NCBI GenBank assembly: GCA_028693235.1 | Contig: JAQUVW010000005.1 | Location: 62,001-126,000 of the forward strand | Source: Candidatus Gastranaerophilales bacterium | GTDB lineage: Bacteria > Cyanobacteriota > Vampirovibrionia > Gastranaerophilales > Gastranaerophilaceae | Direction of reading: 5' to 3' | Length of the DNA stretch: 64,000 nt | In this document: piece by piece, positions 1-64,000 of the stretch | How positions within the stretch are numbered: the stretch's first letter is position 1 | Layout of the letters: each line of letters opens with the position of its first letter | Position numbers and translations under genes: made by a program | The notes under the pieces: generated by a model | Told to the model about the DNA's origin: nothing | The model's input: only the letters and a program-made list of their open reading frames with translations | Databases searched by the model: none

Positions 1-740
1 AAGTTTTTTATGACGGTTTGTTTAGTCCCAAAAATATAGTTATTTCAGTAAATGGAAATGTTGACGATAAGACATTAATTAATTATTTTTCACAACTTTT
101 CAGCACGAAACAAAATGCACACAAAGTTGTTTTAGCAAACTATTCATCACAATTTACCCCAAAAAATCAAAATTTATTGGTTAAGACTCCGAAAGATACC
201 CAAACTGCTTGGATTGTTATAGGCTGGAGGGTCAATGGTGTTCTCAATAAAAAAGATTGGGCTACTCTGCAGGTTATTGATTCTTTGCTGGGTGGAGGGA
301 TGAGCTCTCGCTTGTTTACAGAGCTTCGGGACCAAGAGGGACTTGCTTATCAGGTCGGGTCTACTTATGCTCCCAATTTCAATAAGGGTGCTTTTGCTGT
401 TTACATCGGCACAAACCCTAAAACTGCAATTGTCGCCAGAGATGGCTTGATGAGTGAAATTACTAAGCTTAAAAAAGAGTTTGTTGGTGACAAAGAGCTT
501 ACTCAAGCAAAAGATAAACTTTTGGGGAATTATGTTCTTTCTTTAGAAACAAATATGGACAAAGCCTCTACAATAGGTTGGTTTGAGGTTTCAGACAGAG
601 GCTATATGTTCATGAATGAATTTCCAAAATTAATCGAAAGCGTAACGGTTCAGGATATTATTTCAACAGCAAATAAATATTTCTCAGAGCCATACGTGAT
701 GAGCGTTGTAGGACCAAAGGCGGTTGTTGATAAATTCTAA
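1..740 (+). CDS. M16-family zinc peptidase, C-terminal part (5' truncated by window)
   Basis: The reading frame is open to the first base of the window, so the gene begins upstream; the first TTG (position 18) is not a real start. The visible residues begin with a YDxxFSPKN-type motif followed by an IVISVNGNVD strand, as found at the end of the N-terminal M16 domain. The next part has the GGGMSSRLFTELRDQEGLAY signature of the M16 C-terminal domain. The catalytic HxxEH motif is not in view, so I cannot tell whether this is an active peptidase or a partner subunit. Family members are insulinase/processing-peptidase-like enzymes, usually periplasmic or secreted in diderms. The gene ends shortly before a convergent glycosyltransferase; no clear terminator hairpin lies between them. 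Confidence 0.85.
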   Translation, partial: VFYDGLFSPKNIVISVNGNVDDKTLINYFSQLFSTKQNAHKVVLANYSSQFTPKNQNLLVKTPKDTQTAWIVIGWRVNGVLNKKDWATLQVIDSLLGGGMSSRLFTELRDQEGLAYQVGSTYAPNFNKGAFAVYIGTNPKTAIVARDGLMSEITKLKKEFVGDKELTQAKDKLLGNYVLSLETNMDKASTIGWFEVSDRGYMFMNEFPKLIESVTVQDIISTANKYFSEPYVMSVVGPKAVVDKF

Positions 741-824
741 AATGTAAAAATCAGGTGTAAATTATTTGCTTTCATTTCGAGAATAAAATATTTAGCAGAA
801 TTAAACTCTTAACGAAATCAGGTT

Positions 825-1937
825 CTAAACTAAAGATTCTTGCTTCAAATGAGAGGTGAGAATCTTTTTTAAATCTTCGCTATGGCGTTCCATGTTGAAA
901 TTTTTAGCTGTTAAATAAGCAAATTCGGAAATCTCATCAAGATTATTGCAGGCAAGAACTTCTTTCATCGTTTCAGATAAATTTTTAACCGGCTTGGTTT
1001 CATAATCGAAAATCCAGCTGTTGGCGTTGTGTGCGATTATATCGACAGCCCCGCATCTTGATGATGCAATGACAGGACGCCCTGATGCCATTGCTTCAAG
1101 TATTACAAGCCCGAAAGTTTCTTCTCTGGAAGGGCATACAAGACAATCGATAGAGGTATAAAAATCGCTCATATCAGGTTGGAAATCTAAAAATTCAACT
1201 TTATTTTGCAATCCTAACAAGAATAATAATATTTTAAAAAATGGTGTTTTTTTATGATTAGGGTAAATGATTTTAGCCTTAAAGTCTTTATGAGTTTTGT
1301 TTAATTTATGTAAGGCTTCTAAAAAAGTATAGCCGCCTTTAAGGGCAAAAGTAGTTGCACTCATTCCGAAAGTAAAGGTTTTATTTTCCGCTTTTTTATA
1401 TGGTTTAAATTCTTTTAAACAGGGGTATAAGACGTCAACATTTTCGAAAGGCATTTTGCAGTAGTTTACAAAATCACGTTTAGCAATCGAGGAATTTGCG
1501 ATTAGAAAATTATAATCATTAAATTCTTCTTGAACTTCTTCAATTCTTTCTTTGTTCATCAATCTGCTTCTTGAAAATATTTTTTTAAAAAACATTTCAA
1601 AAGGTGTTCTGACGACAAATTCTCTATATATTTTGGAGTGGGAATGTCTTAGGAAGAAGGTTTTATATTCATCAGATTTGAAAAAGCTCTCTGTCCAATC
1701 CCAAACAAATGAGTAGCCTTTATCTTCGAAAAAAGAGCTAGTTACATTTATGTCTTCAAGTTTAATAACATTTATGTCAAAGAATTTATCCAAGTCGCTA
1801 CTCTTGCAATAAAGGTCGACTTGAAAATTTTTGGTTAAATTTTCAATAAAATTCACAGCGTAGGAAGTCGCCCCACGCCCTGTGTTGTCGCCATGGTTTA
1901 AACCGTCTAAAAGAATTGCGATTTTTATGTTTTTCAT
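825..1937 (-). CDS. GT4-type glycosyltransferase
   Basis: About 370 residues with a GT-B fold layout. The N-terminus carries an ILLDGLNHGDNTGRGATSY segment with glycine-rich donor/acceptor loop character. The C-terminal half has FGMSATTFALKGGYTFLEAL and then CPSREETFGLVILEAMASG, the EX7E motif (EETFGLVILE) that binds the sugar nucleotide in family 4 enzymes. It probably transfers a hexose from a nucleotide sugar onto a surface glycan or lipid; the substrate is not predictable. Two in-frame ATGs exist (1967 and 1937). I chose 1937 because family homology begins right after it; neither has a strong ribosome binding site. It stands alone on the minus strand, divergent from the flagellar operon. 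Confidence 0.8.
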   Translation of the reverse strand: MKNIKIAILLDGLNHGDNTGRGATSYAVNFIENLTKNFQVDLYCKSSDLDKFFDINVIKLEDINVTSSFFEDKGYSFVWDWTESFFKSDEYKTFFLRHSHSKIYREFVVRTPFEMFFKKIFSRSRLMNKERIEEVQEEFNDYNFLIANSSIAKRDFVNYCKMPFENVDVLYPCLKEFKPYKKAENKTFTFGMSATTFALKGGYTFLEALHKLNKTHKDFKAKIIYPNHKKTPFFKILLFLLGLQNKVEFLDFQPDMSDFYTSIDCLVCPSREETFGLVILEAMASGRPVIASSRCGAVDIIAHNANSWIFDYETKPVKNLSETMKEVLACNNLDEISEFAYLTAKNFNMERHSEDLKKILTSHLKQESLV

Positions 1938-2019
1938 AAAATTAATGTTAGCACATTTTAACGACATTGAGCAATATTTTGAGAAAATACATCTTAAAAA
2001 TGATATTTTATAAAAAATA

Positions 2020-2160
2020 TTGACCTGATGGTCTATAGAAAGGTGGTTATTTCAATCACTTGGTGGATGAATGGGGTCATCTAAATATAGTAATTTATTA
2101 GTGAGGCATAGAGTACCTATATAGGCTCCCTCGCAAAATGGTAAGTAAATAACTTGGGGA
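2020..2160 (+). promoter_or_regulatory. Structured leader of the flagellar rod/ring operon
   Basis: The 203 bases between the divergent glycosyltransferase and the lytic transglycosylase hold several short inverted repeats: GACC-TGAT-GGTC near 2022-2033, GATGA-N6-TCATC near 2068-2083, and a GAG/CTC-closed hairpin around CCTATATAGG at about 2112-2130. I could not match it to a riboswitch class known to me. Parts of it (GAGGCATAGAG and CAAAATGGTAAGT, with CCTC nearby) recur in inverted orientation around the terminator at 10,662-10,692. A regulated 5' untranslated region is the simplest reading; no confident sigma-70 or sigma-28 promoter was seen. Confidence 0.35.
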
Positions 2161-2170
2161 AAACAGAATA

Positions 2171-2782
2171 ATGTCAATGGAATTGACAGGATTAGATATT
2201 GCACTACGCAGAATGCAATCAATAGAAAGACAGTTTCAGGAATTGTCAGGTTTTGCTGCTCAGAAAGTGGATTCTGATTTCCAAGCTATATTAAACAATA
2301 CAATGGCAGAAAAAAATGTTGAGGCAGCTGAATCACCTTCTGAAAAAATATTTTCACCTGCTGTTAATGACACAACAAAGTCTTCAACAAGAAAAGATAT
2401 TGATTCTTTAATCGATAAATACGCAGAAAAAAATAATCTTGATGCTTCATTTGTAAAAGCACTTGTAAAGCAAGAATCAGGATTTAACCCGAAAGCTCGT
2501 TCTCACTGCGGAGCTATGGGACTTATGCAGTTAATGCCTGCTACGGCAATGTCTTTAGGCGTAAATAATGCTTATGATGCCGAGCAAAATATAGCAGGAG
2601 GCACAAAATATTTAAGAGGGCTTTTGGATAGATTTGACGGCAACAAAGAGTTTGCTTTAGCAGCGTATAATGCAGGCCCCGGTGCTGTCAACAAATACGG
2701 CGGTATTCCCCCATATAACGAAACAAAAAATTATGTCAAAAATGTAATGGCTAATTATCAAAACTTTAAAGGAGGCATCTGA
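2171..2782 (+). CDS. Lytic transglycosylase (SLT fold), flagellar-associated
   Basis: 203 residues. The first ~70 are a polar, partly helical linker; residues ~74-200 form a goose-lysozyme-like SLT domain. Catalytic Glu102 lies in VKQESGFNPKA, followed by GAMGLMQLMP (114-123) and AAYNAGPGAV (164-173), all family hallmarks. It cleaves peptidoglycan between MurNAc and GlcNAc to make a 1,6-anhydro product. No signal peptide is visible, so export probably uses the flagellar system. It is first in the flagellar operon and overlaps flgF by one base (TGATG), so translation is coupled. The rod-binding domain that FlgJ carries in enterobacteria is encoded separately at 6924-7262, so this enzyme likely supplies the missing murein-hydrolase half. 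Confidence 0.88.
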   Translation: MSMELTGLDIALRRMQSIERQFQELSGFAAQKVDSDFQAILNNTMAEKNVEAAESPSEKIFSPAVNDTTKSSTRKDIDSLIDKYAEKNNLDASFVKALVKQESGFNPKARSHCGAMGLMQLMPATAMSLGVNNAYDAEQNIAGGTKYLRGLLDRFDGNKEFALAAYNAGPGAVNKYGGIPPYNETKNYVKNVMANYQNFKGGI

Positions 2783-3597
2783 TGATAACAAGAGGTCTTC
2801 AAATCGCAGCAACAGGCATGCAAGCTTTAATGGATGAAAATGATGTAATTGCTCACAATCTTGCAAATGTCAATACGGCAGGCTTTAAAAAGTCTGCGTT
2901 GCGTTTTAAAAGTTTGTATGATGCGAGAGTTGAACAAACTTCTCCTCCGGGAGCTGATATCAAATCAGCCGATTATAAATATGTAGGCAACATTTCAATG
3001 GGGGCTCAAACAGATAAATCTTTGTTGGCTTTTACTCAAGGAACTCTTGATAGAACTTCAAATCCATTAGATGTCGCTATTGAAGGAGATGGATTCTATA
3101 AAATACAAGATTTGGACGGAAATATTTCGTACACAAGAAATGGACAATTTTATATAAACAATCAAAACAAGCTTGTAACAAGAGAAGGCGAATATGTTCT
3201 TGATGTTAGAGACAAGACTGTCGATATCAATCTTCGCCGTGAACAATCTACCGTTGACCAAGTTACATTCCAAGGTGATGGGCAAATTGTTATAAGTAAT
3301 CCGAATAATCCAAAGCTTCTTCAAAAATTGGCTTTGTATGATTTTTCAGATAAAGAAAATATGAGACAACTCGGTGCGGGTAAATTTGTGCCGACTGATA
3401 TTCAAACAAATCCGCCTTTAAAAGCGGAAAAATTTACACTGCAACAAGGTGCAGTCGAACTTTCTAACACCAATACAATTACTGAAATGATTAACTCTAT
3501 CAATGTTTCAAGAACGTATGAAACTTTGAGTAAAATGGTGAAAAATAACTCGACTCTTTTGCAGACGGCTATTAATTTGGGTAAGGTTAGACTATAA
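2782..3597 (+). CDS. flgF: Flagellar proximal/distal rod protein FlgF
   Basis: 271 residues of the FlgF/FlgG rod family. The N-terminus (GLQIAATGMQALMDENDVIAHNLANVNTAGFKKS) is the conserved D0 helix with the NLANVNTxGFK signature. The mid-region has AIEGDGFYKIQ and YTRNGQF, and the C-terminus ends in a second D0 helix (MINSINVSRTYETLSKMV). It builds the rod that crosses the periplasm. FlgF rather than FlgG is assigned because it precedes a longer-conserved flgG and has the more divergent C-terminus (INVSRTYE instead of IKAERAFE). A good ribosome binding site (AAAGGAGG) precedes the ATG. Confidence 0.9.
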   Translation: MITRGLQIAATGMQALMDENDVIAHNLANVNTAGFKKSALRFKSLYDARVEQTSPPGADIKSADYKYVGNISMGAQTDKSLLAFTQGTLDRTSNPLDVAIEGDGFYKIQDLDGNISYTRNGQFYINNQNKLVTREGEYVLDVRDKTVDINLRREQSTVDQVTFQGDGQIVISNPNNPKLLQKLALYDFSDKENMRQLGAGKFVPTDIQTNPPLKAEKFTLQQGAVELSNTNTITEMINSINVSRTYETLSKMVKNNSTLLQTAINLGKVRL

Positions 3598-3617
3598 ATT
3601 AGTTTTGGAGGAAAAAT

Positions 3618-4403
3618 ATGCTTAGAGCATTAACGACAGCAGCAACAGGCATGATGGCACAACAAAATAACTTAGACGTAGTCGCAAATAACATTGCGAA
3701 CGTAAATACAACAGGCTACAAAAAATCAAGAGCAGAGTTTCAAGATTTGCTCTCAACAGCTGTAAAAACACCAGGTGCAATGATTAACCAAGGTACATAT
3801 CAGCCGGTTGGTATTGAAATAGGGCTTGGGGTAAAAACTTCTGCTACAACAAGAGTTTTTACAGGCGGAACCATTCAATCTACAGGGAATCCTTATGATA
3901 TTGCAATAGAAGGTCAAGGATTTTTTCAAATAATGCAAACTGATGGCTCTACAGCTTATACAAGAGACGGTTCTTTTAAAGTGGATTCAATGGGACAACT
4001 TTGCACAACAGACGGAAAACTAATACAACCGCAAATTACTATTCCTCAAAATGCATCAGAAGTGACAGTTTCATCTGATGGTAATGTATCTGTAAAAGTT
4101 GGTACAGACCCTAATCCTAATGTCGTAGGTCAAATTCAACTCGTTAAATTTCAAAACCCTGCGGGGCTTCTTTCTGTCGGTAATAACTTGTATGTAGAAA
4201 CTCCGGGGTCGGGAACGCCTATTCAAGGAACTCCGGGAGAAGACGGATATGGCTCTTTACAGCAAAATTATCTTGAAGGTTCTAATGTTCAACTTGTTGA
4301 CGAACTTATTAATTTGATTAAGGCAGAAAGAGCATTTGAAGCTAATTCTAAAATCATCACAGCTTCATCAGACATTTTGAGACAAACAAATCAAATAGTA
4401 TAG
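3618..4403 (+). CDS. flgG: Flagellar distal rod protein FlgG
   Basis: 261 residues, the usual FlgG length. The N-terminal helix reads ATGMMAQQNNLDVVANNIANVNTTGYKKSRAEFQDLL, the middle has AIEGQGFFQI and AYTRDGSF, and the C-terminal helix ends NLIKAERAFEANSKIITASSDIL. These are canonical for FlgG, which forms the distal rod through the peptidoglycan and outer membrane and defines the bushing for the L and P rings. It lies 20 bases after flgF with GGAGG just upstream of the ATG, in an uninterrupted operon. Confidence 0.96.
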   Translation: MLRALTTAATGMMAQQNNLDVVANNIANVNTTGYKKSRAEFQDLLSTAVKTPGAMINQGTYQPVGIEIGLGVKTSATTRVFTGGTIQSTGNPYDIAIEGQGFFQIMQTDGSTAYTRDGSFKVDSMGQLCTTDGKLIQPQITIPQNASEVTVSSDGNVSVKVGTDPNPNVVGQIQLVKFQNPAGLLSVGNNLYVETPGSGTPIQGTPGEDGYGSLQQNYLEGSNVQLVDELINLIKAERAFEANSKIITASSDILRQTNQIV

Positions 4404-4418
4404 GATTTGAATAACTGA

Positions 4419-5129
4419 ATGAAAAAACTTTTAATTACATTATTAATATCAATCTTAACTTTCGGAATTGCAAAGGCTGACGCTCAAGTGATTACTAAAG
4501 ATTCGCTTATTTTGATGCTTCAATCTCAACAGGAAAAAGAGTTGAGAGCTAAAGGCTATAAAGATATAGATGTAAAAGTTATTCATATCCCTATGCAGTC
4601 TTATACTTTTGATGATGGTGTTTTGTCATTCAAAATTAATTCAAACAGTCCTGTTTTGTTGGGTAAAGAGTACAAAAAAATTGATGTTTATTCAAACGGA
4701 ATTTACCAACATTCAATTGGCGTACCTTTCGAGATAAAAATATATGAAAATGTCATGATTGCAAAAGATATAATCTCACGTGACAGTCTTTTGTCTTCTA
4801 AAAATGTAGAGTTTAAAAGAGCTAATATCTTGGGCACTCCGCAACGTCCTTTGACTCAAAAAGATTTGCCGAGAGAAATGATTACAGGCAAAATGTTTCG
4901 CCCCGGAGAAGTAATTGACTCAAGATTTTGCAAAATACACCCCGATATTGTTAGAAATGCAATGGTAAAGGTTATTTTTAAAACAGATGATGATATGTCC
5001 ATTGTTGTTGATGGGACAGCCCTTGTCGAAGGTAAAATCGGTGATTATATCAGTGTTGAAAATAAGACGTACAGAAAAGTTTATATGGGTAAAGTTATCG
5101 GTATAAACAAAGTTCTTGTAGAAATATAA
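4419..5129 (+). CDS. flgA: P-ring assembly chaperone FlgA
   Basis: 236 residues with a signal peptide (MKKLLITLLISILTFGIAKA, cleavage probably after ADA). The C-terminal ~130 residues match the SAF-like FlgA domain: an AKDIISRDSLLSSKNVEFKR segment, then PREMITGKMFRPGEVIDSR and a closing beta-rich part (VDGTALVEGKIGDYISVENK) resembling the family's AxGDxVxVxN motif. FlgA is a periplasmic chaperone for FlgI. Its presence with flgH and flgI indicates a diderm flagellum. It follows flgG by 15 bases. Confidence 0.88.
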   Translation: MKKLLITLLISILTFGIAKADAQVITKDSLILMLQSQQEKELRAKGYKDIDVKVIHIPMQSYTFDDGVLSFKINSNSPVLLGKEYKKIDVYSNGIYQHSIGVPFEIKIYENVMIAKDIISRDSLLSSKNVEFKRANILGTPQRPLTQKDLPREMITGKMFRPGEVIDSRFCKIHPDIVRNAMVKVIFKTDDDMSIVVDGTALVEGKIGDYISVENKTYRKVYMGKVIGINKVLVEI

Positions 5130-5146
5130 AAAAGGAAAATAAAATA

Positions 5147-5770
5147 ATGAAAAGGGGAATAAGAGGTTTAATAGTTTTAACAATGGTTATAGCAACCGCT
5201 CAAATTGCAGGTTGCGAGTCATTGTTTATGATGAATGCTTCTCAAAGCTATTATTCTGAGCCAAAATCTTTATACAGCTGTGTAAGAGCACGCTCTGTCG
5301 GGGATTTGGTTACTATTGTTATGAATGAAAACGTTATTGTCAAAGATAGTTTGACTTATGGCTCTGAAAGAAGTTCAAATACAGTTGATAATTTTACAAA
5401 TTTCTTAAATAAAATATTGCCCGGAAAAATATTTAATGATCAATTTAATAACTTTGGCGGAAGCAACTCTGTAGGTAGTTCAACAAACAACAAGAGAGAG
5501 TTAGCGATGAATGATTCTGTTACCGTCCAAGTTGTTCAAATGTTGCCAAATGGTAATTTATTGGTTCAAGGTAAGAAAACATTGCTTAATGCCAGTGAAA
5601 GAGTTGATTTGCTTGTCAGTGGTATTGTTGACCCACGTTGGATTAATGATATAGGTCAAATAAGTTCTAAAAATGTTGCCAATCTTCAATTCGCTCTAAA
5701 CGGTAAAGGTTCTACTTCAAGAGCCGGCAACGAAGGTGTTATCAACAGAGCAGTTAAATACTTATTCTAA
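5147..5770 (+). CDS. flgH: L-ring lipoprotein FlgH
   Basis: 207 residues. The N-terminus is a lipoprotein signal with lipobox IAGC, lipidated Cys at residue 23. The body has SVGDLVTIVMNENVIVKDS, then MNDSVTVQVVQMLPNGNLLVQGKK and VSGIVDPRWINDIGQISS, the ordered FlgH motifs. It forms the outer-membrane bushing around the rod. It is 17 bases after flgA; AAAAAGGAAA is the likely ribosome binding site. The neighbouring FlgI frame could start inside flgH, but the real flgI start lies downstream, so the genes need not overlap. Confidence 0.93.
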   Translation: MKRGIRGLIVLTMVIATAQIAGCESLFMMNASQSYYSEPKSLYSCVRARSVGDLVTIVMNENVIVKDSLTYGSERSSNTVDNFTNFLNKILPGKIFNDQFNNFGGSNSVGSSTNNKRELAMNDSVTVQVVQMLPNGNLLVQGKKTLLNASERVDLLVSGIVDPRWINDIGQISSKNVANLQFALNGKGSTSRAGNEGVINRAVKYLF

Positions 5771-5801
5771 AACGGCTTTGGGTGAGGATAAAGGTAAAAA
5801 A

Positions 5802-6908
5802 ATGAAAAAATTATTCAGCATATTATTAATAGGATTGATGGCATTTGCGATATTGCCACAACAGCCTGCGAATTCTGCGTATGTGCGGATTAAAGATATT
5901 ACACACGTTAAAGGCGTAAGAGATAACCAATTGGTAGGATATGGTATTGTAACAGGTCTTAATAAAACAGGTGACAACTCTCGTTCTACTCAAATTACAA
6001 ATCAGTTAATGTTGCAAAATCTTGGTACCGTAATCGGTCAGTCAAACTACATTCAAAAAGGTTCATCAGCTGCTGTTATGGTTACTGCGATTGTTCCTCC
6101 ATTTGCTAAAAACGGCGACAAAATTGATGTTACTGTTTCAACAATGGCAGATGCAAAAAGCTTAGAAGGCGGAGTTTTGATTTTGACTCATTTAAGAGCT
6201 CCTAACGGTGAAGTTGTTGCAACAGCTCAAGGTCCTTTGTCAGTTGGTGGAGCGTCAGGTGAAGCTAACGGCTCAAGCAAAAGAACAGCTATTACAACAA
6301 CAGGAAGAATTCCTCTGGGTGCGATTGTCGAACGTGATATAAATACTCAAATCGGCGATGAAGACAGTATAACTCTTTCTTTGGACAAGACAGATTATAC
6401 AATGGTTGCGAGAATAGCACAGGTTTTATCTCAAACAGTTTCTCAAGCCAGAGCAATTGATGGAAGCAGCGTAAAAGTTATCGTTCCTCCAAATTTTCAA
6501 AATGACAGAGTTGCCTTTTTATCAATTATTGAAAATATGAATGTTGATGTTTCTAAGCCACAAGCGAAAGTTGTTGTAAACGAAAGAACAGGCACAATTG
6601 TAATAGGCAGCGAAGTCAAACTTATGCCGGCAGCCGTTGCTCACGGAAATATAACCGTAACCGTCACAACAAGAAATGAAGTATCTCAACCTGGGGCTTT
6701 CTCAGGAGGGTCTGCTGTCGGGTTTGCAAATTCTGATGTGGATATCACAAAACAAACAGGCAGTTTGGTCAAAATATCAGAAAATAACACCCTGAATGAC
6801 CTTGTAAGAGCATTGAATGCTATCGGCGTTACACCGATTGATTTAATCTCAATATTACAAGCATTGAAAGAGGCAGGAAGTCTTCAAGCAGAGCTACAAA
6901 TTATTTAA
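5802..6908 (+). CDS. flgI: P-ring protein FlgI
   Basis: 368 residues from the ATG at 5802, chosen because it directly begins a signal peptide (MKKLFSILLIGLMAFAILP) and has AAAGG upstream; a longer frame from 5736 would overlap flgH and precede the signal peptide. The mature protein starts VRIKDITHVKGVRDNQLVGYGIVTGLNKTGD, followed by GGVLILTHLRAPNGEVVATAQGPLSVGG and ERTGTIVIGSEVKLMPAAVAHGNI, all highly conserved in FlgI. The C-terminus (LNAIGVTPIDLISILQALKEAGSLQAEL) is typical. It polymerises as the P ring in the peptidoglycan layer with FlgA as chaperone. Confidence 0.96.
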   Translation: MKKLFSILLIGLMAFAILPQQPANSAYVRIKDITHVKGVRDNQLVGYGIVTGLNKTGDNSRSTQITNQLMLQNLGTVIGQSNYIQKGSSAAVMVTAIVPPFAKNGDKIDVTVSTMADAKSLEGGVLILTHLRAPNGEVVATAQGPLSVGGASGEANGSSKRTAITTTGRIPLGAIVERDINTQIGDEDSITLSLDKTDYTMVARIAQVLSQTVSQARAIDGSSVKVIVPPNFQNDRVAFLSIIENMNVDVSKPQAKVVVNERTGTIVIGSEVKLMPAAVAHGNITVTVTTRNEVSQPGAFSGGSAVGFANSDVDITKQTGSLVKISENNTLNDLVRALNAIGVTPIDLISILQALKEAGSLQAELQII

Positions 6909-6923
6909 ACTCAAAGGTAAAAA

Positions 6924-7262
6924 ATGGTAAGTCAATACAATCAAGTGAATATGGATACTCAACCAACATCTTCAGAGGTTCAAATATTTAATCAAATTAA
7001 AAGATGCGGTTCTCATAAAGAACAATTGAAAAAAACAGCATCTGAATTTGAAGCTGTATTTGTGTCAAAAATGTTGAATTTGCTTGATAAAACAGTAGAA
7101 AGAGATGAAGAAAGTGTTTTCGGGAAAGAAGGGGATTACCTGAAAACGTTTAAGTCATATATGTTTAATGAAATGGCAAGAGATATTGCGAAAAATCCAA
7201 AAACTTCGTTTGGTTTTGCTTCTCAAATATATAAGCAAATGGAAAAGAATATTCAGGATTAG
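6924..7262 (+). CDS. flgJ: FlgJ-type rod-binding protein (rod-binding domain only)
   Basis: 112 residues. After ~30 polar residues comes the rod-binding domain: TASEFEAVFVSKMLNLLDKTV, then YLKTFKSYMFNEMARDIA and GFASQIYKQM, matching the N-terminal domain of FlgJ (family PF10135). This domain caps the growing rod. There is no glucosaminidase or transglycosylase domain fused; the murein hydrolase is the separate gene at the operon start. Single-domain versions with this gene order (flgI, rod-binding, flgM-like, flgN, flgK) occur in many non-enteric bacteria. Spacing to neighbours is 15 bases each side. Confidence 0.87.
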   Translation: MVSQYNQVNMDTQPTSSEVQIFNQIKRCGSHKEQLKKTASEFEAVFVSKMLNLLDKTVERDEESVFGKEGDYLKTFKSYMFNEMARDIAKNPKTSFGFASQIYKQMEKNIQD

Positions 7263-7277
7263 GGATAGGGAGTAAAA

Positions 7278-7553
7278 ATGGTAAGCGGAATCAATTCAGG
7301 AATAAATTCAATAAGATTTTTTAATGCAACAAATGCTTTCAAAGCGGCAGTTGCAGAAGAAAAACCCGAAAAAAACGAACCCATGACAGCTGATGGTGTG
7401 CATTTGAATGACAACAATGACATGCTAAAGGTTGTAGATGTTAAAGATGTTAAAAAATATGCCTCTTTGTTAGGAGAAGACGGTCTTTCAGACGATGATA
7501 TAAAGTATGGCTTAACATACGGCAGAAGCGTCATCGCTGACTGGATGGTCTAA
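7278..7553 (+). CDS. Small protein at the flgM position, possible FlgM-like anti-sigma factor
   Basis: 91 residues, largely polar, with an apparently disordered N-terminal half. The C-terminal part (LLGEDGLSDDDIKYGLTYGRSVIADWMV) vaguely follows the FlgM pattern of an isoleucine-glycine-x-tyrosine helix ending IADxL. It sits between the rod-binding gene and flgN, the position flgM has in flgF-to-flgL operons of several phyla. FlgM binds sigma-28 until hook completion. Sequence similarity is too weak to assert it, and no sigma-28 gene is in this window. A GGGAG ribosome binding site precedes the ATG. It could instead be a lineage-specific export substrate. Confidence 0.5.
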   Translation: MVSGINSGINSIRFFNATNAFKAAVAEEKPEKNEPMTADGVHLNDNNDMLKVVDVKDVKKYASLLGEDGLSDDDIKYGLTYGRSVIADWMV

Positions 7554-7569
7554 TTGTAAAGGAAGTATA

Positions 7570-8067
7570 ATGCAAATTGACTTTGAAATGTTAGAAAATT
7601 GCTTAAATGAGGAAATAACTTTATATAAGGAACTTGAGAATTTATATAAAGAAAAACAAGAAATTTTGACAAAACGTGATGTCGAAAAGCTTGAAGATAT
7701 TGACTCAACAATCCTTAAACACTTGGATAGTGTGAAATCACTTATAGAAAAACGCAAAACAATAGCCGTTTCAACTTCGGGAAAGGTTATGACTTTGTCA
7801 GAGGTTGTAGAAGCCGCTCTTAGTGTTGACAAGAATCAGGCAGATAAGTTCACAGAACTTCAAAATGAACTTAACTCGCTGGTTAAAGAGTTGATTAGGC
7901 AAGAGCGTCTAAACAATGAATTGACAAAATATGGTATTAAAACGACAAACAAAATTATGCAAATAATTTTGAATGAAGTTGCTATACCTACGAAGGAATA
8001 CAACCAAAAAGGAAAGATGGTTGAACAGAGTTCTTTGAATATTTCTTCTGTCAGTGAAGAAGTATAG
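7570..8067 (+). CDS. flgN: FlgN-type flagellar export chaperone
   Basis: 165 residues, almost entirely heptad-patterned helix rich in Glu, Lys and Leu (ENCLNEEITLYKELENLYKEKQEILTKRDVEKLEDID is typical). It is placed immediately before flgK and flgL, the two substrates FlgN escorts to the export gate. The length and helical style fit FlgN; individual residues are weakly conserved in this family, so the call leans on context. GGAAGTATA precedes the ATG. Confidence 0.75.
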   Translation: MQIDFEMLENCLNEEITLYKELENLYKEKQEILTKRDVEKLEDIDSTILKHLDSVKSLIEKRKTIAVSTSGKVMTLSEVVEAALSVDKNQADKFTELQNELNSLVKELIRQERLNNELTKYGIKTTNKIMQIILNEVAIPTKEYNQKGKMVEQSSLNISSVSEEV

Positions 8068-8103
8068 AAGACTCCCGCTTAGAAAAGAAAAAGGATTTTC
8101 GAA

Positions 8104-9660
8104 ATGTCACTATACAATACGTTTAATATCTCGCAACAAGCGTTGCTTATGAATCAATCGGCTTTGAATGTTGTCAGTAATAACATTGCTAACATGAATA
8201 CTCAAGGTTATTCAAAGCAAAGAGTTGATCAGGTGAACACCGGCTATACGACTATCCGTGGTCTGAATAATAATTACCAAATAGGCGGAGGTGCTCAAAT
8301 AGGCTCTATTCAAAGATATCGTGATTCTTATTTGGATTCGTCTTATCGTCAACAATCTTCGAATTTGAGTTATTATTCTTCTTTGTACCAAAATGCTTCG
8401 GCTATTGAAAATTCTTTAAACGAGCTTGCCGGCAGCGGACTTTCTGATGCTATTTCTCAATTTTTTACAGCAGTTGGTACATTGAACTCTACTCCTGCAG
8501 ATTCTACTGCGAGAGTCAATTTTATCAAAAAAGCAGAGGTCGTTTGTACTCAGTTTAATCAAATAGCCCAAACCTTAACAGATGGAAGAACAAGTGCTGT
8601 CGGTAATACTTCTGACCCGCAAAGTATTTATAACAGCAAGCTTTATATGAATATAAGCGAATTGAACACAAAAATGGAACAATTGGCTGAAATTAATGAC
8701 AATATTGTTCAGTCTTCTGTCGGGAATACAGTGCCAAATGCTCTTTTGGACCAAAGGGATAAATTGTTAGATGAAATCTCTCAACTTGCTCCAATAACTG
8801 TAACTGAAAATGATAACAACTCTGTTAGTATTGATATAAACGGGCTAAGTCTTGTCAAGGGTAATAAAGCAAATAAACTTGATGTAACAATGGGTGATGA
8901 TACAAACCCGACAACTATTCAACTAAAAGACGAAGACGGTAATATTATCAATACAAATGTGAATGATAAATTCACAAAAGGCAGCATTGCTTCGTTTTTA
9001 GAAATCGGCGGTGATGAGGCTGGTGTGCTTTCTTATCAAAGTATGTTAGACCAAATAGATATCCTAGCTAACGAGTTTGCAGGAGCTATAAATGGTATTC
9101 AACAATTTGATGATGGTGCCGGCAAAAAAGCTATGGCAATAGGCTATGATGCAGACGGAAACCAAATTTTGAGTGATTATGCAGGTGCTGGTGGGCTTCC
9201 TCCTATTTTTGATTCTAAAACTGCAGGTGCACCGATTAGTGCCTTAAACATGAAAGTCAGCGACGGTATAGAAGCTGACCACTGGAAAGTAGCTACTGCA
9301 AGAGTCGACACAACGTCTGCAGATTATGACCCAAAAGCTGTCGGTAACAGTGAAAATATTAAGCTTATGGGACAAGTCAGAAACAATTCTATTGCGGGCT
9401 TGAACAATATGAATCCCGAAACATTTTTAACAACTTCTGTTACAAATATGGGTTCGCAAATAGAAACTATTAAATTTAACTATAAGTCAGCAAATTCTTT
9501 ATATCTTTCTTCTAACGAAGAAAGGCAAAGCTGCATCGGTGTAAGTTTGGACGAAGAACTTGTTGATTTGGTTAAATATCAAAGAGCTTACGAAGCTTCA
9601 GCAAGAGTGTTCTCCGTTGCGTCAAGCATAATGGAACAACTTGTAAATTTAGGAAGATAA
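8104..9660 (+). CDS. flgK: Hook-filament junction protein FlgK (HAP1)
   Basis: 518 residues. The N-terminal D0/D1 helix contains ALLMNQSALNVVSNNIANMN and TQGYSKQRV; the C-terminus ends SLDEELVDLVKYQRAYEASARVF then SIMEQLVNLGR, both conserved in FlgK. The middle contains NALLDQRDKLLDEISQLAPI, another family signature, and a variable region (~300-430) that would form the outer domain. It joins hook to filament together with FlgL and is exported through the flagellar gate. An AAAAAGG site is 9 bases before the ATG. Confidence 0.95.
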   Translation: MSLYNTFNISQQALLMNQSALNVVSNNIANMNTQGYSKQRVDQVNTGYTTIRGLNNNYQIGGGAQIGSIQRYRDSYLDSSYRQQSSNLSYYSSLYQNASAIENSLNELAGSGLSDAISQFFTAVGTLNSTPADSTARVNFIKKAEVVCTQFNQIAQTLTDGRTSAVGNTSDPQSIYNSKLYMNISELNTKMEQLAEINDNIVQSSVGNTVPNALLDQRDKLLDEISQLAPITVTENDNNSVSIDINGLSLVKGNKANKLDVTMGDDTNPTTIQLKDEDGNIINTNVNDKFTKGSIASFLEIGGDEAGVLSYQSMLDQIDILANEFAGAINGIQQFDDGAGKKAMAIGYDADGNQILSDYAGAGGLPPIFDSKTAGAPISALNMKVSDGIEADHWKVATARVDTTSADYDPKAVGNSENIKLMGQVRNNSIAGLNNMNPETFLTTSVTNMGSQIETIKFNYKSANSLYLSSNEERQSCIGVSLDEELVDLVKYQRAYEASARVFSVASSIMEQLVNLGR

Positions 9661-9680
9661 TAAAAACGAGGTAATACAGG

Positions 9681-10637
9681 ATGTATGTTAGAACAACTAC
9701 GCTAGGGACAAGCGACAGATTAGTTTCTCAAATGATGGCTAATCAATCAGCCTTGTTGAACACACAAATACAACTTTCATCTCAAAAAAGAATTAACAGA
9801 CCGTCTGATGATTGTGTAGATGCTGCTCAAATCTTATCTTTGGGGCGTCAACAAGATAAAATATCAACTTATAAAGACAATATTAATACCGCAAGAGAAC
9901 AGATTAATATGTTGGATAGTTCTTTGGCTCAAGTTATTAATGTTGCACAAAGAGCAAATGAACTTGCTGTTCAAGGTTCAAACGGTGTTTATTCAAAAGA
10001 CCAATTGGGTGCGATAAAAACTGAAATCGACCAGATTACGGCGTCTGTAATGGACTTTGCAAACACTCAATATAACGGTCAATATATCTTTGCGGGCAAC
10101 AATGTGTCTTCACCTGCTTATACGAAAGGTGCAGATGGCTCTATTGTTTACCAAGGCTCATCAGGTTCTCAAGATTCCGGCAGAACTATGGAAATTATGG
10201 AAGGCACCTATTTAGCGTTGAATGTAAACGGTTCTGATGTGTTTGGCAGTTTTACACCCTCTGATACTACAGTTGATCCGGCAATCCCTTCTCAAGGTTC
10301 GGGTTTATTTAAGGCTTTAGGTGATTTGAGCGAATCTTTAGCGTTAGATCCTCCTGATTCTCAAAAAATCAGTGAGAGTATCGGTACTATTAAAGACGGA
10401 TTGAATACAATAAATAACGTTAGAACCGAATACGGCTCTTATGCTTCTACCAGACTTAATATGACGGAGTCTTATTTGACGGATTTGTCATTGTCTGTTA
10501 CAGAACAACGTTCGAATTTAGAAGATTTGGATATGATTCAAGCAATTACTGATTATAGTAATGAAAATTATGCTTATCAGGCATCTTTGTCTTCTGTTTC
10601 TAAAACAATGCAAATTTCACTCTTAAATTATATTTAA
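9681..10637 (+). CDS. flgL: Hook-filament junction protein FlgL (HAP3)
   Basis: 318 residues, a flagellin-like fold. The N-terminal segment has the conserved KRINRPSDD motif, then two long helices (ARANELAVQGSNG equivalent and FANTQYNGQYIFAGN), and the C-terminal helix NLEDLDMIQAITDYSNENYAYQASL ends as in FlgL. It is last in the rod-to-junction operon and is followed by a rho-independent terminator. No flagellin gene itself is in the window. ACGAGG lies upstream of the ATG. Confidence 0.94.
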   Translation: MYVRTTTLGTSDRLVSQMMANQSALLNTQIQLSSQKRINRPSDDCVDAAQILSLGRQQDKISTYKDNINTAREQINMLDSSLAQVINVAQRANELAVQGSNGVYSKDQLGAIKTEIDQITASVMDFANTQYNGQYIFAGNNVSSPAYTKGADGSIVYQGSSGSQDSGRTMEIMEGTYLALNVNGSDVFGSFTPSDTTVDPAIPSQGSGLFKALGDLSESLALDPPDSQKISESIGTIKDGLNTINNVRTEYGSYASTRLNMTESYLTDLSLSVTEQRSNLEDLDMIQAITDYSNENYAYQASLSSVSKTMQISLLNYI

Positions 10638-10676
10638 ACAAATTTGCAAGAATAAAAGTTAAACTTACCATTTTGT

Positions 10677-10712
10677 AGAGGCTCTATGCCTCTTTTTATT
10701 TGTTTGTTTTTT
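10677..10712 (+). terminator. Rho-independent terminator after flgL
   Basis: AGAGGC (10677-10682), five-base loop TCTAT and GCCTCT (10688-10693) form a perfect stem, followed by a T-rich tail (TTTTATTTGTTTG). It closes the flgF-flgL operon. The surrounding bases are also part of the inverted match to the operon leader near 2102-2146. Confidence 0.85.
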
Positions 10713-10759
10713 AAAAATAAAAAGTAGATTAAATCTCCGTTGTGGTTTATAATCAGATA

Positions 10760-12589
10760 ATGCTTCAAAAGAATTTAAGTGCATTAAAAAAATATTCACC
10801 CAAAATTGCTGATAAAATTGAGCAAATTTCAATAGAAGATGCGGCAAAAAATATCAGTGTTCATCAAGCAAAATCAGGTGATTTAGTGATTGCTAAAGAT
10901 GGTATTGCTTTGGAAAGTTTGGAAAATCCGATTGAAAACTCTAAAAATGTTTGGGATTCAATCGTAAAAGCACCTTTGACTAAAAATGATTTTGTCATTA
11001 TTTATGGGCTTGGACTCGGGTATTTGTTGAAAAGAACATATATAAGTTGTCCTTCAAGAATTGTCGTTTATGAGCCGTTTGTTGAGGTTTTAAGATTTGT
11101 TTTAGAGTATGTGGATTTTTCTGCTGTATTGTCTTCGGGGCGAGTTTTTTTCGCTGAAGATGCTAATTCGGTAAATGATTTTGTAAATGATAGATTTTTG
11201 ACTTCTGATAGAGTTGAGGTTGTCTATCCTGAGGCTTATGCGGCAAGATTTTCGCAAGAAGTTATAGATTTCAGCACCAAGATTTTTGAAACTTGCACGT
11301 CAAAAATTTCTGATGTGAATACAATCAAACGTCTTAGCGGTAAATGGGTCGGTAATTTTATTCAAAATATAAAAAAACTTGACGGAGCTGTTCCTTTATC
11401 TTGTTTCAGAGATAAATATCAAGGCAAAACTGCCGTTATTCTAGGTGCAGGACCTTCTTTGAGAACAAATTTTGAGTATATAAAAAAAAATAAAGACAAA
11501 TTTGTGATTTTTGCTGTAAATAAAGTTTGTGATTTTTTGGCAGAACAAAATTTTATACCTGATTTTATGGTTGTTGCTGATGCTGAATTTGTAGAGTTTT
11601 CTATGCGGCATTATACAAATTTAACCGAGAAGGTTAATTTGATTGCTTCTCCAAAAGTCGATAGTGCAACTTACAATTTGAAATATGCTTCTAAAATATT
11701 ATTTTTGCTGGAGAATGATTCAATTAGCGTGGATTTGAAAAAACATTTTGATGCGATTTCTTTATCGGCAACAGCCGGTACAGGCGTTGCTCAGTGCTAT
11801 TTTGCTGCAACTGAAATGGGATTTAAAAATCTTATTTTCGCAGGTGTTGATTTGGCTTTCAAAGACGGCGAAATATATGCCGGTAGAAAAGTGGACTTGG
11901 AAACAGAATCAGGGAATTTGAATTTTAAACAAGACCATCCCGATAAGGTTTATTTGAGTACAAAAGGTCTTAGGGAAATTATTGCTCACAACGGGCAAAA
12001 GGTTTTGACCCGTGACGATTATCTTGTTTTTATCAATCAATTATCTTCTATTTTTCAACAAGATAAAATACACAATCTTTATAATGTAACAAACTTTGGA
12101 GCAAATATTTCAGGCATGAAATATTTGGATTTCGAAAGTGTTTTAAGCGAATTAAATCTTAAAGATGATGACGGTACTATTGATGTCGAGTTTGTTGTCA
12201 ATCAAAATCAGTTTTTATCTAAAGAAATAGTTCAGTATTGGCGAGAACTTTCAGAAAATGAAAAGATAAATATTACAAATCAAAGGGACATCTTGGCTGA
12301 TTGGGTATCTAAGCGGTTTACACTTGTGAATGATATTTCAAAAAGTGAAAATTTTGAACAACAGCTATGCTTACAAATTAAAAATGAAGAATTGATTATT
12401 GTAAAAAAACTTATGTCGGATTTGTTTTTGCAAGAGGCTTTGCAAGGCTATATTTGCTCGTTTTCGGATTTGAATGCTCCAAAATATGACGGAGATTTGA
12501 ATGCACTAAAAAATGCTCGAATAAAGGGTATGATTTTGTTTGAACAAATGTTGAACATGATGAATATTCTATTAGAAAAATTTTTATAA
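10760..12589 (+). CDS. Maf-type motility accessory glycosyltransferase (DUF115 family)
   Basis: 609 residues from the ATG at 10760 (a GTG at 10742 is the alternative). The central domain (~residues 220-400) has TAVILGAGPSLRTNFEYI, then PDFMVVADAEFVEF and SATAGTGVAQCYFAATEMGFKNLIFAGVDLAF, the nucleotide-sugar-binding pattern of the DUF115/MptE-like Maf enzymes. In Campylobacter, Helicobacter and Aeromonas these transfer nonulosonic acids onto flagellin. The N- and C-terminal regions are variable. It lies between the two flagellar operons, so modification of flagellin or of a junction protein is plausible. TATAAT at 10748-10753 could be a -10 box, which would give a very short or leaderless mRNA. 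Confidence 0.82.
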   Translation: MLQKNLSALKKYSPKIADKIEQISIEDAAKNISVHQAKSGDLVIAKDGIALESLENPIENSKNVWDSIVKAPLTKNDFVIIYGLGLGYLLKRTYISCPSRIVVYEPFVEVLRFVLEYVDFSAVLSSGRVFFAEDANSVNDFVNDRFLTSDRVEVVYPEAYAARFSQEVIDFSTKIFETCTSKISDVNTIKRLSGKWVGNFIQNIKKLDGAVPLSCFRDKYQGKTAVILGAGPSLRTNFEYIKKNKDKFVIFAVNKVCDFLAEQNFIPDFMVVADAEFVEFSMRHYTNLTEKVNLIASPKVDSATYNLKYASKILFLLENDSISVDLKKHFDAISLSATAGTGVAQCYFAATEMGFKNLIFAGVDLAFKDGEIYAGRKVDLETESGNLNFKQDHPDKVYLSTKGLREIIAHNGQKVLTRDDYLVFINQLSSIFQQDKIHNLYNVTNFGANISGMKYLDFESVLSELNLKDDDGTIDVEFVVNQNQFLSKEIVQYWRELSENEKINITNQRDILADWVSKRFTLVNDISKSENFEQQLCLQIKNEELIIVKKLMSDLFLQEALQGYICSFSDLNAPKYDGDLNALKNARIKGMILFEQMLNMMNILLEKFL

Positions 12590-12620
12590 AACAGAGTCTT
12601 GGTAAAAGGCTAAAAACTAT

Positions 12621-12635
12621 CTTAATATGATTAAG
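12621..12635. promoter_or_regulatory. Perfect palindrome upstream of fliP (CTTAAT-ATG-ATTAAG)
   Basis: A 15-base perfect inverted repeat with 6-base arms about 100 bases before the fliP start. A second inverted repeat, TATGTC-TATT-GACATA, lies at 12691-12706. Their position in front of the export-gate operon suggests a regulator site or mRNA hairpin, but no regulator is identified and chance palindromes are common in AT-rich DNA. Confidence 0.25.
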
Positions 12636-12734
12636 AACGGTAAAGAATTCGGAAAAAACTGATGTATGGCGTATGATATTATTGAGTATTTATGTCTATT
12701 GACATACGTCGTAATTGAGGAGGAAATAATTCCG

Positions 12735-13496
12735 ATGAATTTTATAAAAAAGTATGCAAAAATACTGTGTACTTTGCTGGTTAGTTTTTTAACGCCGCTT
12801 GCCGCTTCTGCTGCAGTGACTTTCCCGACGGTTACTGTCGGTATGACAAATGCAAATACACCGCAAGAATTTACTCAAGGAGTGCAAATTCTTGTCTTAA
12901 TGACAGTCTTGACGCTTGCTCCAAGTATATTGATTATGACGACGGCATTTATCAGGATTATAATTGTGCTTGCTTTGACCAGACAAGCGATTGGTACGGC
13001 TTCGTTACCACCGAATCAGGTCTTGGCGGGATTGGCAATTATTTTAACTTTCTTTGTTATGGCTCCTACGATTAATCAAATTAACACCAATGCAGTTCAA
13101 CCGTATTTGAATAATCAGATTACCCAGCAGGTTGCGATAGAAAAAGCAGTTATGCCCCTGCGTGAGTTTATGATTAAGCACACGGAAGAAAAGGAAATCG
13201 CATTGTTCTGCAATATGGCAAAGCTGGAACGTCCCAAAAATTGGAATGATGTTCCTACTTATATTATATTGCCGTCATTTGTTTTGAGCGAATTGAAAGT
13301 AGCTTTTACAATTGGGTTTGTTATCTTCCTTCCGTTTTTGGTCATTGATATGATAGTTTCGAGTATTTTGGTATCTATGGGTATGTTGTTCTTGCCTCCT
13401 ACGGTCGTTGCAACACCGTTTAAGCTCATTTTATTCGTCATGATAGATGGTTGGTACCTTATTACGAAATCGCTTCTTGAAAGCTTTGTGGTATAG
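12735..13496 (+). CDS. fliP: Flagellar export gate protein FliP
   Basis: 253 residues from the ATG at 12735, chosen because GAGGAGG is 11 bases upstream and the protein then begins with a signal peptide (MNFIKKYAKILCTLLVSFL), as FliP does. Conserved segments: VLMTVLTLAPSILIMTTAFIRIIIVLALTRQAIG, then PPNQVLAGLAIILTFFVMAPT, PSFVLSELKVAFTIGFVIFLPFLVIDMIVSSIL and SMGMLFLPPTVVATPFKLILFV. FliP forms the pentameric core of the FliPQR gate. No separate fliO is seen before it. Four-helix membrane topology is evident. Confidence 0.95.
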   Translation: MNFIKKYAKILCTLLVSFLTPLAASAAVTFPTVTVGMTNANTPQEFTQGVQILVLMTVLTLAPSILIMTTAFIRIIIVLALTRQAIGTASLPPNQVLAGLAIILTFFVMAPTINQINTNAVQPYLNNQITQQVAIEKAVMPLREFMIKHTEEKEIALFCNMAKLERPKNWNDVPTYIILPSFVLSELKVAFTIGFVIFLPFLVIDMIVSSILVSMGMLFLPPTVVATPFKLILFVMIDGWYLITKSLLESFVV

Positions 13497-13504
13497 GAGG
13501 AAAG

Positions 13505-13774
13505 ATGGATCAAGCTCAGCTATTGACTCTAATACAGAGTGTTTTGGTATTGATTATGATTTTGTCAGCCCCCGTGCTTATTGTTAGTGTTGTGGTTGGT
13601 CTGATAATAAGTATCTTTCAGTCTGTAACTCAAATACAAGAATCAACTTTGACATTTGTGCCGAAAATTATCGCAGGTATTTTGACTTTGATTGTGTCAT
13701 TGCCGTGGATGATGAATGTGTTTATTGACCATGTGAATGACTGGTTTGACAAAATTCAAGTATTTATTAGATAG
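13505..13774 (+). CDS. fliQ: Flagellar export gate protein FliQ
   Basis: 89 residues, two transmembrane helices separated by a short polar turn. The segment SAPVLIVSVVVGLIISIFQSVTQIQESTLTFVPKI is the canonical FliQ motif, and the ending (SLPWMMNVFIDHVNDWF) is typical. Four copies wrap the FliP/FliR core. AGGAGG directly precedes the ATG, 9 bases after the fliP stop. Confidence 0.95.
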   Translation: MDQAQLLTLIQSVLVLIMILSAPVLIVSVVVGLIISIFQSVTQIQESTLTFVPKIIAGILTLIVSLPWMMNVFIDHVNDWFDKIQVFIR

Positions 13775-13790
13775 GATAAAAACAGAGAGA

Positions 13791-14570
13791 ATGGAGTTAA
13801 TAGAGCTATTATCGGTTAAAAATATAGTCGGCTTTCTCCTCGTATTGACAAGGTTGAGCGGGATGATTTTTTCTGCTCCGTTATTCTCAACTTATCCTAT
13901 TCCTACACAGGTAAAAATTTGGCTGGTGGCGTTGGTAGCTTTTATTATGTACCCGATGGTATCGGTTCATAGCGGGTTTTCTGTTCCAAACTCTATGCCA
14001 GAGATGATTTTGTATATGGCTAAAGAATTTGGAGTCGGTTTTTTAATTGGGTATCTTGCAAATTTTATTTTTGCGGGGATTCAAATGGGCGGTCAACTTT
14101 TGTCAATCCAGCTTGGTTTGTCGATGAGTAACGTTTTGGACCCTGTTTCTCAGTCGCAATCTCCTGTTTTGGGTGAGTTTTATATATTGATGACAGCTAT
14201 GATTTTTTTGGGGCTAAATGCTTATCAGTGGCTCTTTGCTGCTGTGTATCAAAGTTTTGTAAAAATCCCTCCGGGGCTTGATTTTCTTTATACGCCTGTG
14301 TTGGTCGAGCAGGTTATAAGGATGGGTGCTCAGATGTTTGAAATCGCTATGGGAGTTGTACTTCCTATATTTTGCGTGCTGTTTATTTTAGAGGTTCTGA
14401 TTGGTGTTTTGGCTAAAATGATTCCTCAAATGAATATATTTATGGTTGCCATTCCTTTAAAGATATTTTTAGGGTTATTTTTGATGATAATATTTTTAGA
14501 CCCGATGGCGACTTATGTCAATAATTTGATTACAACCCAAATGGTTACAATAGTTAAAATGTTTATGTGA
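13791..14570 (+). CDS. fliR: Flagellar export gate protein FliR
   Basis: 259 residues from the ATG at 13791. A longer frame from 13737 would overlap fliQ, while the conserved start (FLLVLTRLSGMIFSAPLFSTYPIPTQVKI) begins shortly after 13791. Later motifs include VGFLIGYLANFIFAGIQMGGQLLSIQLGLSMSNVLDP and VLIGVLAKMIPQMNIFMVAIPLKI, diagnostic of FliR. It has about six hydrophobic helices and closes the FliPQR gate in the inner membrane. It ends 7 bases before the flhB ATG. Confidence 0.94.
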   Translation: MELIELLSVKNIVGFLLVLTRLSGMIFSAPLFSTYPIPTQVKIWLVALVAFIMYPMVSVHSGFSVPNSMPEMILYMAKEFGVGFLIGYLANFIFAGIQMGGQLLSIQLGLSMSNVLDPVSQSQSPVLGEFYILMTAMIFLGLNAYQWLFAAVYQSFVKIPPGLDFLYTPVLVEQVIRMGAQMFEIAMGVVLPIFCVLFILEVLIGVLAKMIPQMNIFMVAIPLKIFLGLFLMIIFLDPMATYVNNLITTQMVTIVKMFM

Positions 14571-14576
14571 GGATAG

Positions 14577-15650
14577 ATGAGCTCAGAAAGAACCGAAGCT
14601 GCTACTCCTCGAAAACGGAACGAGGAACGAAAAAAAGGAAATATCTCAAAAAGTCAGGATTTGAGTTCTGCTTTAACTCTTTCTGTTGCCTTGGGGCTTT
14701 TGGTTGCAATGTCGGGGATGATAATGTCCGATTTGCAGGCACTTTTGTATGATACGTTTACTCATTTGAATCCAAAAACTATTGAAAGCAAGAATATCCT
14801 TGCTTTGATGGAGCCTTATGCCATTGCAACTGCAAAAATTGTTCTGCCTTTTTTAGTTACATTAATGATATTTGCGGCTATTGTTATAAGGTTGCAAGTG
14901 GGGGCGTTGTTTGCTCCTGAGAAAATTAAGCCTGATATTAAAAAATTCAGTCCTTCTCAAATAGTTAGCTCATTAAAAAAAATGCTTAATCCTTTTGAAG
15001 TTAGAAATATGGTGGAACTTTCAAAAAATCTTCTCAAAGTTGCTATTGTAGGCGGGGTTGGATATTCTGTCTTTAATTCAAGGAAGGACGAACTCTTTGG
15101 GCTTGTTGGGTCTGATGTGACGGTAGCTTTTCCTGTAATGGGAAGCATTTTGGTAAATATGCTTATTAACATGTGTGTCGTTATGTTGATTATGGGGCTT
15201 ATTGATAGAAAATACCAAGACTATGAGTATGAAAAATCAATCAAAATGACAAAACAAGAGGTCAAAGACGAGTTTAAAAATATGGAAGGTGACCCAAAAA
15301 TTAAACAAAAAATCAAAGCCGCTCAAATGCAGATGATGAAACAAAAAATGATGGCAAATATTCCGCAGGCAGATGTTGTTGTTACAAATCCTACTCATTA
15401 TGCTGTTGCTATTAAATATGATAGGGTCAACTCTGTTGCACCTATGGTTGTTGCGAAAGGTGTTGATTATATGGCGTTTAAAATCCGTGAAATCGCTCAA
15501 AATAATCATGTTCCTATTGTGGAAAATAAGCCTTTAGCTCGTTCGCTTTACAAATTGGTTCCCGTAGATGGTATGATTCCGGCGGATTTATATGTAGCAG
15601 TAGCCGAAGTTCTTGCTTATGTATATAATAAGAATAAGGGGAAGAATTAG
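14577..15650 (+). CDS. flhB: Flagellar export specificity switch FlhB
   Basis: 357 residues. The N-terminus SSERTEAATPRKRNEERKKGNISKSQDL is the conserved cytosolic start, followed by four transmembrane segments. The cytosolic domain has KMTKQEVKDEFKNMEGDP, and the autocleavage motif NPTH at residues 271-274 within VVVTNPTHYAVAIKY; it ends with ENKPLARSLYKLVPVDGMIPADLYVAVAEVLAYVY. Self-cleavage at N|PTH changes the export substrate from rod/hook to filament type. GAGGA lies at the end of fliR. Confidence 0.97.
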   Translation: MSSERTEAATPRKRNEERKKGNISKSQDLSSALTLSVALGLLVAMSGMIMSDLQALLYDTFTHLNPKTIESKNILALMEPYAIATAKIVLPFLVTLMIFAAIVIRLQVGALFAPEKIKPDIKKFSPSQIVSSLKKMLNPFEVRNMVELSKNLLKVAIVGGVGYSVFNSRKDELFGLVGSDVTVAFPVMGSILVNMLINMCVVMLIMGLIDRKYQDYEYEKSIKMTKQEVKDEFKNMEGDPKIKQKIKAAQMQMMKQKMMANIPQADVVVTNPTHYAVAIKYDRVNSVAPMVVAKGVDYMAFKIREIAQNNHVPIVENKPLARSLYKLVPVDGMIPADLYVAVAEVLAYVYNKNKGKN

Positions 15651-15656
15651 CACAAG

Positions 15657-17768
15657 ATGAATTTTAATAGTATAGCAAACATTTTTAAGAATAATGACAT
15701 AGTCCTTGCGGTGGGCTTGGTTGTCATTGTTTGTATGATGGTTTTGCCTTTGCCTGCACCGTTGTTAGATTTCTTGTTGACTATAAATATTTCTTTGTCC
15801 GTAATTATAATGTTGGTTTGCTTGTTTACAAAAGAGCCTTTGGAATATTCTACTTTCCCTGTAATATTGCTTATTTCAACAATATTCAGATTGGGCTTGA
15901 ATGTCAGTTCGACAAGATTAATTTTACTAAATGGCGAAGCCGGTCAGGTAATCAGTGCATTTGGTGAGTTTGTCGTCGGCGGTAACTATGTCGTCGGTTT
16001 CATAATTTTCGCTATTCTGGTCATTATCAACTTTATGGTAATCACAGGTGGTGCCGGCAGAGTTGCAGAAGTATCTGCAAGGTTTACATTGGACAGTATG
16101 CCCGGTAAACAATTGAGTATTGACGCCGATTTGAACTCAGGTTTAATAAACGAAGAACAGGCAAAATACAGACGTAAAAAACTTGAAAGAGAAGCAGATT
16201 TCTACGGTACTATGGATGGTGCTTCTAAGTTTGTAAAAGGTGATGCGACAGCAGGTATAATTATTACCGTTATCAATATTGTGGCGGGTTTAATTATAGG
16301 TGTTTGGCAACTTAAAATGGATATTATGCAAGCTTTAAGTACCTATACGATATTGACAGTCGGTGATGGTTTGGTTTCTCAAATCCCTGCACTTTTGATA
16401 TCTTTTGCAACAGGTTTGATTATATCAAGAGCCGCCGGGCAAGATACTTCTTTGGGTGATGATATCAAGAAAGAAATGTTTTCTAATCCGGTTGTTTTAT
16501 CGGTTGTATCTGTTTTGCTTTTATTCTTGGGGTTAGTCCCAGGTATGCCTACAGTTCCTTTTGGATTCGTATCTTTGATTGTCGGATATCTTGCTTTCAT
16601 AAAAAACAAGGCAAAAAAAGAACAAGCTCTTTTAGATAAACAAAAACAAGAAGATGATGAAAAAGCTGCTAAGCTTGAAAAAGTAGCTAAGAAGCGGAAA
16701 AAAGCTACTCGTGAAAGCGTAATGGAGCTTTTGGCAATAGAAGCTATTGAAATTGAAATCGGTTACAGGTTGGTTCCATTGTTAGATGCAGAGCAGGGTG
16801 GTGATTTGCTAGAGCGTATTGCACAGATAAGACGTCAAACCGCACTTGATTTGGGGATAGTTTTACCTTCTATCAGGGTTAGAGATAATTTACAGCTTCC
16901 TCCGAATAATTATCAAATAAAATTAAAAGGGGTTCCGATTGAAACGGGTGAAATATACGTGGACAGATGTCTTGCGATGAATTCTATGGGAACAGAAGAT
17001 GCTAATATTAAAGGCATAAGTTCTATAGAACCGGCATTTGGACTACCTGCAACTTGGGTTGAAGAAAAAGATAAAGAAATGGTCGAAGCTCAGGGCTACA
17101 CTGTCGTGAGCCCTTCTGCGGTTGTATCGACTCATATCACGGAAGTTATTAAAAAGAATGCGGCTGAAATCTTGTCAAGAGCTGATGTTCAGCAACTTAT
17201 CGATAATTTGAAAAAAGAAGTTTCAGAAGATTATGTCAATGATTTGATGAAAGAGATTTCTGCTGCAGAAGTCCAACAAATTTTGCAAAATCTTTTGAGG
17301 GAAAGACTTTCAGTGAGAGATTTGAAGACGATTTTGGAAACGGCAAGTCTTCAATCTAAAATAAGCAAAAATCCTGATTTCTTAACTGAGCAAGTAAGGC
17401 AAGCTTTAGCAAGAAGTATTTGCAAGCAAAACCTTGCAGATACCGGTGAACTTTTAGTTATAACCTTGGCTCCTGATGTTGAAACAACAATTGCTCAAGG
17501 CGTCAGTCCTGACGGGCAAAGTCTGATGTTAGACCCCGGGTTTACAAAAAGTTTGCTTGATAATTTGAATTATGAGCTTGAAAAATCTATTTCAAATTAT
17601 GGAAATCAACCTGTCATATTGTGTTCTTCTCCAATAAGATTGCCATTCAGGCGACTTGTCGAAAGAACATATCCACAAATTTCTGTTATGTCGTATAATG
17701 AAGTAAGTAATAATATAAAAGCAAAATCGGTCGGGGTGGTTCAGGTTCCGACAGGTGCAAAATTGTAG
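15657..17768 (+). CDS. flhA: Flagellar export platform protein FlhA
   Basis: 703 residues. The N-terminal half has about eight transmembrane helices with the FHIPEP signatures PLLDFLLTINISLSVIIM and the cytoplasmic loop RFTLDSMPGKQLSIDADLNSGLI and RRKKLEREADFYGTMDGASKFVKGDA. The C-terminal half (~from residue 350) is the cytosolic domain that forms a nonameric ring for chaperone-substrate docking (VRDNLQLPPNNYQIKLKGVPI, FGLPATWV). It starts 7 bases after flhB. A PilZ protein gene follows within 10 bases. Confidence 0.97.
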   Translation: MNFNSIANIFKNNDIVLAVGLVVIVCMMVLPLPAPLLDFLLTINISLSVIIMLVCLFTKEPLEYSTFPVILLISTIFRLGLNVSSTRLILLNGEAGQVISAFGEFVVGGNYVVGFIIFAILVIINFMVITGGAGRVAEVSARFTLDSMPGKQLSIDADLNSGLINEEQAKYRRKKLEREADFYGTMDGASKFVKGDATAGIIITVINIVAGLIIGVWQLKMDIMQALSTYTILTVGDGLVSQIPALLISFATGLIISRAAGQDTSLGDDIKKEMFSNPVVLSVVSVLLLFLGLVPGMPTVPFGFVSLIVGYLAFIKNKAKKEQALLDKQKQEDDEKAAKLEKVAKKRKKATRESVMELLAIEAIEIEIGYRLVPLLDAEQGGDLLERIAQIRRQTALDLGIVLPSIRVRDNLQLPPNNYQIKLKGVPIETGEIYVDRCLAMNSMGTEDANIKGISSIEPAFGLPATWVEEKDKEMVEAQGYTVVSPSAVVSTHITEVIKKNAAEILSRADVQQLIDNLKKEVSEDYVNDLMKEISAAEVQQILQNLLRERLSVRDLKTILETASLQSKISKNPDFLTEQVRQALARSICKQNLADTGELLVITLAPDVETTIAQGVSPDGQSLMLDPGFTKSLLDNLNYELEKSISNYGNQPVILCSSPIRLPFRRLVERTYPQISVMSYNEVSNNIKAKSVGVVQVPTGAKL

Positions 17769-17777
17769 GAGAAATAA

Positions 17778-18371
17778 ATGAAAAGTTATATAGCACAAGA
17801 TGCGGTTTTTAAAATTATTCCGAAAAATCCGGAAGCAGCGACAAAATGCTCCGTGTTGTCGACAGGTGACGGGTACTTTAAAGTTAAACTTTTTACTGAT
17901 GAAAAGTTGACGGTGAATGAACCTGTTGAGCTTTTTGCTATTACTCCTCAAGGACTTTTGTATTTTGAAACTTTTACAAAAGAGGTTTCAGGTTCTGTTA
18001 TAGATTTGATTTATCCAATTGCTCACAAGTTTTTGCAAAGACGTGAATATACAAGAATTAACTTCTCTAAAAATATATTAATCCAAGAAAAAGATACCGA
18101 GAATACAATACAATGTTCAGTTTTAGATATAAGTGCCGGTGGTATGAAACTTTCTACCCAAACTCAACTTTCTTTGTCAAAAGATTACAAGGCAAAATTT
18201 GATTTGGATAAAAATGTTGCTTTAGACTGCTATTTTGAACCAATCAGGATTGAACAGGATAATATTGGCGGATATACTGTATCGGGACGATTTAAGATTT
18301 TAAAAAACATTGATAGAATATCATTGGTACAGTTCTGTTTTAGAAAACAGATGGAAAATCAAAATATGTAA
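17778..18371 (+). CDS. PilZ-domain c-di-GMP receptor (YcgR-like flagellar brake candidate)
   Basis: 197 residues. The N-terminal ~85 form a beta-rich YcgR-N-like part; the C-terminal PilZ domain has both ligand motifs, RxxxR (Arg89 to Arg93 in RREYTR) and DxSxxG (DISAGG, 117-122). It should bind c-di-GMP and, by analogy with YcgR, could act on the motor or export apparatus. Its location in the flhA operon, just before a kinase and an HD-GYP protein, supports a motility-control role. GGAG precedes the ATG. Confidence 0.85.
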   Translation: MKSYIAQDAVFKIIPKNPEAATKCSVLSTGDGYFKVKLFTDEKLTVNEPVELFAITPQGLLYFETFTKEVSGSVIDLIYPIAHKFLQRREYTRINFSKNILIQEKDTENTIQCSVLDISAGGMKLSTQTQLSLSKDYKAKFDLDKNVALDCYFEPIRIEQDNIGGYTVSGRFKILKNIDRISLVQFCFRKQMENQNM

Positions 18372-18413
18372 CGATAAAGTGCCTATGAGTACTTTTTAAA
18401 AGGAAATTGGTAA

Positions 18414-18623
18414 ATGTATTCTAAACTTTCAAGCGGATTGGCAGCATTGTTTGTAAGCCTTGTTATTTATGTCCTTGGTGCTATTATGCTTGTAAACAGT
18501 TTTTCTTTAGACGGTGAAGCTGTTTATTCTACTTTGATAAGGTTGATATTGCCGTCTTTTGCATTAGGTTTTCTAGGATTTCGTATAGGTAAGATATTGG
18601 ATTGTTCAAGTGTTAAAAAATAG
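18414..18623 (+). CDS. Small two-helix membrane protein, unknown function
   Basis: 69 residues with two hydrophobic stretches (~8-28 and ~40-60) and short polar ends (basic C-terminus DCSSVKK). AAAGG lies before the ATG and its 3' end overlaps the start of the histidine kinase gene by 14 bases, so it looks translated and coupled. I do not recognise the family. Location between the PilZ and kinase genes hints at a membrane accessory to that signalling module, but nothing in the sequence proves it. Confidence 0.6.
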   Translation: MYSKLSSGLAALFVSLVIYVLGAIMLVNSFSLDGEAVYSTLIRLILPSFALGFLGFRIGKILDCSSVKK

Positions 18624-20292
18624 ATTGTTTTTGAGAATTAAACGTATATGGGGGGAATTTTCCGCCTTTGCTAAATCAGGTGAAAGACGACTTAGTTTTG
18701 AATTTGCATTTCTGACCAGTTTGGTTATCGTGTTGATTATTTTGTGTATGGGCTGGTATATCAACGCAGCAATGAACGCTCTTAATGAAAAGGCTAAATT
18801 GCAAAATGAAATATTGAATGTTTCAATTTCCGCAACCGTTTTCAATATGATTGAAAAAGATGTGGCGGCGAATGATTATTCTCGTATTACACCTAAAATT
18901 CAACACATGCTCTCAAATAAGATTTTGGCGTACTTAGTGGTTTATAACAATAAGACTAAGAAAGTTTTATATTCTTCAATGCCGAAAGATTCTATGAAAA
19001 TAAACAACGGGATATTGATGCCGATGTTTAATGCTGACCCCTTGATGAAAGAAACAAAATATTTAAAAGGTGGTCGTGGTGATTGCACGATATATGCAGG
19101 ATTTTATAACGATTCGTTGTTTAAGCCTTATTTCGATTTGTTGATAAATCAGTTATCTTGGCTTATGGTTGCTGCAATTTTGATGGGGCTTTTGCTTGCA
19201 TATTTCTTATCAAGAAAAATTATCAGCCCTTTAAATTCTTTAATTCAGGCAACAAGTGAGTTTGAGCAAGGTGACTTATCTAATCGTGTTGACAAAACTC
19301 CGTATGTTGAAATAAATGAGTTGGTTTTGTCATACAACCTTATGGCAGACGCTTTGCAACGTTTATACAGTTCATTGGAACACAAAGTTCAAGAACGTAC
19401 AAAACAACTTGAAGGAGCGTATTCAGAGCTTCAAAGCACTCAAGCTATGATGGTTCACTCTGAGAAGATGAAATCTTTAGGTGAGCTTGTTGCGGGGATT
19501 ATGCACGAGATTAATAACCCTATTAACTTTATATATGGGAATTTGAGCCATTTGACTAACTATTCTAAGGATTTGATTGAAATAATTGATGCTTATTCTG
19601 ATAAAGAAAGTGAAATGACGCCTGAAAGTGCAAAAGCCATTGATGACTTAAAACAACAAATTGATTACGAATTTTTGAAATCTGATTTGCCTGATTTGAT
19701 TAGAAGTTGTAAAGAAGGCACAGAAAGAACAAGAAATATTATATTGGATTTGAAGAATTTCTCCAGAATGGAAGAACTTGCACTTTCTGATATTGATTTA
19801 ACAAAAGAAATTGATACGACTCTCAACATCTTATATAACAAATTTAAACATAAAATTACCGTACACAAAGAATACGAAGACAACTTGCCCAAAGTGGAAG
19901 CCTATGGCGGTCAACTAAATCAAGTCTTTATGAATATTCTTGATAATGCTGCTTATGCCATTGATGACAAAGATAAAGGCGATGTATGGATAAGGCTAAA
20001 GGCTATTGACAAAGATGTTATAATTGAAATTGAAGATAATGGTAAAGGTATGTCGCCTGATACTATGCACAAAATGTTTGACCCGTTCTTCACTACAAAG
20101 CCTGTAGGTAAAGGTACAGGGCTTGGAATGTCAATCAGTTATAAAGTTATTAAAAACCATAAAGGTAACATTGACGTTTCATCTGAGGTCGGAAAGGGTA
20201 CTAAGTTTATTATAACCCTCCCGATTGATCAACCTAAAGATTCAGTGGACGAAAACAGTGGTAATGAAAGTGAATTTGAGATAATCGAATAA
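18610..20292 (+). CDS. Membrane sensor histidine kinase (HAMP-HisKA-HATPase)
   Basis: 560 residues from a GTG start. TM helices at ~34-56 and ~183-200 flank a ~125-residue extracytoplasmic sensor. A HAMP domain follows (200-252, with ISPLNSLIQATSEFEQGDL), then a coiled linker (~255-285), the phospho-acceptor H-box AGIMHEINNPINFI (His299), N-box NILDNAAYA (442-450), DNGKGM (476-481) and GKGTGLGMSI (500-509). The H-box is of the HEINNP type. The stop overlaps the next ATG (TAATG), so the REC-HD-GYP protein is its likely partner. Confidence 0.92.
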   Translation: MLKNRLFLRIKRIWGEFSAFAKSGERRLSFEFAFLTSLVIVLIILCMGWYINAAMNALNEKAKLQNEILNVSISATVFNMIEKDVAANDYSRITPKIQHMLSNKILAYLVVYNNKTKKVLYSSMPKDSMKINNGILMPMFNADPLMKETKYLKGGRGDCTIYAGFYNDSLFKPYFDLLINQLSWLMVAAILMGLLLAYFLSRKIISPLNSLIQATSEFEQGDLSNRVDKTPYVEINELVLSYNLMADALQRLYSSLEHKVQERTKQLEGAYSELQSTQAMMVHSEKMKSLGELVAGIMHEINNPINFIYGNLSHLTNYSKDLIEIIDAYSDKESEMTPESAKAIDDLKQQIDYEFLKSDLPDLIRSCKEGTERTRNIILDLKNFSRMEELALSDIDLTKEIDTTLNILYNKFKHKITVHKEYEDNLPKVEAYGGQLNQVFMNILDNAAYAIDDKDKGDVWIRLKAIDKDVIIEIEDNGKGMSPDTMHKMFDPFFTTKPVGKGTGLGMSISYKVIKNHKGNIDVSSEVGKGTKFIITLPIDQPKDSVDENSGNESEFEIIE

Positions 20293-21320
20293 TGGACATG
20301 TATAAGATTTTAATTGTTGATGATGAACCTGATAACTTGGCTCTGTTGTACAGAACCTTGCGTGGTAAGTACGAAATTACAAAAACGACTTCACCTCTAG
20401 AGGCTCTTGAAATTTTGAAACAAAAACATATTGATTTGGTTTTGTCTGACCATAAAATGCCTGAAATGGATGGGGTTGAGTTCTTAAAAAGAGTTTATGA
20501 CAGCTATCCTAATACTATGCGTCTTTTGGTTACTGCTTATACAGACGCAAGTATTTTGATTGACGCAATTAACTATGCAAAAATATACAGATATATCAAA
20601 AAACCGTATAGCCCGGATGAACTTTTACTCACAGTTGCAAACTCTTTGGAGTATTTACAATTAAAACTCGATAACGAAAGCTTGATTAACGATTTAAAAG
20701 ATTTATTTTCAGGTACTATCAAAGCTATTATTGAAGCCCTTGACGCCAAAGACTCTTTTACCTTGGGAAGAAGCAGGCGTGTTACTTTTTATACAATGAA
20801 AATTGTAAGTGTTATGGAGGATATCTCTGAGGATATGTCGTCCAAAATTGAATTGGCAGGCTTACTCCATGATATAGGTATGATTGGTGTTTCAGATGAA
20901 ATTTTGTATAAAGTCGAAGCTTTATCACAAGATGAGTATGAAGAAATTAAAAAACACGTTAAACATGGAGTTCGGATTTTAGAGGACATTAAACAATTAA
21001 AAGGCGTAGTTGAAATCATCAAATATCACCATGAGCATTATGATGGTCATGGCTATCCATTTAAATTGAGTGGTAATGACATTCCACTAGGTGCGAGAAT
21101 TATCGCAGTTGCAGATGCTTTTGATGGTATGCTTTCAAATAGAGCCTATCGAGAGCCGTTAGATTCATACGCTGCTTTAGACATAATTAAGCAAAAAACA
21201 GGCACTCAATTCGACCCAAAAGTCGTTGATGCTCTAGAAAGAGTTTTGCCTTCTGCGATAGAAGAAATTAATCAGTTTGAAATTACAAGCTATAAAGACG
21301 AGCCCCAAGCTAATAATTAA
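20292..21320 (+). CDS. Response regulator with HD-GYP domain (RpfG-like, probable c-di-GMP phosphodiesterase)
   Basis: 342 residues. The receiver domain (~4-120) has Asp10/Asp11, phospho-acceptor Asp53 (SDHKMPEMDG) and Lys104 (KKPYS). The HD-GYP domain follows: HDIG at 193-196, HHEHYDGHGYP at 246-256 and ARIIAVADAFD later, giving most of the metal ligands. Two changes are notable: the usual histidine of GHSxRV/NHIRR is Arg160, and the Lys of HDIGK is Met197. Typical activity is hydrolysis of c-di-GMP controlled by phosphorylation; the substitutions may lower or change activity. It is co-translated with the upstream kinase. Confidence 0.88.
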   Translation: MDMYKILIVDDEPDNLALLYRTLRGKYEITKTTSPLEALEILKQKHIDLVLSDHKMPEMDGVEFLKRVYDSYPNTMRLLVTAYTDASILIDAINYAKIYRYIKKPYSPDELLLTVANSLEYLQLKLDNESLINDLKDLFSGTIKAIIEALDAKDSFTLGRSRRVTFYTMKIVSVMEDISEDMSSKIELAGLLHDIGMIGVSDEILYKVEALSQDEYEEIKKHVKHGVRILEDIKQLKGVVEIIKYHHEHYDGHGYPFKLSGNDIPLGARIIAVADAFDGMLSNRAYREPLDSYAALDIIKQKTGTQFDPKVVDALERVLPSAIEEINQFEITSYKDEPQANN

Positions 21321-21322
21321 TC

Positions 21323-21334
21323 GATTATATAATC
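21323..21334. other. Palindrome GATTATATAATC after the HD-GYP gene
   Basis: A perfect 12-base palindrome inside a longer imperfect inverted repeat of A+T bases just after the stop codon. There is no T-tract, so it is a weak terminator candidate at best; an operator is possible. Confidence 0.2.
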
Positions 21335-21430
21335 AATTATAATTGCACGATTATTCGCCATTTATGTTTGGGCTTTAGTTTTTATGCTAAAATAAACCTA
21401 TAAAATTGTGCGAATAAAGGAATTATAATT

Positions 21431-23170
21431 ATGAGAATGTCTAAACTTTTTGTCGAAACTTTGAGAGATTTCCCGTCTGACGCTGAAGTTGCAAGTCATA
21501 AAATGCTTGTCAGAGCCGGATATATGCGGAAATTGACTAATGGGGTGTATAATTATTTGCCGTTAATGTGGAAAGTTTTGAAAAAAGTTGAAAATATTGT
21601 TAGAGAAGAAATGGATAATGCTGGTGCCCAAGAAATTTTGATGCCGTTTGTTCAGCCTAAAGAATTGTGGGAAGAATCAGGCAGATGGGAAGTCTATGGC
21701 AAAGAGCTTATGCGTTTAAAAGACAGACACGATAGAGAAATGTGTCTTGGACCAACGCACGAAGAAGTAGTTACATCAATTGCAAGAGAAGGAATTCGCT
21801 CCTATAAACAATTGCCTGTTAATTTGTATCAAATCCAATCTAAATTCAGAGATGAAATAAGACCGAGATTCGGACTTTTACGTGGGCGTGAATTTATTAT
21901 GAAAGACGCTTATAGTTTTGACGCCAATCAAGAGGGGCTTGAAAAATCTTATGATATTATGGCAAAAGCTTATAAAAAAATCTTTGAAAGATGCGGACTT
22001 GAAACCAAAATGGTTCAATCAGATTCAGGTGCGATTGGTGGTAGTGTTTCCCATGAATATATGGTGCTTGTGAATGAAGATGCCGAAAATAATGCAGGCG
22101 AAAATGACGTTTTCTATTGTGAAAAATGTGATTATTCTGCAAATTCTAATCACGCAATTTCTAAATTAAAATCCGTTAATACAGATGGCGGTTTCACTGA
22201 AGCAAAATTTGTTGAAACGCCGAATACAAAAACAATTCAAGAGTTGGCTGAATTTTTGAATATTTCTGAAACGGTTATCTGCAAAGCATTGGTTTATGTT
22301 GTTGATAATGACTACGTTGTAGCCTTGATAAGAGGCGACAAAACTGTTGAAGAAACTAAATTGATGAATGTTTTTGCAGGCAACGAGATAAGAATTGCAA
22401 GAGCTGATGAAATTGAAGAAATTATGAAAAACAGTGGTTTTTCTGCTGTTGGTGGTTTTATTGGGCCTAAAGGACTTAAGGGCGTCAAAATTGTTGCTGA
22501 TGAAACGGTAAAAGAATTAAAAAATTTCGTCATAGGTTGCAACAAAAACGATACGCATTTGGTTGGTGCAAATTGGGGTGTCGATATTGATTTACCTCAG
22601 ATTGCAGATATCAGATTGGTTGAAGCAGGGGATATTTGTCCTGATTGTGGTGCTCAATTGAAAGTTACAAGGGGGATTGAAGTTGGTAATATATTCCAGC
22701 TTGGCACAAAATATTCAAAAGCTATGAATGCAACTTTCGCAGATGAAAACGGGCAAGAAAAACCATTTATTATGGGCTGCTATGGGATAGGTATCTCAAG
22801 AACTGCAGCAGCTGCAGTCGAAAGACATCATGATGAATATGGCATTAAATGGCCTTTGGCTTTGGCTCCATTCCATGTGCTTGTTGTTCCTGTAAATACA
22901 AAGGACGAGCAACAAACAAATGTTGCAGAAAGTATTTATAATCAGTTAAAAAGTGCAGGCGTTGAAGTCTTGATTGATGATAGAGATGAAAGAGCCGGGG
23001 TCAAATTTAAAGATGCAGATTTGATTGGTATTCCATATCGTATCACTGTCGGAAAAACTATTGCAGAAGGGCTTGTTGAATATAAAGTTCGTGAAACAGG
23101 TGATATGACTAAGTTGACTCCTGAAGAAGCGGTAAAAAATATAATAGAAATTGTTCGCAATGCAAAATAA
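21431..23170 (+). CDS. proS: Prolyl-tRNA synthetase (bacterial type, with editing domain)
   Basis: 579 residues, standard length for the bacterial form. Class II motifs are clear: GVYNYLPLMWKVLKKVENIVREEMD, motif 2 FRDEIRPRFGLLRGREFIMKDAYSFD and motif 3 CYGIGISRTAAAAVE. Between motifs 2 and 3 lies the INS domain (~residues 240-385) that deacylates Ala-tRNA(Pro). A C-terminal anticodon-binding domain (PFHVLVVPVN onward) completes it. AAAGGA is upstream of the ATG. It stands between the HD-GYP gene and gatD, with which it overlaps slightly. Confidence 0.97.
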   Translation: MRMSKLFVETLRDFPSDAEVASHKMLVRAGYMRKLTNGVYNYLPLMWKVLKKVENIVREEMDNAGAQEILMPFVQPKELWEESGRWEVYGKELMRLKDRHDREMCLGPTHEEVVTSIAREGIRSYKQLPVNLYQIQSKFRDEIRPRFGLLRGREFIMKDAYSFDANQEGLEKSYDIMAKAYKKIFERCGLETKMVQSDSGAIGGSVSHEYMVLVNEDAENNAGENDVFYCEKCDYSANSNHAISKLKSVNTDGGFTEAKFVETPNTKTIQELAEFLNISETVICKALVYVVDNDYVVALIRGDKTVEETKLMNVFAGNEIRIARADEIEEIMKNSGFSAVGGFIGPKGLKGVKIVADETVKELKNFVIGCNKNDTHLVGANWGVDIDLPQIADIRLVEAGDICPDCGAQLKVTRGIEVGNIFQLGTKYSKAMNATFADENGQEKPFIMGCYGIGISRTAAAAVERHHDEYGIKWPLALAPFHVLVVPVNTKDEQQTNVAESIYNQLKSAGVEVLIDDRDERAGVKFKDADLIGIPYRITVGKTIAEGLVEYKVRETGDMTKLTPEEAVKNIIEIVRNAK

Positions 23171-23903
23171 TTCATGTTTGAAAATATCAATAGCACATTT
23201 ATACCCTAAACTCCTTAATATATATGGAGATATGGGAAATATTATCGCAATCAAAAAACGATGCCAAGATAGAGGTATCGAAGTTGAGGTTACGGATATC
23301 AATCCGGGTGACGATATTGATATTTCGAAGTTTGATTTATATTTTATAGGTGGCGGTCAAGATAAGCAACAGATTGACGTTGCGTTAGAACTCAAAAAAC
23401 ATGAAGAAAAGTTGAAACAAGCTGCTCTTGAAGGGAAGGTCTTTTTAGGAATATGTGGCGGATATCAGCTGTTCGGTAAGTATTATCAACCGCATGATGG
23501 CAAAAAACTCGAGGGTATAAGCCTTCTTGACGCATACACGATTGCCGGTGATGCTCGTTTTATAGGTAATGTCACCGCTTATACCAATTTCTTAGAGCCG
23601 ATTTCTTTAGTCGGGTTCGAAAATCACAGCGGACTTACTTATTTAGAAGATGGAACTTCTCCAATTGCAAAGGTTTCTGTCGGTAACGGCAATAATGGCA
23701 AGGACAAAGGAGAAGGTGCCAGAAAAAACAACGTATTCGGCACATATCTTCATGGGTCTTTGCTACCAAAAAATCCTCATTTTGCAGACTATTTAATTAC
23801 ACTTGCTCTTGAAACAAGATATAATGATAAAATCGAGTTGACAAAATTGGATGATGAATTTGAGCACAAAGCCCATTTTGATTTGATAGGCAAATCTTAT
23901 TGA
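23160..23903 (+). CDS. gatD: GatD-like glutamine amidotransferase (lipid II isoglutaminyl synthase subunit)
   Basis: 247 residues from the ATG at 23160, which overlaps the proS end by 11 bases. Class I amidotransferase of the CobB/CobQ-like group: LYPKLLNIYGDMGNIIAI at the start, IGGGQDKQQ, nucleophile Cys99 in GICGGYQLFG, and His198 in GTYLHGSLL. GatD releases ammonia from glutamine for its partner MurT, which amidates the D-Glu of lipid II. No murT is adjacent, which is unusual, since the two are normally neighbours. It could serve a different Mur-ligase-like partner elsewhere. Confidence 0.83.
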   Translation: MQNNSCLKISIAHLYPKLLNIYGDMGNIIAIKKRCQDRGIEVEVTDINPGDDIDISKFDLYFIGGGQDKQQIDVALELKKHEEKLKQAALEGKVFLGICGGYQLFGKYYQPHDGKKLEGISLLDAYTIAGDARFIGNVTAYTNFLEPISLVGFENHSGLTYLEDGTSPIAKVSVGNGNNGKDKGEGARKNNVFGTYLHGSLLPKNPHFADYLITLALETRYNDKIELTKLDDEFEHKAHFDLIGKSY

Positions 23904-24865
23904 GCTTCATAAAGCCAACAAGAAGTAGCAGAATCTTGATTTATTTGGTGTAAAGGTGGTTTTTGTTTTGTGCATTTTTCCAGTTTTTGATTGCATCTTT
24001 CAGCAAATGGGCAACCTATAATTTCATCTCTAATTGATGGGGGCTGACCTTTGATAGTTTCAAGGTTAGTTGTGTGTAAATCGGGAAGTGATTTTAGTAA
24101 AGATTTAGTGTAAGGATGTTTTGGTGCTTTGAAAAGCTCTGAATTTGTTGCGTATTCAACAACTGAGCCTGCGTACATAACTGCTATTTTATTTGAATTT
24201 TCACAAACCAAACCCAAATCGTGTGAGATGAGAATGATTGAGGTTTGATATTTATTTTGAATTTCTTTTAAAAGCTCCATTATTTGAGCTTGAACGGTTA
24301 CGTCAAGTGCAGTTGTGGGTTCGTCTGCAATTATTATTTCTGCATTGCAGGCGATTGCCATTGCGATAATTACGCGTTGCCTCATGCCTCCTGAAAATTC
24401 ATGGGGGTAATTTTTCAATCTTTCTTTTGCGTTAGGAATTTTAACAAGTTCAAGAGCTTCAATTGCTTTTTGTTTAGCTTCTTTTCCTTTTAAATTTTGG
24501 TGAAGATGTATGACTTCTAAGAGTTGATTTCCAATGGTATATAGTGGATTTAGTGAGGTCATAGGGTCTTGCGGAATTAGGGCAATTTTTTTCCCTCTTA
24601 TTTTTTGCAATTGAGAGTCGTTCAATTTTAACAAATCATCGTTTTGAAAAATTATTTTTCCCTCAGTGATTGTGGCAGTATTCGGTATAAGCCCTAAAAT
24701 GCTCATTGCGGTCAGCGTTTTTCCACAACCCGATTCGCCCACAATAGCAAGGGTTTCGCCTTTGTTTAAATCCAAATTTACATTATGCAAAGCTTGATAG
24801 GTTCCGCTTTGAAAGTTGAAGGATAAATTCAAATTTTCTATTTTTAAAATACTCATCTCAGTCAT
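23897..24865 (-). CDS. Peptide/nickel ABC transporter ATPase (OppD/DppD family)
   Basis: 322 residues. Walker A GESGCGKT, Q-loop region IPQDPMTSLNPLYTIG, signature SGGMRQRV, Walker B IIADEPTTALDVT and the H-loop LISHDLG are intact. The C-terminal extension with cysteines (CPFAERCNQKLEKC) is the oligopeptide/dipeptide-transporter type. It energises import of oligopeptides, dipeptides or nickel; the permease, binding protein and second ATPase are not in the window. It converges on gatD with a 7-base overlap. An alternative ATG lies at 24856. Confidence 0.9.
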   Translation of the reverse strand: MTEMSILKIENLNLSFNFQSGTYQALHNVNLDLNKGETLAIVGESGCGKTLTAMSILGLIPNTATITEGKIIFQNDDLLKLNDSQLQKIRGKKIALIPQDPMTSLNPLYTIGNQLLEVIHLHQNLKGKEAKQKAIEALELVKIPNAKERLKNYPHEFSGGMRQRVIIAMAIACNAEIIIADEPTTALDVTVQAQIMELLKEIQNKYQTSIILISHDLGLVCENSNKIAVMYAGSVVEYATNSELFKAPKHPYTKSLLKSLPDLHTTNLETIKGQPPSIRDEIIGCPFAERCNQKLEKCTKQKPPLHQINQDSATSCWLYEAQ

Positions 24866-24905
24866 TTTGACTTATTTTTCAAAAAAAATCAATTGCCTAA
24901 TGTTT

Positions 24906-25751
24906 TTAGACATCAATCTCGCCTACAAATGAATAATCAGCTCTTCCTGTCATATATACGTTATGATTTATGTCGTTTTTTGAGCCGTCCCACTCTATTG
25001 TCAAAGAGCCTCCCGGAAGATTAACTTTAACTTTTTTGTCGACAAGTCCATTGAGGATAGCTGCGACAGTCGAAGCACATGCCCCTGTTCCGCAAGCTAA
25101 TGTGATAGCACAGCCTCTTTCCCAAACGTCTAAATTTATTTCATTTTTATTCAATATTTTAATAAATTCTACATTTGTTTTTTCGGGGAATAAGATATTT
25201 GTTTCAATTTCGCCACCATACTTCAGCACCAAATCTTTTGTATTATCATCAGTTACGATGATACAATGCGGGTTCCCCATGCTCACTGCGTTTGCGGTGA
25301 ATGTTCTATTTGATGTTTTTACTTCAAAATTTAAATTATTGTTTACGTCTACAGGGATTTTTTTTGTTTCAAGAACCGGTTTGTTCATATTTACGCGAAC
25401 GTGTTCTTTGTCGACAATTTTGGGTATAATTACACCTGCTTTTGTGTCTACGCTAAATTCTTTTTTGTCGACCAGTTTGTGATCGAAAACGTATCTGGCA
25501 AAACACCGCATACCGTTGCCACACATTTGGGCTATGGTGCCGTCTGAGTTATAAAAGAACCAGCCGATGTCTGTGTTTTGGGTCTTTGGGTTTATTATTA
25601 TTAATCCGTCAGCTCCGATACCGAAGTGCCTGTCGCACAATTTTTTTGCTAAATCTTCTTTTGAAATTTGAGTTTTTTTATATTCTTCAAAATCTAAAAC
25701 TACAAAGTCGTTGCCTAGTCCTTGCATTTTAGTAAATTTTATTTTTGTCAT
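24906..25751 (-). CDS. dapF: Diaminopimelate epimerase DapF
   Basis: 281 residues. The N-terminal FTKMQGLGNDFVVLD, the catalytic CGNGMRCFAR (Cys77) and the second catalytic LACGTGACAS (Cys220), plus MGNPHCIIV, are all family hallmarks. It converts LL- to meso-diaminopimelate for lysine and peptidoglycan, so this organism uses meso-DAP cross-links. It sits between the peptide-transporter ATPase and a GHL10 protein gene on the same strand. Confidence 0.97.
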   Translation of the reverse strand: MTKIKFTKMQGLGNDFVVLDFEEYKKTQISKEDLAKKLCDRHFGIGADGLIIINPKTQNTDIGWFFYNSDGTIAQMCGNGMRCFARYVFDHKLVDKKEFSVDTKAGVIIPKIVDKEHVRVNMNKPVLETKKIPVDVNNNLNFEVKTSNRTFTANAVSMGNPHCIIVTDDNTKDLVLKYGGEIETNILFPEKTNVEFIKILNKNEINLDVWERGCAITLACGTGACASTVAAILNGLVDKKVKVNLPGGSLTIEWDGSKNDINHNVYMTGRADYSFVGEIDV

Positions 25752-25792
25752 AATAATACCCGTTTGCTCATTTGTACTGTTATTGTATCACT

Positions 25793-27934
25793 TTATGCCA
25801 TGACTGCAATATCGGCTTCATTTTCGCATTTTTTTCTGAATTTTTTCTTTTTCTTAGTTTTTACGGTTGTACTTTTTTTAGAGCATTGTTGAGTTTGTGT
25901 TTTTACGGTTTGGGTGTCTTCAGGTTTGAATACACGAGCTTGTAGTGCTTCTACATATTTGTTATCTAAATGAGCATAATCAAACATAATAACGCCGTTT
26001 GCTTTTAGTTTTCTTGATTCTTGTATTTGCATCAAAAGGTCATCAATAGAGCCACCCATAAAGGTTACAAATAGACCTGCGTAGACTTTTGTGCAAGGCT
26101 GAGAGTTCATTTTTATATCGCTGAGCATATTGGAGGCTGTGTTGGTGTCGCTTGTCAGCAAAAGTGGCGTATAACCGTCTATAATATTGAGTGTAGACCA
26201 ACTTTTCCAATCTTGCATTTTGGTTTCAAGAGCCTTTTGTCTGTCAGGGAAAACCACAGTAGTTAGTAATATATTTTTAGGTTTAGTTATTTTTCTTACT
26301 TCTTTTACGAAATCTGTTATTTTATCCTGACGATATCTTGCCCATAAATCCCAAGATTCTGTACCGTATTTAATGGTGACAGGGTCAACGTTATATAGGT
26401 TTTTGAATTCATCTCTTGCGTATTGTGTATAGCCCCAATTTGACATGTCATAGCTCGGGAATTTCGCAGCAATAGATTGGGGGTAACGTATATAATCAAG
26501 ATTTATTCCGTCTGGTCGATATTTGGTTATGATTTCTTTAAGCAAATCCAGCAAGTAATCCTGAACGGCAGGATTTGCAGGGTCTATAAAGTATCCGTTG
26601 TGTTCTGATAGAGAAGCAACTGGAGAATTTGAAGCATATCCGGCTTTTGTGGTATTTGCCCAGTCTGGATGGACATTTAAAACGTGTTTTGTGTTGCCGA
26701 CAGGATTTTGGTTGCCGACGTAAAATGTTTCAAACCAGATATTTACTTTAATTCCTCGTTTGTGGCATTCGTCAATCCATACTCTCAAGGGGTCAAAGCC
26801 GACAAATTCTTCTCTTTGATTTGTTACGTTGTAATCATTTAAAACCTTGCTAGGGAAAATAGTTTTGCCGTGGAAGTATGTTTCAAGGAATATGTTGTTA
26901 ATTCCTGCTGCATCTAAGTTTTGTACTGTTTTGACAATTTCATCAGGACTTTTTTCTATTGGTCTTATCCAGACGCCTTTGAGTTCGTCAGCCTTGTATG
27001 GGATTGCATTTTTAATTGCCATATTAGCTGCTTCCATAGCGTCACTTATGAGAATTTGAGCATTTTGATTGTCTGTTTCAGCTTTTCTCAATAAATCTTT
27101 TGATTTATTGATATACATGGTAGCTTTTTTGTCGTTATACAAAATGTCCATATCGGAGTAATATTGCATTAAAGAGTTTGCTTCTTTAATTTTTTCTTTT
27201 GCTGCAAAAATAAGGCTGTCTTGGGTTAGGTAAGATTTTATTTTTTTATTTTGTGTATCAATATAGATTTTTGAGCCGATAGAAATATTTTCATTAATCC
27301 AATTTTTAGCACTGCCGTGACCGCTGATAACAAAGCCTGTTGTCGGAATTAAAGAGTCAGCACCGTTTAGTTGAATTACCGTGTTTTGGTAAACAATTGC
27401 TTCTGTTCCGAACTCATTGGTTCCGGTTTTAATGCCGTATTGAGGGGTGTAAATTACAAGTTGGTTTGCACCTCTAAGTCCCGGGAAATAGCTGTTTGCA
27501 CCTGTTGCAACAGAAGGGTCAATAGCACTGATGTTACGTGCGGCTTCTTTATATACAAATTCTACAGGCGGTTGAGTTGCAACAATAGGAAATATCGGCT
27601 TGACGGTATTATCTTCTATCCCCATTTGATTGGTGATGTTTTGTGTGTTTGAAACGGGTTTTGTATTTACAATGTTTATTGATTGTTTGTTAGTTGAAAC
27701 AGCCGGAGTCGTTGCGACCTTTTTAATATTCGGAGCTGCTTTTTTGTTAGCTTGTACCGTTAATTTTTTATTAGCTGATTGTTTAACGGCACTTTTTCTG
27801 ATAATGGTTGTTGTTTTGCTCTGCACAGGTCGATATGGTGCGGTGTAAGACTTTAACACGCCCTCTTGAGCTGCAACTGATAGTGGAAGGAGGCATAAAG
27901 CTCCTAATATTATAGATTTTACAAGATTTTTCAT
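25793..27934 (-). CDS. Secreted GHL10-family glycoside-hydrolase-like protein
   Basis: About 713 residues from the ATG at 27934; a TTG further upstream is less likely. A signal peptide (MKNLVKSIILGALCLLPLSV) is followed by a Lys/Thr/Pro-rich linker to ~135 and a 'ATGANSYFPGLRGANQLVIYTPQY' type region. The core (~325-620) has the GHL10 pattern: GVWIRP, AGINNIFLETYFHG, WIDECHKRGIKVNIWFETF and DGINLDYIRYP, then AYDEFKNLYN and IIDGYTPLL. These are TIM-barrel motifs of the family formerly DUF187. Substrate is unknown; a cell-envelope glycan is plausible given the dapF neighbour. The C-terminal tail is highly basic. Confidence 0.8.
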   Translation of the reverse strand: MKNLVKSIILGALCLLPLSVAAQEGVLKSYTAPYRPVQSKTTTIIRKSAVKQSANKKLTVQANKKAAPNIKKVATTPAVSTNKQSINIVNTKPVSNTQNITNQMGIEDNTVKPIFPIVATQPPVEFVYKEAARNISAIDPSVATGANSYFPGLRGANQLVIYTPQYGIKTGTNEFGTEAIVYQNTVIQLNGADSLIPTTGFVISGHGSAKNWINENISIGSKIYIDTQNKKIKSYLTQDSLIFAAKEKIKEANSLMQYYSDMDILYNDKKATMYINKSKDLLRKAETDNQNAQILISDAMEAANMAIKNAIPYKADELKGVWIRPIEKSPDEIVKTVQNLDAAGINNIFLETYFHGKTIFPSKVLNDYNVTNQREEFVGFDPLRVWIDECHKRGIKVNIWFETFYVGNQNPVGNTKHVLNVHPDWANTTKAGYASNSPVASLSEHNGYFIDPANPAVQDYLLDLLKEIITKYRPDGINLDYIRYPQSIAAKFPSYDMSNWGYTQYARDEFKNLYNVDPVTIKYGTESWDLWARYRQDKITDFVKEVRKITKPKNILLTTVVFPDRQKALETKMQDWKSWSTLNIIDGYTPLLLTSDTNTASNMLSDIKMNSQPCTKVYAGLFVTFMGGSIDDLLMQIQESRKLKANGVIMFDYAHLDNKYVEALQARVFKPEDTQTVKTQTQQCSKKSTTVKTKKKKKFRKKCENEADIAVMA

Positions 27935-28084
27935 ATTTTGATAGTACAATAATGCGTTATGAATTTAATCATTAAAATAACCTATTTTTCGGCGTCATCA
28001 TTAAGAAAAAGTTAATATTAAAAGTTTTTTGAATTTTTATATTATTATGGAAATATATTTAATTTATGACAGGAGTCGATTTTT

Positions 28085-29134
28085 ATGAAATATAAAGATT
28101 ATTATGAAATATTAGGGGTTGACAGAAGTTCAACCGACGCCCAAATTAAATCTGCATATAGGAAATTAGCTCGAAAATATCATCCTGACGTAAATAAATC
28201 CGCTGACGCTGTTGATAAATTTAAAGATATCAACGAATCTTATGAGGTGCTTTCTGACAAAGAGAAACGCTCAAGATACGATAGTCTTGGTGCAAATTGG
28301 AATCAAGGTTCTGATTTTACGCCACCGCCGGGGTTCGATGGATTTAACTTTAATCAAGGAGGTTTTGGCGGTGGTCAAACTTATACACACGGGTTTGAAG
28401 GTGGCGGAGATTTCTCTGACTTTTTCAGCTCTTTGTTTGGTGATTTGATGGGTGGTCAACGTGCTCAAAGACAAAGACAGGGCGGTTTTTCTTATGAAGA
28501 TTTAGGCGGTTTTGCTTCTCGAGGACAAGCAAGGCAAAAAACTCATCCTAAAAATACAAATCTTGATGTTACTCAAGAATTAAATGTTTCAGCCAAAGAC
28601 CTTATGCAAGATAAGCCCATAAGTGTAAAATTAAATACCATGGAAAAATGTATGAAATGTAACGGTGTAGGCTCAATTTGCCATAGTTGCGGCGGAACGG
28701 GATTTGTTACAAATTCTAAAAATTTAAGCGTAAAAATTCCTAAAGGTATAAAAGAAGGTCAAAAAATCAGACTTTCAAAAGAGGGCAAATCTGATGATTA
28801 CGGTCAAAAAGGTGACTTGTATTTCGTTATAAAATTCAAAGATAAAGATTATACAATTAATGGCGAAGACTTGACTAAAGTGGTTGAAATAACACCATCT
28901 GATGCCGTATTGGGCTGCAAAAAAGATATTTCAACTCTCCATGGAACAGTCGGTATTAAAATCCCTGCTAAAACTCAATCAGGAAAAACATTACGATTAA
29001 AAGACTTAGGTCTGCCGAAAAAATCAGGTGGTTTTGGCAATCTAAATGTAAAAATTTCAATAAATATACCCTCAGACCTTTCAGAGGCTCAAATTGAGTT
29101 GTATAAAAAGTTGAGTGAGCTTGAAAAAAAATAG
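28085..29134 (+). CDS. DnaJ/CbpA-like co-chaperone with half-size zinc region
   Basis: 349 residues. J-domain 1-68 with HPD at 33-35, then a Gly/Phe-rich region (~75-150), C-terminal beta domains I and II. Between them is a short cysteine region with only two CxxCxG motifs (Cys189/192 and Cys199/202) instead of the four in DnaJ. CbpA has none, so this is intermediate. It would stimulate DnaK ATPase and bind substrates. No dnaK or grpE is nearby. AGGAG lies 9 bases before the ATG. Confidence 0.87.
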   Translation: MKYKDYYEILGVDRSSTDAQIKSAYRKLARKYHPDVNKSADAVDKFKDINESYEVLSDKEKRSRYDSLGANWNQGSDFTPPPGFDGFNFNQGGFGGGQTYTHGFEGGGDFSDFFSSLFGDLMGGQRAQRQRQGGFSYEDLGGFASRGQARQKTHPKNTNLDVTQELNVSAKDLMQDKPISVKLNTMEKCMKCNGVGSICHSCGGTGFVTNSKNLSVKIPKGIKEGQKIRLSKEGKSDDYGQKGDLYFVIKFKDKDYTINGEDLTKVVEITPSDAVLGCKKDISTLHGTVGIKIPAKTQSGKTLRLKDLGLPKKSGGFGNLNVKISINIPSDLSEAQIELYKKLSELEKK

Positions 29135-29150
29135 AAATATTTTAAAAAAA

Positions 29151-29642
29151 TTAAATATTCAAAAAGGTACAAAGCTTGTCCCAAATGCCTTTTAGCTTTT
29201 TAGAATGGGGTATTAGAGCTGATTGGTGATAGCCCTTATACTCCTGAATTATATTTTGTGGAAGTTCTTCACCTTTTTGCAGGGTGAATGCTATCATTTC
29301 TAAATATTCGTCTTGTTCTTGAGCGTAAGAAAAATCACGGCGTCTTAAATCGTCATCTGCCTCTCTATGACAAAGGGCATGCCAAGCTGTTTCAACGGAG
29401 CTGTCGTGCATGTCTTGAGGAAAATTTAGCAATGCTTCACGTACAGGTATTTTAGCTGTAAGAGCGGCGAAAATAAGCCTGCTTACGTGCATTCTTGCAT
29501 CTGATATATTTTGAGTTTTGAATGTAGCTTTTTCTTCAGCAGACATAAGCTTCTTTCTCTTTTTTACGAGTTTGAAGCTTGAAAGTTCGTCGCCCATTTT
29601 CTTAAAATAATTTAGAATATTTATTTTGCTAAACTTGAACAT
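29151..29642 (-). CDS. Uncharacterised protein co-transcribed with a BlaI-type repressor
   Basis: 163 residues, no signal peptide or membrane helix. The first ~40 residues are basic (KLVKKRKKLMSAEEK). A conserved-looking core has RMHVSRLIFAALTAKIPVREALLNFP and a His/Asp/Arg-rich segment (HALCHREADDDLRRRD). I do not recognise the family. The start overlaps the regulator gene by 22 bases; an alternative ATG at 29597 would remove the overlap. BlaI family regulators usually neighbour an M56 sensor peptidase, which this is not. Confidence 0.6.
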   Translation of the reverse strand: MFKFSKINILNYFKKMGDELSSFKLVKKRKKLMSAEEKATFKTQNISDARMHVSRLIFAALTAKIPVREALLNFPQDMHDSSVETAWHALCHREADDDLRRRDFSYAQEQDEYLEMIAFTLQKGEELPQNIIQEYKGYHQSALIPHSKKLKGIWDKLCTFLNI

Positions 29643-29971
29643 TCTTTTTCAAGTGCTTTCATAAGAGAACGGATATCGTTGTTGAAATATTGTCCGGCAA
29701 GCCTTTTGATAGCTGATTTAGCCATGTCGTCTCTTGAGGAAGTAGATTTGTAGTAGAATTTTTTGCCTCTTTTGTATCTTGCAAGCATATCTTTTTCGAC
29801 AAGCCTATCCATTACTGTTTTTACAGTTGTATAAGCTCTGACATTTCCGCTTTTATTGATATCTTCAAGTACCTCGCTAACTGATATTGTGTTAGCTGTT
29901 TCTGTGCTTTCTTCCATCGTCCATACTGCACTTAAAATCTCATTTTCCAATGAGCCATGAGTATAATTCAT
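29621..29971 (-). CDS. BlaI/MecI/CopY-family transcriptional repressor
   Basis: 116 residues. The winged helix (~1-85) carries SLENEILSAVWTMEES, then TTVKTVMDRLVEKDMLARYKRGKKFYYKS, the standard PF03965 pattern; the C-terminal helix (SAIKRLAGQYFNNDIRSLMKAL) is the dimerisation part. Family members repress beta-lactamase, copper or other stress genes and are released by proteolysis or metal. No BlaR1-like sensor is adjacent. A near-perfect palindrome, ACTACAATTATAGT, lies at 29998-30011, 27 bases upstream of the start, and may be its operator. Confidence 0.88.
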   Translation of the reverse strand: MNYTHGSLENEILSAVWTMEESTETANTISVSEVLEDINKSGNVRAYTTVKTVMDRLVEKDMLARYKRGKKFYYKSTSSRDDMAKSAIKRLAGQYFNNDIRSLMKALEKECSSLAK

Positions 29972-29997
29972 TATAAAACATTCCTTATTTGCAATTC

Positions 29998-30011
29998 ACT
30001 ACAATTATAGT
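29998..30011. promoter_or_regulatory. Putative operator of the BlaI-type repressor
   Basis: ACTACAATTATAGT, a 14-base inverted repeat with one mismatched pair, located just upstream of the repressor start. BlaI/MecI operators contain TACA-N2-TGTA-type dyads, which this resembles. Autoregulation is inferred from position only. Confidence 0.4.
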
Positions 30012-30060
30012 AATACAAAAACAAAAAAATTCAATAGTAAAAAAGCAAAGCTTAAGAAAT

Positions 30061-30318
30061 TTATCTTTTTAAATCTTCAAAGTCAAAACTAATATCTTGT
30101 AATGTAATATCTTTGTCGTTTGAAGTATTTCCCATGTAAATTATATTTTTACCTCTTTTGACTTCATTAGACGAGATAGATTTGTGATCCATCTTGTCGC
30201 CGAAAGAGGAGCTTATTTTTTGAAATCCTTTACTTTGTTTACTATTGCAACCAGTTGTAGAGATAACCAGTGTTATCGCCAACAAAGATATGCAGAAATA
30301 TTTTCCGAAATTTTTCAT
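30061..30318 (-). CDS. Small lipoprotein, unknown function
   Basis: 85 residues. A lipoprotein signal with lipobox STTGC (Cys24) follows a hydrophobic stretch (~8-22). The mature part (~60 residues) is polar with no recognisable domain; it ends ISFDFEDLKR. It lies between the BlaI regulator and the nuclease gene on the same strand but about 45 bases from the latter and 90 from the former. The short length and clear signal make a real exported protein likely. Confidence 0.6.
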   Translation of the reverse strand: MKNFGKYFCISLLAITLVISTTGCNSKQSKGFQKISSSFGDKMDHKSISSNEVKRGKNIIYMGNTSNDKDITLQDISFDFEDLKR

Positions 30319-30365
30319 ACGAGGTTTACCGTGCTTAGTTTTTAGTTATATATGATATTACCAAA

Positions 30366-31013
30366 TTAGCATAAATTTTTCAGATCACAATTTTTGCATG
30401 TTGAAGTTGTTGATTTTTTTCTATGTTTTTTATCTCTTACACTTTCTACTATTCCCGTAATTTTTGATTTATATCCATCAATTAAAAAATCATCCGTTTG
30501 TATGACTTCAGTTGTTTTGTTTTTCAGATTTACGTAGATGAAGCTCAAAATACAATGATTATAAGGGTTTAGGTCTTTTAGAATTTCATTTATAGCATAG
30601 AGATAAATTGCAGTTTGCAAGTCGGATTTTGCGTTTTCTGGGATGGAACCTGTTTTCCAGTCGTATATTATGTATTCATTATCTTTTTTTATTATGGCGT
30701 CAATTCTGCCTGTAAGCCAAAAATTACCAAGCTTTACATTGAAAGGATATTCTGTATGTAAAGTATCGTTTGGCTGTATTTTTTGAGTTAAGAAATTTTC
30801 CCATAATTCTTTTTCTGTTGAGGTTAATATCTCAACAAACTTAGATATGTCTTTGTTTTGGAGGTAATAGTTGATTAAGGAGTGGATATTTTTACCTTGT
30901 TCTGCAGCTTGAGATTTTGAGGGGATTTTTATATTGTTTTCATATATAAGTTCAAATTTTTTAGGGCATTTTTTAAATGTTTTCAGCATATTTGCAGAAA
31001 AATTATTCAACAT
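30366..31013 (-). CDS. PD-(D/E)XK nuclease with AddB/Cas4-type iron-sulfur cysteines
   Basis: 215 residues. Motifs are GRIDAI (Asp105), YDWKTG (Asp118, Lys120) and a downstream QTAIYLYA helix, the RecB-family nuclease pattern. Four cysteines (16, 206, 209, 215; N-terminal KKCPKKFE and C-terminal CKNCDLKNLC) match the iron-sulfur 'staple' seen in AddB and Cas4. The ATG overlaps the helicase stop by 11 bases, so the pair is co-translated and likely forms one complex acting on DNA ends. No cas gene is nearby, so a repair/recombination role is favoured over Cas4. Confidence 0.83.
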   Translation of the reverse strand: MLNNFSANMLKTFKKCPKKFELIYENNIKIPSKSQAAEQGKNIHSLINYYLQNKDISKFVEILTSTEKELWENFLTQKIQPNDTLHTEYPFNVKLGNFWLTGRIDAIIKKDNEYIIYDWKTGSIPENAKSDLQTAIYLYAINEILKDLNPYNHCILSFIYVNLKNKTTEVIQTDDFLIDGYKSKITGIVESVRDKKHRKKSTTSTCKNCDLKNLC

Positions 31014-34000
31014 AGTTGTCCTCCGAAATTATTTTGAACAAGGTAGAAATTGTCGGTTTCTTACGTTTAATATATGCCTTAGCACAAGAAAGATAGAGGT
31101 CTTTTTTTGCTCTTGTAATTCCTACATATAGTAGACGTAAAGTTTCTTCAACTTGCTCTTGCTTGAGTTCGTCTATATTTTTTTGTTTATAATTTGGGTT
31201 TAGTTTTTTTATTGTTTCGATAAAATGCGAATTTGATTTAATGTTTAGATTGTTGATATTCGTTGCGTAGTTTTCTTCAATAAGTTCCGGAATAAATACA
31301 TAATCAAACTCATCGCCTTTTGATTTGTGCATGGTCATTATTTGGACGGAGCCTTGTTGGATTTCGTTGTTTTCATTTTCCGAGTTGAAAAATTTATAAT
31401 TCGGTAAATTGGGACGTTTTGCAATGGCAATCAACTTTTCTATGATAGTTTCGGGTTTTTTATATTCTGCGGAAAGCCGTTTTATAATCATTGCGACAAG
31501 ATATACATTTGATTTTTCTATCGGGGTTGAAAAATAATACAGCCCTGCTTTTACTGCTAATGTGTCAAAATCCAGATATGAGTTTTCTATCCAATAAACA
31601 GTATCTGTGTAAAGTTGAATTAATCCGTTAGCTTTGATTTCTGCCAAATCAGTCGTTATAAAAGGTCTTTTTAAGTCTTTTAAATAGGTTTGTTGAGAGG
31701 CTGTAAGTTCAATTTTTTGTATTTTATTTAATGCAGTTGAAAACTCTATAATATGCTTGTTATTCCAAGGTTCAAATGCAATATTAATAATTGAAAAAAT
31801 TATTTTAAATATATTTTTTTCACCCAATGAGTCATTTCTCGTTATGGTATGAAACCCTGTTTCTTGGAGGATTTTATTGTAGTTGTTTACTTGGTAGTTG
31901 TTTCTTAGTAAAAGTGCTATTGAGGCGTTTGGGTTTATCGAAAAAATATTTTTTATAGTTTTTATAATATAGTTATGTTCTTCTTTTTCATTGGCAAAAA
32001 TATTGGCGACAATTCCATTCTCTGGGCTTGGATTTTTATTTGTTGATTTCATTTCTATATCATAAAATGCATTCGGTAAGGTTTTTGAATATGTTTTTAG
32101 GATTTTATTTGCAAGACTATATACAGGCTCAGAGCATCTTTGAGAGGAGTCCATTTCTACGCAGTTTGAATTGTGCAAAAAATCTTTGAAATTTTTCAAG
32201 TCAGAATTAGTAAAAGTCGCAGTTATGGCTTGGTTTACATCGCCACACCTAATGAGGTTTTTATGCTTTGCACTGAGCATTTTTAGCAATTTTTGTTGCA
32301 ATGATGATGAATCTTGAGCCTCATCTTCAATTATAAATTCGCACAAATTTTGGTAATAATCCAAAATATCTTGATTTTTTTCTAAGATTTTTACTGCTAA
32401 ATCAAGCATGTCATCGTAGTCTATCAAATTATTTTCTCTTAAAAGTTTGTTGTATTCATTGAAGAATTTTACGAAATTTTTAATTTCTTTGTATTCTGAT
32501 TCTAAGTTGAAATTATCAGATGACAATTTAATCGCAGATATAGCACTTTGATATTTTTCGGCATTTTCAGCGTCAAGTTTAAGATTGAAGATAGCATTTG
32601 TTATGATTTTTTGTTTTTGTATATCATCGCATATTTCAAAATTTTCATTCAAATTAACTTTTGCATAGTTAGAATTTTCTTTAATTATTCTGAGTGCTAA
32701 ACCATGGATTGTGCTTATGTTAGGTAGCTCGTGGCTGTCAGGGTTTGCGGCTTTAATCCTTTCTTTGAAGTTTTTTGCAGCAGCGTCCATATATGTCAAA
32801 ACAAAAATATTTTCAGCTTTTGTTCCCATATTCATAAGTTTAAGAATCAAGGCTAATAAAATAGTCGTTTTGCCGGCTCCGGGAACCGCCATAATCCCCA
32901 TTTGACCTTTTTTGTAGTCAAGTACGGGAGCTTGGTCGCTTCGGGGCGTAAAAGCCCGTTGCGGTTGCTGTTTTTTTATATTATTTTCTTTGAAAAAGTC
33001 TAAAATCCCTCCGAAATTTTCATTTCCCAAGTTATCGTACAGGCTCGCAAATGCATATATGTTTTTTTCTGAGCAAAGCATAAGTTTTCTTAGTGTGCGT
33101 GCTGTTTTTTCTCGAGAAAGAGTCAAATTATCTTCGTAATTAAATTCTTTTTTGTCCCAATCCGCATTGAAAACCCAAGCGTTGTAAAGGGTTCCTATGT
33201 CTTGTTTTTGCCAGTTTGGTGATGAAATATCAAGCCAAAACTGATATTTTGTTTTTATTTCAGAGTCAATGATTTTTTGCGGGCTTCCTACTAATATGCA
33301 GTTTTCTTTTATATCATCTCCAACAGCCGGATTTTCGCTTATTATGCTGTTCTCAAGTTGGATTGCAAAGTTTTTTTGTGCTTTTGCATTTTCAGTTCCG
33401 AAGGCTTTTTCAAAGCTTTCAACTTCTTTTAAAAGGAAAGAAAATTTGTTCGTATCGTCAGGCGAGAGCTTTTCTGATAGGATTTTTTCATATATATTTA
33501 AAAGCTTTTCAGATAATGAGTTTTTTGTCTGTTTCAATTCGTTTGATATGTTTAAAAAATCTTGATATTTTTGTGTAAAATTAGAGTTTTCAAACTCAAA
33601 ATATATCAGTTGATTGTTTTCTTTAAAGTCGTGGAAAATTTTATAACAATATTTCAACGGTATTTTTAAGATATCTGTAAATAAAACCCTTATTTCAATT
33701 GGTTCTATTTTTAAATTCCAATCAGGATTTGTGAGTTTCAAGAGTGCGAGGGCATTTTTTATGCCGGAATTTTCAAAAAGTTTTTCGTTTCCACTCAAAA
33801 ATTGGAATTCAATATCCAGCTCGTTAGCTATTTCTGCGATAGAAAATTTCAAAACCTCATCAATGTTAGGTGTTACAATGCTTATTTCAGAAGGTTTTGC
33901 TTCTTTTTCAAAAAGACCCGCAATCATTTTTTTCAAAGAATCGAAAAGGTCGAGCCTCTTGGTATAGCTTTTAATTTTTATAATGTCAGATGAGTGTTGC

Positions 34001-34854
34001 TCTCCTTTTTTTATGGCGTCAAAGACCAAATCTGCTTCTTGTGAGATGATATCTTCTGTTTTCAAGTGTTTTGCTTTTTCTTCGAAAACAGTTTCAAATT
34101 CATAAACACCCGTCTTGTAAGCACTCAAATAGCCACATCTTGAGGCACCATTTTTATCATAGGCGATAGTCGCACTTTCAAGTTGCGGTTTTAGATGTTT
34201 TAAGAATTGCCAGTTGATGTAGGTTATTTCGTCTGCATCATCGACAATAAGGTGTTTTATATCCTTGAAATAATCTGTGTGAGTGTAAATATATTCAAAA
34301 ATACTTAACTGCCGCAAGTAATCAAAGCTTCTTTTTTCAAGAGTTGTCTTTTTGTAATTTTCAATTGCTTTATAAGAATCTTCAAAAAACGATTCGTTCA
34401 GCAATCCGCTTCGAGCTTCTACTTGTTCTTTAGAAAGGGCGTTCTGAACAATGAGTGAATATCTCTTGAAAAGTTGGTGAAGCAGATTAATCTTTGACAT
34501 GTAATCTTGGAAGCCTGCTGTTTTAATGCTTTGTTTAAAAATATATTGTGAAACTTCTAAGCTGCAAAGATTTGGCTGTATAGTGGTTTTCCCGAGGTTT
34601 ATGAGGTTTTCTATTTCAACCCAGTTGTCAGAAAAGGCATTGTAAGATAGTCCGTAAAAAGTATAAATTTTAGGGTTTGGCAATATGGTTTTAAAAATTT
34701 TTTCTTTGACAGAATTTATAAATGCTTGTTTTTTGAACGGATTTAAGCAAAGGACTAAGATGGAGTCAGCACGGACTCCTTGGTTAATTAGCTCGACATA
34801 TTTTTCGATGAGCAAATCTGTTTTATTTGATTTTAAATTCCCTTCAATAAGCAT
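31003..34854 (-). CDS. Two-part SF1 helicase: degenerate AddB-like half fused to active UvrD-like half
   Basis: 1283 residues. The first ~630 resemble a helicase that has lost its motifs: degenerate Walker A EGNLKSNKT (4-12) and VDDADEIT (204-211) in place of DEAQD. The second half is an intact UvrD/AddA-type helicase: Q-motif SDQ (639-641), Walker A VPGAGKTT (657-664), TIHG (715-718), Walker B IIEDEAQDSS (841-850), GDVNQAI (871-877), IMTMHKSKGDEFDYVF and YVGITRAKKDLYLS. No nuclease domain is present; that is supplied by the overlapping gene. The organisation looks like AddAB rearranged onto one polypeptide plus a separate nuclease. Confidence 0.85.
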   Translation of the reverse strand: MLIEGNLKSNKTDLLIEKYVELINQGVRADSILVLCLNPFKKQAFINSVKEKIFKTILPNPKIYTFYGLSYNAFSDNWVEIENLINLGKTTIQPNLCSLEVSQYIFKQSIKTAGFQDYMSKINLLHQLFKRYSLIVQNALSKEQVEARSGLLNESFFEDSYKAIENYKKTTLEKRSFDYLRQLSIFEYIYTHTDYFKDIKHLIVDDADEITYINWQFLKHLKPQLESATIAYDKNGASRCGYLSAYKTGVYEFETVFEEKAKHLKTEDIISQEADLVFDAIKKGEQHSSDIIKIKSYTKRLDLFDSLKKMIAGLFEKEAKPSEISIVTPNIDEVLKFSIAEIANELDIEFQFLSGNEKLFENSGIKNALALLKLTNPDWNLKIEPIEIRVLFTDILKIPLKYCYKIFHDFKENNQLIYFEFENSNFTQKYQDFLNISNELKQTKNSLSEKLLNIYEKILSEKLSPDDTNKFSFLLKEVESFEKAFGTENAKAQKNFAIQLENSIISENPAVGDDIKENCILVGSPQKIIDSEIKTKYQFWLDISSPNWQKQDIGTLYNAWVFNADWDKKEFNYEDNLTLSREKTARTLRKLMLCSEKNIYAFASLYDNLGNENFGGILDFFKENNIKKQQPQRAFTPRSDQAPVLDYKKGQMGIMAVPGAGKTTILLALILKLMNMGTKAENIFVLTYMDAAAKNFKERIKAANPDSHELPNISTIHGLALRIIKENSNYAKVNLNENFEICDDIQKQKIITNAIFNLKLDAENAEKYQSAISAIKLSSDNFNLESEYKEIKNFVKFFNEYNKLLRENNLIDYDDMLDLAVKILEKNQDILDYYQNLCEFIIEDEAQDSSSLQQKLLKMLSAKHKNLIRCGDVNQAITATFTNSDLKNFKDFLHNSNCVEMDSSQRCSEPVYSLANKILKTYSKTLPNAFYDIEMKSTNKNPSPENGIVANIFANEKEEHNYIIKTIKNIFSINPNASIALLLRNNYQVNNYNKILQETGFHTITRNDSLGEKNIFKIIFSIINIAFEPWNNKHIIEFSTALNKIQKIELTASQQTYLKDLKRPFITTDLAEIKANGLIQLYTDTVYWIENSYLDFDTLAVKAGLYYFSTPIEKSNVYLVAMIIKRLSAEYKKPETIIEKLIAIAKRPNLPNYKFFNSENENNEIQQGSVQIMTMHKSKGDEFDYVFIPELIEENYATNINNLNIKSNSHFIETIKKLNPNYKQKNIDELKQEQVEETLRLLYVGITRAKKDLYLSCAKAYIKRKKPTISTLFKIISEDNYVE

Positions 34855-34867
34855 AGAAGCCTCTTAG

Positions 34868-35001
34868 TAGAGGGTACCTCAAAATCAGACTATCGGCAAG
34901 AATATTATGCGAGAGGGTTTGTTTAGGATTGTTGATTATTAACAAATATTAAGAAACGAATTCAAATCAGAATGTTTATTTAACATAACTTCACACATGG
35001 C
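34868..35001. other. Intergenic region between helicase and sigma factor
   Basis: Part of a 394-base gap. This half holds only a short CCTCT-TAGT-AGAGG inverted repeat near 34,862-34,876 and AT-rich sequence that must contain the divergent promoter of the helicase-nuclease pair; I see no convincing coding frame. A 61-codon frame on the minus strand at 34991-35176 has no ribosome binding site and unconvincing composition. Confidence 0.4.
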
Positions 35002-35043
35002 TTGATAAAGTATATACAAAGTGATATATTGAGTATATACAAA
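35002..35043 (+). promoter_or_regulatory. Strong sigma-70-type promoter with two direct repeats, upstream of the sigma factor gene
   Basis: TTGATA (35002-35007), 17-base spacer, TATATT (35025-35030). The 12-base sequence AGTATATACAAA occurs twice, at 35009-35020 (inside the spacer) and 35032-35043 (around the start site), 23 bases apart, close to two helical turns. A repressor or activator binding both sites would control the promoter. Predicted start near 35037 leaves a leader of about 210 bases before the ATG at 35249. Confidence 0.6.
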
Positions 35044-35248
35044 AAGTGTATTTGTTGTGAAGGTCGTAAACGTAGAAACGATAATGTTTTAGCGTTGTAT
35101 GCCTGTGCTTAAGTAAGAATTTTATTTGTATCGTGACCCTCTGTAACTTGTCTGTGGGCAGAATTTTTTGTGCCATAGAATGTCTTTGTCGGGTCGAATC
35201 GTTATGTCAATTTTTAGTGTGAAAGTATAAAGTATAGGAGCTTTTTAA

Positions 35249-36145
35249 ATGGGAAACAATTTTAATTGCGGAACAAATCCGTCTAAACCTGCTAACTTGC
35301 CGATTGTTAATGATTCTACATTTAGTGTGTATGTTCGAGAAATCTCACGTTACCGCTCTCTTGATGCCTTTGAGGAACAACAATATGCCGAAAGTGCAAA
35401 AAACGGCTCTATGTCAGCTAAACAAGAGCTTATCAAAGCGAATTTGAAGCTTGTTGTTAATATTGCAAAAAAAATTGTGCATGTCAGCAAATTGCCGATG
35501 ATAGACTTGGTTCAAGAAGGCAATCTCGGTTTGATGGTTGCTGTTGAAAAATTTAATTGGAAACTGGGCTACCGCTTTTCTACCTATGCTTCTTGGTGGA
35601 TTAAACAAGCTATTTTTAAGGCTATTTCAGAACAATCTCATAGCATGAAAATTCCTGTTTATATCCAAGAAACCTTGTCAAAATTTTCAAAAATTAAAGC
35701 CCAAATGGAACAAGAACAAAATCAATGTGTGAAAAACGAAGAAGTCGCAAAAAAAATGAATATGGAACCTGACAAAATAGACAACTTTTTAAATGCTTAT
35801 TCCAAGACTTTGTCTTTAGACGCAGATACAGATACAAACGGAAATTCTGATATGAATTTATCCGAAGTTATAGAAGACAAAAAAGCTTCAGCAGATGCTC
35901 CTGCAGAATACGTAGCACTTAAAAATGATGTTTTTCAACTAATTTCAACTCTAAAAGACAGAGAGCAATGTGTGATTCGCTTAAGATTTGGTTTGGGTGA
36001 TGAAGAAAAACAAACCTTGGAAGAAATAGGGAAAATATATGGCGTAACTAAAGAATGTATCAGACAAACAGAGTCAAGAGCCTTGAAAAAATTGAAATTA
36101 AGCAGTTTTGGTGCATCTTTGTTTTCCGCTTATGTTGCAGGGTAA
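35249..36145 (+). CDS. Sigma-70-family factor, RpoD-like group 2/alternative
   Basis: 298 residues, much shorter than primary RpoD. Region 1.2 (YVREISRYRSLDAFEEQQYAES), region 2 (~58-127: IKANLKLVVNIAKKI, DLVQEGNLGLMVAVEKF, FSTYASWWIKQAI), region 3 and region 4 (~236-285, HTH GKIYGVTKECIRQTESRALKKL) are complete. Compared with RpoD, the recognition helix has KECIRQ where RERIRQ is normal, and region 2.4 has QAIFKAI instead of QAITRAI, and HSMKIPVY instead of RTIRIPVH. These suggest a changed promoter preference. AGGAG is 9 bases before the ATG, which follows a long leader. Confidence 0.9.
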   Translation: MGNNFNCGTNPSKPANLPIVNDSTFSVYVREISRYRSLDAFEEQQYAESAKNGSMSAKQELIKANLKLVVNIAKKIVHVSKLPMIDLVQEGNLGLMVAVEKFNWKLGYRFSTYASWWIKQAIFKAISEQSHSMKIPVYIQETLSKFSKIKAQMEQEQNQCVKNEEVAKKMNMEPDKIDNFLNAYSKTLSLDADTDTNGNSDMNLSEVIEDKKASADAPAEYVALKNDVFQLISTLKDREQCVIRLRFGLGDEEKQTLEEIGKIYGVTKECIRQTESRALKKLKLSSFGASLFSAYVAG

Positions 36146-36153
36146 GGCTTTCG

Positions 36154-36178
36154 TGGTGCCTCTTTCGGAGGGGCACCA
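36154..36178 (+). terminator. Hairpin after the sigma factor gene
   Basis: TGGTGCC (36154-36160) pairs with GGCACCA (36172-36178) around a loop with CTTTCGGAGG. The stem is GC-rich and sits 8 bases past the stop, but only TGTTAATA follows, so termination may be weak or rho-assisted. Confidence 0.5.
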
Positions 36179-36210
36179 TGTTAATATCTGTGAAGATTTA
36201 TTTAAAAGTA

Positions 36211-36239
36211 TTAACAAAATCGTGAAAAATTGCTATAAT
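36211..36239 (+). promoter_or_regulatory. Promoter of the rpsA operon
   Basis: TTAACA (36211-36216), exactly 17 bases, TATAAT (36234-36239), a near-consensus sigma-70 promoter. The transcript would start about 30 bases before the rpsA ATG, with TTGGAG as ribosome binding site. Confidence 0.8.
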
Positions 36240-36274
36240 GTACTCGGTCTAATGTATATTTTGGAGAACATCAA

Positions 36275-37336
36275 ATGACAACTCAAGAAAAATTTACCGA
36301 TGTAGAATTTGAAGAGCTTTTATCTAAGTACGATTATAGCTTTCAAAAAGGCGATTTAGTTAAAGGGATAGTTTGCTCTTATGATTCGGAAGGGGTCATA
36401 GTTGATATAGGTGCCAAAACAGCAGCCATCGTGCCTGCTCGTGAAGCCAGAGTCAATTTTGATGTTTCGATTGAAGATACTTTGGTTAGAAATAATCAAT
36501 ATGAATTTTTGATTGTTAAAGAAGAAGACGATGACGGAAGATTTACTCTTTCTTATAAAAAAGTTGCAATGGCTTATAATTGGCGTGAACTTGAAGACCT
36601 TAAAGCTAATGATGCTACAGTAGAAGGTACTGTCGTTTCTGTCGTTAAAGGCGGAATCTTGGTGGAAGTCAAAGGTGTTAGAGGCTTCGTCCCTTCAAGC
36701 CATTTAAGAGCAAAATCAATAGAAAATATTGTTGGCGAAAAAATTGAGCTCAAAATCCTTACCATGGACGCTCAACAAGGCAACTTTATTCTTTCTAACA
36801 GAAAAGTCTATGCTGACGATAAAGAAGAATCTAAACGTGATACATTTGCTCAAATTGAAGTCGGACAAATTGTTCCAGGTGAAGTTGTAAGAATTACTGA
36901 TTTCGGTGCTTTTATTGATATCGGCGGAATTGACGGACTTCTACCTCTATCTCAAATTTCTTGGAGATGGGTCGATCATCCATCTGACATTTTGAAAATT
37001 GCAGATAAAATTAAAGTTGAAATTATCGGTGTCGACCACGATAAACAAAGAGTTAGTTTGAGTTTGAAAAGCTTAGAACAAGATCCTTGGATTGAAGCAA
37101 AAGACAAAATTAATGAAGGCGATAAACTCGAAGGTGTTATTACCAGAATTAAACATTTTGGTGCTTTTGTTGAAGTATTCCCCGGGGTAGAAGCTCTACT
37201 TCCAAATAACGAAATTGTTGATTACCAAAATAAAACAGGTGTTATGCTAAAAGTTGGGGATAAAATTGAAACAACTATTTTGAAATTTAACCCCGATGAT
37301 AGAAGAATCAGCTTAAGTATTAAATCTGAAGGCTAA
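36275..37336 (+). CDS. rpsA: 30S ribosomal protein S1 (four S1 domains)
   Basis: 353 residues. Four OB-fold S1 repeats can be read: ~20-88 (GDLVKGIVCSYDSEGVIVDIGAKTAAIVP), ~105-175 (VEGTVVSVVKGGILVEVKGVRGFVPSSHL), ~192-260 (VGQIVPGEVVRITDFGAFIDIGGIDGLLP) and ~278-350 (GDKLEGVITRIKHFGAFVEVFPGVEALLP). The length is below the six-domain enterobacterial S1 and fits the short cyanobacterial/Gram-positive type. It helps mRNA docking on the 30S subunit. A strong promoter is immediately upstream and the kinase gene starts 3 bases after the stop. Confidence 0.93.
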   Translation: MTTQEKFTDVEFEELLSKYDYSFQKGDLVKGIVCSYDSEGVIVDIGAKTAAIVPAREARVNFDVSIEDTLVRNNQYEFLIVKEEDDDGRFTLSYKKVAMAYNWRELEDLKANDATVEGTVVSVVKGGILVEVKGVRGFVPSSHLRAKSIENIVGEKIELKILTMDAQQGNFILSNRKVYADDKEESKRDTFAQIEVGQIVPGEVVRITDFGAFIDIGGIDGLLPLSQISWRWVDHPSDILKIADKIKVEIIGVDHDKQRVSLSLKSLEQDPWIEAKDKINEGDKLEGVITRIKHFGAFVEVFPGVEALLPNNEIVDYQNKTGVMLKVGDKIETTILKFNPDDRRISLSIKSEG

Positions 37337-37338
37337 AA

Positions 37339-37869
37339 ATGGCGAATATGATTATCACTCTTTCCGGAAAACAGTTTTCCGGTAAAGATACTGTTGCTAA
37401 AATCTTGCTAAATGAACTTAGAGGCTTTAATAGAATCGGACTGGGAGATGCTATTAAGCTTGAGTATGCTAATCAAAAAGGGCTTACCCTTGAAGAAATA
37501 GAAAAAAATAAATCTTCTTATCGTCCTGATTTAATAGCCTTAGGTGACCAAGGAAGGGCTATAAGTCCTGATTATTGGATAAAATATGTAATTAAGCAAA
37601 ATGGTAATATAATCGTTCCCGATGTAAGGATGCCCAGAGAGTATGAGTTTTTTAAAAAACATGGTGCTTTTAAAATAAGAGTTGAATCTTCTTATGAAGC
37701 TCGTTCTAAGCGTGGAAAAATAGTTAAAGGAAACGATAATACAGAAACCGCTCTTGATAATATCAAAGATTGGGACTATATAATTACTAATGACGCCACT
37801 TACGAGGATTTAGTTAAGGATTCTTATGACCTTGTAGATGCTATAAATCAACGCTTTGATATGGTTTAG
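37339..37869 (+). CDS. P-loop kinase resembling animal-type phosphomevalonate kinase / dNMP kinase
   Basis: 176 residues. P-loop SGKQFSGKDT (Lys16, Thr18) opens the protein. The later pattern LGDAIKLEYANQKGL, then YRPDLIALGDQGRAISPDYW, VPDVRMPREYEFFKKHGA and IRVESSYEARSKRG follows, block by block, the human-type phosphomevalonate kinase and related nucleotide kinases. In bacteria lacking the mevalonate route, such proteins are more likely nucleoside-monophosphate kinases; no mevalonate gene is visible here. The gene lies 3 bases after rpsA, so it is likely co-transcribed. Confidence 0.72.
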   Translation: MANMIITLSGKQFSGKDTVAKILLNELRGFNRIGLGDAIKLEYANQKGLTLEEIEKNKSSYRPDLIALGDQGRAISPDYWIKYVIKQNGNIIVPDVRMPREYEFFKKHGAFKIRVESSYEARSKRGKIVKGNDNTETALDNIKDWDYIITNDATYEDLVKDSYDLVDAINQRFDMV

Positions 37870-37902
37870 ATGTAACATTATAGCTACAAACGCTTTTGCT
37901 AC

Positions 37903-37931
37903 TTGAAATTGAAAAATGTGCGTGATACTAT
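37903..37931 (+). promoter_or_regulatory. Possible promoter of rpsU
   Basis: TTGAAA (37903-37908), 17-base spacer, TACTAT (37926-37931). It would start a short leader before the rpsU ribosome binding site (AAGGTGGTGA). Read-through from rpsA is also possible. Confidence 0.45.
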
Positions 37932-37976
37932 TCCTATATTGACGAACATAAACCGTATGAAGGTGGTGAATATTAA

Positions 37977-38150
37977 ATGCCAGAAATCCGTGTAGGTGAT
38001 AACGAAAGTATCGAAAGTGCACTAAAAAGATTTAAGAAAAAAATCCAAAAAGCTGGAATTCTATCTGAAATCAAACGTCGCGAACGTTATGAAAAACCAA
38101 GTATCAAAAGAAAACGTAAATCTGAAGCAGCTCGCAAAAGACGTGTTTAA
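37977..38150 (+). CDS. rpsU: 30S ribosomal protein S21
   Basis: 57 residues, missed by simple length filters. The protein starts [19 protein letters not shown], continues [21 protein letters not shown] and ends in a basic tail ([14 protein letters not shown]), the full S21 pattern. It binds the 3' end of 16S rRNA and aids initiation. AAGGTGGTGA is 8 bases before the ATG. A strong bidirectional terminator follows after 14 bases. Confidence 0.96.
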
Positions 38151-38164
38151 TTTTATATTTGAAT

Positions 38165-38196
38165 AAAAAAGATTGCCTAATTGGCAATCTTTTTTT
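38165..38196. terminator. Bidirectional terminator between rpsU and the CheA-like gene
   Basis: AAAAAAGATTGCC (38165-38177), loop TAATT, GGCAATCTTTTTTT (38183-38196). Perfect stem with A-tract on one side and T-tract on the other, so it works for both converging genes; the minus-strand stop codon lies inside the stem. Confidence 0.95.
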
Positions 38197-41100
38197 GTAA
38201 TAAGTCAGAAATTTCTTTTATAAAAATCTTCTTGTTGAAAGATTGTTTGTTAATATAATGAGATATTTTTAAATTTTCAATTTCTTTTTGAACTTTTATT
38301 TGTGGAATTGTGGATATAATCATGACAGGTGTATCAGCGGTTTCTTCATCGTTTTTAATCTCTTTAATAAGGTCAACCCCATTGAGATTTGGCATAGAAA
38401 TGTCGCTGATAATCAAATCAAAATTGTCTTGTTTTATTTTTATAAGTGCGGTTTGCGGATTTGTATAGGCAAAAACTTGATAGCCTTCATTTGAAAGAAT
38501 TTTTTTCAAAAGAGTTAAGGTTGTTTGCGAATCGTCGATTATTATTATTCGTTTTTCTTCGGGTAAAAATTCAGTAGAATTCACTTCGAGTAAATGCGGA
38601 ATTTTATTTTCGATAATATTTTCAATTTCATTTACAGTATTTTTAAACAATTCAGGAACATTAAATATTAGACAAATGTCGCCTTCTGCAAGAGTTGTGA
38701 TGCCTGAGATAAATTTCAGTTTAAAGACCGGAGGCGATAATTTTTTTTGCAAAATATCCTGATCTCCTAATAATTTATCCACAATATATGCGATTTGAGT
38801 GTTGGCATTTTCAAGGACAACTACTGTAATTTTTTTTGATTTTTCAGTGTTATGTCTTTTAAGATGAAGCATTTGTGTTAAATCAATAATAGGGATAGTT
38901 TGATTATTTAAAATAATAGTTTTGTATCCGTCTTTAATAAAAATTTTGTCCTTGTCGAGCCATTGAACCAGATGGATAGAGCTTGTAGGGATTGCAAATT
39001 TTTGTCCTGCAATATCTACAATAAAAGATTTGATGGTAGACATTGAGATAGGCAGCTCAATTATTACTTTTGCACCTTTATTTAATTGAGAATATACCTT
39101 AATTTTCCCGTTAAGTTGTGCAATTTTTGTTTGCACAATGTCAAGCCCGATTCCTCTCCCTGAGATTTCGGTTATTTTGTCGCCTGTTGAAAACCCGGGG
39201 ATGAAGATTAGGTTCATAATCTGTTCGTTGTTCATGGAGTTTATTTCTTCAGTGGTCAAAAGACCTTTTTCGAGTGCTTTTTTCTTGATTTTTTGAATAT
39301 TTATACCGTAGCCGTCGTCATCAATTTCTATGATGATTTTATTTTCTTCATAATGTGCACTAAGTTGAATTTTTCCGATAGGGGGTTTGTTTTTTTTAAT
39401 TCTTTCTTCTTTAGGCTCTATCCCGTGGTCGACGGAGTTTCTGAGGATGTGAATAAGTGGCATTTTAATTTCTTCGAGTATTTTTTTGTCGACGGTAGTT
39501 TCGCTTCCTGAGATTAACAATTCAACTTCTTTACCGCTATGAATGGCTATATCTCTAATCATTCTGGGGAACATGTGAAATATTGTAGCCAATGGGAGTA
39601 CACGAATACTTTTGACTATATTTTCTATTTCTACGATTATGTGATTCAGCTTAATGTCATCTTCTTGTATATGTTTGTAAATATTGCCCAAGTCTTTAAT
39701 CAAATCGCTAACATCAGATTGATTATTTTGAAATTGTATCAAAATTTGTTTGTTAAATGCAGTTAAAGCTTCTGCAAGTTCTTCTTCAGAGAGATTTTTT
39801 TTATCAAAATATTTAAGATAATTTACAGTTTTTTTGAGATTTAAATTCCATTCATTTAGCTTTTGAGTGAAAGAATCAATTTCATAAAGATGCTTTTTAG
39901 TTTTAATCCCATTTACGATGAGTTCTCCCATTTGAGAGATTAGGGTGTCGAGTTTTTTAGTGTCAACCCGAAGTGTTTTTATGGAACCGATTTCAAAGGT
40001 TTTAAAGAAGTCTTGTACTTTTTGGAATTCCGGTTGAGTAGCTTTTATTTCGCCGTCTTCTGTCAGTTGTGTTAGTCCTTTTGTATCGGCAATATCAATC
40101 ATTTGTTCAATAATTGACAGTCTTTGAAATAGTAGGCTAAGGTCATCAGTTTCAACGTTTTCGTTGTTTAAAATAATATTTTTAGTAATGTTTATACTTT
40201 GACTGATGATAGATATTACGTCGTTATCGGGTTTGATGTTATTCTTTTTGATTTGTTCAAGTATGTCGAATATTTTTTTGTAAATTTGTGAGATTTCTTC
40301 ATTTAAGCCTGAGTTGAGTATGGCTAAAATATTTTGTTGGCATTTTTCAAGATAGCTCGGGTCGAGTTTGATTTGGGTAATAACACTGGAAAGGTAATTT
40401 AATTTTTCTTTAATTTGATTTCTTTGGGGCAGCATGTTTTTAGAAGAATCATTTTGTATTTCAGCTGAAACATCTTCATTTTGAATTGGTTGGGTTTGAG
40501 ATATTGTTATTTTAGGTAAAGAAAGGGTATCGAAAACGGAGTTGATGGCATTAACGATTTCAGTAAAAGTCAATTTCAAGTTATCAATATCAGCTTGATG
40601 TGTTGTATTCAAATCTCTTTGAATTGATTCGATGGCTTTCTTTAAAGAGTCGAGCTTGTGGGTAATTTCCGCAAATGAAGTTTTTTGAAAAATTGATAGA
40701 ATACTTTTGCAGTTGTCGAGAAGAATAGAGAAGTGGGTTTCTTGTTCTTTTTCATCGTATTTTTCAAGTACAAAGAGGAATTCCAAGCATTGAGCACCAA
40801 TATTAGCTGTTTGAGTCATAAAATATTCAATACCGCTGGTTGGAGTTTCTTCGTCCTTGTTTTTTTCTTCAGAATGAGTGATTTGTGGAATATTGAGTTC
40901 AAAAATGTTTTCTTGAGGGTTTGGGTTATTTATTTTATCCAAGACCCTTAAATATTCTTTAAGGTCAGGAGTTTTAAAGTCTTCTTTTTGAGATACGGAT
41001 TTGTCAATTAGAAATTGCAAAAAATCAGAAGTTTTATAAAGGCTTGATATGATTTCTTTTGTAACTGCAAGTTTTTTATTTTTAAAAAGAGACAGAGTAT

Positions 41101-41320
41101 CTTCGACTTTGTGGGCAAGAGTTTGAATGCCGTCAAAGCCAATCATTCTTGCGGCACCTTTAAGAGAGTGAGCTTCTTGAAAAAGCGGGAGGACAGCAGT
41201 TTCGTCGTCAGGATTTTCTTCAAGTCTAAGTAAGCTGTTATTAAATTTTTGTAGAATTTCAGAACTTTCATCTCTAAAAATATTAAGGATTTCGTCGAAT
41301 TCTTCAGGTAAAAAATTCAT
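38177..41320 (-). CDS. CheA-type hybrid histidine kinase with C-terminal receiver domain
   Basis: 1047 residues. Hpt domain 1-105 with phospho-His51 (EAHSLKGAARMIGF); a long ~330-residue helical linker; dimerisation ~450-600; HATPase with LRNSVDHGIEP (626-636), DDDGYG (667-672) and GRGIGLD (721-727); CheW-like domain ~761-895; REC domain 922-1047 with Asp929/930 and phospho-acceptor Asp973. There is no recognisable CheY-binding P2. The layout matches Pil-Chp/cyanobacterial Hik-type kinases more than enteric CheA. A CheW-type coupling protein and an MCP lie next to it. The linker may hide a degenerate second Hpt. Confidence 0.92.
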   Translation of the reverse strand: MNFLPEEFDEILNIFRDESSEILQKFNNSLLRLEENPDDETAVLPLFQEAHSLKGAARMIGFDGIQTLAHKVEDTLSLFKNKKLAVTKEIISSLYKTSDFLQFLIDKSVSQKEDFKTPDLKEYLRVLDKINNPNPQENIFELNIPQITHSEEKNKDEETPTSGIEYFMTQTANIGAQCLEFLFVLEKYDEKEQETHFSILLDNCKSILSIFQKTSFAEITHKLDSLKKAIESIQRDLNTTHQADIDNLKLTFTEIVNAINSVFDTLSLPKITISQTQPIQNEDVSAEIQNDSSKNMLPQRNQIKEKLNYLSSVITQIKLDPSYLEKCQQNILAILNSGLNEEISQIYKKIFDILEQIKKNNIKPDNDVISIISQSINITKNIILNNENVETDDLSLLFQRLSIIEQMIDIADTKGLTQLTEDGEIKATQPEFQKVQDFFKTFEIGSIKTLRVDTKKLDTLISQMGELIVNGIKTKKHLYEIDSFTQKLNEWNLNLKKTVNYLKYFDKKNLSEEELAEALTAFNKQILIQFQNNQSDVSDLIKDLGNIYKHIQEDDIKLNHIIVEIENIVKSIRVLPLATIFHMFPRMIRDIAIHSGKEVELLISGSETTVDKKILEEIKMPLIHILRNSVDHGIEPKEERIKKNKPPIGKIQLSAHYEENKIIIEIDDDGYGINIQKIKKKALEKGLLTTEEINSMNNEQIMNLIFIPGFSTGDKITEISGRGIGLDIVQTKIAQLNGKIKVYSQLNKGAKVIIELPISMSTIKSFIVDIAGQKFAIPTSSIHLVQWLDKDKIFIKDGYKTIILNNQTIPIIDLTQMLHLKRHNTEKSKKITVVVLENANTQIAYIVDKLLGDQDILQKKLSPPVFKLKFISGITTLAEGDICLIFNVPELFKNTVNEIENIIENKIPHLLEVNSTEFLPEEKRIIIIDDSQTTLTLLKKILSNEGYQVFAYTNPQTALIKIKQDNFDLIISDISMPNLNGVDLIKEIKNDEETADTPVMIISTIPQIKVQKEIENLKISHYINKQSFNKKIFIKEISDLLQKKIAN

Positions 41321-41331
41321 AAAAGGTGGTC

Positions 41332-42369
41332 CTAACTAATAATATTATCTTTTAAATGAGAAGACAATTGCGAAATAATTCTGATATTTTCAGTATTTTC
41401 ATTAAGAGTTTGAGTAGATTCTTCAAGCTTTTTGTGGAGTTCATCAACAGAGTCGATAACATTTTCAGAGAGCATAGATTGGTCAATAGTTGAGCTCAAG
41501 ATTTCTTCAATGCCTGTAGTCAAATCTTTCATAATATTTATAAGTGAGTCGATGTTGCCGTTGATATTGTGAGCCAATTCAACGCCTGATTCAATTTCTT
41601 TAGTACCTTCTTCAGTAGCCATAACGGTTGAGTTGGTAGCTTGTTCTATATCATTAATCAAAGAAGAAATTTTAGTAGTAGCTTGTTTTGATTCATCAGC
41701 AAGTTTTCTGATTTCACCAGCGACAACGGCAAAGCCTTTGCCGTGTTCACCTGCTCTTGCTGCTTCAACAGCTGCATTTAGAGCGAGCATGTTGGTTTGT
41801 TCAGCGATATCTTCGACAATGCCGACAGTGTTTCCGATTTGTTGGATATAGTCGCTTAATTCAAGAATCAATTCGGCAATGGTTTGGATTTTTTGTTTTA
41901 AGGTAAGCATCATAGATATATTTTCTTTTACCGATTGAGATTCTTTGAAAGAAAAAGATAATGATTCTTGAGCCATAGCGGCGACATTTTGAGCGAAGTC
42001 TTTTGTTTTAGAAGATATTTGGCTAACGCTGCGGATAGATTGGTCTATTTTTTTCACTGTGTCAGTGTAGCTGTCAGCGATATTTTTTTGTTTAGTATTC
42101 AATTCAAGTGCTTTAGAGGTAGTTTCTTCAGATTCACGTAAGCCCGAGTCGATAGTTGATTTCAAAGCTCTTATGACGTCGTTTCTGGAATAGGTATATT
42201 GTAGAATATAAATTGTTGTAAAAAACAGTATCAACAGTAATAATAAGACGGAATTGCCTCTAAATGCTACTGCAAGAGCTGTTATTATTGCAAAGAATAA
42301 AATTGAAATGCAGTCGATGAGGCTTTTTCTTCTTAGTTTATTTACAAGACTTAAATCTTTTATTTTCAT
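41332..42369 (-). CDS. Methyl-accepting chemotaxis protein without periplasmic domain
   Basis: 345 residues. Two adjacent hydrophobic segments (~17-36 and ~40-57) anchor it with only a few residues outside, so there is no extracytoplasmic ligand domain. The rest is helical, with the receptor hairpin tip [40 protein letters not shown] (about 188-226) split into conserved blocks; it binds CheA/CheW. No HAMP is visible. It probably senses an internal or membrane state. It is 11 bases from the CheA start and likely co-transcribed with it. Confidence 0.9.
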
Positions 42370-42465
42370 TATAGAGACTCCTTTACTTTATTTTATTATA
42401 GTCTGAATCTCGTATTTAATAATCATTAATTTATTGTATAATTGATTATAACATAGGTCAAAGAA

Positions 42466-43500
42466 ATGATTACGAATCTAACTGTTTCAGATGTAAATTC
42501 AAAGGAAGAGAGTTCTCTTTTTGTATATTTTAAACTTGGAAGTAAAAGTTACGCAATTCACACTTCTCATACGATAGAAATTTTAAAATTAGCAAAAATT
42601 GAAATTCCGCAAAAGTTGCCTGCGTTGGTGATGGGTGTATTGAATTATAACAATATGACGATAAACGTAATAGACTTGCGTTCAGCGTTGAATTTATCAT
42701 TGGAGGAGTTTAAAACTTCTAATCAAATTATTGTGTTAAAAACTCAAGAATCTATATTTGCAATAGTGGTTGATGAAGTTTTGAATATATTAAGTATTCC
42801 GCATTCTGAGATGAATATTCCCCCATATAACTCTCAATCGCACTTGATTAAAATGCTTTATAACCTTGAGAATGATGTTATCTCAATAGTTGACTTGTAT
42901 GCGTTAGAAGAACTTGTTTCTGAAAATCAAAATACCCCCAATGAAAATAATTATGAATTGTTTTTTCCAAAAGATGAAAAATCTCTTGCTGTACTTCAAG
43001 AAAGAAGCAAATTTATTTCAAAGAAAGACCAATTATCATTTTTTTCTAGTATATATAATCAAGACCAATTTTTGATTTTCAACCTTGCCAAAAATATTTA
43101 TTGTTTGAATTTGAAATATGTCAAAGAAATTGTGGCACTAAAGAATTTATCAATTACAAAACTTCCATTTGCCCCGAATTATATTGTAGGGATTATAAAT
43201 CTTCATGGTGATTTTTTGACCGTTCTGAACATGAAAGAGTTTTTTAAAGTATATTCTAAACACCATTGTGAATCGAAAAATATAATAATTATAGATTCAA
43301 AGGATTTTAAACTCGGGCTTTTGGTTGACGGGATTAAAAATATTGCGAGTATCAATCATGACAAGTTTATTCATAAATCAAGCAGTAAATTTAACTCAAA
43401 ATATGTTATGGCTGAAATTGTCGAAGAAAATGAAATATATAATATTTTGAATGTAGAGAAATTCTTAAATGACGAAAAATTATTTGTAAGTATTGAGTAG
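42466..43500 (+). CDS. Tandem CheW-domain coupling protein
   Basis: 344 residues with two CheW-like domains. The first (~20-150) has KSYAIHTSHTIEILKL, LPALVMGVLNYNNMTINVIDLRSAL and VVDEVLNILSI; the second (~200-340) has IYCLNLKYVKEIVALKNLSITKLPFAPNYIVGIINLHGDFLTVLNM and GLLVDGIKNIASI. It links MCPs to CheA and is divergent from them by 96 bases, which must contain both promoters. Double CheW proteins occur where several receptors or kinases are coupled. No cheY, cheR or cheB is in this cluster. Confidence 0.87.
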   Translation: MITNLTVSDVNSKEESSLFVYFKLGSKSYAIHTSHTIEILKLAKIEIPQKLPALVMGVLNYNNMTINVIDLRSALNLSLEEFKTSNQIIVLKTQESIFAIVVDEVLNILSIPHSEMNIPPYNSQSHLIKMLYNLENDVISIVDLYALEELVSENQNTPNENNYELFFPKDEKSLAVLQERSKFISKKDQLSFFSSIYNQDQFLIFNLAKNIYCLNLKYVKEIVALKNLSITKLPFAPNYIVGIINLHGDFLTVLNMKEFFKVYSKHHCESKNIIIIDSKDFKLGLLVDGIKNIASINHDKFIHKSSSKFNSKYVMAEIVEENEIYNILNVEKFLNDEKLFVSIE

Positions 43501-43502
43501 AT

Positions 43503-44141
43503 TTAAAAATCAATGATTTCATCAAAAGATTTAAAATTGTAAAAAGGCACGTGGTTAGAGTCTTTTAGTAGTTTGTATTTTTTGCCCCAATATTTTTCTT
43601 GATTTTCAATAGGTAGCACCTTATCGCATTCGGATAGAATAATTTTGTCATATTTTATTTGTGGGACATCGATTTTGCAATAGTCTTTGAGTTTTATAAG
43701 TTCATTGTAGCAGTTTTCAATATCTCTGTGTGGTTGACTTTTGTTGAATAGTTTTAGTTCGGCTTCATTGGTGAACAAAAATTTTTTTCTAAAATCCATA
43801 GTGTTTTTTTTAGTTAGCCTGAAAAAAGTTTCATATGCTTCTTTTGATAAACCATAGTCAAGATTATAGGGTTTAGCTGTCCCGTTGATGACGGTTTTTG
43901 TTTTAAAAGGAGGTAATATTTTTTGAATAATATTAGCAATTAAAGCTCCACAAGAATATGTCAAAAGGTGAACTTTTTTGTATTTAGAAAAGTCAAAATC
44001 AAAAGCCAAAGAGATATAGTCATAAACGATGAGGATATCTTTGCTACTTTGGAGATGTTTATATGGACGTTCGTCAGACCCCCAACCGTTAAAAAAGAGA
44101 ATTATTTCGTCTGAATTATTATTTATATAATATTGTTTCAT
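43503..44141 (-). CDS. BioG-like pimeloyl-ACP methyl ester esterase, paralogue 1
   Basis: 212 residues of the DUF452/BioG alpha/beta-hydrolase family. Shared elements: FFNGWGSDERPY (18-29 region), nucleophile Ser63 in TYSCG, and a C-terminal His197 in DSNHVPF, with a Glu/Asp expected between them. BioG cleaves the methyl ester of pimeloyl-ACP in biotin synthesis. A second, more typical copy at 58,981 is next to bioC; this one is not next to biotin genes, so its ester substrate could differ. It converges on the CheW gene with a 2-base gap. Confidence 0.72.
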   Translation of the reverse strand: MKQYYINNNSDEIILFFNGWGSDERPYKHLQSSKDILIVYDYISLAFDFDFSKYKKVHLLTYSCGALIANIIQKILPPFKTKTVINGTAKPYNLDYGLSKEAYETFFRLTKKNTMDFRKKFLFTNEAELKLFNKSQPHRDIENCYNELIKLKDYCKIDVPQIKYDKIILSECDKVLPIENQEKYWGKKYKLLKDSNHVPFYNFKSFDEIIDF

Positions 44142-44154
44142 CTTATACTTTCTT

Positions 44155-44183
44155 AAAAAGGCTGTTGCAAATGCAACAGCCTT
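44155..44183 (-). terminator. Terminator of the secreted-protein gene
   Basis: Perfect hairpin AAGGCTGTTGC-AAAT-GCAACAGCCTT (44159-44183) followed, on the minus strand, by TTTTTAA. It ends the 44195-44776 gene and separates it from the BioG-like gene. Confidence 0.9.
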
Positions 44184-44194
44184 GTAATGTATTA

Positions 44195-44776
44195 TTATTC
44201 TTCTTTGTTTTCGATTATTTTCAAATTTAAAAGATCGCCGGTATTTATTTCCAGTTCTTTACCTTCTTCGGCATATGCAAGAGGAGAATCTTGATATACT
44301 TGGTTAAAACCTGATTGCAAACGGTTACCGCTTTCGCCTTTAGCAATACCGTGAATAAATGATATGCCTTGTCCTATTCCCGGAATTTTTACGACTTGCC
44401 CAACGGCTGTTTTACCTGCAGACATTGCCAAAGCACCTTTATCAAGTTCTTTGTAAGGGGTTACTTTCATTTTGAACGTCGGGACAGATACTTTTTCAAT
44501 TTCGTCATTATATTGGATAGATGATGGTTCGACTATAAAGTAAGCATTGATTTTGCCACGTTTAGCGTTGGAAACCTTAACTACGGTAGTGTTAATAATT
44601 GTGTTTTCTTTGTATAATTTGTTATTTATAAGAGCGTCGGCAGGCAATTTGACGGAAAATCCCGGCATAGGTGTCATTGTTGAAAAGTTGTCAACTGCAA
44701 CTGCTTTTATAGACTCAGCGTTGGCTGTCAAAGATAGTGAAAATAAGGTAATGAGTGTTAATAACATTTTTTTCAT
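44195..44776 (-). CDS. Secreted/periplasmic protein of unknown family
   Basis: 193 residues. A signal peptide (MKKMLLTLITLFSLSLTANA, cleaved after ANA) is followed by beta-rich sequence: PGFSVKLPADALINNKLYKENTIINTTVVKVSNAKRG, then EKVSVPTFKMKVTPYKELDKGALAMSAGKTAVGQVVKIPGIGQGISFIHG with a glycine-rich hydrophobic stretch (~130-155). I do not recognise the domain. It has its own terminator and a GGAGG ribosome binding site, so it is a real gene. The next gene upstream (murI) is separated by 40 bases. Confidence 0.7.
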   Translation of the reverse strand: MKKMLLTLITLFSLSLTANAESIKAVAVDNFSTMTPMPGFSVKLPADALINNKLYKENTIINTTVVKVSNAKRGKINAYFIVEPSSIQYNDEIEKVSVPTFKMKVTPYKELDKGALAMSAGKTAVGQVVKIPGIGQGISFIHGIAKGESGNRLQSGFNQVYQDSPLAYAEEGKELEINTGDLLNLKIIENKEE

Positions 44777-44815
44777 ATTAGAACATCCTCCTATCTTGTA
44801 TTATTATATCATATT

Positions 44816-45616
44816 TTATAGAACGGCAGAATTTTGTATAAATAATTCAGGCGTTTTATTAATATTGTAGAATAGGCTTGCTGATTTTTGGAATTCTTCC
44901 GGAGCGGAACTAACTATAAATTTAGGTTCAAACAGTTGTTTGTCTGCACGTATGTTTGAATTTTGAATGTCATTTTTAATGTGTTCAACAAAGAAATCAG
45001 CAGGGTCAATAAACATATCTCTTGGTGCAAAATTTGATATTGTATCAAGCAGGTAGGGGTAGTGAGTGCAGCCGAGAATTATTTTTTCAACGTTATTATT
45101 TAACATATTTTTAACATATTTTTCAACCAAAGCAATGCTTTGAGGATTATCCTGAGTTCTGTGTTCTACGATTTGAACCCAACCGGGACAGCCGCTTTCA
45201 AATATTTTTAAAGAAGGTGCATATTTAATAATTTCTTTTGCGTAAGCGTGAGAGTCAGCAGTAGCCTGTGTTGATAGGACTCCGATACGTTTTATGCCTT
45301 GTTCAGCAATACATTTTGCTGCGACTTGGATTACGGGGTAAATTTTGAAGTCATAATCGTTTTTTAAAGAGTCATAAGTTAGGGCAGAAGTTGTGTTGCA
45401 CGCCATAACAACAGCTTTGACATTTTTTTCTTGAAAATAATCAAAGATGATTTTAGCCAGACTTATCAATTGTTCTTGAGATTTTGCTCCATAGGGCACA
45501 TTTTTGGTATCGCCGAAATAGATATAATTTTCATTTGGTAACAATTTTATAAGTTTGCTAAAGACGGTCAAACCGCCGACGCCTGAGTCAAATAATCCGA
45601 TAGGGTTGTTATTCAT
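44816..45616 (-). CDS. murI: Glutamate racemase MurI
   Basis: 266 residues. IGLFDSGVGGLTVFSKL at the start (Asp10, Ser11), YFGDTKNVPYG, catalytic Cys73 in MACNTTSA and second catalytic Cys183 in ILGCTHYPYL are all present. It makes D-glutamate for peptidoglycan from L-glutamate. Four bases separate it from the amidase gene upstream, so the two are probably one operon devoted to the cell wall. Confidence 0.97.
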   Translation of the reverse strand: MNNNPIGLFDSGVGGLTVFSKLIKLLPNENYIYFGDTKNVPYGAKSQEQLISLAKIIFDYFQEKNVKAVVMACNTTSALTYDSLKNDYDFKIYPVIQVAAKCIAEQGIKRIGVLSTQATADSHAYAKEIIKYAPSLKIFESGCPGWVQIVEHRTQDNPQSIALVEKYVKNMLNNNVEKIILGCTHYPYLLDTISNFAPRDMFIDPADFFVEHIKNDIQNSNIRADKQLFEPKFIVSSAPEEFQKSASLFYNINKTPELFIQNSAVL

Positions 45617-45620
45617 GTCA

Positions 45621-47651
45621 TTACCTTTTGTAGTTTCTTAAGTATTCAGCAATGCCATCAGCAATTGCTTCTGCAGATTTTTGTTTACGTGATTCAGTAA
45701 GAAGTGCGTTTCTTTCATTATCGTTCGAAATAAATCCAAGTTCAAGTAGGACAGATGGAGCGAATGTGTGATTTATTACATAAAATCTTGATTTAATAAT
45801 GCCACGATTAATGCTGTCAATTTTGTTAATCAAGTGATTTTGCATAATTTTTGCAAGAATTTGACTATCATCGTGGTAGTAGTGGGTTTCAATTCCTCTA
45901 GGCTCTGGGTTTACGCAAGAATTTATATGTACGCTTACGAAGATGCAGGCTTTTTTGCTGTTGGAAAAATCAGAACGTTCTTGTAAAGAAACATAAGTAT
46001 CATTCCAGCGTGTCATTTCTACGTGATAACCTCTTTCCGTTAATATTGCAGCGGCTTTTTTTGCGATAGCAAGAGTTATGTCTTTTTCTGCAATACCTGC
46101 TCTCATAGCACCGGTGTCAGACCCGCCGTGACCGGCGTCAAGCACAATTGTTTTTGTTGGGGAATAGTTATTGGGCTTGTTTACAGTAGGTTTTGTTGCG
46201 GGTTTTGGCTTTTGGACTGTTTGCGGTTGTTGTTTTATTTGGGGTTGAGGAGTTGGCTTTTCGGGGGGATTTTTGACTGAGAATTTTAATTGAGTTGCAT
46301 TGAGATTTTCGTAGCAATCAAGAGTAGCCTCTTTTTTTACAGGAATAGTTATTTTAACTCCTTGATATGGGAGGTAGTCTATTTTGCTTTCTGCAAAAGG
46401 GGTATTTCTAATTTCTTTGTTGAAATCTTCCATTTGGAATTGTGTTACATTGTATAGGTTAATTTCAGTTTTATTGCCCTCTCGTCTGATTGAGTGGACT
46501 ATTGGGTTTGAAAAGTTTATAACCATATCAGAGGTCAACGAGTTTTGAGCTTTGACGTCCATGTATGTAATTTTTGTAGTTGAGTTAAATAGCTTTACGC
46601 CAGCCATTCTGTCGTCGTGAGATACCAGAATACTTTGCAGGTCGAAAGAGTAAATAGGTCTATATTTTAAAGGGTACGGGGTTGTTATTACTATTCTTGC
46701 TTTAGTTGGGGTGAATTGTCCTATTCTGATGGATTCAGATGGGCTTATTTGTATTTCTTTTCCTCTTACATTTTCAGAAACGATGGTGTTAGGCATATCG
46801 AAAACAACTCGAGAAGGCTCAGAAAGATACATCATTCTTTCGATGTTCACGACGCCTGTACCGCTCAAGAGAATATTTCCTTGTCGCAGTAACATTTTTT
46901 CTATGTAGAATCTTGATTTTAGTTTATTTTCAGGTTGAGGAGTTGTTGGGGCTTGTGGTTGAGGAGCTTTGTATTGTCCGACGCCAGAAGCTACTTGAGA
47001 TTCATTTTCGCTAAATGCTTTTTGAATTTGATTATACACATCAGCATTTTTAGAGGGCGGATTTAATGTTGGAGTAGGTTGTGATGGTTTTGTCACACCT
47101 GATTTTGCGAAAAAGTCATAAGGGCTGTCTTTCAATTCCCTGTAGACTTGAGTTAAGTATTGTTGAGCAGGTGCTTCATTTTTTAACTTAATTATCAAAT
47201 TGCCGTTTAGCTTAAACAGGCGTATTTGGTCATATTCAACAGATGGGTTGTGAGTCAAGACTATTCTTACAACGGGAGGTTCTGTTGTAAATTGTGATAT
47301 TTTAAGGTTTTGCAAAACGCTGTTTGTAAAGTCATAATTGGCAGAAGGTTTTGTTAATATTGCATTTTCTATATCATAATAGACCCTGTCTGGGCTTGAG
47401 AGCTTACCTTTTTTTACAATAAGAGGGTTATTTTCTGTTAAGCCGCTTGTCCCGAGGAATATTACAGAATCTGAGTTGTCAAAATTAATCGTGTTAAACT
47501 TGATATTATTTTGGGCTAAAGCTTGCTGCACAAAAGGAGCAAAGATGTTTTGTAGCGGTGTATCCAGAACGGGGGCTTTGCTTTGTGGTATTTCGCAAAT
47601 GAAATTTAATATAAAAATCGATAATATCGCAATTATTAATCGTTTTATCAT
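45621..47651 (-). CDS. N-acetylmuramoyl-L-alanine amidase with AMIN domains (AmiC-like)
   Basis: 676 residues. A hydrophobic N-terminus (ILSIFILNFICEIP) acts as signal or anchor. Two beta-rich AMIN-like repeats (~50-175 and ~250-360, VVFDMPNTIVSENVRGKEI, VRIVLTHNPSVEYDQI type) target the septum or envelope. Pro/Gln-rich linkers precede the Amidase_3 domain (~495-676): zinc residues in LDAGHGGSDTGAMRAG, GIAEKDITL and FVSVHINSC, then a VLLELGFISN ending. It cleaves the amide bond between MurNAc and the stem peptide, for daughter-cell separation. It lies upstream of murI in an apparent operon. Confidence 0.93.
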   Translation of the reverse strand: MIKRLIIAILSIFILNFICEIPQSKAPVLDTPLQNIFAPFVQQALAQNNIKFNTINFDNSDSVIFLGTSGLTENNPLIVKKGKLSSPDRVYYDIENAILTKPSANYDFTNSVLQNLKISQFTTEPPVVRIVLTHNPSVEYDQIRLFKLNGNLIIKLKNEAPAQQYLTQVYRELKDSPYDFFAKSGVTKPSQPTPTLNPPSKNADVYNQIQKAFSENESQVASGVGQYKAPQPQAPTTPQPENKLKSRFYIEKMLLRQGNILLSGTGVVNIERMMYLSEPSRVVFDMPNTIVSENVRGKEIQISPSESIRIGQFTPTKARIVITTPYPLKYRPIYSFDLQSILVSHDDRMAGVKLFNSTTKITYMDVKAQNSLTSDMVINFSNPIVHSIRREGNKTEINLYNVTQFQMEDFNKEIRNTPFAESKIDYLPYQGVKITIPVKKEATLDCYENLNATQLKFSVKNPPEKPTPQPQIKQQPQTVQKPKPATKPTVNKPNNYSPTKTIVLDAGHGGSDTGAMRAGIAEKDITLAIAKKAAAILTERGYHVEMTRWNDTYVSLQERSDFSNSKKACIFVSVHINSCVNPEPRGIETHYYHDDSQILAKIMQNHLINKIDSINRGIIKSRFYVINHTFAPSVLLELGFISNDNERNALLTESRKQKSAEAIADGIAEYLRNYKR

Positions 47652-47742
47652 ATTATTAATGATAGTCGTAAAATGCTAGAGGGCAATTTTTTTTCTTTTT
47701 TTAATATTGCAAAAAAGGAGTTAATCTAAAGAAAGAGTAAAT

Positions 47743-47769
47743 AAAAAGCCTCGCTTAAAGCGAAGCTTA
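47743..47769 (-). terminator. Terminator of the 88-residue gene
   Basis: On the minus strand AAGCTTCGCTT-TA-AGCGAGGCTT followed by TTTATTTAC. It lies 28 bases after the stop of the small gene at 47797-48063, supporting that gene as real. Confidence 0.85.
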
Positions 47770-47796
47770 TATGTTTGTTGTGAGATAATGATTAAA

Positions 47797-48063
47797 TTAG
47801 CCTCTTGTATCAAAGTTAGAAGGTCCGGTAGGAGTAGCGGTAGCGTTGCTGACAGTAAAAATCATCTTGTTATATTTGTCTATTTCTTTCGCAACGTCGC
47901 CACTGAACACATTTTGATTATCATTTATATAATCAAAAACAGGAGCAAACAGGTTTACGTTTTTAGCAGCAGTTTCCTGAGCTTGTTTGATGGTCCTGTC
48001 GGGTACGGTAATGTTGAGCCCGAAGGGACGGTTTAAAATATTATTTGTATTAGCATCAGCCAT
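47797..48063 (-). CDS. Small hypothetical protein
   Basis: 88 residues, no signal peptide. The sequence (NILNRPFGLNITVPDRTIKQAQETAAKNVNLFAPVFDYI…) has a possible amphipathic helix (~24-45) and a Thr/Pro-rich end (TATPTGPSNFDTRG). No family recognised. A dedicated terminator and an in-frame start with TCCG/GGAG-like upstream bases favour coding. It is isolated between an amidase gene and a divergent membrane-protein gene. Confidence 0.55.
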   Translation of the reverse strand: MADANTNNILNRPFGLNITVPDRTIKQAQETAAKNVNLFAPVFDYINDNQNVFSGDVAKEIDKYNKMIFTVSNATATPTGPSNFDTRG

Positions 48064-48344
48064 AATTTACTCCGAACGTGTTTGTCTCTTACAATATATT
48101 TATCGACATCTATGTTTAAAACTTTAATAATAAAAAAGTAAATGTAAAGAAAGTTACGAAAATATTTACAAAATAATCCTAAAAAACTAAAATAGTGTAA
48201 CAAAGACAATTATTGTTTTAGCCTTTAAAAACAGGGCTTGGGTAAAAAAGTTAAAATTAAATGTAACAAAATGCATGAAAAAAGGCAAAAACTGAGGTTC
48301 AGTTTATTTATATTTTATGCACATATTAGTATTACGGACAAGGT
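48064..48344. other. 280-base gap upstream of the FKG-type gene
   Basis: No gene of normal size. It holds TGTAACAAA at 48196-48204 and 48262-48270, and a 25-codon ATG frame (48271-48348) whose TGA overlaps the ATG of the FKG-type gene (ATGA). The frame lacks a good ribosome binding site, so it may be chance. Confidence 0.3.
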
Positions 48345-49925
48345 ATGATATCAAAGATTCAATTAACACAAAATCACTATGCAAACAAAAATAACAACGC
48401 AAGTTTTAAAGGGTTAGAAGGTGCGGTAACCGCTCTAAGATTTTTGGATAATAGTCCTGCAATCGGGGCATGTGCTGTAGATTTAGGCTCAATGGTAATC
48501 CCGAGAACTGCAATTGATATGAAAAACAGAGGCTTTGATGCGGGTACAGAAACAGCTTTTAGAGAAGGTACAAGTACCGCAAACAATGCTTTGGTAGGTG
48601 TTGAGGGTGCTTTGGCTGCAGCTGCGGTTTCCGGTGCTATAAATACGAAATATGGCGTCCAAGCTCACAAAATATTTGCTAATAATGACGCTATCGACCT
48701 TTTCAGCAATGTTTGGCAAGAGGCAAAAGGTGATAAAAAAGAATATTTCAAAGGCGTCTTAAATAGATTACAAGGTTTAGACGGAAATGAATGGAAGTCC
48801 TTCAAGCCGTTAGAAAAAGCAGAAACTTCTATTGAAAGTTTGGCAGAAGAATTATCCACTAAACCTTTGACAAAAGAATTAAAACAAAAAATTTCTAATA
48901 TTATTGTTCAAAATACAGGGGCAAGAAGCAATTTTAAAGTAGCTTCAAACGGAAAAAGTATTTCAAATTCAATTGATGTAATCATTGAAAACGCTGCTTC
49001 TTTGGGTGAATCTTTTGCTTCTAAAAAAATCAATGATATGCCTCAATTTGTAAAAGATTTAAAAAAGGTTAAAACAAGCTCTGCATTGTTGGGGCTGGCA
49101 ATTCCTGTTGCAATCGGTATTTCTACTCAACCCATCAATAAATATATTACAAAAAAACGTACAGGAAACGACGGATTTGTCGGGGTTGACGGAAAAAAAG
49201 AAGCTGATAAATCTACAAGCTTTAAAGTTAAAAAGGGCTTAATGGCGGCCTTGATGGGTGCTGTAGCATTGGGCTCAATTACGACAAAACCATCTGAATT
49301 GCTTGGAAAATTGCAATTTACAAGTAAAATCCCTAACCTTAATCAATTTAAGCTAATATACGGAACAACAATAATGAGCCGTTTGTTAGCTTCAAGAGAT
49401 AAAAATGAGCTAAGAGAAAGCTCTATAAAAGACTTTTTAGGCTTTACAAACTGGTTAATTTTAGGCGGAATAGTTACCAAATTGACAGCAAGAGCTTTGC
49501 CTAAAGGCAAAGAATTAATCAACTATGTTGATACAGGCAAAAAAGGTATAGCAAAAGCTTGGGATTGGGTGTCTAAAGCTTCTGTGAAAAATTATGATGA
49601 AGTTTTGCTGAAAAATTCAAAAAATGTAGTAGACAACGCAGGAAAAGCGTTAAGTTTTAATAATCTTCTAAAAACTGCAGACAAAGTTACAAAAAGTAAA
49701 GTTGGCAAATTGGCACTAGCTCAAGTATTGGGCTATGCATACTCAGGCATCGTTCTAGGCGTTGGAATTGCTAAATTGAACATCTTTATAACCAAACAAG
49801 TTCAAAAGAAAAAAGACACTTCTTCACCGCAACAGCAACCACTTGTTAAAAATGACGCAAATGTGATATACTTTGCTCAGAAAGCTGAAAAGGCGAGTGA
49901 GGTTTTTTCTGAAATGCAAAAATAG
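48345..49925 (+). CDS. Large uncharacterised multi-hydrophobic protein with N-terminal FKG motif
   Basis: 526 residues. The N-terminus is QLTQNHYANKNNNASFKGLEG, then a segment with IPRTAIDMKNRGFDAGTETAFREG, several hydrophobic stretches (~80-100 AAAAVSGAI; ~245-275 SALLGLAIPVAIGIS; ~300-325 MAALMGAVALGS; ~375-395 FTNWLILGGIVT; ~455-485 AQVLGYAYSGIVLGVGIA), and polar Lys-rich linkers. I recognise no domain. The style (N-terminal SFKG and IPR…RG…DAG motif) fits a family I associate with Gastranaerophilales, but this memory is not checkable here. Upstream 280 bases hold two TGTAACAAA motifs and a 25-codon frame that overlaps its ATG. Confidence 0.65.
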   Translation: MISKIQLTQNHYANKNNNASFKGLEGAVTALRFLDNSPAIGACAVDLGSMVIPRTAIDMKNRGFDAGTETAFREGTSTANNALVGVEGALAAAAVSGAINTKYGVQAHKIFANNDAIDLFSNVWQEAKGDKKEYFKGVLNRLQGLDGNEWKSFKPLEKAETSIESLAEELSTKPLTKELKQKISNIIVQNTGARSNFKVASNGKSISNSIDVIIENAASLGESFASKKINDMPQFVKDLKKVKTSSALLGLAIPVAIGISTQPINKYITKKRTGNDGFVGVDGKKEADKSTSFKVKKGLMAALMGAVALGSITTKPSELLGKLQFTSKIPNLNQFKLIYGTTIMSRLLASRDKNELRESSIKDFLGFTNWLILGGIVTKLTARALPKGKELINYVDTGKKGIAKAWDWVSKASVKNYDEVLLKNSKNVVDNAGKALSFNNLLKTADKVTKSKVGKLALAQVLGYAYSGIVLGVGIAKLNIFITKQVQKKKDTSSPQQQPLVKNDANVIYFAQKAEKASEVFSEMQK

Positions 49926-50023
49926 CACCATGTTACAACATGTTACAAATGTCGTGGCATGTTAGCAAAAAAATATTTTAAGGCATTTAATATAATCAAG
50001 ATGAAGTTAAGGAGTAAGTTGTA

Positions 50024-50293
50024 ATGAATATCCCAAAAATTAGTGTTCCTAAAATTGATTTAAAAGCAATCGGTTCAAATGTTAAAACTGCAGCCCAAAA
50101 CGGTGCTCAACACATTAAAAATGCACCAAAAGCATTGAAACAATTATCAACAGATACTGTTGATTTAGCTAAAAAAGCACCAAAACAAGCTATCGCATTA
50201 GGTGCAGCAGGTGCAGTAGCAATCGCCGCTTTGTCAGGTGTTGCTCACGCTGTAAAATCAGGCGTTGAACATGTTGCAGCTAAAAAAGATTAA
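50024..50293 (+). CDS. Small Ala/Lys-rich protein, unknown function
   Basis: 89 residues. The first half is basic and amphipathic (DLKAIGSNVKTAAQNGAQHIKNAPKALKQL), then a hydrophobic alanine-rich stretch (AIALGAAGAVAIAALSGVAHAV, ~62-84) and a charged end. It could be a membrane-inserted peptide or nucleoid-associated protein; neither is shown. Three CATGTTA repeats (49929-49969) precede it, a GGAG-type site lies before the ATG, and a strong terminator follows, so it is likely an independently transcribed gene. Confidence 0.6.
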   Translation: MNIPKISVPKIDLKAIGSNVKTAAQNGAQHIKNAPKALKQLSTDTVDLAKKAPKQAIALGAAGAVAIAALSGVAHAVKSGVEHVAAKKD

Positions 50294-50310
50294 TTAATCT
50301 TCATAAAATT

Positions 50311-50343
50311 AAAAAAGGACACCATTAATAGGTGCCCTTTTTT
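50311..50343 (+). terminator. Terminator of the Ala/Lys-rich small gene
   Basis: AAAAAAGGACACC (50311-50323) pairs with GGTGCCCTTTTTT (50331-50343), one mismatch, then GTTATATTTTG. A classic hairpin with T-tract, 18 bases past the stop. Confidence 0.92.
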
Positions 50344-50430
50344 GTTATATTTTGTTATAATAACTGTGCGGGATAATTTTTGTTTGGATTGTTGAACAAA
50401 AATTACAAATCTACCTTGTGGGGACAGAGG

Positions 50431-51117
50431 ATGCTTAATAAAAAAGATATACTTGATTTACTAAATGATGATAATAACTACGTTGATAAATTTATTTTAG
50501 ACGCTTTTATAAAAAATTGGAAAATTGAAGCCATATATGAAGATGAAAATGGGGTAGAATTTTTTGATGAGGCGGCTGTTGAAAAAATAAAAATGACATT
50601 GAGCCCGAAAAACGAAGAGCAACCTATTTATACAATAGAAGAAAAAGCTCAAACAATTGTCAATGACTGTCCTGTTGTTGACAAATCAATAGAGGAAAAT
50701 ATTGAAGTTGAGCATACTGCTCATGAGAATGTATCTCAAAGTGCTGATGATAAAGAAAAACCTCAACCGGTAGAAACTCCGGTCGAAAAAGCAGTTGTTC
50801 CGAATATTCCTGTTGCAAAAACAGTTCCTGAGTTGAAAAATTTAACCGTTGATATGACCAATCAAACCCTTAATATGCTTGCTGAAACAATTGCAAAAAA
50901 AGTTTCTGTAGATATATCTAATATGTTAAAAAATAACGAGTGGCTGGAAGAACTTGTTAATGCTGATTCCTTTAAGAAGGACAATACTGTTTTAGCTCAA
51001 AAAATAAATGAATTAATCCATGATAATAAAGTTTTGGTCAAAAAAATTCAAGATATGAAAAAAGAAAATGAGTCCTATTTGAATCTTTTCGGCAATATTT
51101 ATATTAAGAAAAAATAG
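50431..51117 (+). CDS. Uncharacterised protein with helical C-terminus
   Basis: 228 residues from the ATG at 50431; a TTG at 50380 opens the frame but no site favours it. The N-terminus (LNKKDILDLLNDDNNYVDKFILDAFIKNWKIEAIYEDENGVEFFDEAAVEKIK) is compact and might be a small winged-helix-like fold. The centre is acidic and Pro/Val-rich (linker), and the end (~150-228) is a coiled coil. Unknown role. It is 6 bases before the CCA-adding enzyme gene and likely co-transcribed with it. Confidence 0.62.
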   Translation: MLNKKDILDLLNDDNNYVDKFILDAFIKNWKIEAIYEDENGVEFFDEAAVEKIKMTLSPKNEEQPIYTIEEKAQTIVNDCPVVDKSIEENIEVEHTAHENVSQSADDKEKPQPVETPVEKAVVPNIPVAKTVPELKNLTVDMTNQTLNMLAETIAKKVSVDISNMLKNNEWLEELVNADSFKKDNTVLAQKINELIHDNKVLVKKIQDMKKENESYLNLFGNIYIKKK

Positions 51118-51122
51118 ATAAA

Positions 51123-52346
51123 ATGGTTATTCTTTTAGAAAATGAAATAGAAACACAGCTATCTGAAGACATTCAAGAGGTTATTTTGCTTACCTCGAAA
51201 GCTACTGAAGAAACCGATTATAAAACTTTTTTAATTGGCGGCGTAGTTAGGGACTTGATTTTAAATAGAGCAGTCCTTGATATAGATATTATCGTTGAAG
51301 GTGATGCAATTTGTTTTGCAGAAAGTTTGGTTAAAAGTAGCGATGCTGAAATTATTCAGGTGCAAGAAACCTTGCGAACTGCAAAAGTGTTGTTTAAAAA
51401 CGGACAAATCGTGGATTATGCCTCAACAAGAAGCGAGTATTATCCTGAGTCAGGGTGCTTGCCCGTGATAAAATCCATAGGGTGCCCATTATCAGAGGAT
51501 GTTTTGAGGCGAGATTTTACAATTAATACCTTGGCTGTTTCTTTGAATAAAGATTCTAAGTTCGAGCTTGTTGATTATTTGAATGGTTATCAAGATATTT
51601 TAGATAAAAAAATAAAAGTGCTGCACCAAAAAAGTTACGCAGATGACCCTTCAAGAATAGTCAGAGCATTGAAGTTTGCTGTAAGACTTGGCTTTGAACC
51701 AGATAATGAAACTTATAAACAACAAAAAGATTTTCTTTCAGAGATTAAATGTTTGACTTGTCCCAAGGAGAGAATTCGCTCTGAGTTTGAGCAGTTATTT
51801 AATCTGAACTCTGCTAAGGCTTACGATGAAGTTATCAAGCAAAAAATATATAAATTGCTTACGAACCATGCCAACACTGATATAACAGGGCATTTGATTG
51901 AAAAGAGAATAAGTCTTTTTAATATTAATCAAGACCAAATTTGGCTCGTATATTTGGGCTGTTTACTTCTTTATGCAGAAGATTGTGAGATAAATTCACT
52001 TAATTTATCCGGTATGGAGCTCAAAATTATTCATGAAGCCAGATTGCTATTGGAAAATAAATTTTCATCAAAAATTGATAACTATACTATTTATAAGACA
52101 TTTGCTGGCGTTGATATATTGTCATTGCTGGTTTATTACATTTTTTCAACGGATAAAAATGTTGTTTTTTATTTGAACGAGCTGAAAGATATTGCTATTG
52201 AGCTTAATGGTAAGGATTTAATTGAAATGGGAGTGGTACCATCTCCTTTGTTTAAAGAGCTTTTAGACAAAATTTTAGAGGAGAAACTCAACAATGGTCT
52301 TTCCTCTAAGAATGATGAAATAGCTTTTATAAAACAATTTTTATAA
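51123..52346 (+). CDS. CCA tRNA nucleotidyltransferase / poly(A) polymerase family
   Basis: 407 residues. FLIGGVVRDLILNRAVLDIDIIVEGDA contains the GG…RD motif and DxD metal site (DIDI). RRDFTINTLAVSL, DYLNGYQDILDKKIKVLHQKSYADDPSRIVRALKFAVRLGF and DNETY are family motifs. It adds or repairs the 3' CCA of tRNAs (or adds A). The final third has the helical tail domain. It overlaps convergent ilvN by 6 bases. Whether it adds C, A or both cannot be seen. Confidence 0.88.
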   Translation: MVILLENEIETQLSEDIQEVILLTSKATEETDYKTFLIGGVVRDLILNRAVLDIDIIVEGDAICFAESLVKSSDAEIIQVQETLRTAKVLFKNGQIVDYASTRSEYYPESGCLPVIKSIGCPLSEDVLRRDFTINTLAVSLNKDSKFELVDYLNGYQDILDKKIKVLHQKSYADDPSRIVRALKFAVRLGFEPDNETYKQQKDFLSEIKCLTCPKERIRSEFEQLFNLNSAKAYDEVIKQKIYKLLTNHANTDITGHLIEKRISLFNINQDQIWLVYLGCLLLYAEDCEINSLNLSGMELKIIHEARLLLENKFSSKIDNYTIYKTFAGVDILSLLVYYIFSTDKNVVFYLNELKDIAIELNGKDLIEMGVVPSPLFKELLDKILEEKLNNGLSSKNDEIAFIKQFL

Positions 52347-52841
52347 AGATTTTATATGGTTGAAGCTGTTTTCTCTTGAGATAGCAACTTTACCCGAGCG
52401 GACAAGCTCTCTAATCCCCAGTTGACGTAAGAGTTCAATTAATGAGCGAATTTGCCTGTTGTCGCCAATTGCTTGAAGAGTGTAGGTTTTGTGGGTTACG
52501 TCGATAATTTTTGCGTTAAAAATTTCAGCAATACGTAATATTTCAGAGCGAGTCTCATCTTTTGCACAAACTTTACATAAAATAAGCTCCCGTTCGATAG
52601 AGTCTTGCGGTTGAAGAGCCATGACTTTGATTGTGGGTATTAGTCTGTTCAATTGCTTCATAATTTGTTCAATAACTTTGTCGTCACCGCTTGTTACGAT
52701 AGTTACTCTTGAAAATTCATTTTCGATAGTTGGAGCAACGGTCAAACTTTCGATATTGTATCCTCTGCCACTAAACAAACTGCTTATTCTGGAGAGAACC
52801 CCTGCTTCATTTCTTACTAAAACTGATATTGTATGATTCAT
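52341..52841 (-). CDS. ilvN: Acetolactate synthase small (regulatory) subunit
   Basis: 166 residues, ilvN/ilvH type. An N-terminal ACT domain (~4-75, ISVLVRNEAGVLSRISSLFSGRGYNIESLTV) binds valine; the rest (ELILCKVCAKDETRSEILRIAEIFNAKIIDVTHKTYTLQAIGD) is the second domain. It feeds back-regulates IlvB in branched-chain amino acid synthesis. It is directly downstream (12 bases) of ilvB on the minus strand and ends by overlapping the CCA-adding gene. Start codon ATG with TCAATG context; GAGGAGAAATC is the ribosome binding site. Confidence 0.96.
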   Translation of the reverse strand: MNHTISVLVRNEAGVLSRISSLFSGRGYNIESLTVAPTIENEFSRVTIVTSGDDKVIEQIMKQLNRLIPTIKVMALQPQDSIERELILCKVCAKDETRSEILRIAEIFNAKIIDVTHKTYTLQAIGDNRQIRSLIELLRQLGIRELVRSGKVAISRENSFNHIKSL

Positions 52842-52853
52842 TGATTTCTCCTC

Positions 52854-54587
52854 TTAGCATTCTATGCCGTCATTGGATAACAAAACGTTATGCAAAGGTT
52901 TACCTGCAAGTACCCATGGATAAACCATTTCAAAAGGTTCTACGATAAAGTCTATAAATACTGGTCTTTTAGCCTCAATAGCTTTTTTCATGGTTGGAGC
53001 GATGTCTTCAGCTTTTTCAACTCTAAAGCCTAAAGCACCGTATGCTTCAGCCACTTTTACGTAATCAGGGCTTGTAATTTTTGTTTCAGAATAATGTTTG
53101 TTGAACAATTTTTCTTGCCATTGGCGAACCATTCCGAGGTAACCGTTATTGATGATAGCGACGATTACAGGAATATTGTATTGAACGCACGTAGCAAGCT
53201 CTTGTATGTTCATTTGGATACTTCCGTCACCTGCAATGTTTATAACGACTTTATCTTTTAATCCGATACTAGCCCCCATTGCAGCAGGGAAACCAAAGCC
53301 CATTGTGCCCAAACCGCCTGATGTAACTAATTGTCTCGGATGATTAAATTTGTATAATTGAGCGGTCCACATTTGATGTTGACCTACCTCTGTTGCGATA
53401 ATAGGGTCAAGGTCTTTCGTGCAGTTATAAATCTCTTTGATAACTGTAAGCGGATTTAATTTTTCAGAACTTACAGCAGGGAGTGCTCTTTTTTGTTTCC
53501 ACTCTTGAATTTGAGCGAACCAGGCATGTTTTACATCTGAATTAATTTCATATTCTTTTTCGTAAAATTCTTTAAGCATTGCGTCCAAAACATTTTTAGC
53601 GTCGCCTACAATTGGGATATCAACACTTACATTTTTAGAGATAGAGCAAGGGTCAATATCGACATGGATAATTTGAGCGTCTTTAGCAAAGCGTTTCAAG
53701 CAACCTGTTATTCTGTCGTTAAACCTTGTGCCTACAGCGAAAAGTACGTCACAATTGCTAACGGCATGATTTGCCCAATAGTTGCCGTGCATTCCGAGCA
53801 TGCCGAGTGACATTTCGCCATCAGCAGGGTAAGTCCCCATTCCCATAAGGGTATTTGTTACAGGGATACCAAGTGTGTTAGCAAGCTCTGTAATTTCTTT
53901 GTGAGCTCCTGACATAACAACGCCGCCACCGGATAAGATTACAGGACGTTCTGCGTTGCAAAGCATTTGGAGGGCTTTTGATATTTGTCTGGGGTGACCA
54001 TTGTAGGTCGGGTTATATCCCGGGAGTTTAATTTTTTCTACGGGAACGTATTTCCCTTTTTCAGTTAAGATATTTCCCGGTAAATCGACAACGACAGGTC
54101 CTGGTTTTCCTGTTGTAGCAATATGGAAAGCTTCTTTAACTATTCTCGGTAAATCTCTAAGGTCGCTTACCAAGTAATTATGTTTGCAGCAAGAACGAGT
54201 GATGCCGACAATGTCAGCTTCTTGAAAAGCGTCATTTCCTATTTGATTTAAGTCCACCTGACCTGTGAAAACAACGATGGGGTAGCCGTCATAGTAGGCA
54301 TTTGCGATGCCTGTAATGGCGTTACACGCCCCCGGTCCGGATGTTACAAGTGCTACTCCGGGTTTTCCCGTAACTCTTGCGTATCCTTCTGCTGCGTGGA
54401 CAGCCGCTTGCTCGTGACGAACAAGATAATGTTTAATAAAATCACAATTATACAGGGCTTCATAAATAGAGATAATTTTTCCTCCGGGGTAGCCGAAAAT
54501 TTCATCTACGCCCGCATCTTTTAAACATTCAAGGAATATTTGAGCCCCTGTCATTAAGTTTACTTTTTCTTCGGTTTGCTGTGTCAT
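52854..54587 (-). CDS. ilvB: Acetolactate synthase large subunit
   Basis: 577 residues. TPP-enzyme signatures: GYPGGKIISIYEAL, RHEQAAVHAAEGYARVTGKPGVALVTSGPG (catalytic Glu in HEQ), and the C-terminal GDGSIQMNIQELATCVQYNIPVIVAIINNGYLGMVRQWQ (TPP/Mg motif GDGS…NN). It condenses two pyruvates to acetolactate, or pyruvate and 2-ketobutyrate to acetohydroxybutyrate. Ends 12 bases before ilvN. Its upstream neighbour is metK; a hairpin terminator separates them. Confidence 0.98.
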   Translation of the reverse strand: MTQQTEEKVNLMTGAQIFLECLKDAGVDEIFGYPGGKIISIYEALYNCDFIKHYLVRHEQAAVHAAEGYARVTGKPGVALVTSGPGACNAITGIANAYYDGYPIVVFTGQVDLNQIGNDAFQEADIVGITRSCCKHNYLVSDLRDLPRIVKEAFHIATTGKPGPVVVDLPGNILTEKGKYVPVEKIKLPGYNPTYNGHPRQISKALQMLCNAERPVILSGGGVVMSGAHKEITELANTLGIPVTNTLMGMGTYPADGEMSLGMLGMHGNYWANHAVSNCDVLFAVGTRFNDRITGCLKRFAKDAQIIHVDIDPCSISKNVSVDIPIVGDAKNVLDAMLKEFYEKEYEINSDVKHAWFAQIQEWKQKRALPAVSSEKLNPLTVIKEIYNCTKDLDPIIATEVGQHQMWTAQLYKFNHPRQLVTSGGLGTMGFGFPAAMGASIGLKDKVVINIAGDGSIQMNIQELATCVQYNIPVIVAIINNGYLGMVRQWQEKLFNKHYSETKITSPDYVKVAEAYGALGFRVEKAEDIAPTMKKAIEAKRPVFIDFIVEPFEMVYPWVLAGKPLHNVLLSNDGIEC

Positions 54588-54634
54588 AATTGCTCCAGTG
54601 TAATCTTCTGTAGGAATATTAAAAAGGTTTTAGT

Positions 54635-54685
54635 AAAATGGTGGCTCAAAATATTCGAAACGAATTAAATTTTGAGCACCATTTT
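54635..54685 (-). terminator. Long hairpin terminator between metK and ilvB
   Basis: Arms AAAATGGTGGCTCAAAAT and ATTTTGAGCACCATTTT pair over about 20 bases with one bulge, with an inner ATTCG/CGAAT stem. On the minus strand the hairpin runs into TTTTAC. It ends metK; the following ilvB has its own start. Confidence 0.85.
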
Positions 54686-54698
54686 ATATATTATATAG

Positions 54699-55967
54699 TT
54701 ATTTTCCGCAACTGCAAGTTAATGCTTTTTTCAAGACATCAACTTTGTCGGTATTTTCCCACGGAACAGATATATCGGCACGTCCCATGTGACCGTAAGC
54801 TGCTAGTTTTTGGTAGAATTTACCGCCATTTTTCTTAGGTAAGTTTCTAAGGTCGAATTGGTTGATGATAGAAACAGGTCTAAGGTCAAAGTTCTTTTTG
54901 ACTAATTCCATGATTTCATCATCAGAGATTTTGCCGGTGCCGAAAGTGTCAACTAAAATTGAGACAGGTTCAGCGACGCCGATAGCGTAGCCGAGTTCTA
55001 TTTCGCACTTAGAAGCAAGACCAGCTGCGACAATATTTTTAGCAACATATCTTGAAGCGTAAGCAGCAGAGCGGTCGACTTTCGTTGGGTCTTTTCCGCT
55101 GAATGCACCGCCACCATGTCTTGAGTATCCGCCGTAGGTATCTACGATAATTTTTCTTCCTGTTAGACCTGAGTCACCTTGAGGTCCGCCGATTACGAAT
55201 CTTCCTGATGGGTTGATTAAGTATTTTGTAGTTTCATCAGGTTTAAGTTCCTCGTTAGCAAAGACAGGTTCGATAACGTATTTAATAATGTCATTTTTAA
55301 TTTGTTCTTGAACTGCTTTGTTGTCAGAAACGCCATTGATTGAAGGGGCGTGTTGAGTAGAGATAACGACAGTGTCAATTCTTACAGGTTTGTCGTTTTC
55401 GTATTCTATGGTTACTTGAGATTTGCCATCGGGTCTTAAATAGTTTAAGGTTCCGTTTTTTCTGACTTCAGCAAGTTTCAAAGCCAATCGGTGAGCTAAG
55501 CTGATAGGTAGTGGCATAAGTTCCGGAGTTTCGTCACAAGCGAAACCGAACATGATACCTTGGTCACCGGCACCGATATCGTTAGTTTCTTCATCTTTGG
55601 TGTCAGCGTTGTTATCTCTTGATTCAAAAGCTTTGTTGACGCCACCTGCGATATCTGTAGATTGTTCATCAATGCTGGTTAATACAGCACAAGTGTTGCA
55701 GTCGAAACCGCCACCGGCAGAGCCTTCATAGCCGATATCTTTAATTGTATTTCTAACTACTTGAGGAATATCAACGTAGCAATCGGCGGTAATTTCGCCG
55801 CATACGAGTACCATTCCTGTAGTTACCGTTGTTTCAGCAGCGACTCTGGATTTAGGGTATTTTGACAAGAATTCGTCAAGAATAGCATCTGAAATTTGGT
55901 CGCAAACTTTGTCCGGATGTCCTTCTGTTACAGATTCAGAAGTAAATAAGTATTTTTTAGAACTCAT
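54699..55967 (-). CDS. metK: S-adenosylmethionine synthetase MetK
   Basis: 422 residues, slightly longer than the E. coli enzyme. The conserved segments are [70 protein letters not shown] and [19 protein letters not shown]. It makes AdoMet from methionine and ATP. The upstream region has no recognisable SAM riboswitch; instead a 17-base sequence also seen before proS, then the minisatellite. The start is chosen at the ATG with GAAAGAGAAAAATG upstream. Confidence 0.98.
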
Positions 55968-56071
55968 TTTTCTCTTTCTTTCTAATTATTCTCCGAGTAG
56001 GTTTTTGTACATTCAGTTATTCTGTGCTGTGGTATTTGGGCTTTAGTTTTTGATTTGACATGTTAACCTGC

Positions 56072-56324
56072 ATCTGTCGCTTTTGTCTTAAGTTTGGCTG
56101 TTTTATTATGCCAACTCGCCATCTGCCGCTTTTGTTTCAGTTTGACTGTTTTATTATGCCAACTCGCCATCTGCCGCTTTTGTTTCAGTTTGGCTGTTTT
56201 ATTATGCCAACTCGCCATCTGCCGCTTTTGTCTTAAGTTTGGCTGTTTTATTATGTCAACTCGCCATCTGCCGCTTTTGTTTCAGTTTGGCTGTTTTATT
56301 ATGTCAACTCGCCATCTGCCGCTT
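56072..56324. repeat. Minisatellite, five 48/49-bp units plus a partial copy
   Basis: Units begin with ATCTGCCGCTTTTGT and end with CAACTCGCC: 56072-56120 (49 bp), 56121-56168 (48), 56169-56216 (48), 56217-56265 (49), 56266-56313 (48), then a partial one to 56324. Differences are scattered (TCTTAAG versus TTTCAG, TTTGACTG versus TTTGGCTG, ATGCC versus ATGTC). The 1-bp length difference shifts any reading frame, so it is not coding despite an open frame over it. It lies between divergently arranged metK and the rpsO terminator. Function unknown. Confidence 0.93.
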
Positions 56325-56442
56325 CGATACCTTAGCCCCCCTCGGAAGGGTGTTTCGGAAATTTGGGTTATAATTTCTTTAACACAAACTAACCTTAAGA
56401 AAATATTAATTCAAAAGCCGAATTAGGTCAAACCTTTCAATA

Positions 56443-56469
56443 AAAAACGCCCCTTTAAAGAGCGTTTTT
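56443..56469. terminator. Terminator downstream of rpsO
   Basis: AAAAACGC-CCCTTTAAAG-AGCGTTTTT, a hairpin with A- and T-tracts, about 37 bases past the rpsO stop (minus strand). One mismatch in the inner stem. It could also stop transcripts from the left. Confidence 0.85.
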
Positions 56470-56505
56470 GTTACATATTGTTTTATTATTTCAGAGTAAA
56501 TAAAA

Positions 56506-56775
56506 TTAGCCTCTGATGTTTAATTTTTTCAAGATATCTCTGTAAGAATCAAGATTTTTATTTTTTAAATATGCAAGAAGTTGTTTTCTTTGACCAACCA
56601 TCATCAAAAGCCCACGTCTTCCTTGGAAATCTTTTTGGTTAGCTTTCAAGTGTTCAGTAAGCTCGTTAATTTTTTGGCTAAGTAGAGCTATTTGAACTTC
56701 CGCACTACCTGTATCTTTGCCGTCTTTGCCGAATTTTTCTATGATTTCAGCTTTGTTTTTCAAGTTAATTGACAT
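56506..56775 (-). CDS. rpsO: 30S ribosomal protein S15
   Basis: 89 residues, exactly the usual length. KAEIIEKFGKDGKDTGSAEVQIALLSQKINELTEHLK at the start, then DFQGRRGLLMMVGQRKQLLAYLKNKNLDSYRDILKKLNIRG. It binds helix 20-22 of 16S rRNA. GGAATAAGAAATG is the start context. It often neighbours pnp, which is not here; a possible -10 box (TATAAT on the minus strand) lies at 56820-56825. Confidence 0.98.
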   Translation of the reverse strand: MSINLKNKAEIIEKFGKDGKDTGSAEVQIALLSQKINELTEHLKANQKDFQGRRGLLMMVGQRKQLLAYLKNKNLDSYRDILKKLNIRG

Positions 56776-56977
56776 TTCTTATTCCTTTTTTCTTATTATT
56801 TTATATTGGTGTGTAAACTATTATATTACAAAAGAGTTCATTACTAATAGTAGTGTAACGATAATATCACTTCAAGATTTATTTGCAAATGTTAAAAAAT
56901 ATTAGGAAAAAATTTACAAAAGGCAATTTTTAGAATTGAGCAATCTTATTTTATGGGTAAGAAAACGGAGTGTTAAA

Positions 56978-57328
56978 ATGAGCAACGTGAATTTTTGCGG
57001 AAGAGTCCCTGTGAAGATGAATCAGTATGTGAAGAACGCATCAGCAGAAAAAATTGCAGCAAATATAAATGACGCATTTCACGCAATGGGAAGCAAACAT
57101 TTACGCCCCGTTTCAGGCAAATCTTTGATGGAAATTAATACTGATTGCTTTGATAAAAAGACGCATCTTTTAACCGAACAAGGCAAAAAATGTTTTGATA
57201 AAGTAAACAAACAAATTGATGTTACAACAGATTCAACGATGGGCGATTATTACCGAGCTATGGTCGGATATATCCAAAACTTTTCTTTTGAGGGCATGGT
57301 TTCCAGATTTTTTGATACTTTCCAATAA
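56978..57328 (+). CDS. Small hypothetical protein with N-terminal FCG motif
   Basis: 116 residues from the ATG at 56978, which has ACGGAG upstream; an in-frame TTG at 56936 is unlikely. The N-terminus is MSNVNFCGRVPVKMNQYVKNAS. The middle has AANINDAFHAMGSKHLRPVSGKSLMEINTDCFDKKT and the end is aromatic-rich (YYRAMVGYIQNFSFEGMVSRFFDTF). No domain recognised. It stands alone between rpsO (divergent) and gltX. The FxG start resembles that of the 48345 gene. Confidence 0.6.
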   Translation: MSNVNFCGRVPVKMNQYVKNASAEKIAANINDAFHAMGSKHLRPVSGKSLMEINTDCFDKKTHLLTEQGKKCFDKVNKQIDVTTDSTMGDYYRAMVGYIQNFSFEGMVSRFFDTFQ

Positions 57329-57426
57329 AATTATTCTGCACACATTTTTTCTTTGAGTTAAAATAGACTTGCATAGGAGATATCCTAGTTTGCAATAGAA
57401 TTAATGAATAAGTCACGGAGAAAAAA

Positions 57427-58896
57427 ATGAGTAATATCAGAGTAAGAATTGCCCCCTCACCGAGTGGAAATTTGCATATAGGTACTGCAAGAACTGCATT
57501 GTTCAACTATTTATTTGCAAAAAAAATGGGCGGCACTTTCGTTTTGAGAATTGAAGATACTGACGCTGAAAGAACAAGCCAAGCATATATTGATAATATT
57601 TTTGATAGCTTGAAGGCATTAGGCTTGAATTGGGATGAAGGTCCTGATATTGGTGGTGAATACGGTCCTTATACTCAATCTGAAAGATTTGATATTTACC
57701 CTAAATATATCAAAAAACTTTTGGATAACGGCTTTGCTTACGAATGTTTCTGCACTCCTGAGGAATTGCAGGCTGAAAAAGAAGAAGCAACAAAAAATAA
57801 AAAACCTTATGTTTATTCAAAAAAATGTGAGAATTTGACAGAAGAAGAAAAAAATAAATTGAGAGCAGAAGGCAGAAAACCTGCGATAAGATTTTCCATT
57901 GAAAAAGCCCAAAAAGCTTTTCATGATACCAATATGTTGACTTTTGAAGATATGGTTAAAGGTCATTTGCACCAAGATACTTCTTTAATCGGCGACTTTG
58001 TAATTATGAAATCAAACGGTTCTCCGACATACAACTTTGCCGTTGTTATAGATGATATGTTGATGAAAATTTCTCATATTATTCGTGGTGAAGACCATAT
58101 TTCAAATACTTTCAAACAAATCTTGATATATGAAGCTTTGGGGGCAGAAGTTCCTGAATTTGGTCATCTTGGTATGATTCTTGCTCCGGATAGAAGCAAA
58201 CTTTCAAAACGCCACGGTGCTACTGCCGTAAGTGAATTTGTAGAAAAAGGTTATTTGACAGATGCTTTGATTAACTTTGTTGCACTTCTCGGTTGGGCAC
58301 CATCAGACGGTGAAGAAATTAAATCTGTCGATGAAATCGCAAATGATTTTAGAATCAATGAAATATCTTCTTCTAATTCAATTTTTGAATATGAAAAATT
58401 GAACTGGATGAACGGTCAATATATTAAAAAAATGGAGATTAAAAAGCTTACAGAAATGGCAAAACCCTATCTTGCTTGCTATGACTTGACTACATTAACA
58501 GAAGAACAACTTGAAAAAGTCATAGAAATTACTCGTGAGCCTATTACAATTCTTTCTGATTTGACAGATGACGTTAAATATTTCTTTGGAAAGGATGTTG
58601 AAGTAGAAGAAAAAGTTCAAATAGAGGTTTTGGATACAGAACTTTCTCAAAATGTTTTGAAAGAAGCAATGAATAGAGTTGATGAATGGGCATTTGATGA
58701 TTCTGAAAAACTTCATGAACAATTAGCTGACTTTAGAGCCTATTTCAAAGAACAACACGGAATTAAGCCAAAGCAAACAATGTGGGCTCTTAGAGCTGCT
58801 ACTACAGGTAGAACCCACGGTGCTGATATGGTTGCAACTTTCGAAATCGTTGGCAAAGACAGAATTAAACATAGAATTGAAAAAGCTATAAAATAG
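57427..58896 (+). CDS. gltX: Glutamyl-tRNA synthetase
   Basis: 489 residues, class I. PSPSGNLHIGTARTALFNYLFA has the HIGH motif (HIGT), and SKLSKRHGA is the KMSKS motif. It charges tRNA(Glu), and possibly tRNA(Gln) if GatCAB is used; no glnS is in view. The C-terminal part (~300-489) is the helical anticodon domain. The ATG at 57427 has ACGGAG upstream. A hairpin terminator follows. Confidence 0.97.
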   Translation: MSNIRVRIAPSPSGNLHIGTARTALFNYLFAKKMGGTFVLRIEDTDAERTSQAYIDNIFDSLKALGLNWDEGPDIGGEYGPYTQSERFDIYPKYIKKLLDNGFAYECFCTPEELQAEKEEATKNKKPYVYSKKCENLTEEEKNKLRAEGRKPAIRFSIEKAQKAFHDTNMLTFEDMVKGHLHQDTSLIGDFVIMKSNGSPTYNFAVVIDDMLMKISHIIRGEDHISNTFKQILIYEALGAEVPEFGHLGMILAPDRSKLSKRHGATAVSEFVEKGYLTDALINFVALLGWAPSDGEEIKSVDEIANDFRINEISSSNSIFEYEKLNWMNGQYIKKMEIKKLTEMAKPYLACYDLTTLTEEQLEKVIEITREPITILSDLTDDVKYFFGKDVEVEEKVQIEVLDTELSQNVLKEAMNRVDEWAFDDSEKLHEQLADFRAYFKEQHGIKPKQTMWALRAATTGRTHGADMVATFEIVGKDRIKHRIEKAIK

Positions 58897-58918
58897 CTTG
58901 TAAAATCATTATAATTTT

Positions 58919-58950
58919 AATGGTGACTTTCTCAACAGTCACCATTTTGT
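58919..58950 (+). terminator. Terminator of gltX
   Basis: AATGGTGACT (58919-58928), loop TTCTCAAC, AGTCACCATT (58937-58946), then TTGTTATA. A 10-bp perfect stem, 22 bases after the stop. Confidence 0.9.
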
Positions 58951-58980
58951 TATAATAAACGAAGTTGAAAAGGATAATTT

Positions 58981-59634
58981 ATGCAAACATATTTTATAAG
59001 TAATAATTCTAAGAAATTGATTGTTGTTTTATGTGGTTGGGGAATGGACGAAGCTCCTTTTTTGCCTTTGACAACTAAGGAAACGGATTTTTTATTCATT
59101 TATGATTATTCAAATTTAGATTTAAAAATGGATTTCAATATTGATTTTTCTATTTACGAGAAAAATTATCTTGTAGCTTTTTCTTATGGGGTTTTTATTG
59201 CAGGACTTGTTGAGGATGAACTTCCTCCTTTTGATTATTCAGTCGCTGTTTCAGGGACACGTTTCCCTATTGATAAAAAATATGGCATAAATCCAAGAAT
59301 TTTTGACTTAACATTGGAGTCAGTTTCAGATGTGAGTTTGAAAAAATTTAATGAAAAAATGTTCGATTTACCGGAAGATTATCGGAAATATTATGTAAAT
59401 CTTCCTTTTAGAACCGCAGAAAGTGCAAAAATAGAGCTTTCTAAAATCAAAGAATATGCTAAAAGCTCTAAATATTATGACTTTGCTTTTGATAAAGCTA
59501 TTGTGCCTCTTAATGATAAAATATTCCCAACGGCAAGTCAGTCTGCTTATTGGGGTAACAAGGCTGTTAGTGTTGAGTCGGGGCACTTTTGTTTATACAA
59601 ATTCAACTCGTTTTATGAGATAATCAAGCAATGA
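58981..59634 (+). CDS. bioG: BioG-type pimeloyl-ACP methyl ester esterase
   Basis: 217 residues. CGWGMDEAPF, nucleophile Ser68 in AFSYGV, and C-terminal His202 in ESGHFCLY give a Ser…His catalytic pair in the DUF452 pattern. Its gene overlaps bioC by 4 bases, the standard BioG-BioC arrangement (fused in some bacteria). It removes the methyl group that BioC added, giving pimeloyl-ACP for biotin ring synthesis. A related gene is at 43,503. Confidence 0.85.
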   Translation: MQTYFISNNSKKLIVVLCGWGMDEAPFLPLTTKETDFLFIYDYSNLDLKMDFNIDFSIYEKNYLVAFSYGVFIAGLVEDELPPFDYSVAVSGTRFPIDKKYGINPRIFDLTLESVSDVSLKKFNEKMFDLPEDYRKYYVNLPFRTAESAKIELSKIKEYAKSSKYYDFAFDKAIVPLNDKIFPTASQSAYWGNKAVSVESGHFCLYKFNSFYEIIKQ

Positions 59635-60371
59635 TAATTAAAGATTTAATTAAGAATAGTTTTTCGAAAAACTTTAAAAGTTACGATAAGAATGCACTGG
59701 TTCAAAAGCTTATGGCAGATGAGCTCGCAGAACTTTTGTCAGATAAGGAAATCTCCTCAGTCTTTGAAATAGGCATGGGGACTGGCTTTTTGACCAAAAA
59801 AATAAATGAAAAATTCTGCCTGAAATCCTATACTGCTAATGATATAGCTGGTTGCGAGTGTTTTTTGCAAAAAATTAATCCTTCATTTGACTTTCTCCAA
59901 GGTGATATTGAGGCTCTAAACCTTACCGGGAGCTACGATGCGGTTGTGTCTAACGCTGTTCTCCAATGGATGTGTGATTTTGACGGTCTTTTTGCAAAGA
60001 TAAAAAGATGTTTAAATGATAAAGGCGTTTTTGCTTTTTCGACTTTTGGCTTGAAAAATTACCAAGAGGTAAAAACAGCAGGTGGTAATGTTTTAGAATA
60101 CAAAAGTATGTCGGAGTTGGAGGCTTTGCTTCAAAAATATTTCAAAGTAGAAATTATTTATGAAAGAGAAAAAGTTTTGTATTTTCCAACTGTTAAAGAT
60201 GTTTTAAAACATATTAAAAAAACAGGTGTAAATGCAACTTCTGAGTCGCCAATGTCTATTTCAGAGTTGAAAAAATTCCAAAATCAATACGCAAAATTGA
60301 ATTCTACCCCTCTAGGCTTTTCTCTTACTTACAACCCTGTTTATGTCCTTTGCTCCAAAAATAGCAATTAA
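59631..60371 (+). CDS. bioC: Malonyl-ACP O-methyltransferase BioC
   Basis: 246 residues. AdoMet-binding motif I VFEIGMGTGFLTKKI, then DFLQGDIEAL and YDAVVSNAVLQWM (the BioC-type post-II region) and FSTFGLKNYQEV. It methylates malonyl-ACP to prime the fatty acid synthase for pimelate formation. The ATG lies within the last codons of bioG (ATGA-type overlap), so the two are co-translated. The next gene is recA, 86 bases away with its own promoter. Confidence 0.9.
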   Translation: MIIKDLIKNSFSKNFKSYDKNALVQKLMADELAELLSDKEISSVFEIGMGTGFLTKKINEKFCLKSYTANDIAGCECFLQKINPSFDFLQGDIEALNLTGSYDAVVSNAVLQWMCDFDGLFAKIKRCLNDKGVFAFSTFGLKNYQEVKTAGGNVLEYKSMSELEALLQKYFKVEIIYEREKVLYFPTVKDVLKHIKKTGVNATSESPMSISELKKFQNQYAKLNSTPLGFSLTYNPVYVLCSKNSN

Positions 60372-60389
60372 TTACAAAATATAAAATCT

Positions 60390-60418
60390 TTGCCCTGCCA
60401 TGTTATTAACTTTATAAT
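60390..60418 (+). promoter_or_regulatory. Promoter of recA
   Basis: TTGCCC (60390-60395), 17-base spacer, TATAAT (60413-60418). The start would be near 60425, before AAGGAAGG as ribosome binding site. No LexA box matching the Gram-positive or cyanobacterial consensus was found. Confidence 0.6.
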
Positions 60419-60457
60419 ATTAAACTAAGATAATATGATTGTTAAGGAAGGTGTTAT

Positions 60458-61522
60458 ATGGCAGTAAAAGAAAAAGAGCCCGTAAATACAGCGGATGAAA
60501 AAAATAAAGCATTAAAATTAGCCATTGAAAAAATCGAAAAAGATTTTGGAAAAGGCTCAATAATGCGTCTGGGTGACAAAACAGCCGTATCAGTAGAAGC
60601 GATTCCTACAGGAGCTTTGTCTTTGGACATTGCTCTTGGAATAGGCGGTGTCCCAAGAGGCAGAATTATAGAAATTTACGGGCCTGAAAGTAGCGGTAAA
60701 ACTACTTTGGCTCAACATATTGTTGCAGAATGTCAAAAAAAAGGCGGAATTGCAGCTTTTATCGACGCAGAACATGCTCTTGACCCTGAATATGCTCATA
60801 ATTTGGGTGTAAATGTTGATGAACTTTTGATTTCTCAACCAGATACAGGTGAACAAGCTCTTGAAATAGCTGAAGAATTGGTTCGTTCATCTGCTGTTGA
60901 TATTATCGTTGTTGACTCTGTTGCGGCATTGGTTCCTAAAGATGAAATCGAAGGAGCTATGGAAGATAAACAAATGGGGCTTCAAGCTCGTTTGATGTCT
61001 AAAGCTTTAAGAAAATTGACAGGTATTGTAAATAAAACAAATACAACTGTTGTGTTTATCAATCAATTGCGTCAAAAAATCGGTGTAATGTATGGAAATC
61101 CTGAAACAACTACTGGTGGAAATGCATTGAAATATTACGCAAGTGTTCGTCTTGATATTAGAAAAGCAGAAGTCCTAAAAGAAGATGGCACAGAATATGG
61201 TAACCATATAAGAGTCAAAGTCGTTAAAAACAAGGTTGCACCTCCATTTAGAATTGCGGAATTTGATATAATCTACGGAAAAGGTATTTCAAAATTGGGC
61301 TGTATCCTTGATATGGCTGTTAATTTTAATATTGTCAAAAAAGCAGGTGCTTGGTTCAGTTATAATGATGAAAAAATGGGACAAGGCAGAGAAAAGGCTA
61401 GAGATTTCTTGGCTGCAAATCCTGAAATTTTAGCAGAAGTTGAAGCTAGAGTTAGAGCTAAGGTCGAAGGTAAAGACGACGAAGCTCCTAAAGAAGCTTC
61501 AAAAACAGAAGAAAAAGCTTAA
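60458..61522 (+). CDS. recA: Recombinase RecA
   Basis: 354 residues. Walker [22 protein letters not shown], Walker [15 protein letters not shown], loop L1/L2 [18 protein letters not shown] and [36 protein letters not shown] are all canonical. It forms filaments on single-stranded DNA for strand exchange and SOS induction. The C-terminus is Lys/Glu-rich. AAGGAAGG lies upstream of the ATG; a strong terminator follows. Confidence 0.99.
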
Positions 61523-61541
61523 AATTTTTCATAAGCAATCG

Positions 61542-61572
61542 AAAACGGCACTCGAAAAAGTGCCGTTTTTTT
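61542..61572. terminator. Terminator between recA and the SNF2 gene
   Basis: AAAACGGCACT (61542-61552), loop CGAAAA, AGTGCCGTTTTTTT (61559-61572). Suits transcripts from both converging genes. Confidence 0.95.
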
Positions 61573-61585
61573 ATACAAATAAATA

Positions 61586-64000
61586 TTAATCAATAGAGAA
61601 AATATCTTGCAAGTCAGCGTATGTGAGTGTTTTGCCGATATTTCTATCTACAGAAATTACAGAGTCTACAAGATTACGCTTTCTTTGTTTTAGCTTTTGG
61701 ATTTTTTCTTCGACAGTTCCTTTTGTTATTAGTCTGTAAACAAATACTTTTTTGGTTTGTCCGATACGGTAAGCTCTGTCTGTTGCTTGATCTTCAACTG
61801 CAGGGTTCCACCATGGGTCGTAGTGGATTACATAGTCTGCACCTGTTAAGTTCAAGCCTGTTCCGCCTGCTTTTAAGCTGATTAAGAAGATAGGAATACT
61901 GTCATCTTCATTAAATCTTTCGACAACCTCTTGTCTGTTTTTCGTTTTACCTGTCAAGTATTCGTGCTTAATTCCTGATTTTATCAGCCATTCTTTAACC
62001 AAATCAAGCATATCTACAAACTGGCTGAATAAAAGAACCCTGTGTCCTTCGGATATAATTTCTTCCAGCATGCCTTTAAGATATTCAAATTTTCCTGATT
62101 CTTTAATGCCTTTGAGATTTTCCTTGTCATATAATTGAGGGTGACAACAAATTTGACGTAATCTGAGTAGAGCTGAGAATATTGAAAGCCTGTTTTTCTC
62201 AAGTCCGTTTTGTTCGATTGATTTAAATAATTCTTCCTTGGTACTGTCGAGGACATCAAGGTAAAAGTCTTTTTGCTCCGGTGTAAGTTCGCAATAGGCA
62301 ATATTTTCAACTTTATCCGGCAAGTCTTTTGCGACATCTCTTTTCATACGTCTTAAAATGAACGGATAAATTTGTGATTTTAGTCGTTTTTCAACTGCTT
62401 TATCTTGACGTTCTACAATCGGGTTTACGTATCGGTAATTAAAATCTGATTGATTAAACAAAAATCCGGGCATTAAGAAGTCAAATATTGACCATAATTC
62501 TTCCAATCGGTTTTCAATAGGAGTACCTGATAGTGCCAATTTGTGTTGGCAATTTAATTGTTTTACGCTTTGAGCTGTAATTGATTCAGCATTTTTTATA
62601 TTTTGTGATTCATCAAGAATTACGTATCTGAAATCGTATTTTTTAAGACACTCAATGTCACGTCTAACAAGGGCATAGCTTGTTATAATAACATCGTGTT
62701 TAGGTATTTTTTTGAAAAGTTCTTTTCTGTCAGGACCTGTAAGTGTTAAACATTTCAAATTTGGAGCAAATTTTTGAATTTCTGACTCCCAGTTGAACAC
62801 GACAGATGTCGGGCAAACAACAAGGTTTGGTGCTTGTTTATTTTTTTCTTTTGCCTTTTGAATTAATGCTAACGCTTGAAGCGTTTTACCTAGCCCCATA
62901 TCGTCAGCCAAAATGCCGTTTAAACCATATTGATATAAGAACCATAGCCAGCTGAAACCTTTAGCTTGATATTCTCTGAATTCAGCATGCACGCCCTTGG
63001 GAAGTGTAGCGTTATCCATTGTTGAGAATGTTGAAATTTGTTTCCAAAACTTATTAAATTTACGGCTCATTTTTAATTTCATGCCTTGGTTTTGCATTTC
63101 TGAAATCAAGCCTGCACGATAAGTTTTTACTATGAATTTATTTTCATCGTTTCTATAAACGTCAAATGTATTAAATGATTTCATAAGTGAGAAGAAGTCT
63201 TGGTCAGGTAGTGCTGCAAAACCTTCATTTTTGACTCTTATGTATTTATTTCCCTCTAAAATCAATGAATGAACGTCATCAAACGGCATAATATCTTCGC
63301 CGACTTTTCCGTATAATGACATTTCAAAGCTGTCTGTAGTATTGGTTGCAAAATCAATATCTGCACACAATTCAAATGGCTGTTCTGCAAGTTTGAAGAA
63401 AGACATATCGTCTTTTTCTTCAAATTTCCAGCCCTCTCCTGCTTGTTTTAGATAATAGTTATAAAAATCGATTGCGTTTTCTTTTTCAAGGGCGAGGTTA
63501 TTTGTTTGCATTGGGGCAAACTTGCACGCAAGAAGCATTCTGTAAGTTTCTTCTTCGTGGTTAATATTTCTTCTAACCCAGTACAGCAAATCTTCTTTTG
63601 GCTTCTTAATTGTGACGTAAGGGCTTTTTGATGCCGATTTTGAATAAGGTACTCTGGTTCCGTCGTAGTCAAACTCTAGAGAGGCTTTTAAAGCTCCATC
63701 ATAGTCGAGTCCCATGGTGACAATATTCAGAGGAGGTTTTTGCTCTAAGGTTAATTTGTCAATTACAGGTGCGACTTCGCAGTCCATCATTTGTCTTAGT
63801 TTTGGCAATTCTTCGTATAAGAACTTTGCTCCGTCCGCATCTTTTATATCTGTAAATGTTGATTTGATAAGGTTTTGAGGAAGTGCTGAAATTGCTATAT
63901 TTGTCGGGAAAATTATATTTTTATATCGTCCCCATTTTAGTTGGCGAGAAAAATATCTTACCTCCTCGAAAGGCAATAAGTCGTCTTTATCAGGGCGTTT
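61586..64000 (-). CDS. SNF2-family DEAD/H helicase, 5' end outside window
   Basis: At least 796 residues; the frame stays open to the window edge, and the first TTG at 63976 is preceded in frame by further codons, so the start is outside. Helicase motifs: DDMGLGKTLQALALI (Walker A), ILDESQNIKN (DESQ motif II), LALSGTPIENRLEELWSIFDFLMPGFL, then LLFSQFVDMLDLVKEWL, LKAGGTGLNLTGADYVIHYDPWWNPAVEDQATDRAYRIGQTKKVFVYRLITKGTVEEKI. This is the bacterial SNF2/RapA-like ATPase that moves along DNA or remodels bound proteins. The N-terminal ~330 residues before the core resemble no domain I recognise. Confidence 0.9.
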   Translation of the reverse strand, partial: KRPDKDDLLPFEEVRYFSRQLKWGRYKNIIFPTNIAISALPQNLIKSTFTDIKDADGAKFLYEELPKLRQMMDCEVAPVIDKLTLEQKPPLNIVTMGLDYDGALKASLEFDYDGTRVPYSKSASKSPYVTIKKPKEDLLYWVRRNINHEEETYRMLLACKFAPMQTNNLALEKENAIDFYNYYLKQAGEGWKFEEKDDMSFFKLAEQPFELCADIDFATNTTDSFEMSLYGKVGEDIMPFDDVHSLILEGNKYIRVKNEGFAALPDQDFFSLMKSFNTFDVYRNDENKFIVKTYRAGLISEMQNQGMKLKMSRKFNKFWKQISTFSTMDNATLPKGVHAEFREYQAKGFSWLWFLYQYGLNGILADDMGLGKTLQALALIQKAKEKNKQAPNLVVCPTSVVFNWESEIQKFAPNLKCLTLTGPDRKELFKKIPKHDVIITSYALVRRDIECLKKYDFRYVILDESQNIKNAESITAQSVKQLNCQHKLALSGTPIENRLEELWSIFDFLMPGFLFNQSDFNYRYVNPIVERQDKAVEKRLKSQIYPFILRRMKRDVAKDLPDKVENIAYCELTPEQKDFYLDVLDSTKEELFKSIEQNGLEKNRLSIFSALLRLRQICCHPQLYDKENLKGIKESGKFEYLKGMLEEIISEGHRVLLFSQFVDMLDLVKEWLIKSGIKHEYLTGKTKNRQEVVERFNEDDSIPIFLISLKAGGTGLNLTGADYVIHYDPWWNPAVEDQATDRAYRIGQTKKVFVYRLITKGTVEEKIQKLKQRKRNLVDSVISVDRNIGKTLTYADLQDIFSID

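Follow-up and report, generated by a model that had tools for sequence, protein, structure and literature searches.

The window, that is, the whole stretch of 64,000 nucleotides that was analysed, comes from a member of the Gastranaerophilales, a gut relative of cyanobacteria, and carries two overlapping genes that encode a double helicase and a small nuclease. Their features are as follows, with residues numbered within each protein:

31003..34854, minus strand: double-helicase protein of 1283 aa (ORF), with full-length orthologues at 35-49% identity across Gastranaerophilales
32953..34854, minus strand: N-half (residues 1-634), a degenerate SF1A helicase, kin of a separate 650-750 aa protein of other Cyanobacteriota, Salinibacter and Ilyobacter
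34819..34845, minus strand: degenerate Walker A (motif I) of the N-half, EGNLKSNKT; GK[ST] is retained in just 12/124 orthologues
34228..34242, minus strand: degenerate motif II of the N-half, VDDADEIT (DDADE, residues 205-209), with the catalytic Glu changed to Asp; position 206 is D, N or G in 124/124
31003..32952, minus strand: C-half (residues 635-1283), an intact UvrD-type SF1A helicase by Pfam and by conservation in 124 orthologues
32863..32889, minus strand: Walker A of the C-half, AVPGAGKTT, with G661, K662 and T663 in 124/124
32311..32328, minus strand: motif II of the C-half, EDEAQD (residues 843-848), with D844 and E845 in 124/124
31108..31116, minus strand: motif VI arginine finger of the C-half, TRA (residues 1247-1249), in 123/124, one row being a gap
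31003..31013, minus strand: 11-nt overlap of the helicase and nuclease genes, from the ORF coordinates
30366..31013, minus strand: detached PD-(D/E)XK nuclease (Cas4/AdnA-type) of 215 aa, by ORF, Pfam and fold
30966..30968, minus strand: first Cys (C16) of a putative 4Fe-4S site, from the alignment
30654..30701, minus strand: nuclease active-site stretch, D105 to K120 (DxK at 118-120), its columns invariant in two alignments
30369..30398, minus strand: C-terminal Cys cluster CKNCDLKNLC (C206, C209, C215), from the alignment

The original prediction described a degenerate helicase half joined to an intact UvrD-type half, a description that Pfam, the predicted fold and the 124 orthologues all bear out. 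Pfam places UvrD-helicase (644-894) and UvrD_C (1116-1259) in the C-half only, and the N-half alone clears the UvrD-helicase cut-off in the genome search (24.8 bits). Besides the motif I and II residues listed above, Q875 and R906 of the C-half are present in all 124 orthologues. In the N-half, the motif II glutamate is replaced and the arginine finger is absent in every one of them. Conservation across these 124 orthologues excludes chance. The decay of the N-half appears to have been gradual, as families f2-f4 retain an intact Walker A in it (e.g., GPLKSGKT).

A model of the N-half built from 78 relatives (pLDDT 91.5, pTM 0.89) adopts a helicase fold, and AddB is among its matches, in agreement with what had been expected of it. 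In Foldseek, it was matched to UvrD (E 1e-17), AddB (4ceh_B, TM 0.63, rmsd 7.4), AddA (4ceh_A, TM 0.67) and AdnB (9np6_B, TM 0.69), with an rmsd of ~7-9 to most AddAB/AdnAB chains against ~11 to free UvrD. Over ~540-590 columns, the N-half profile could be aligned with profiles of AddB-like proteins, of UvrD-like proteins and of the C-half (E 5e-7 to 6e-9), and a PDB profile search with the N-half returned nothing but Rep at E 0.01. As it is no closer to AddB than to a UvrD-type protein, the term “AddB-like” must be taken as a functional analogy. Judged from its sequence and its model, the N-half is a dead helicase.

The nuclease was also correctly anticipated as an overlapping 215-residue PD-(D/E)XK gene product with four cysteines. 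It is matched by PDDEXK_1 (1.4e-21) and Cas4 (1.2e-9), and H44, E88, D105, D118, K120, Q133 and Y137 are invariant across the nuclease alignments, as are C16, C209 and C215 in 38 aligned sequences. In five genomes (G002, G003, G021, G026 and G035), all four cysteines and the C-terminus have gone jointly with the D...DxK core largely retained, as one shared cluster would predict. The nuclease model (pLDDT 93.6) is most similar to ACE1 and the AdnA nuclease domain (TM ~0.71), followed by human Exo5, Cas4, AddA and RecB. It fails the Cas4 equivalog model (39.6 bits; NCBIfam cut-off, 65), and its direct neighbour in most genomes is the double helicase, not cas1/cas2.

In four of the five genomes with a Cys-less nuclease (L041, L042, L043 and L058), the VPGAGKTT of motif I in the C-half is also replaced, by VAGSGKTT, AAGSGKTT or VAGAGKTT, a shared alteration that suggests one clade.

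The two genes are core in Gastranaerophilales. Nearly every genome of the order has the double helicase at full length, and the nuclease adjoins it in 62 of the 78 named genomes, typically with overlaps of 4, 8 or 11 nt; the 11-nt overlap in the window likely couples translation of the two genes. A detached Fe-S-type nuclease that is conserved together with the helicase is thus supported. In 13 genomes of the relatives sample the nuclease is still present on another contig. Both genes are missing from genus g9 (G008, G322), from G162 and from G050/G053, so they have been lost together at least three times; across the order sample's 44 complete genomes, their co-occurrence gives a Fisher p of 0.018, with kinship ignored. 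By contrast, genera g17 (two genomes) and g54 (six genomes) keep the helicase with nuclease matches that are weak and probably cross-family, or with none. Consequently, the helicase must have a use alone or with another nuclease. In G016 and G028, what follows the helicase downstream are ORFs that do not encode nucleases. The proposal of an optional or exchangeable nuclease is in this way supported in its first part, whereas its second part is without support.

Searches of genome contigs with a single sequence found no relatives, while a search with the alignment found 289, of which 80 were kept, nearly all of them Gastranaerophilales-labelled or unlabelled MAGs. No description of the N-protein (the separate counterpart of the N-half) or of the helicase-nuclease pair was found in the open-access literature. 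Downstream of the pair and on the same strand (window 29151-29971, minus strand), the gene of a BlaI/CopY-like repressor (116 aa) overlaps that of a 163-aa protein; L022 has a similar repressor-like ORF after its nuclease gene.

It had also been asked whether addA/addB or recBCD would be absent where the pair occurs. In many relatives the pair is the only system of its kind that was found: as the small nuclease is the sole PDDEXK_1 match in G006, G007, G010, G017, G022, G027, G029, G034 and others, no AddA, AddB or RecB nuclease was found there. The window's genome, by contrast, has a complete AddAB-like pair (L009, G000:C1:311109-317457; 1141 and 999 aa, each with helicase and nuclease). This pair has orthologues in just 10 of 59 relatives and its closest copy lies in another family, so it is accessory and was probably acquired horizontally; it is patchy where the pair in the window is co-conserved. 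Also encoded in this genome are an 818-aa PcrA-like helicase and a second UvrD-like helicase of 663 aa; no match to RecC (PF04257) was found in it.

Other helicase-nucleases are frequent among the relatives. The three members of the family that lack the double helicase (G008, G322 and G162) each have a solo enzyme of ~1020-1030 aa, and another helicase-nuclease was present in 7/7 genomes examined with a Cys-less or missing nuclease versus 17/36 others (p 0.012, hand-counted and with kinship ignored). Solo proteins of ~1000-1030 aa with a C-terminal Cys cluster occur in many relatives (e.g., L246:5438-8515, L247:5657-8698 and L251:4186-7245).

In other Cyanobacteriota, the parts are encoded by separate genes for an N-protein of ~650-750 aa, a C-helicase of ~690-810 aa and a nuclease of ~230-300 aa. 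Profile-profile comparison relates them to their Gastranaerophilales counterparts with E-values of 1.8e-62 (N), 2e-102 (C) and 6e-32 (nuclease). The three genes overlap in one operon in G069 (L119; N 673, C 712 and nuclease 280 aa), and in G064 there is a 4-nt overlap between the N and C genes. In the photosynthetic genomes whose N-gene surroundings were read, the C-helicase and nuclease genes are not adjacent to the N-gene, and the N-protein of photosynthetic genomes often has an intact Walker A and motif VI arginine. Outside the phylum, plasmid pSR56 of Salinibacter ruber carries N, helicase and nuclease genes in the same order as L119, followed by recJ, with matches to the cyanobacterial profiles at 1e-97, 1.5e-134 and 8e-47, respectively; an N-protein match was also found in Ilyobacter (7e-77), and no plasmid relatives were found beyond these two organisms. 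These sequence comparisons point to three separate ancestral genes, two of which would then have fused. The split state is likelier to be the older one, since the separate cyanobacterial genes match the parts better and Salinibacter is equally split.

Among known systems, the pair resembles AddAB (Bacillus-type RexAB) in its predicted combination of a single active SF1A helicase with an inactive helicase-like part whose fold matches AddB and with an Fe-S PD-(D/E)XK nuclease. Its four cysteines (C16, C206, C209 and C215) surround the nuclease domain as in AddAB, and the cluster that they would hold is putative. However, AddA and AddB are separate proteins, each with a nuclease, whereas here the helicases are fused and the one nuclease is detached. 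The 1283-aa protein has no nuclease domain and so lacks the AddA architecture (helicase and C-terminal nuclease in one chain), scoring 94 bits against the addA_Gpos cut-off of 708. The AddB architecture (inactive helicase and Fe-S nuclease in one chain) is equally absent, as the N-half is fused elsewhere and the nuclease, far under the NCBIfam AddB cut-off, has its own gene. With the mycobacterial AdnAB the pair shares two UvrD-like parts, AdnA having the closest nuclease fold among helicase-nucleases and AdnB being the top TM match of the N-half, but AdnA and AdnB each hold helicase and nuclease in one chain. RecBCD likewise includes a dead helicase scaffold, RecC, and a single nuclease that serves the complex; it differs in that the nuclease in the window is not fused to the motor, and in the RecC of which the window's genome has no match. 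The pair is best described as a functional analogue of AddAB and AdnAB with another division of parts, and by defining architecture it is a member of neither.

A UvrD-type helicase beside a separate Cas4-like nuclease has also been described in some bacteria, mostly Clostridiales, and proposed for processes such as repair (PMC5704561). Compared by description only, these pairs differ in that the accounts consulted mention no degenerate helicase half. The top fold match of the nuclease (E 1e-8) is ACE1, a cyanobacterial Argonaute-associated Cas4 protein (PDB 9iab, 9iac), which appears to be a distinct family. These two structures were rejected as solved relatives, as a cyanobacterial nuclease of the three-gene system finds no PDB chain by sequence at E<=1.

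We consider it probable that the pair processes DNA ends as a helicase-nuclease, in the manner of AddAB and AdnAB, and represents the fused form of the three-gene system. In this model, the two proteins would form a complex in which the C-half is the only motor, a 3′-5′ SF1A translocase, and the dead N-half acts as a scaffold and a channel for single-stranded DNA. The separate Fe-S-type nuclease would dock on the N-half and degrade one strand of the unwound DNA, so that single-stranded DNA is left for RecA. The inactive helicase folds of AddB and RecC are used as sequence scanners (PMC4824097) and, by analogy, the N-half might guide or inspect one strand in the same manner, with the C-half pulling and the nuclease cutting.

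Alternatively, the machine could be mainly a barrier against incoming DNA (plasmids, phage or transforming DNA, linear or replicating), with repair as a secondary role. Phage DNA is also degraded by AddAB and RecBCD, and the Salinibacter operon is plasmid-borne and lies beside recJ. In S. elongatus, the loss of uvrD (a pcrA paralogue), recJcy or Synpcc7942_0992 (a PD-(D/E)XK protein) improves both natural transformation and the transfer or maintenance of RSF1010 (PMC10653904). In the 2.6-Mb cyanobacterium G137, the C-half profile picks out just two helicases at E<=1e-20, one of them the C-helicase and the other PcrA-like, so the “uvrD” of S. elongatus may be the C-helicase; the resemblance of the Salinibacter order N-helicase-nuclease-recJ to the S. 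elongatus set is a lead, but the identity of those genes with the three-gene system is a guess. Against a barrier, the genes belong to the core of the order and occur in almost all of its genomes, viral contigs and phages yielded no relatives, and the PADLOC matches of the window genes are generic ones to GajB and Cas4, as relatives of UvrD and Cas4. Consequently, a barrier as the main function seems unlikely, and the dedicated role in phage defence that had been suggested is disfavoured.

A Gabija system does occur elsewhere in the same genome (L012:344-4374, G000:C2; GajA and GajB, PADLOC E 3e-233 and 3e-238); no GajA was found among the ORFs neighbouring the pair.

A Rep/PcrA-like role at replication forks, with the nuclease as an optional accessory, is improbable. 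Although the C-half profile is equally close to PcrA (E 1e-49) and AddA (1e-44), and the helicase occurs without its nuclease in g17 and g54, the genome already has the PcrA-like and the second UvrD-like helicases, the two proteins tend to vanish together, and a conserved dead half with a linked nuclease would suit an end-processing machine better. The weakest alternative takes up the rearranged AddAB of the original prediction, here as a classical AddAB that changed in this lineage by cutting off both nuclease domains, losing one and fusing the helicases: the domain set is indeed that of AddAB minus one nuclease, and some of the relatives, like the class outgroup G058, have AddAB-like pairs, but the separate cyanobacterial N, C and nuclease proteins match far better than AddB or AddA and Salinibacter has the same split set, which makes this origin very improbable.

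Returning to an end-processing machine with three ancestral genes, we tentatively propose, at somewhat less than even chances, that the N-protein, the C-helicase and the nuclease constitute a further bacterial class of DNA-end resection enzymes besides RecBCD, AddAB and AdnAB. In most cyanobacteria they would be the counterpart that had been missing, encoded by dispersed genes; in Gastranaerophilales they would be fused, and in the RecC-bearing family RecBCD would have replaced them. RecC is found in 40 of the 292 genomes of the phylum sample, 35 of them from family f35, which we infer to be the marine Prochlorococcus/Synechococcus group; all 35 lack both the N-protein and the nuclease, and RecC coincides with an N-protein match in four genomes. 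The Fisher p (4e-30) is dominated by this single family, so that the complementarity effectively stands for one event or a few.

Synechocystis 6803 and Nostoc 7120 have been reported to lack recBec and recC, and Synechococcus 7942 to lack recCD (PMC5101192), whereas S. elongatus encodes AddAB according to another report (PMC10269773). Published accounts thus differ on the enzyme that starts double-strand break repair in model cyanobacteria, and the present analysis names three concrete candidate genes for this step, including an N-protein without a Pfam or NCBIfam match in the two cyanobacterial proteins tested. The pair and its three-gene relatives may together be what these bacteria use on broken DNA in place of RecBCD or AddAB. 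More generally, the analysis shows that an AddAB-like machine can have its motor, its scaffold and its nuclease in separate genes, and that lineages can lose the nuclease and yet keep the motor.

Finally, the N-half has an in-frame insert at nearly the same site in four genomes (L060, and L255, L256 and L257, which correspond to G124, G226 and G269). The L060 insert (2535-3137) is an endonuclease-like domain of the DUF559 type (PF04480, E 2.7e-37), which the other three seem to resemble. Peptides encoded by repeats, such as PPIACGDFPLKGGRN or TPPPNPLPQGAGG, occur in the flanks, and the insert has the look of a mobile element that enters genes in frame.

Follow-up and report, generated by a model that had tools for sequence, protein, structure and literature searches.

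Minisatellites and VNTR loci are built of units of roughly 10-100 bp that follow one another head to tail, and their copy number varies between strains. Those located between bacterial genes are formed by tandem units of tens of base pairs without spacers, have sharp edges, occupy one locus and display a high identity between their units. Dispersed repeats of the REP, ERIC or BOX kind are present in many copies per genome. Two published systems can be compared most closely with the locus described here. One is BrickBuilt of Porphyromonas gingivalis, which is described as a minisatellite-bearing MITE with 19 copies in one genome and small inverted-repeat ends (PMC4596501). The other comprises 144 tandem repeats of Mycoplasma hyopneumoniae, for which qPCR data and expression differences associated with repeat number are reported (PMC5179023). 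A literature search that paired Gastranaerophilales with tandem repeats or with a riboswitch returned no relevant paper.

We analysed a window of 64,000 nucleotides, i.e. the whole stretch of DNA introduced above, which belongs to a genome of 2,099,696 bases in 7 contigs. In this window, TRF identified a tandem array at 56071-56324 (254 bp, period 48, 5.2 copies, 95% matches) with a score of 448; when the window was shuffled 50 times with its dinucleotides preserved, the maximum score was 66. The array consists of five units, located in + strand coordinates at 56071-56119 (unit 1, 49 bp), 56120-56167 (unit 2, 48 bp), 56168-56215 (unit 3, 48 bp), 56216-56264 (unit 4, 49 bp) and 56265-56312 (unit 5, 48 bp), and an end fragment at 56313-56324 (12 bp). 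It is assigned to the minus strand, which is the strand of the presumed leader RNA discussed below. Alignment of the units revealed four variable places among them, namely C/T, TCTTAAG/TTTCAG (the long-short difference), G/A and C/T; a GTC/GCC difference is common to units 4 and 5 and absent from units 1-3. The five 48- or 49-bp units plus fragment, their long-short-short-long-short order and the TCTTAAG/TTTCAG difference had all been recognised in an earlier sequence-only reading of this DNA, although with 56072 as the start position. That reading had also stated that the window contains no other tandem arrays, and indeed the two remaining TRF rows (29124-29165, score 56; 45094-45123, score 51) were inside the range of the shuffles.

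With these values of period, copy number and matches, the array falls under the definition of a minisatellite and is a candidate VNTR. It shares with bacterial intergenic VNTR loci the tandem units of tens of base pairs, the absence of spacers, the sharp edges, the single locus and the high unit identity. By comparison with relatives, it differs from an ordinary intergenic VNTR in that it probably occupies the leader of an essential gene and follows the promoter of this gene, and it is known here from one genome of the genus. The units abut without spacers in the unit alignment, which distinguishes the array from a CRISPR array with its unique spacers. The edges of the array are sharp: local alignment of the flanks (55968-56070, 56325-56396 and 56325-56436) to the unit was no better than that of shuffles, and a weak flank-unit alignment that resembled a decayed unit was lost in this comparison. 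The G+C content of the array (0.43) exceeds that of the window (0.35) and that of the corresponding gaps in relatives (0.19-0.36).

The possibility that the unit is a known dispersed element had been raised as a check on the array, and the searches spoke against it. The own genome was queried with the array, with a 25-base core (three mismatches at most) and with the entire 538-bp gap in which the array is located, and the array locus, which sits inside a 190,651-base contig, was the only one found. This single locus in 2.1 Mb contrasts with the many copies of REP/ERIC/BOX-like repeats. The 190 other genomes of the family, for which about four candidates per genome were scored, yielded no array of the unit, and the same was true for the 29 non-self loci fetched from this search. 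The best family match (genome G180) covered 30 bp with 90% identity at an E-value of 1.4e-4, which applies to one genome among 190, and both this match and the next one are T-rich. In the genomes of 84,980 species, a 30-mer of the unit had no exact match, while a 20-mer had two, one in Enterococcus gallinarum and one in Muricauda. Closer examination revealed that these matches extend to 23-24 identical bases; since both are located within long ORFs, presumably those of a response regulator and a GAPDH, where the stretch encodes AADGEL, they were taken as chance matches. A 21-mer of the unit had no match in viral contigs, and the unit had none in phage and plasmid records. Altogether, none of the searches in the genome, the family, phages, plasmids, viral contigs and the species-wide collection yielded a second array, and a dispersed element was therefore rejected.

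BrickBuilt resembles the array in having tandem intergenic units without spacers that are flanked by other DNA (PMC4596501); unlike BrickBuilt, the array is present at one locus and has no inverted ends beyond chance. The best inverted match between the flanks scored 15, a value reached by 463 of 1000 shuffles, and the 16 imperfect inverted pairs found in the gap at 6-base seeds, several short ones of which join the flanks, were likewise taken as chance. A target-site-like direct match between the flanks was equalled in 207 of 1000 shuffles. A MITE carrying a minisatellite was thus dismissed, as neither terminal inverted repeats nor multiple genomic copies were found. The repeats of M. hyopneumoniae are similar to the array in being situated in the 5' upstream regions of genes, where they have been proposed to affect expression (PMC5179023); unlike these repeats, the array represents one locus and is known here from sequence alone.

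Other repeats were observed in the same genome. Within a sample of 371,760 bases, all other arrays that had a unit of at least 20 bp in 4 or more copies were 51-bp repeats and 153-bp multiples inside long ORFs. Long ORFs made up largely of 17-residue repeats (51-bp units) and with related ends are present at L129:2-2197 and L134:3-2702, and we take them to resemble large surface proteins that carry a chaperone-like domain at the C-terminus. A 121-bp unit is repeated 2.3 times with 99% identity beside tRNA-Leu(gag) (L129:3727-4009, contig C1). By eye, each of these units repeats a short piece of the end of the tRNA gene, a pattern that repeated integration at the tRNA end might leave. A resemblance of the upstream leader to this 121-bp repeat was discarded, as it was not among the 30 matches listed from a local BLAST search with the whole gap.

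The array is flanked by two minus-strand genes, rpsO being the first and metK the second in the direction of transcription, and Pfam confirmed the names that the sequence-only reading had given them. metK (54699-55967) encodes an S-adenosylmethionine synthetase of 422 aa with three S-AdoMet_synt domains, and rpsO (56506-56775) encodes the 89-aa ribosomal protein S15 with a Ribosomal_S15 match. Beyond rpsO, a 116-aa ORF without a Pfam match is located on the + strand at 56978-57328, between rpsO and the next large ORF. The rpsO loci of 29 relatives were fetched with about 1.5 kb per side where the contig allowed this, and metK adjoins rpsO in four of them. The set was widened by searching the genera of two of these four (41 + 5 genomes, with matches in 39 + 5 and loci from 30 + 5). 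Among the resulting 36 relatives, metK immediately follows rpsO in 32, the sequence runs into a contig end in two, and the 1,500 bases downstream are without metK in the other two. The rpsO-metK gap measures 538 bp in the window compared to 97-166 bp (median 130) in the 32 relatives of the same gene order, which are not independent as 26 belong to one genus, 5 to a second and 1 to a third. No comparable array was detected in these 32 gaps, where the highest TRF score was 44, nor in the metK loci of 29 relatives with flanks of up to 1.5 kb. A tree built from 30 metK proteins places the metK of the window together with those of exactly the four relatives that were first found to have the same gene order (support 99/98). 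The short gap is therefore likely to be the ancestral state.

The gaps of the relatives also point to the position of the metK promoter. The pattern TTGAC-N17/18-TANNNT is present in 23 of the 32 gaps, where it ends 33-49 nt before metK; by genus, it occurs in 22 of 26, 0 of 5 and 1 of 1 relatives. In dinucleotide-shuffled gaps the pattern was found in a mean of 0.145 and a maximum of 2 of 32, and on the opposite strand it was found in none, but it should be noted that the pattern was picked after inspection of the first few gaps. In the window, a putative ancestral metK promoter, TTGACC-17-TAATAT, is located on the minus strand at 56403-56431. The consensus scan alone was weak in this respect (10 sites found versus 6.2 expected); the assignment also draws on the pattern in the relatives and on an alignment of the window promoter with the promoter of two of them. 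This promoter ends 435 nt upstream of the metK start and directly follows a stem-loop with a T-run after rpsO (56443-56469, minus strand; inverted repeat I10, 85% complementary), which is terminator-like although the terminator scan listed no terminator at this position. The promoter has been retained upstream, at a distance of 435 nt from metK, and the additional DNA has therefore probably been acquired between it and the start codon. The earlier reading had placed the array between metK and rpsO; the comparison suggests more specifically that it occupies the 5' leader of metK, on the downstream side of a promoter common to the relatives.

The explanation that we consider likely is that the array is a lineage-specific minisatellite, which arose in the 5' untranslated leader of metK, grew by slippage or unequal exchange and is near-neutral. 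About 400 bp of extra DNA, 254 bp of which are the array, would now separate the start of metK from its old promoter. Growth of the array would have occurred by slipped-strand mispairing or by unequal exchange between its copies, and the metK transcript would include the array in its leader. Among the relatives searched, the array was probably gained in this lineage only. The main effect would be that the distance from the -10 element to the start codon is now 435 nt instead of the former 33-49 nt, and the effect of the array as such would probably be near-neutral. The units differ at only four places, as would be expected for a recent expansion, and the expansion looks fairly recent. A block duplication had been proposed from the alternation of long and short units. 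This alternation is real, but a simple two-unit copy would need an extra change, because units 4 and 5 share the GTC/GCC difference. Roughly 150 bp of the extra leader are non-repetitive and are not accounted for by minisatellite expansion. The leader segments between the promoter and the array (56325-56402) and between the array and the metK start (55968-56070), both on the minus strand, contain no unit residue as judged by local alignment against shuffles, and the former has no second copy in the genome. Furthermore, the high G+C content of the array fits less obviously with the expansion of a local seed.

No sign of a function was found for the array. A counterpoint to this reading is the promoter-like TGNCATAAT in each unit on the metK strand, which leaves room for a function. 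Accordingly, the five units might represent five weak promoters whose copy number tunes the expression of the SAM synthetase. This extended -10-like TG(A/G)CATAAT accounts for five of the 13 TGN[CT]ATAAT sites on the metK strand of the 64-kb window (8 are on the other strand), and the literature offers precedents, both for a relation between repeat number and expression in M. hyopneumoniae (PMC5179023) and for promoter elements in BrickBuilt repeats (PMC4596501). However, all five sites go back to the copying of a single one and their count is hence not independent evidence, no -35/-10 pair was found within the array by the rules of the scan, and the promoter common to the relatives is still present upstream. 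We regard such a tandem promoter array as unlikely. Somewhat less likely still is a copy-number rheostat, in which slippage would alter the number of weak promoters or the leader length and cells of one population would differ in their SAM supply; the lineage concerned lacks the conserved metK leader hairpin that is found in most of the family. It also appears improbable that hairpins repeated in the metK leader affect translation or mRNA stability. An imperfect hairpin is possible within a unit (AGTTGGC with GCCAAACT), and single units with 6 nt added per side fold at -7.1 to -10.0 kcal/mol on the metK strand. Yet, this hairpin is the minimum-energy fold in only one of the five units, its stem has an A-C mismatch in units 4 and 5, and the fold of the whole array is not significant, with a z-score of -1.55 for the metK strand, a value reached by 13 of 200 shuffles, and of +1.04 for the opposite strand. 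Moreover, removal of the array hardly alters how open the last 63 nt are predicted to be (0.517 versus 0.503; 0.581 for the metK-side flank alone). Rfam gave no gathering-level match in the window and two sub-threshold matches in the array locus (L067), neither of which is within the array.

A protein-binding array, in which the operator-like dyad TTGGC-N11-GCCAA of each unit would cluster or titrate a DNA-binding protein, is comparably improbable. The dyad is visible and recurs at a spacing of about 48 bp, but it is perfect in units 1 and 3 only, two of the four variable sites are within its ten half-site bases, and the unit was found nowhere else in the genome. No DnaA-box consensus was present on the + strand of positions 55001-57500, the strand scanned. 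Repeats are a usual place for copy-number errors, and the array might reflect an assembly artefact or a wrong repeat count in the deposited genome. However, four sites tell the units apart, the array measures 254 bp and the locus is inside a large contig of a 7-contig genome, which makes such an error very improbable. The least credible explanation is a coding repeat, whereby a + strand ORF (56094-56426, 110 aa, TTG start) would make a repeated hydrophobic peptide. This ORF is open across most of the array, which qualifies the earlier statement that the array does not encode a repeated peptide, but the statement otherwise holds: the 49-bp unit changes the frame of the repeat, so that it is not read in one frame, and the ORF has no Pfam match. 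In addition, the ORF is antisense to the presumed leader, and none of the relatives searched has the array. Among the possibilities named in the sequence-only reading, slippage-prone DNA is thus best supported, while no support was obtained for an RNA scaffold or a protein-binding array, bearing in mind that the two variable sites in the only obvious dyad are drawn from as few as four sites.

Two further observations concern the leaders of rpsO and metK. The upstream part of rpsO (L067:3518-3635, minus strand) has a sub-threshold match to the ribosomal S15 leader (23.1 bits versus 39.5, E-value 0.44). A conserved hairpin is located just before metK in most of the family and is absent from the genome of the window. 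The pattern CGGGTYGGAATTAAAAAMCTTACCG, with at most 3 mismatches, was found in 120 of 181 family genomes (own genome included) and 26 of 41 genera, and the reversed pattern in none. In all 45 loci found by script, some of which represent one genome twice, metK starts 23-74 nt downstream of the motif. Of 382 genomes from the class, 132 contained a stricter form with a downstream AATTAAGGAG, and all of these 132 belong to this family. Examples of the motif GCCGGGTYGGAATTAAAAAMCTTACCGGC with a downstream AATTAAGGAGA are found in relatives at L076:1444-1491 (+), L078:2781-2859 (-) and L087:1400-1492 (+). In the metK tree, the hairpin is clustered in one part, which is not that of the window (one row without hairpin, L085, is cut by the contig end).

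The hairpin was aligned for 29 distinct sequences after removal of duplicates and of loci truncated by a contig end. Three of its six stem pairs show changes on both sides (in 10, 5 and 1 sequences) and three never vary; the outermost stem pair cannot form in 16 of 28 sequences, nor the adjacent one in 5 of 29. The covariation was above that of all 500 shuffles, which ignore the relatedness of the sequences. The loop CUUA can pair with the Shine-Dalgarno UAAG in 29 of 29 sequences, both being invariant, while 9 of the 29 cannot form a fifth pair; a pseudoknot with the ribosome-binding site is therefore possible, though not proven. In 15 loci with the motif, no Rfam family reached its gathering score over the motif, and one sub-threshold overlap was with freshwater-2 RNA (L094, 26.7 bits versus 49.9, E-value 6.5). 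The hairpin is similar by gene context to the SAM/SAH riboswitch, which is described upstream of metK in Rhodobacterales (PMC2864571). A search of the riboswitch literature for the family hairpin returned papers on other SAM classes. We propose the hairpin as a candidate for a new SAM-sensing RNA or riboswitch.

As a minisatellite, the array is ordinary, and it represents a clean case in which an essential gene has gained a repeat in what is likely to be its leader. Because the short gap and the promoter pattern are known from relatives, the effect of the array on expression is testable. The metK leader hairpin of most family genomes, which is without a gathering-level Rfam match, deserves a study of its own.
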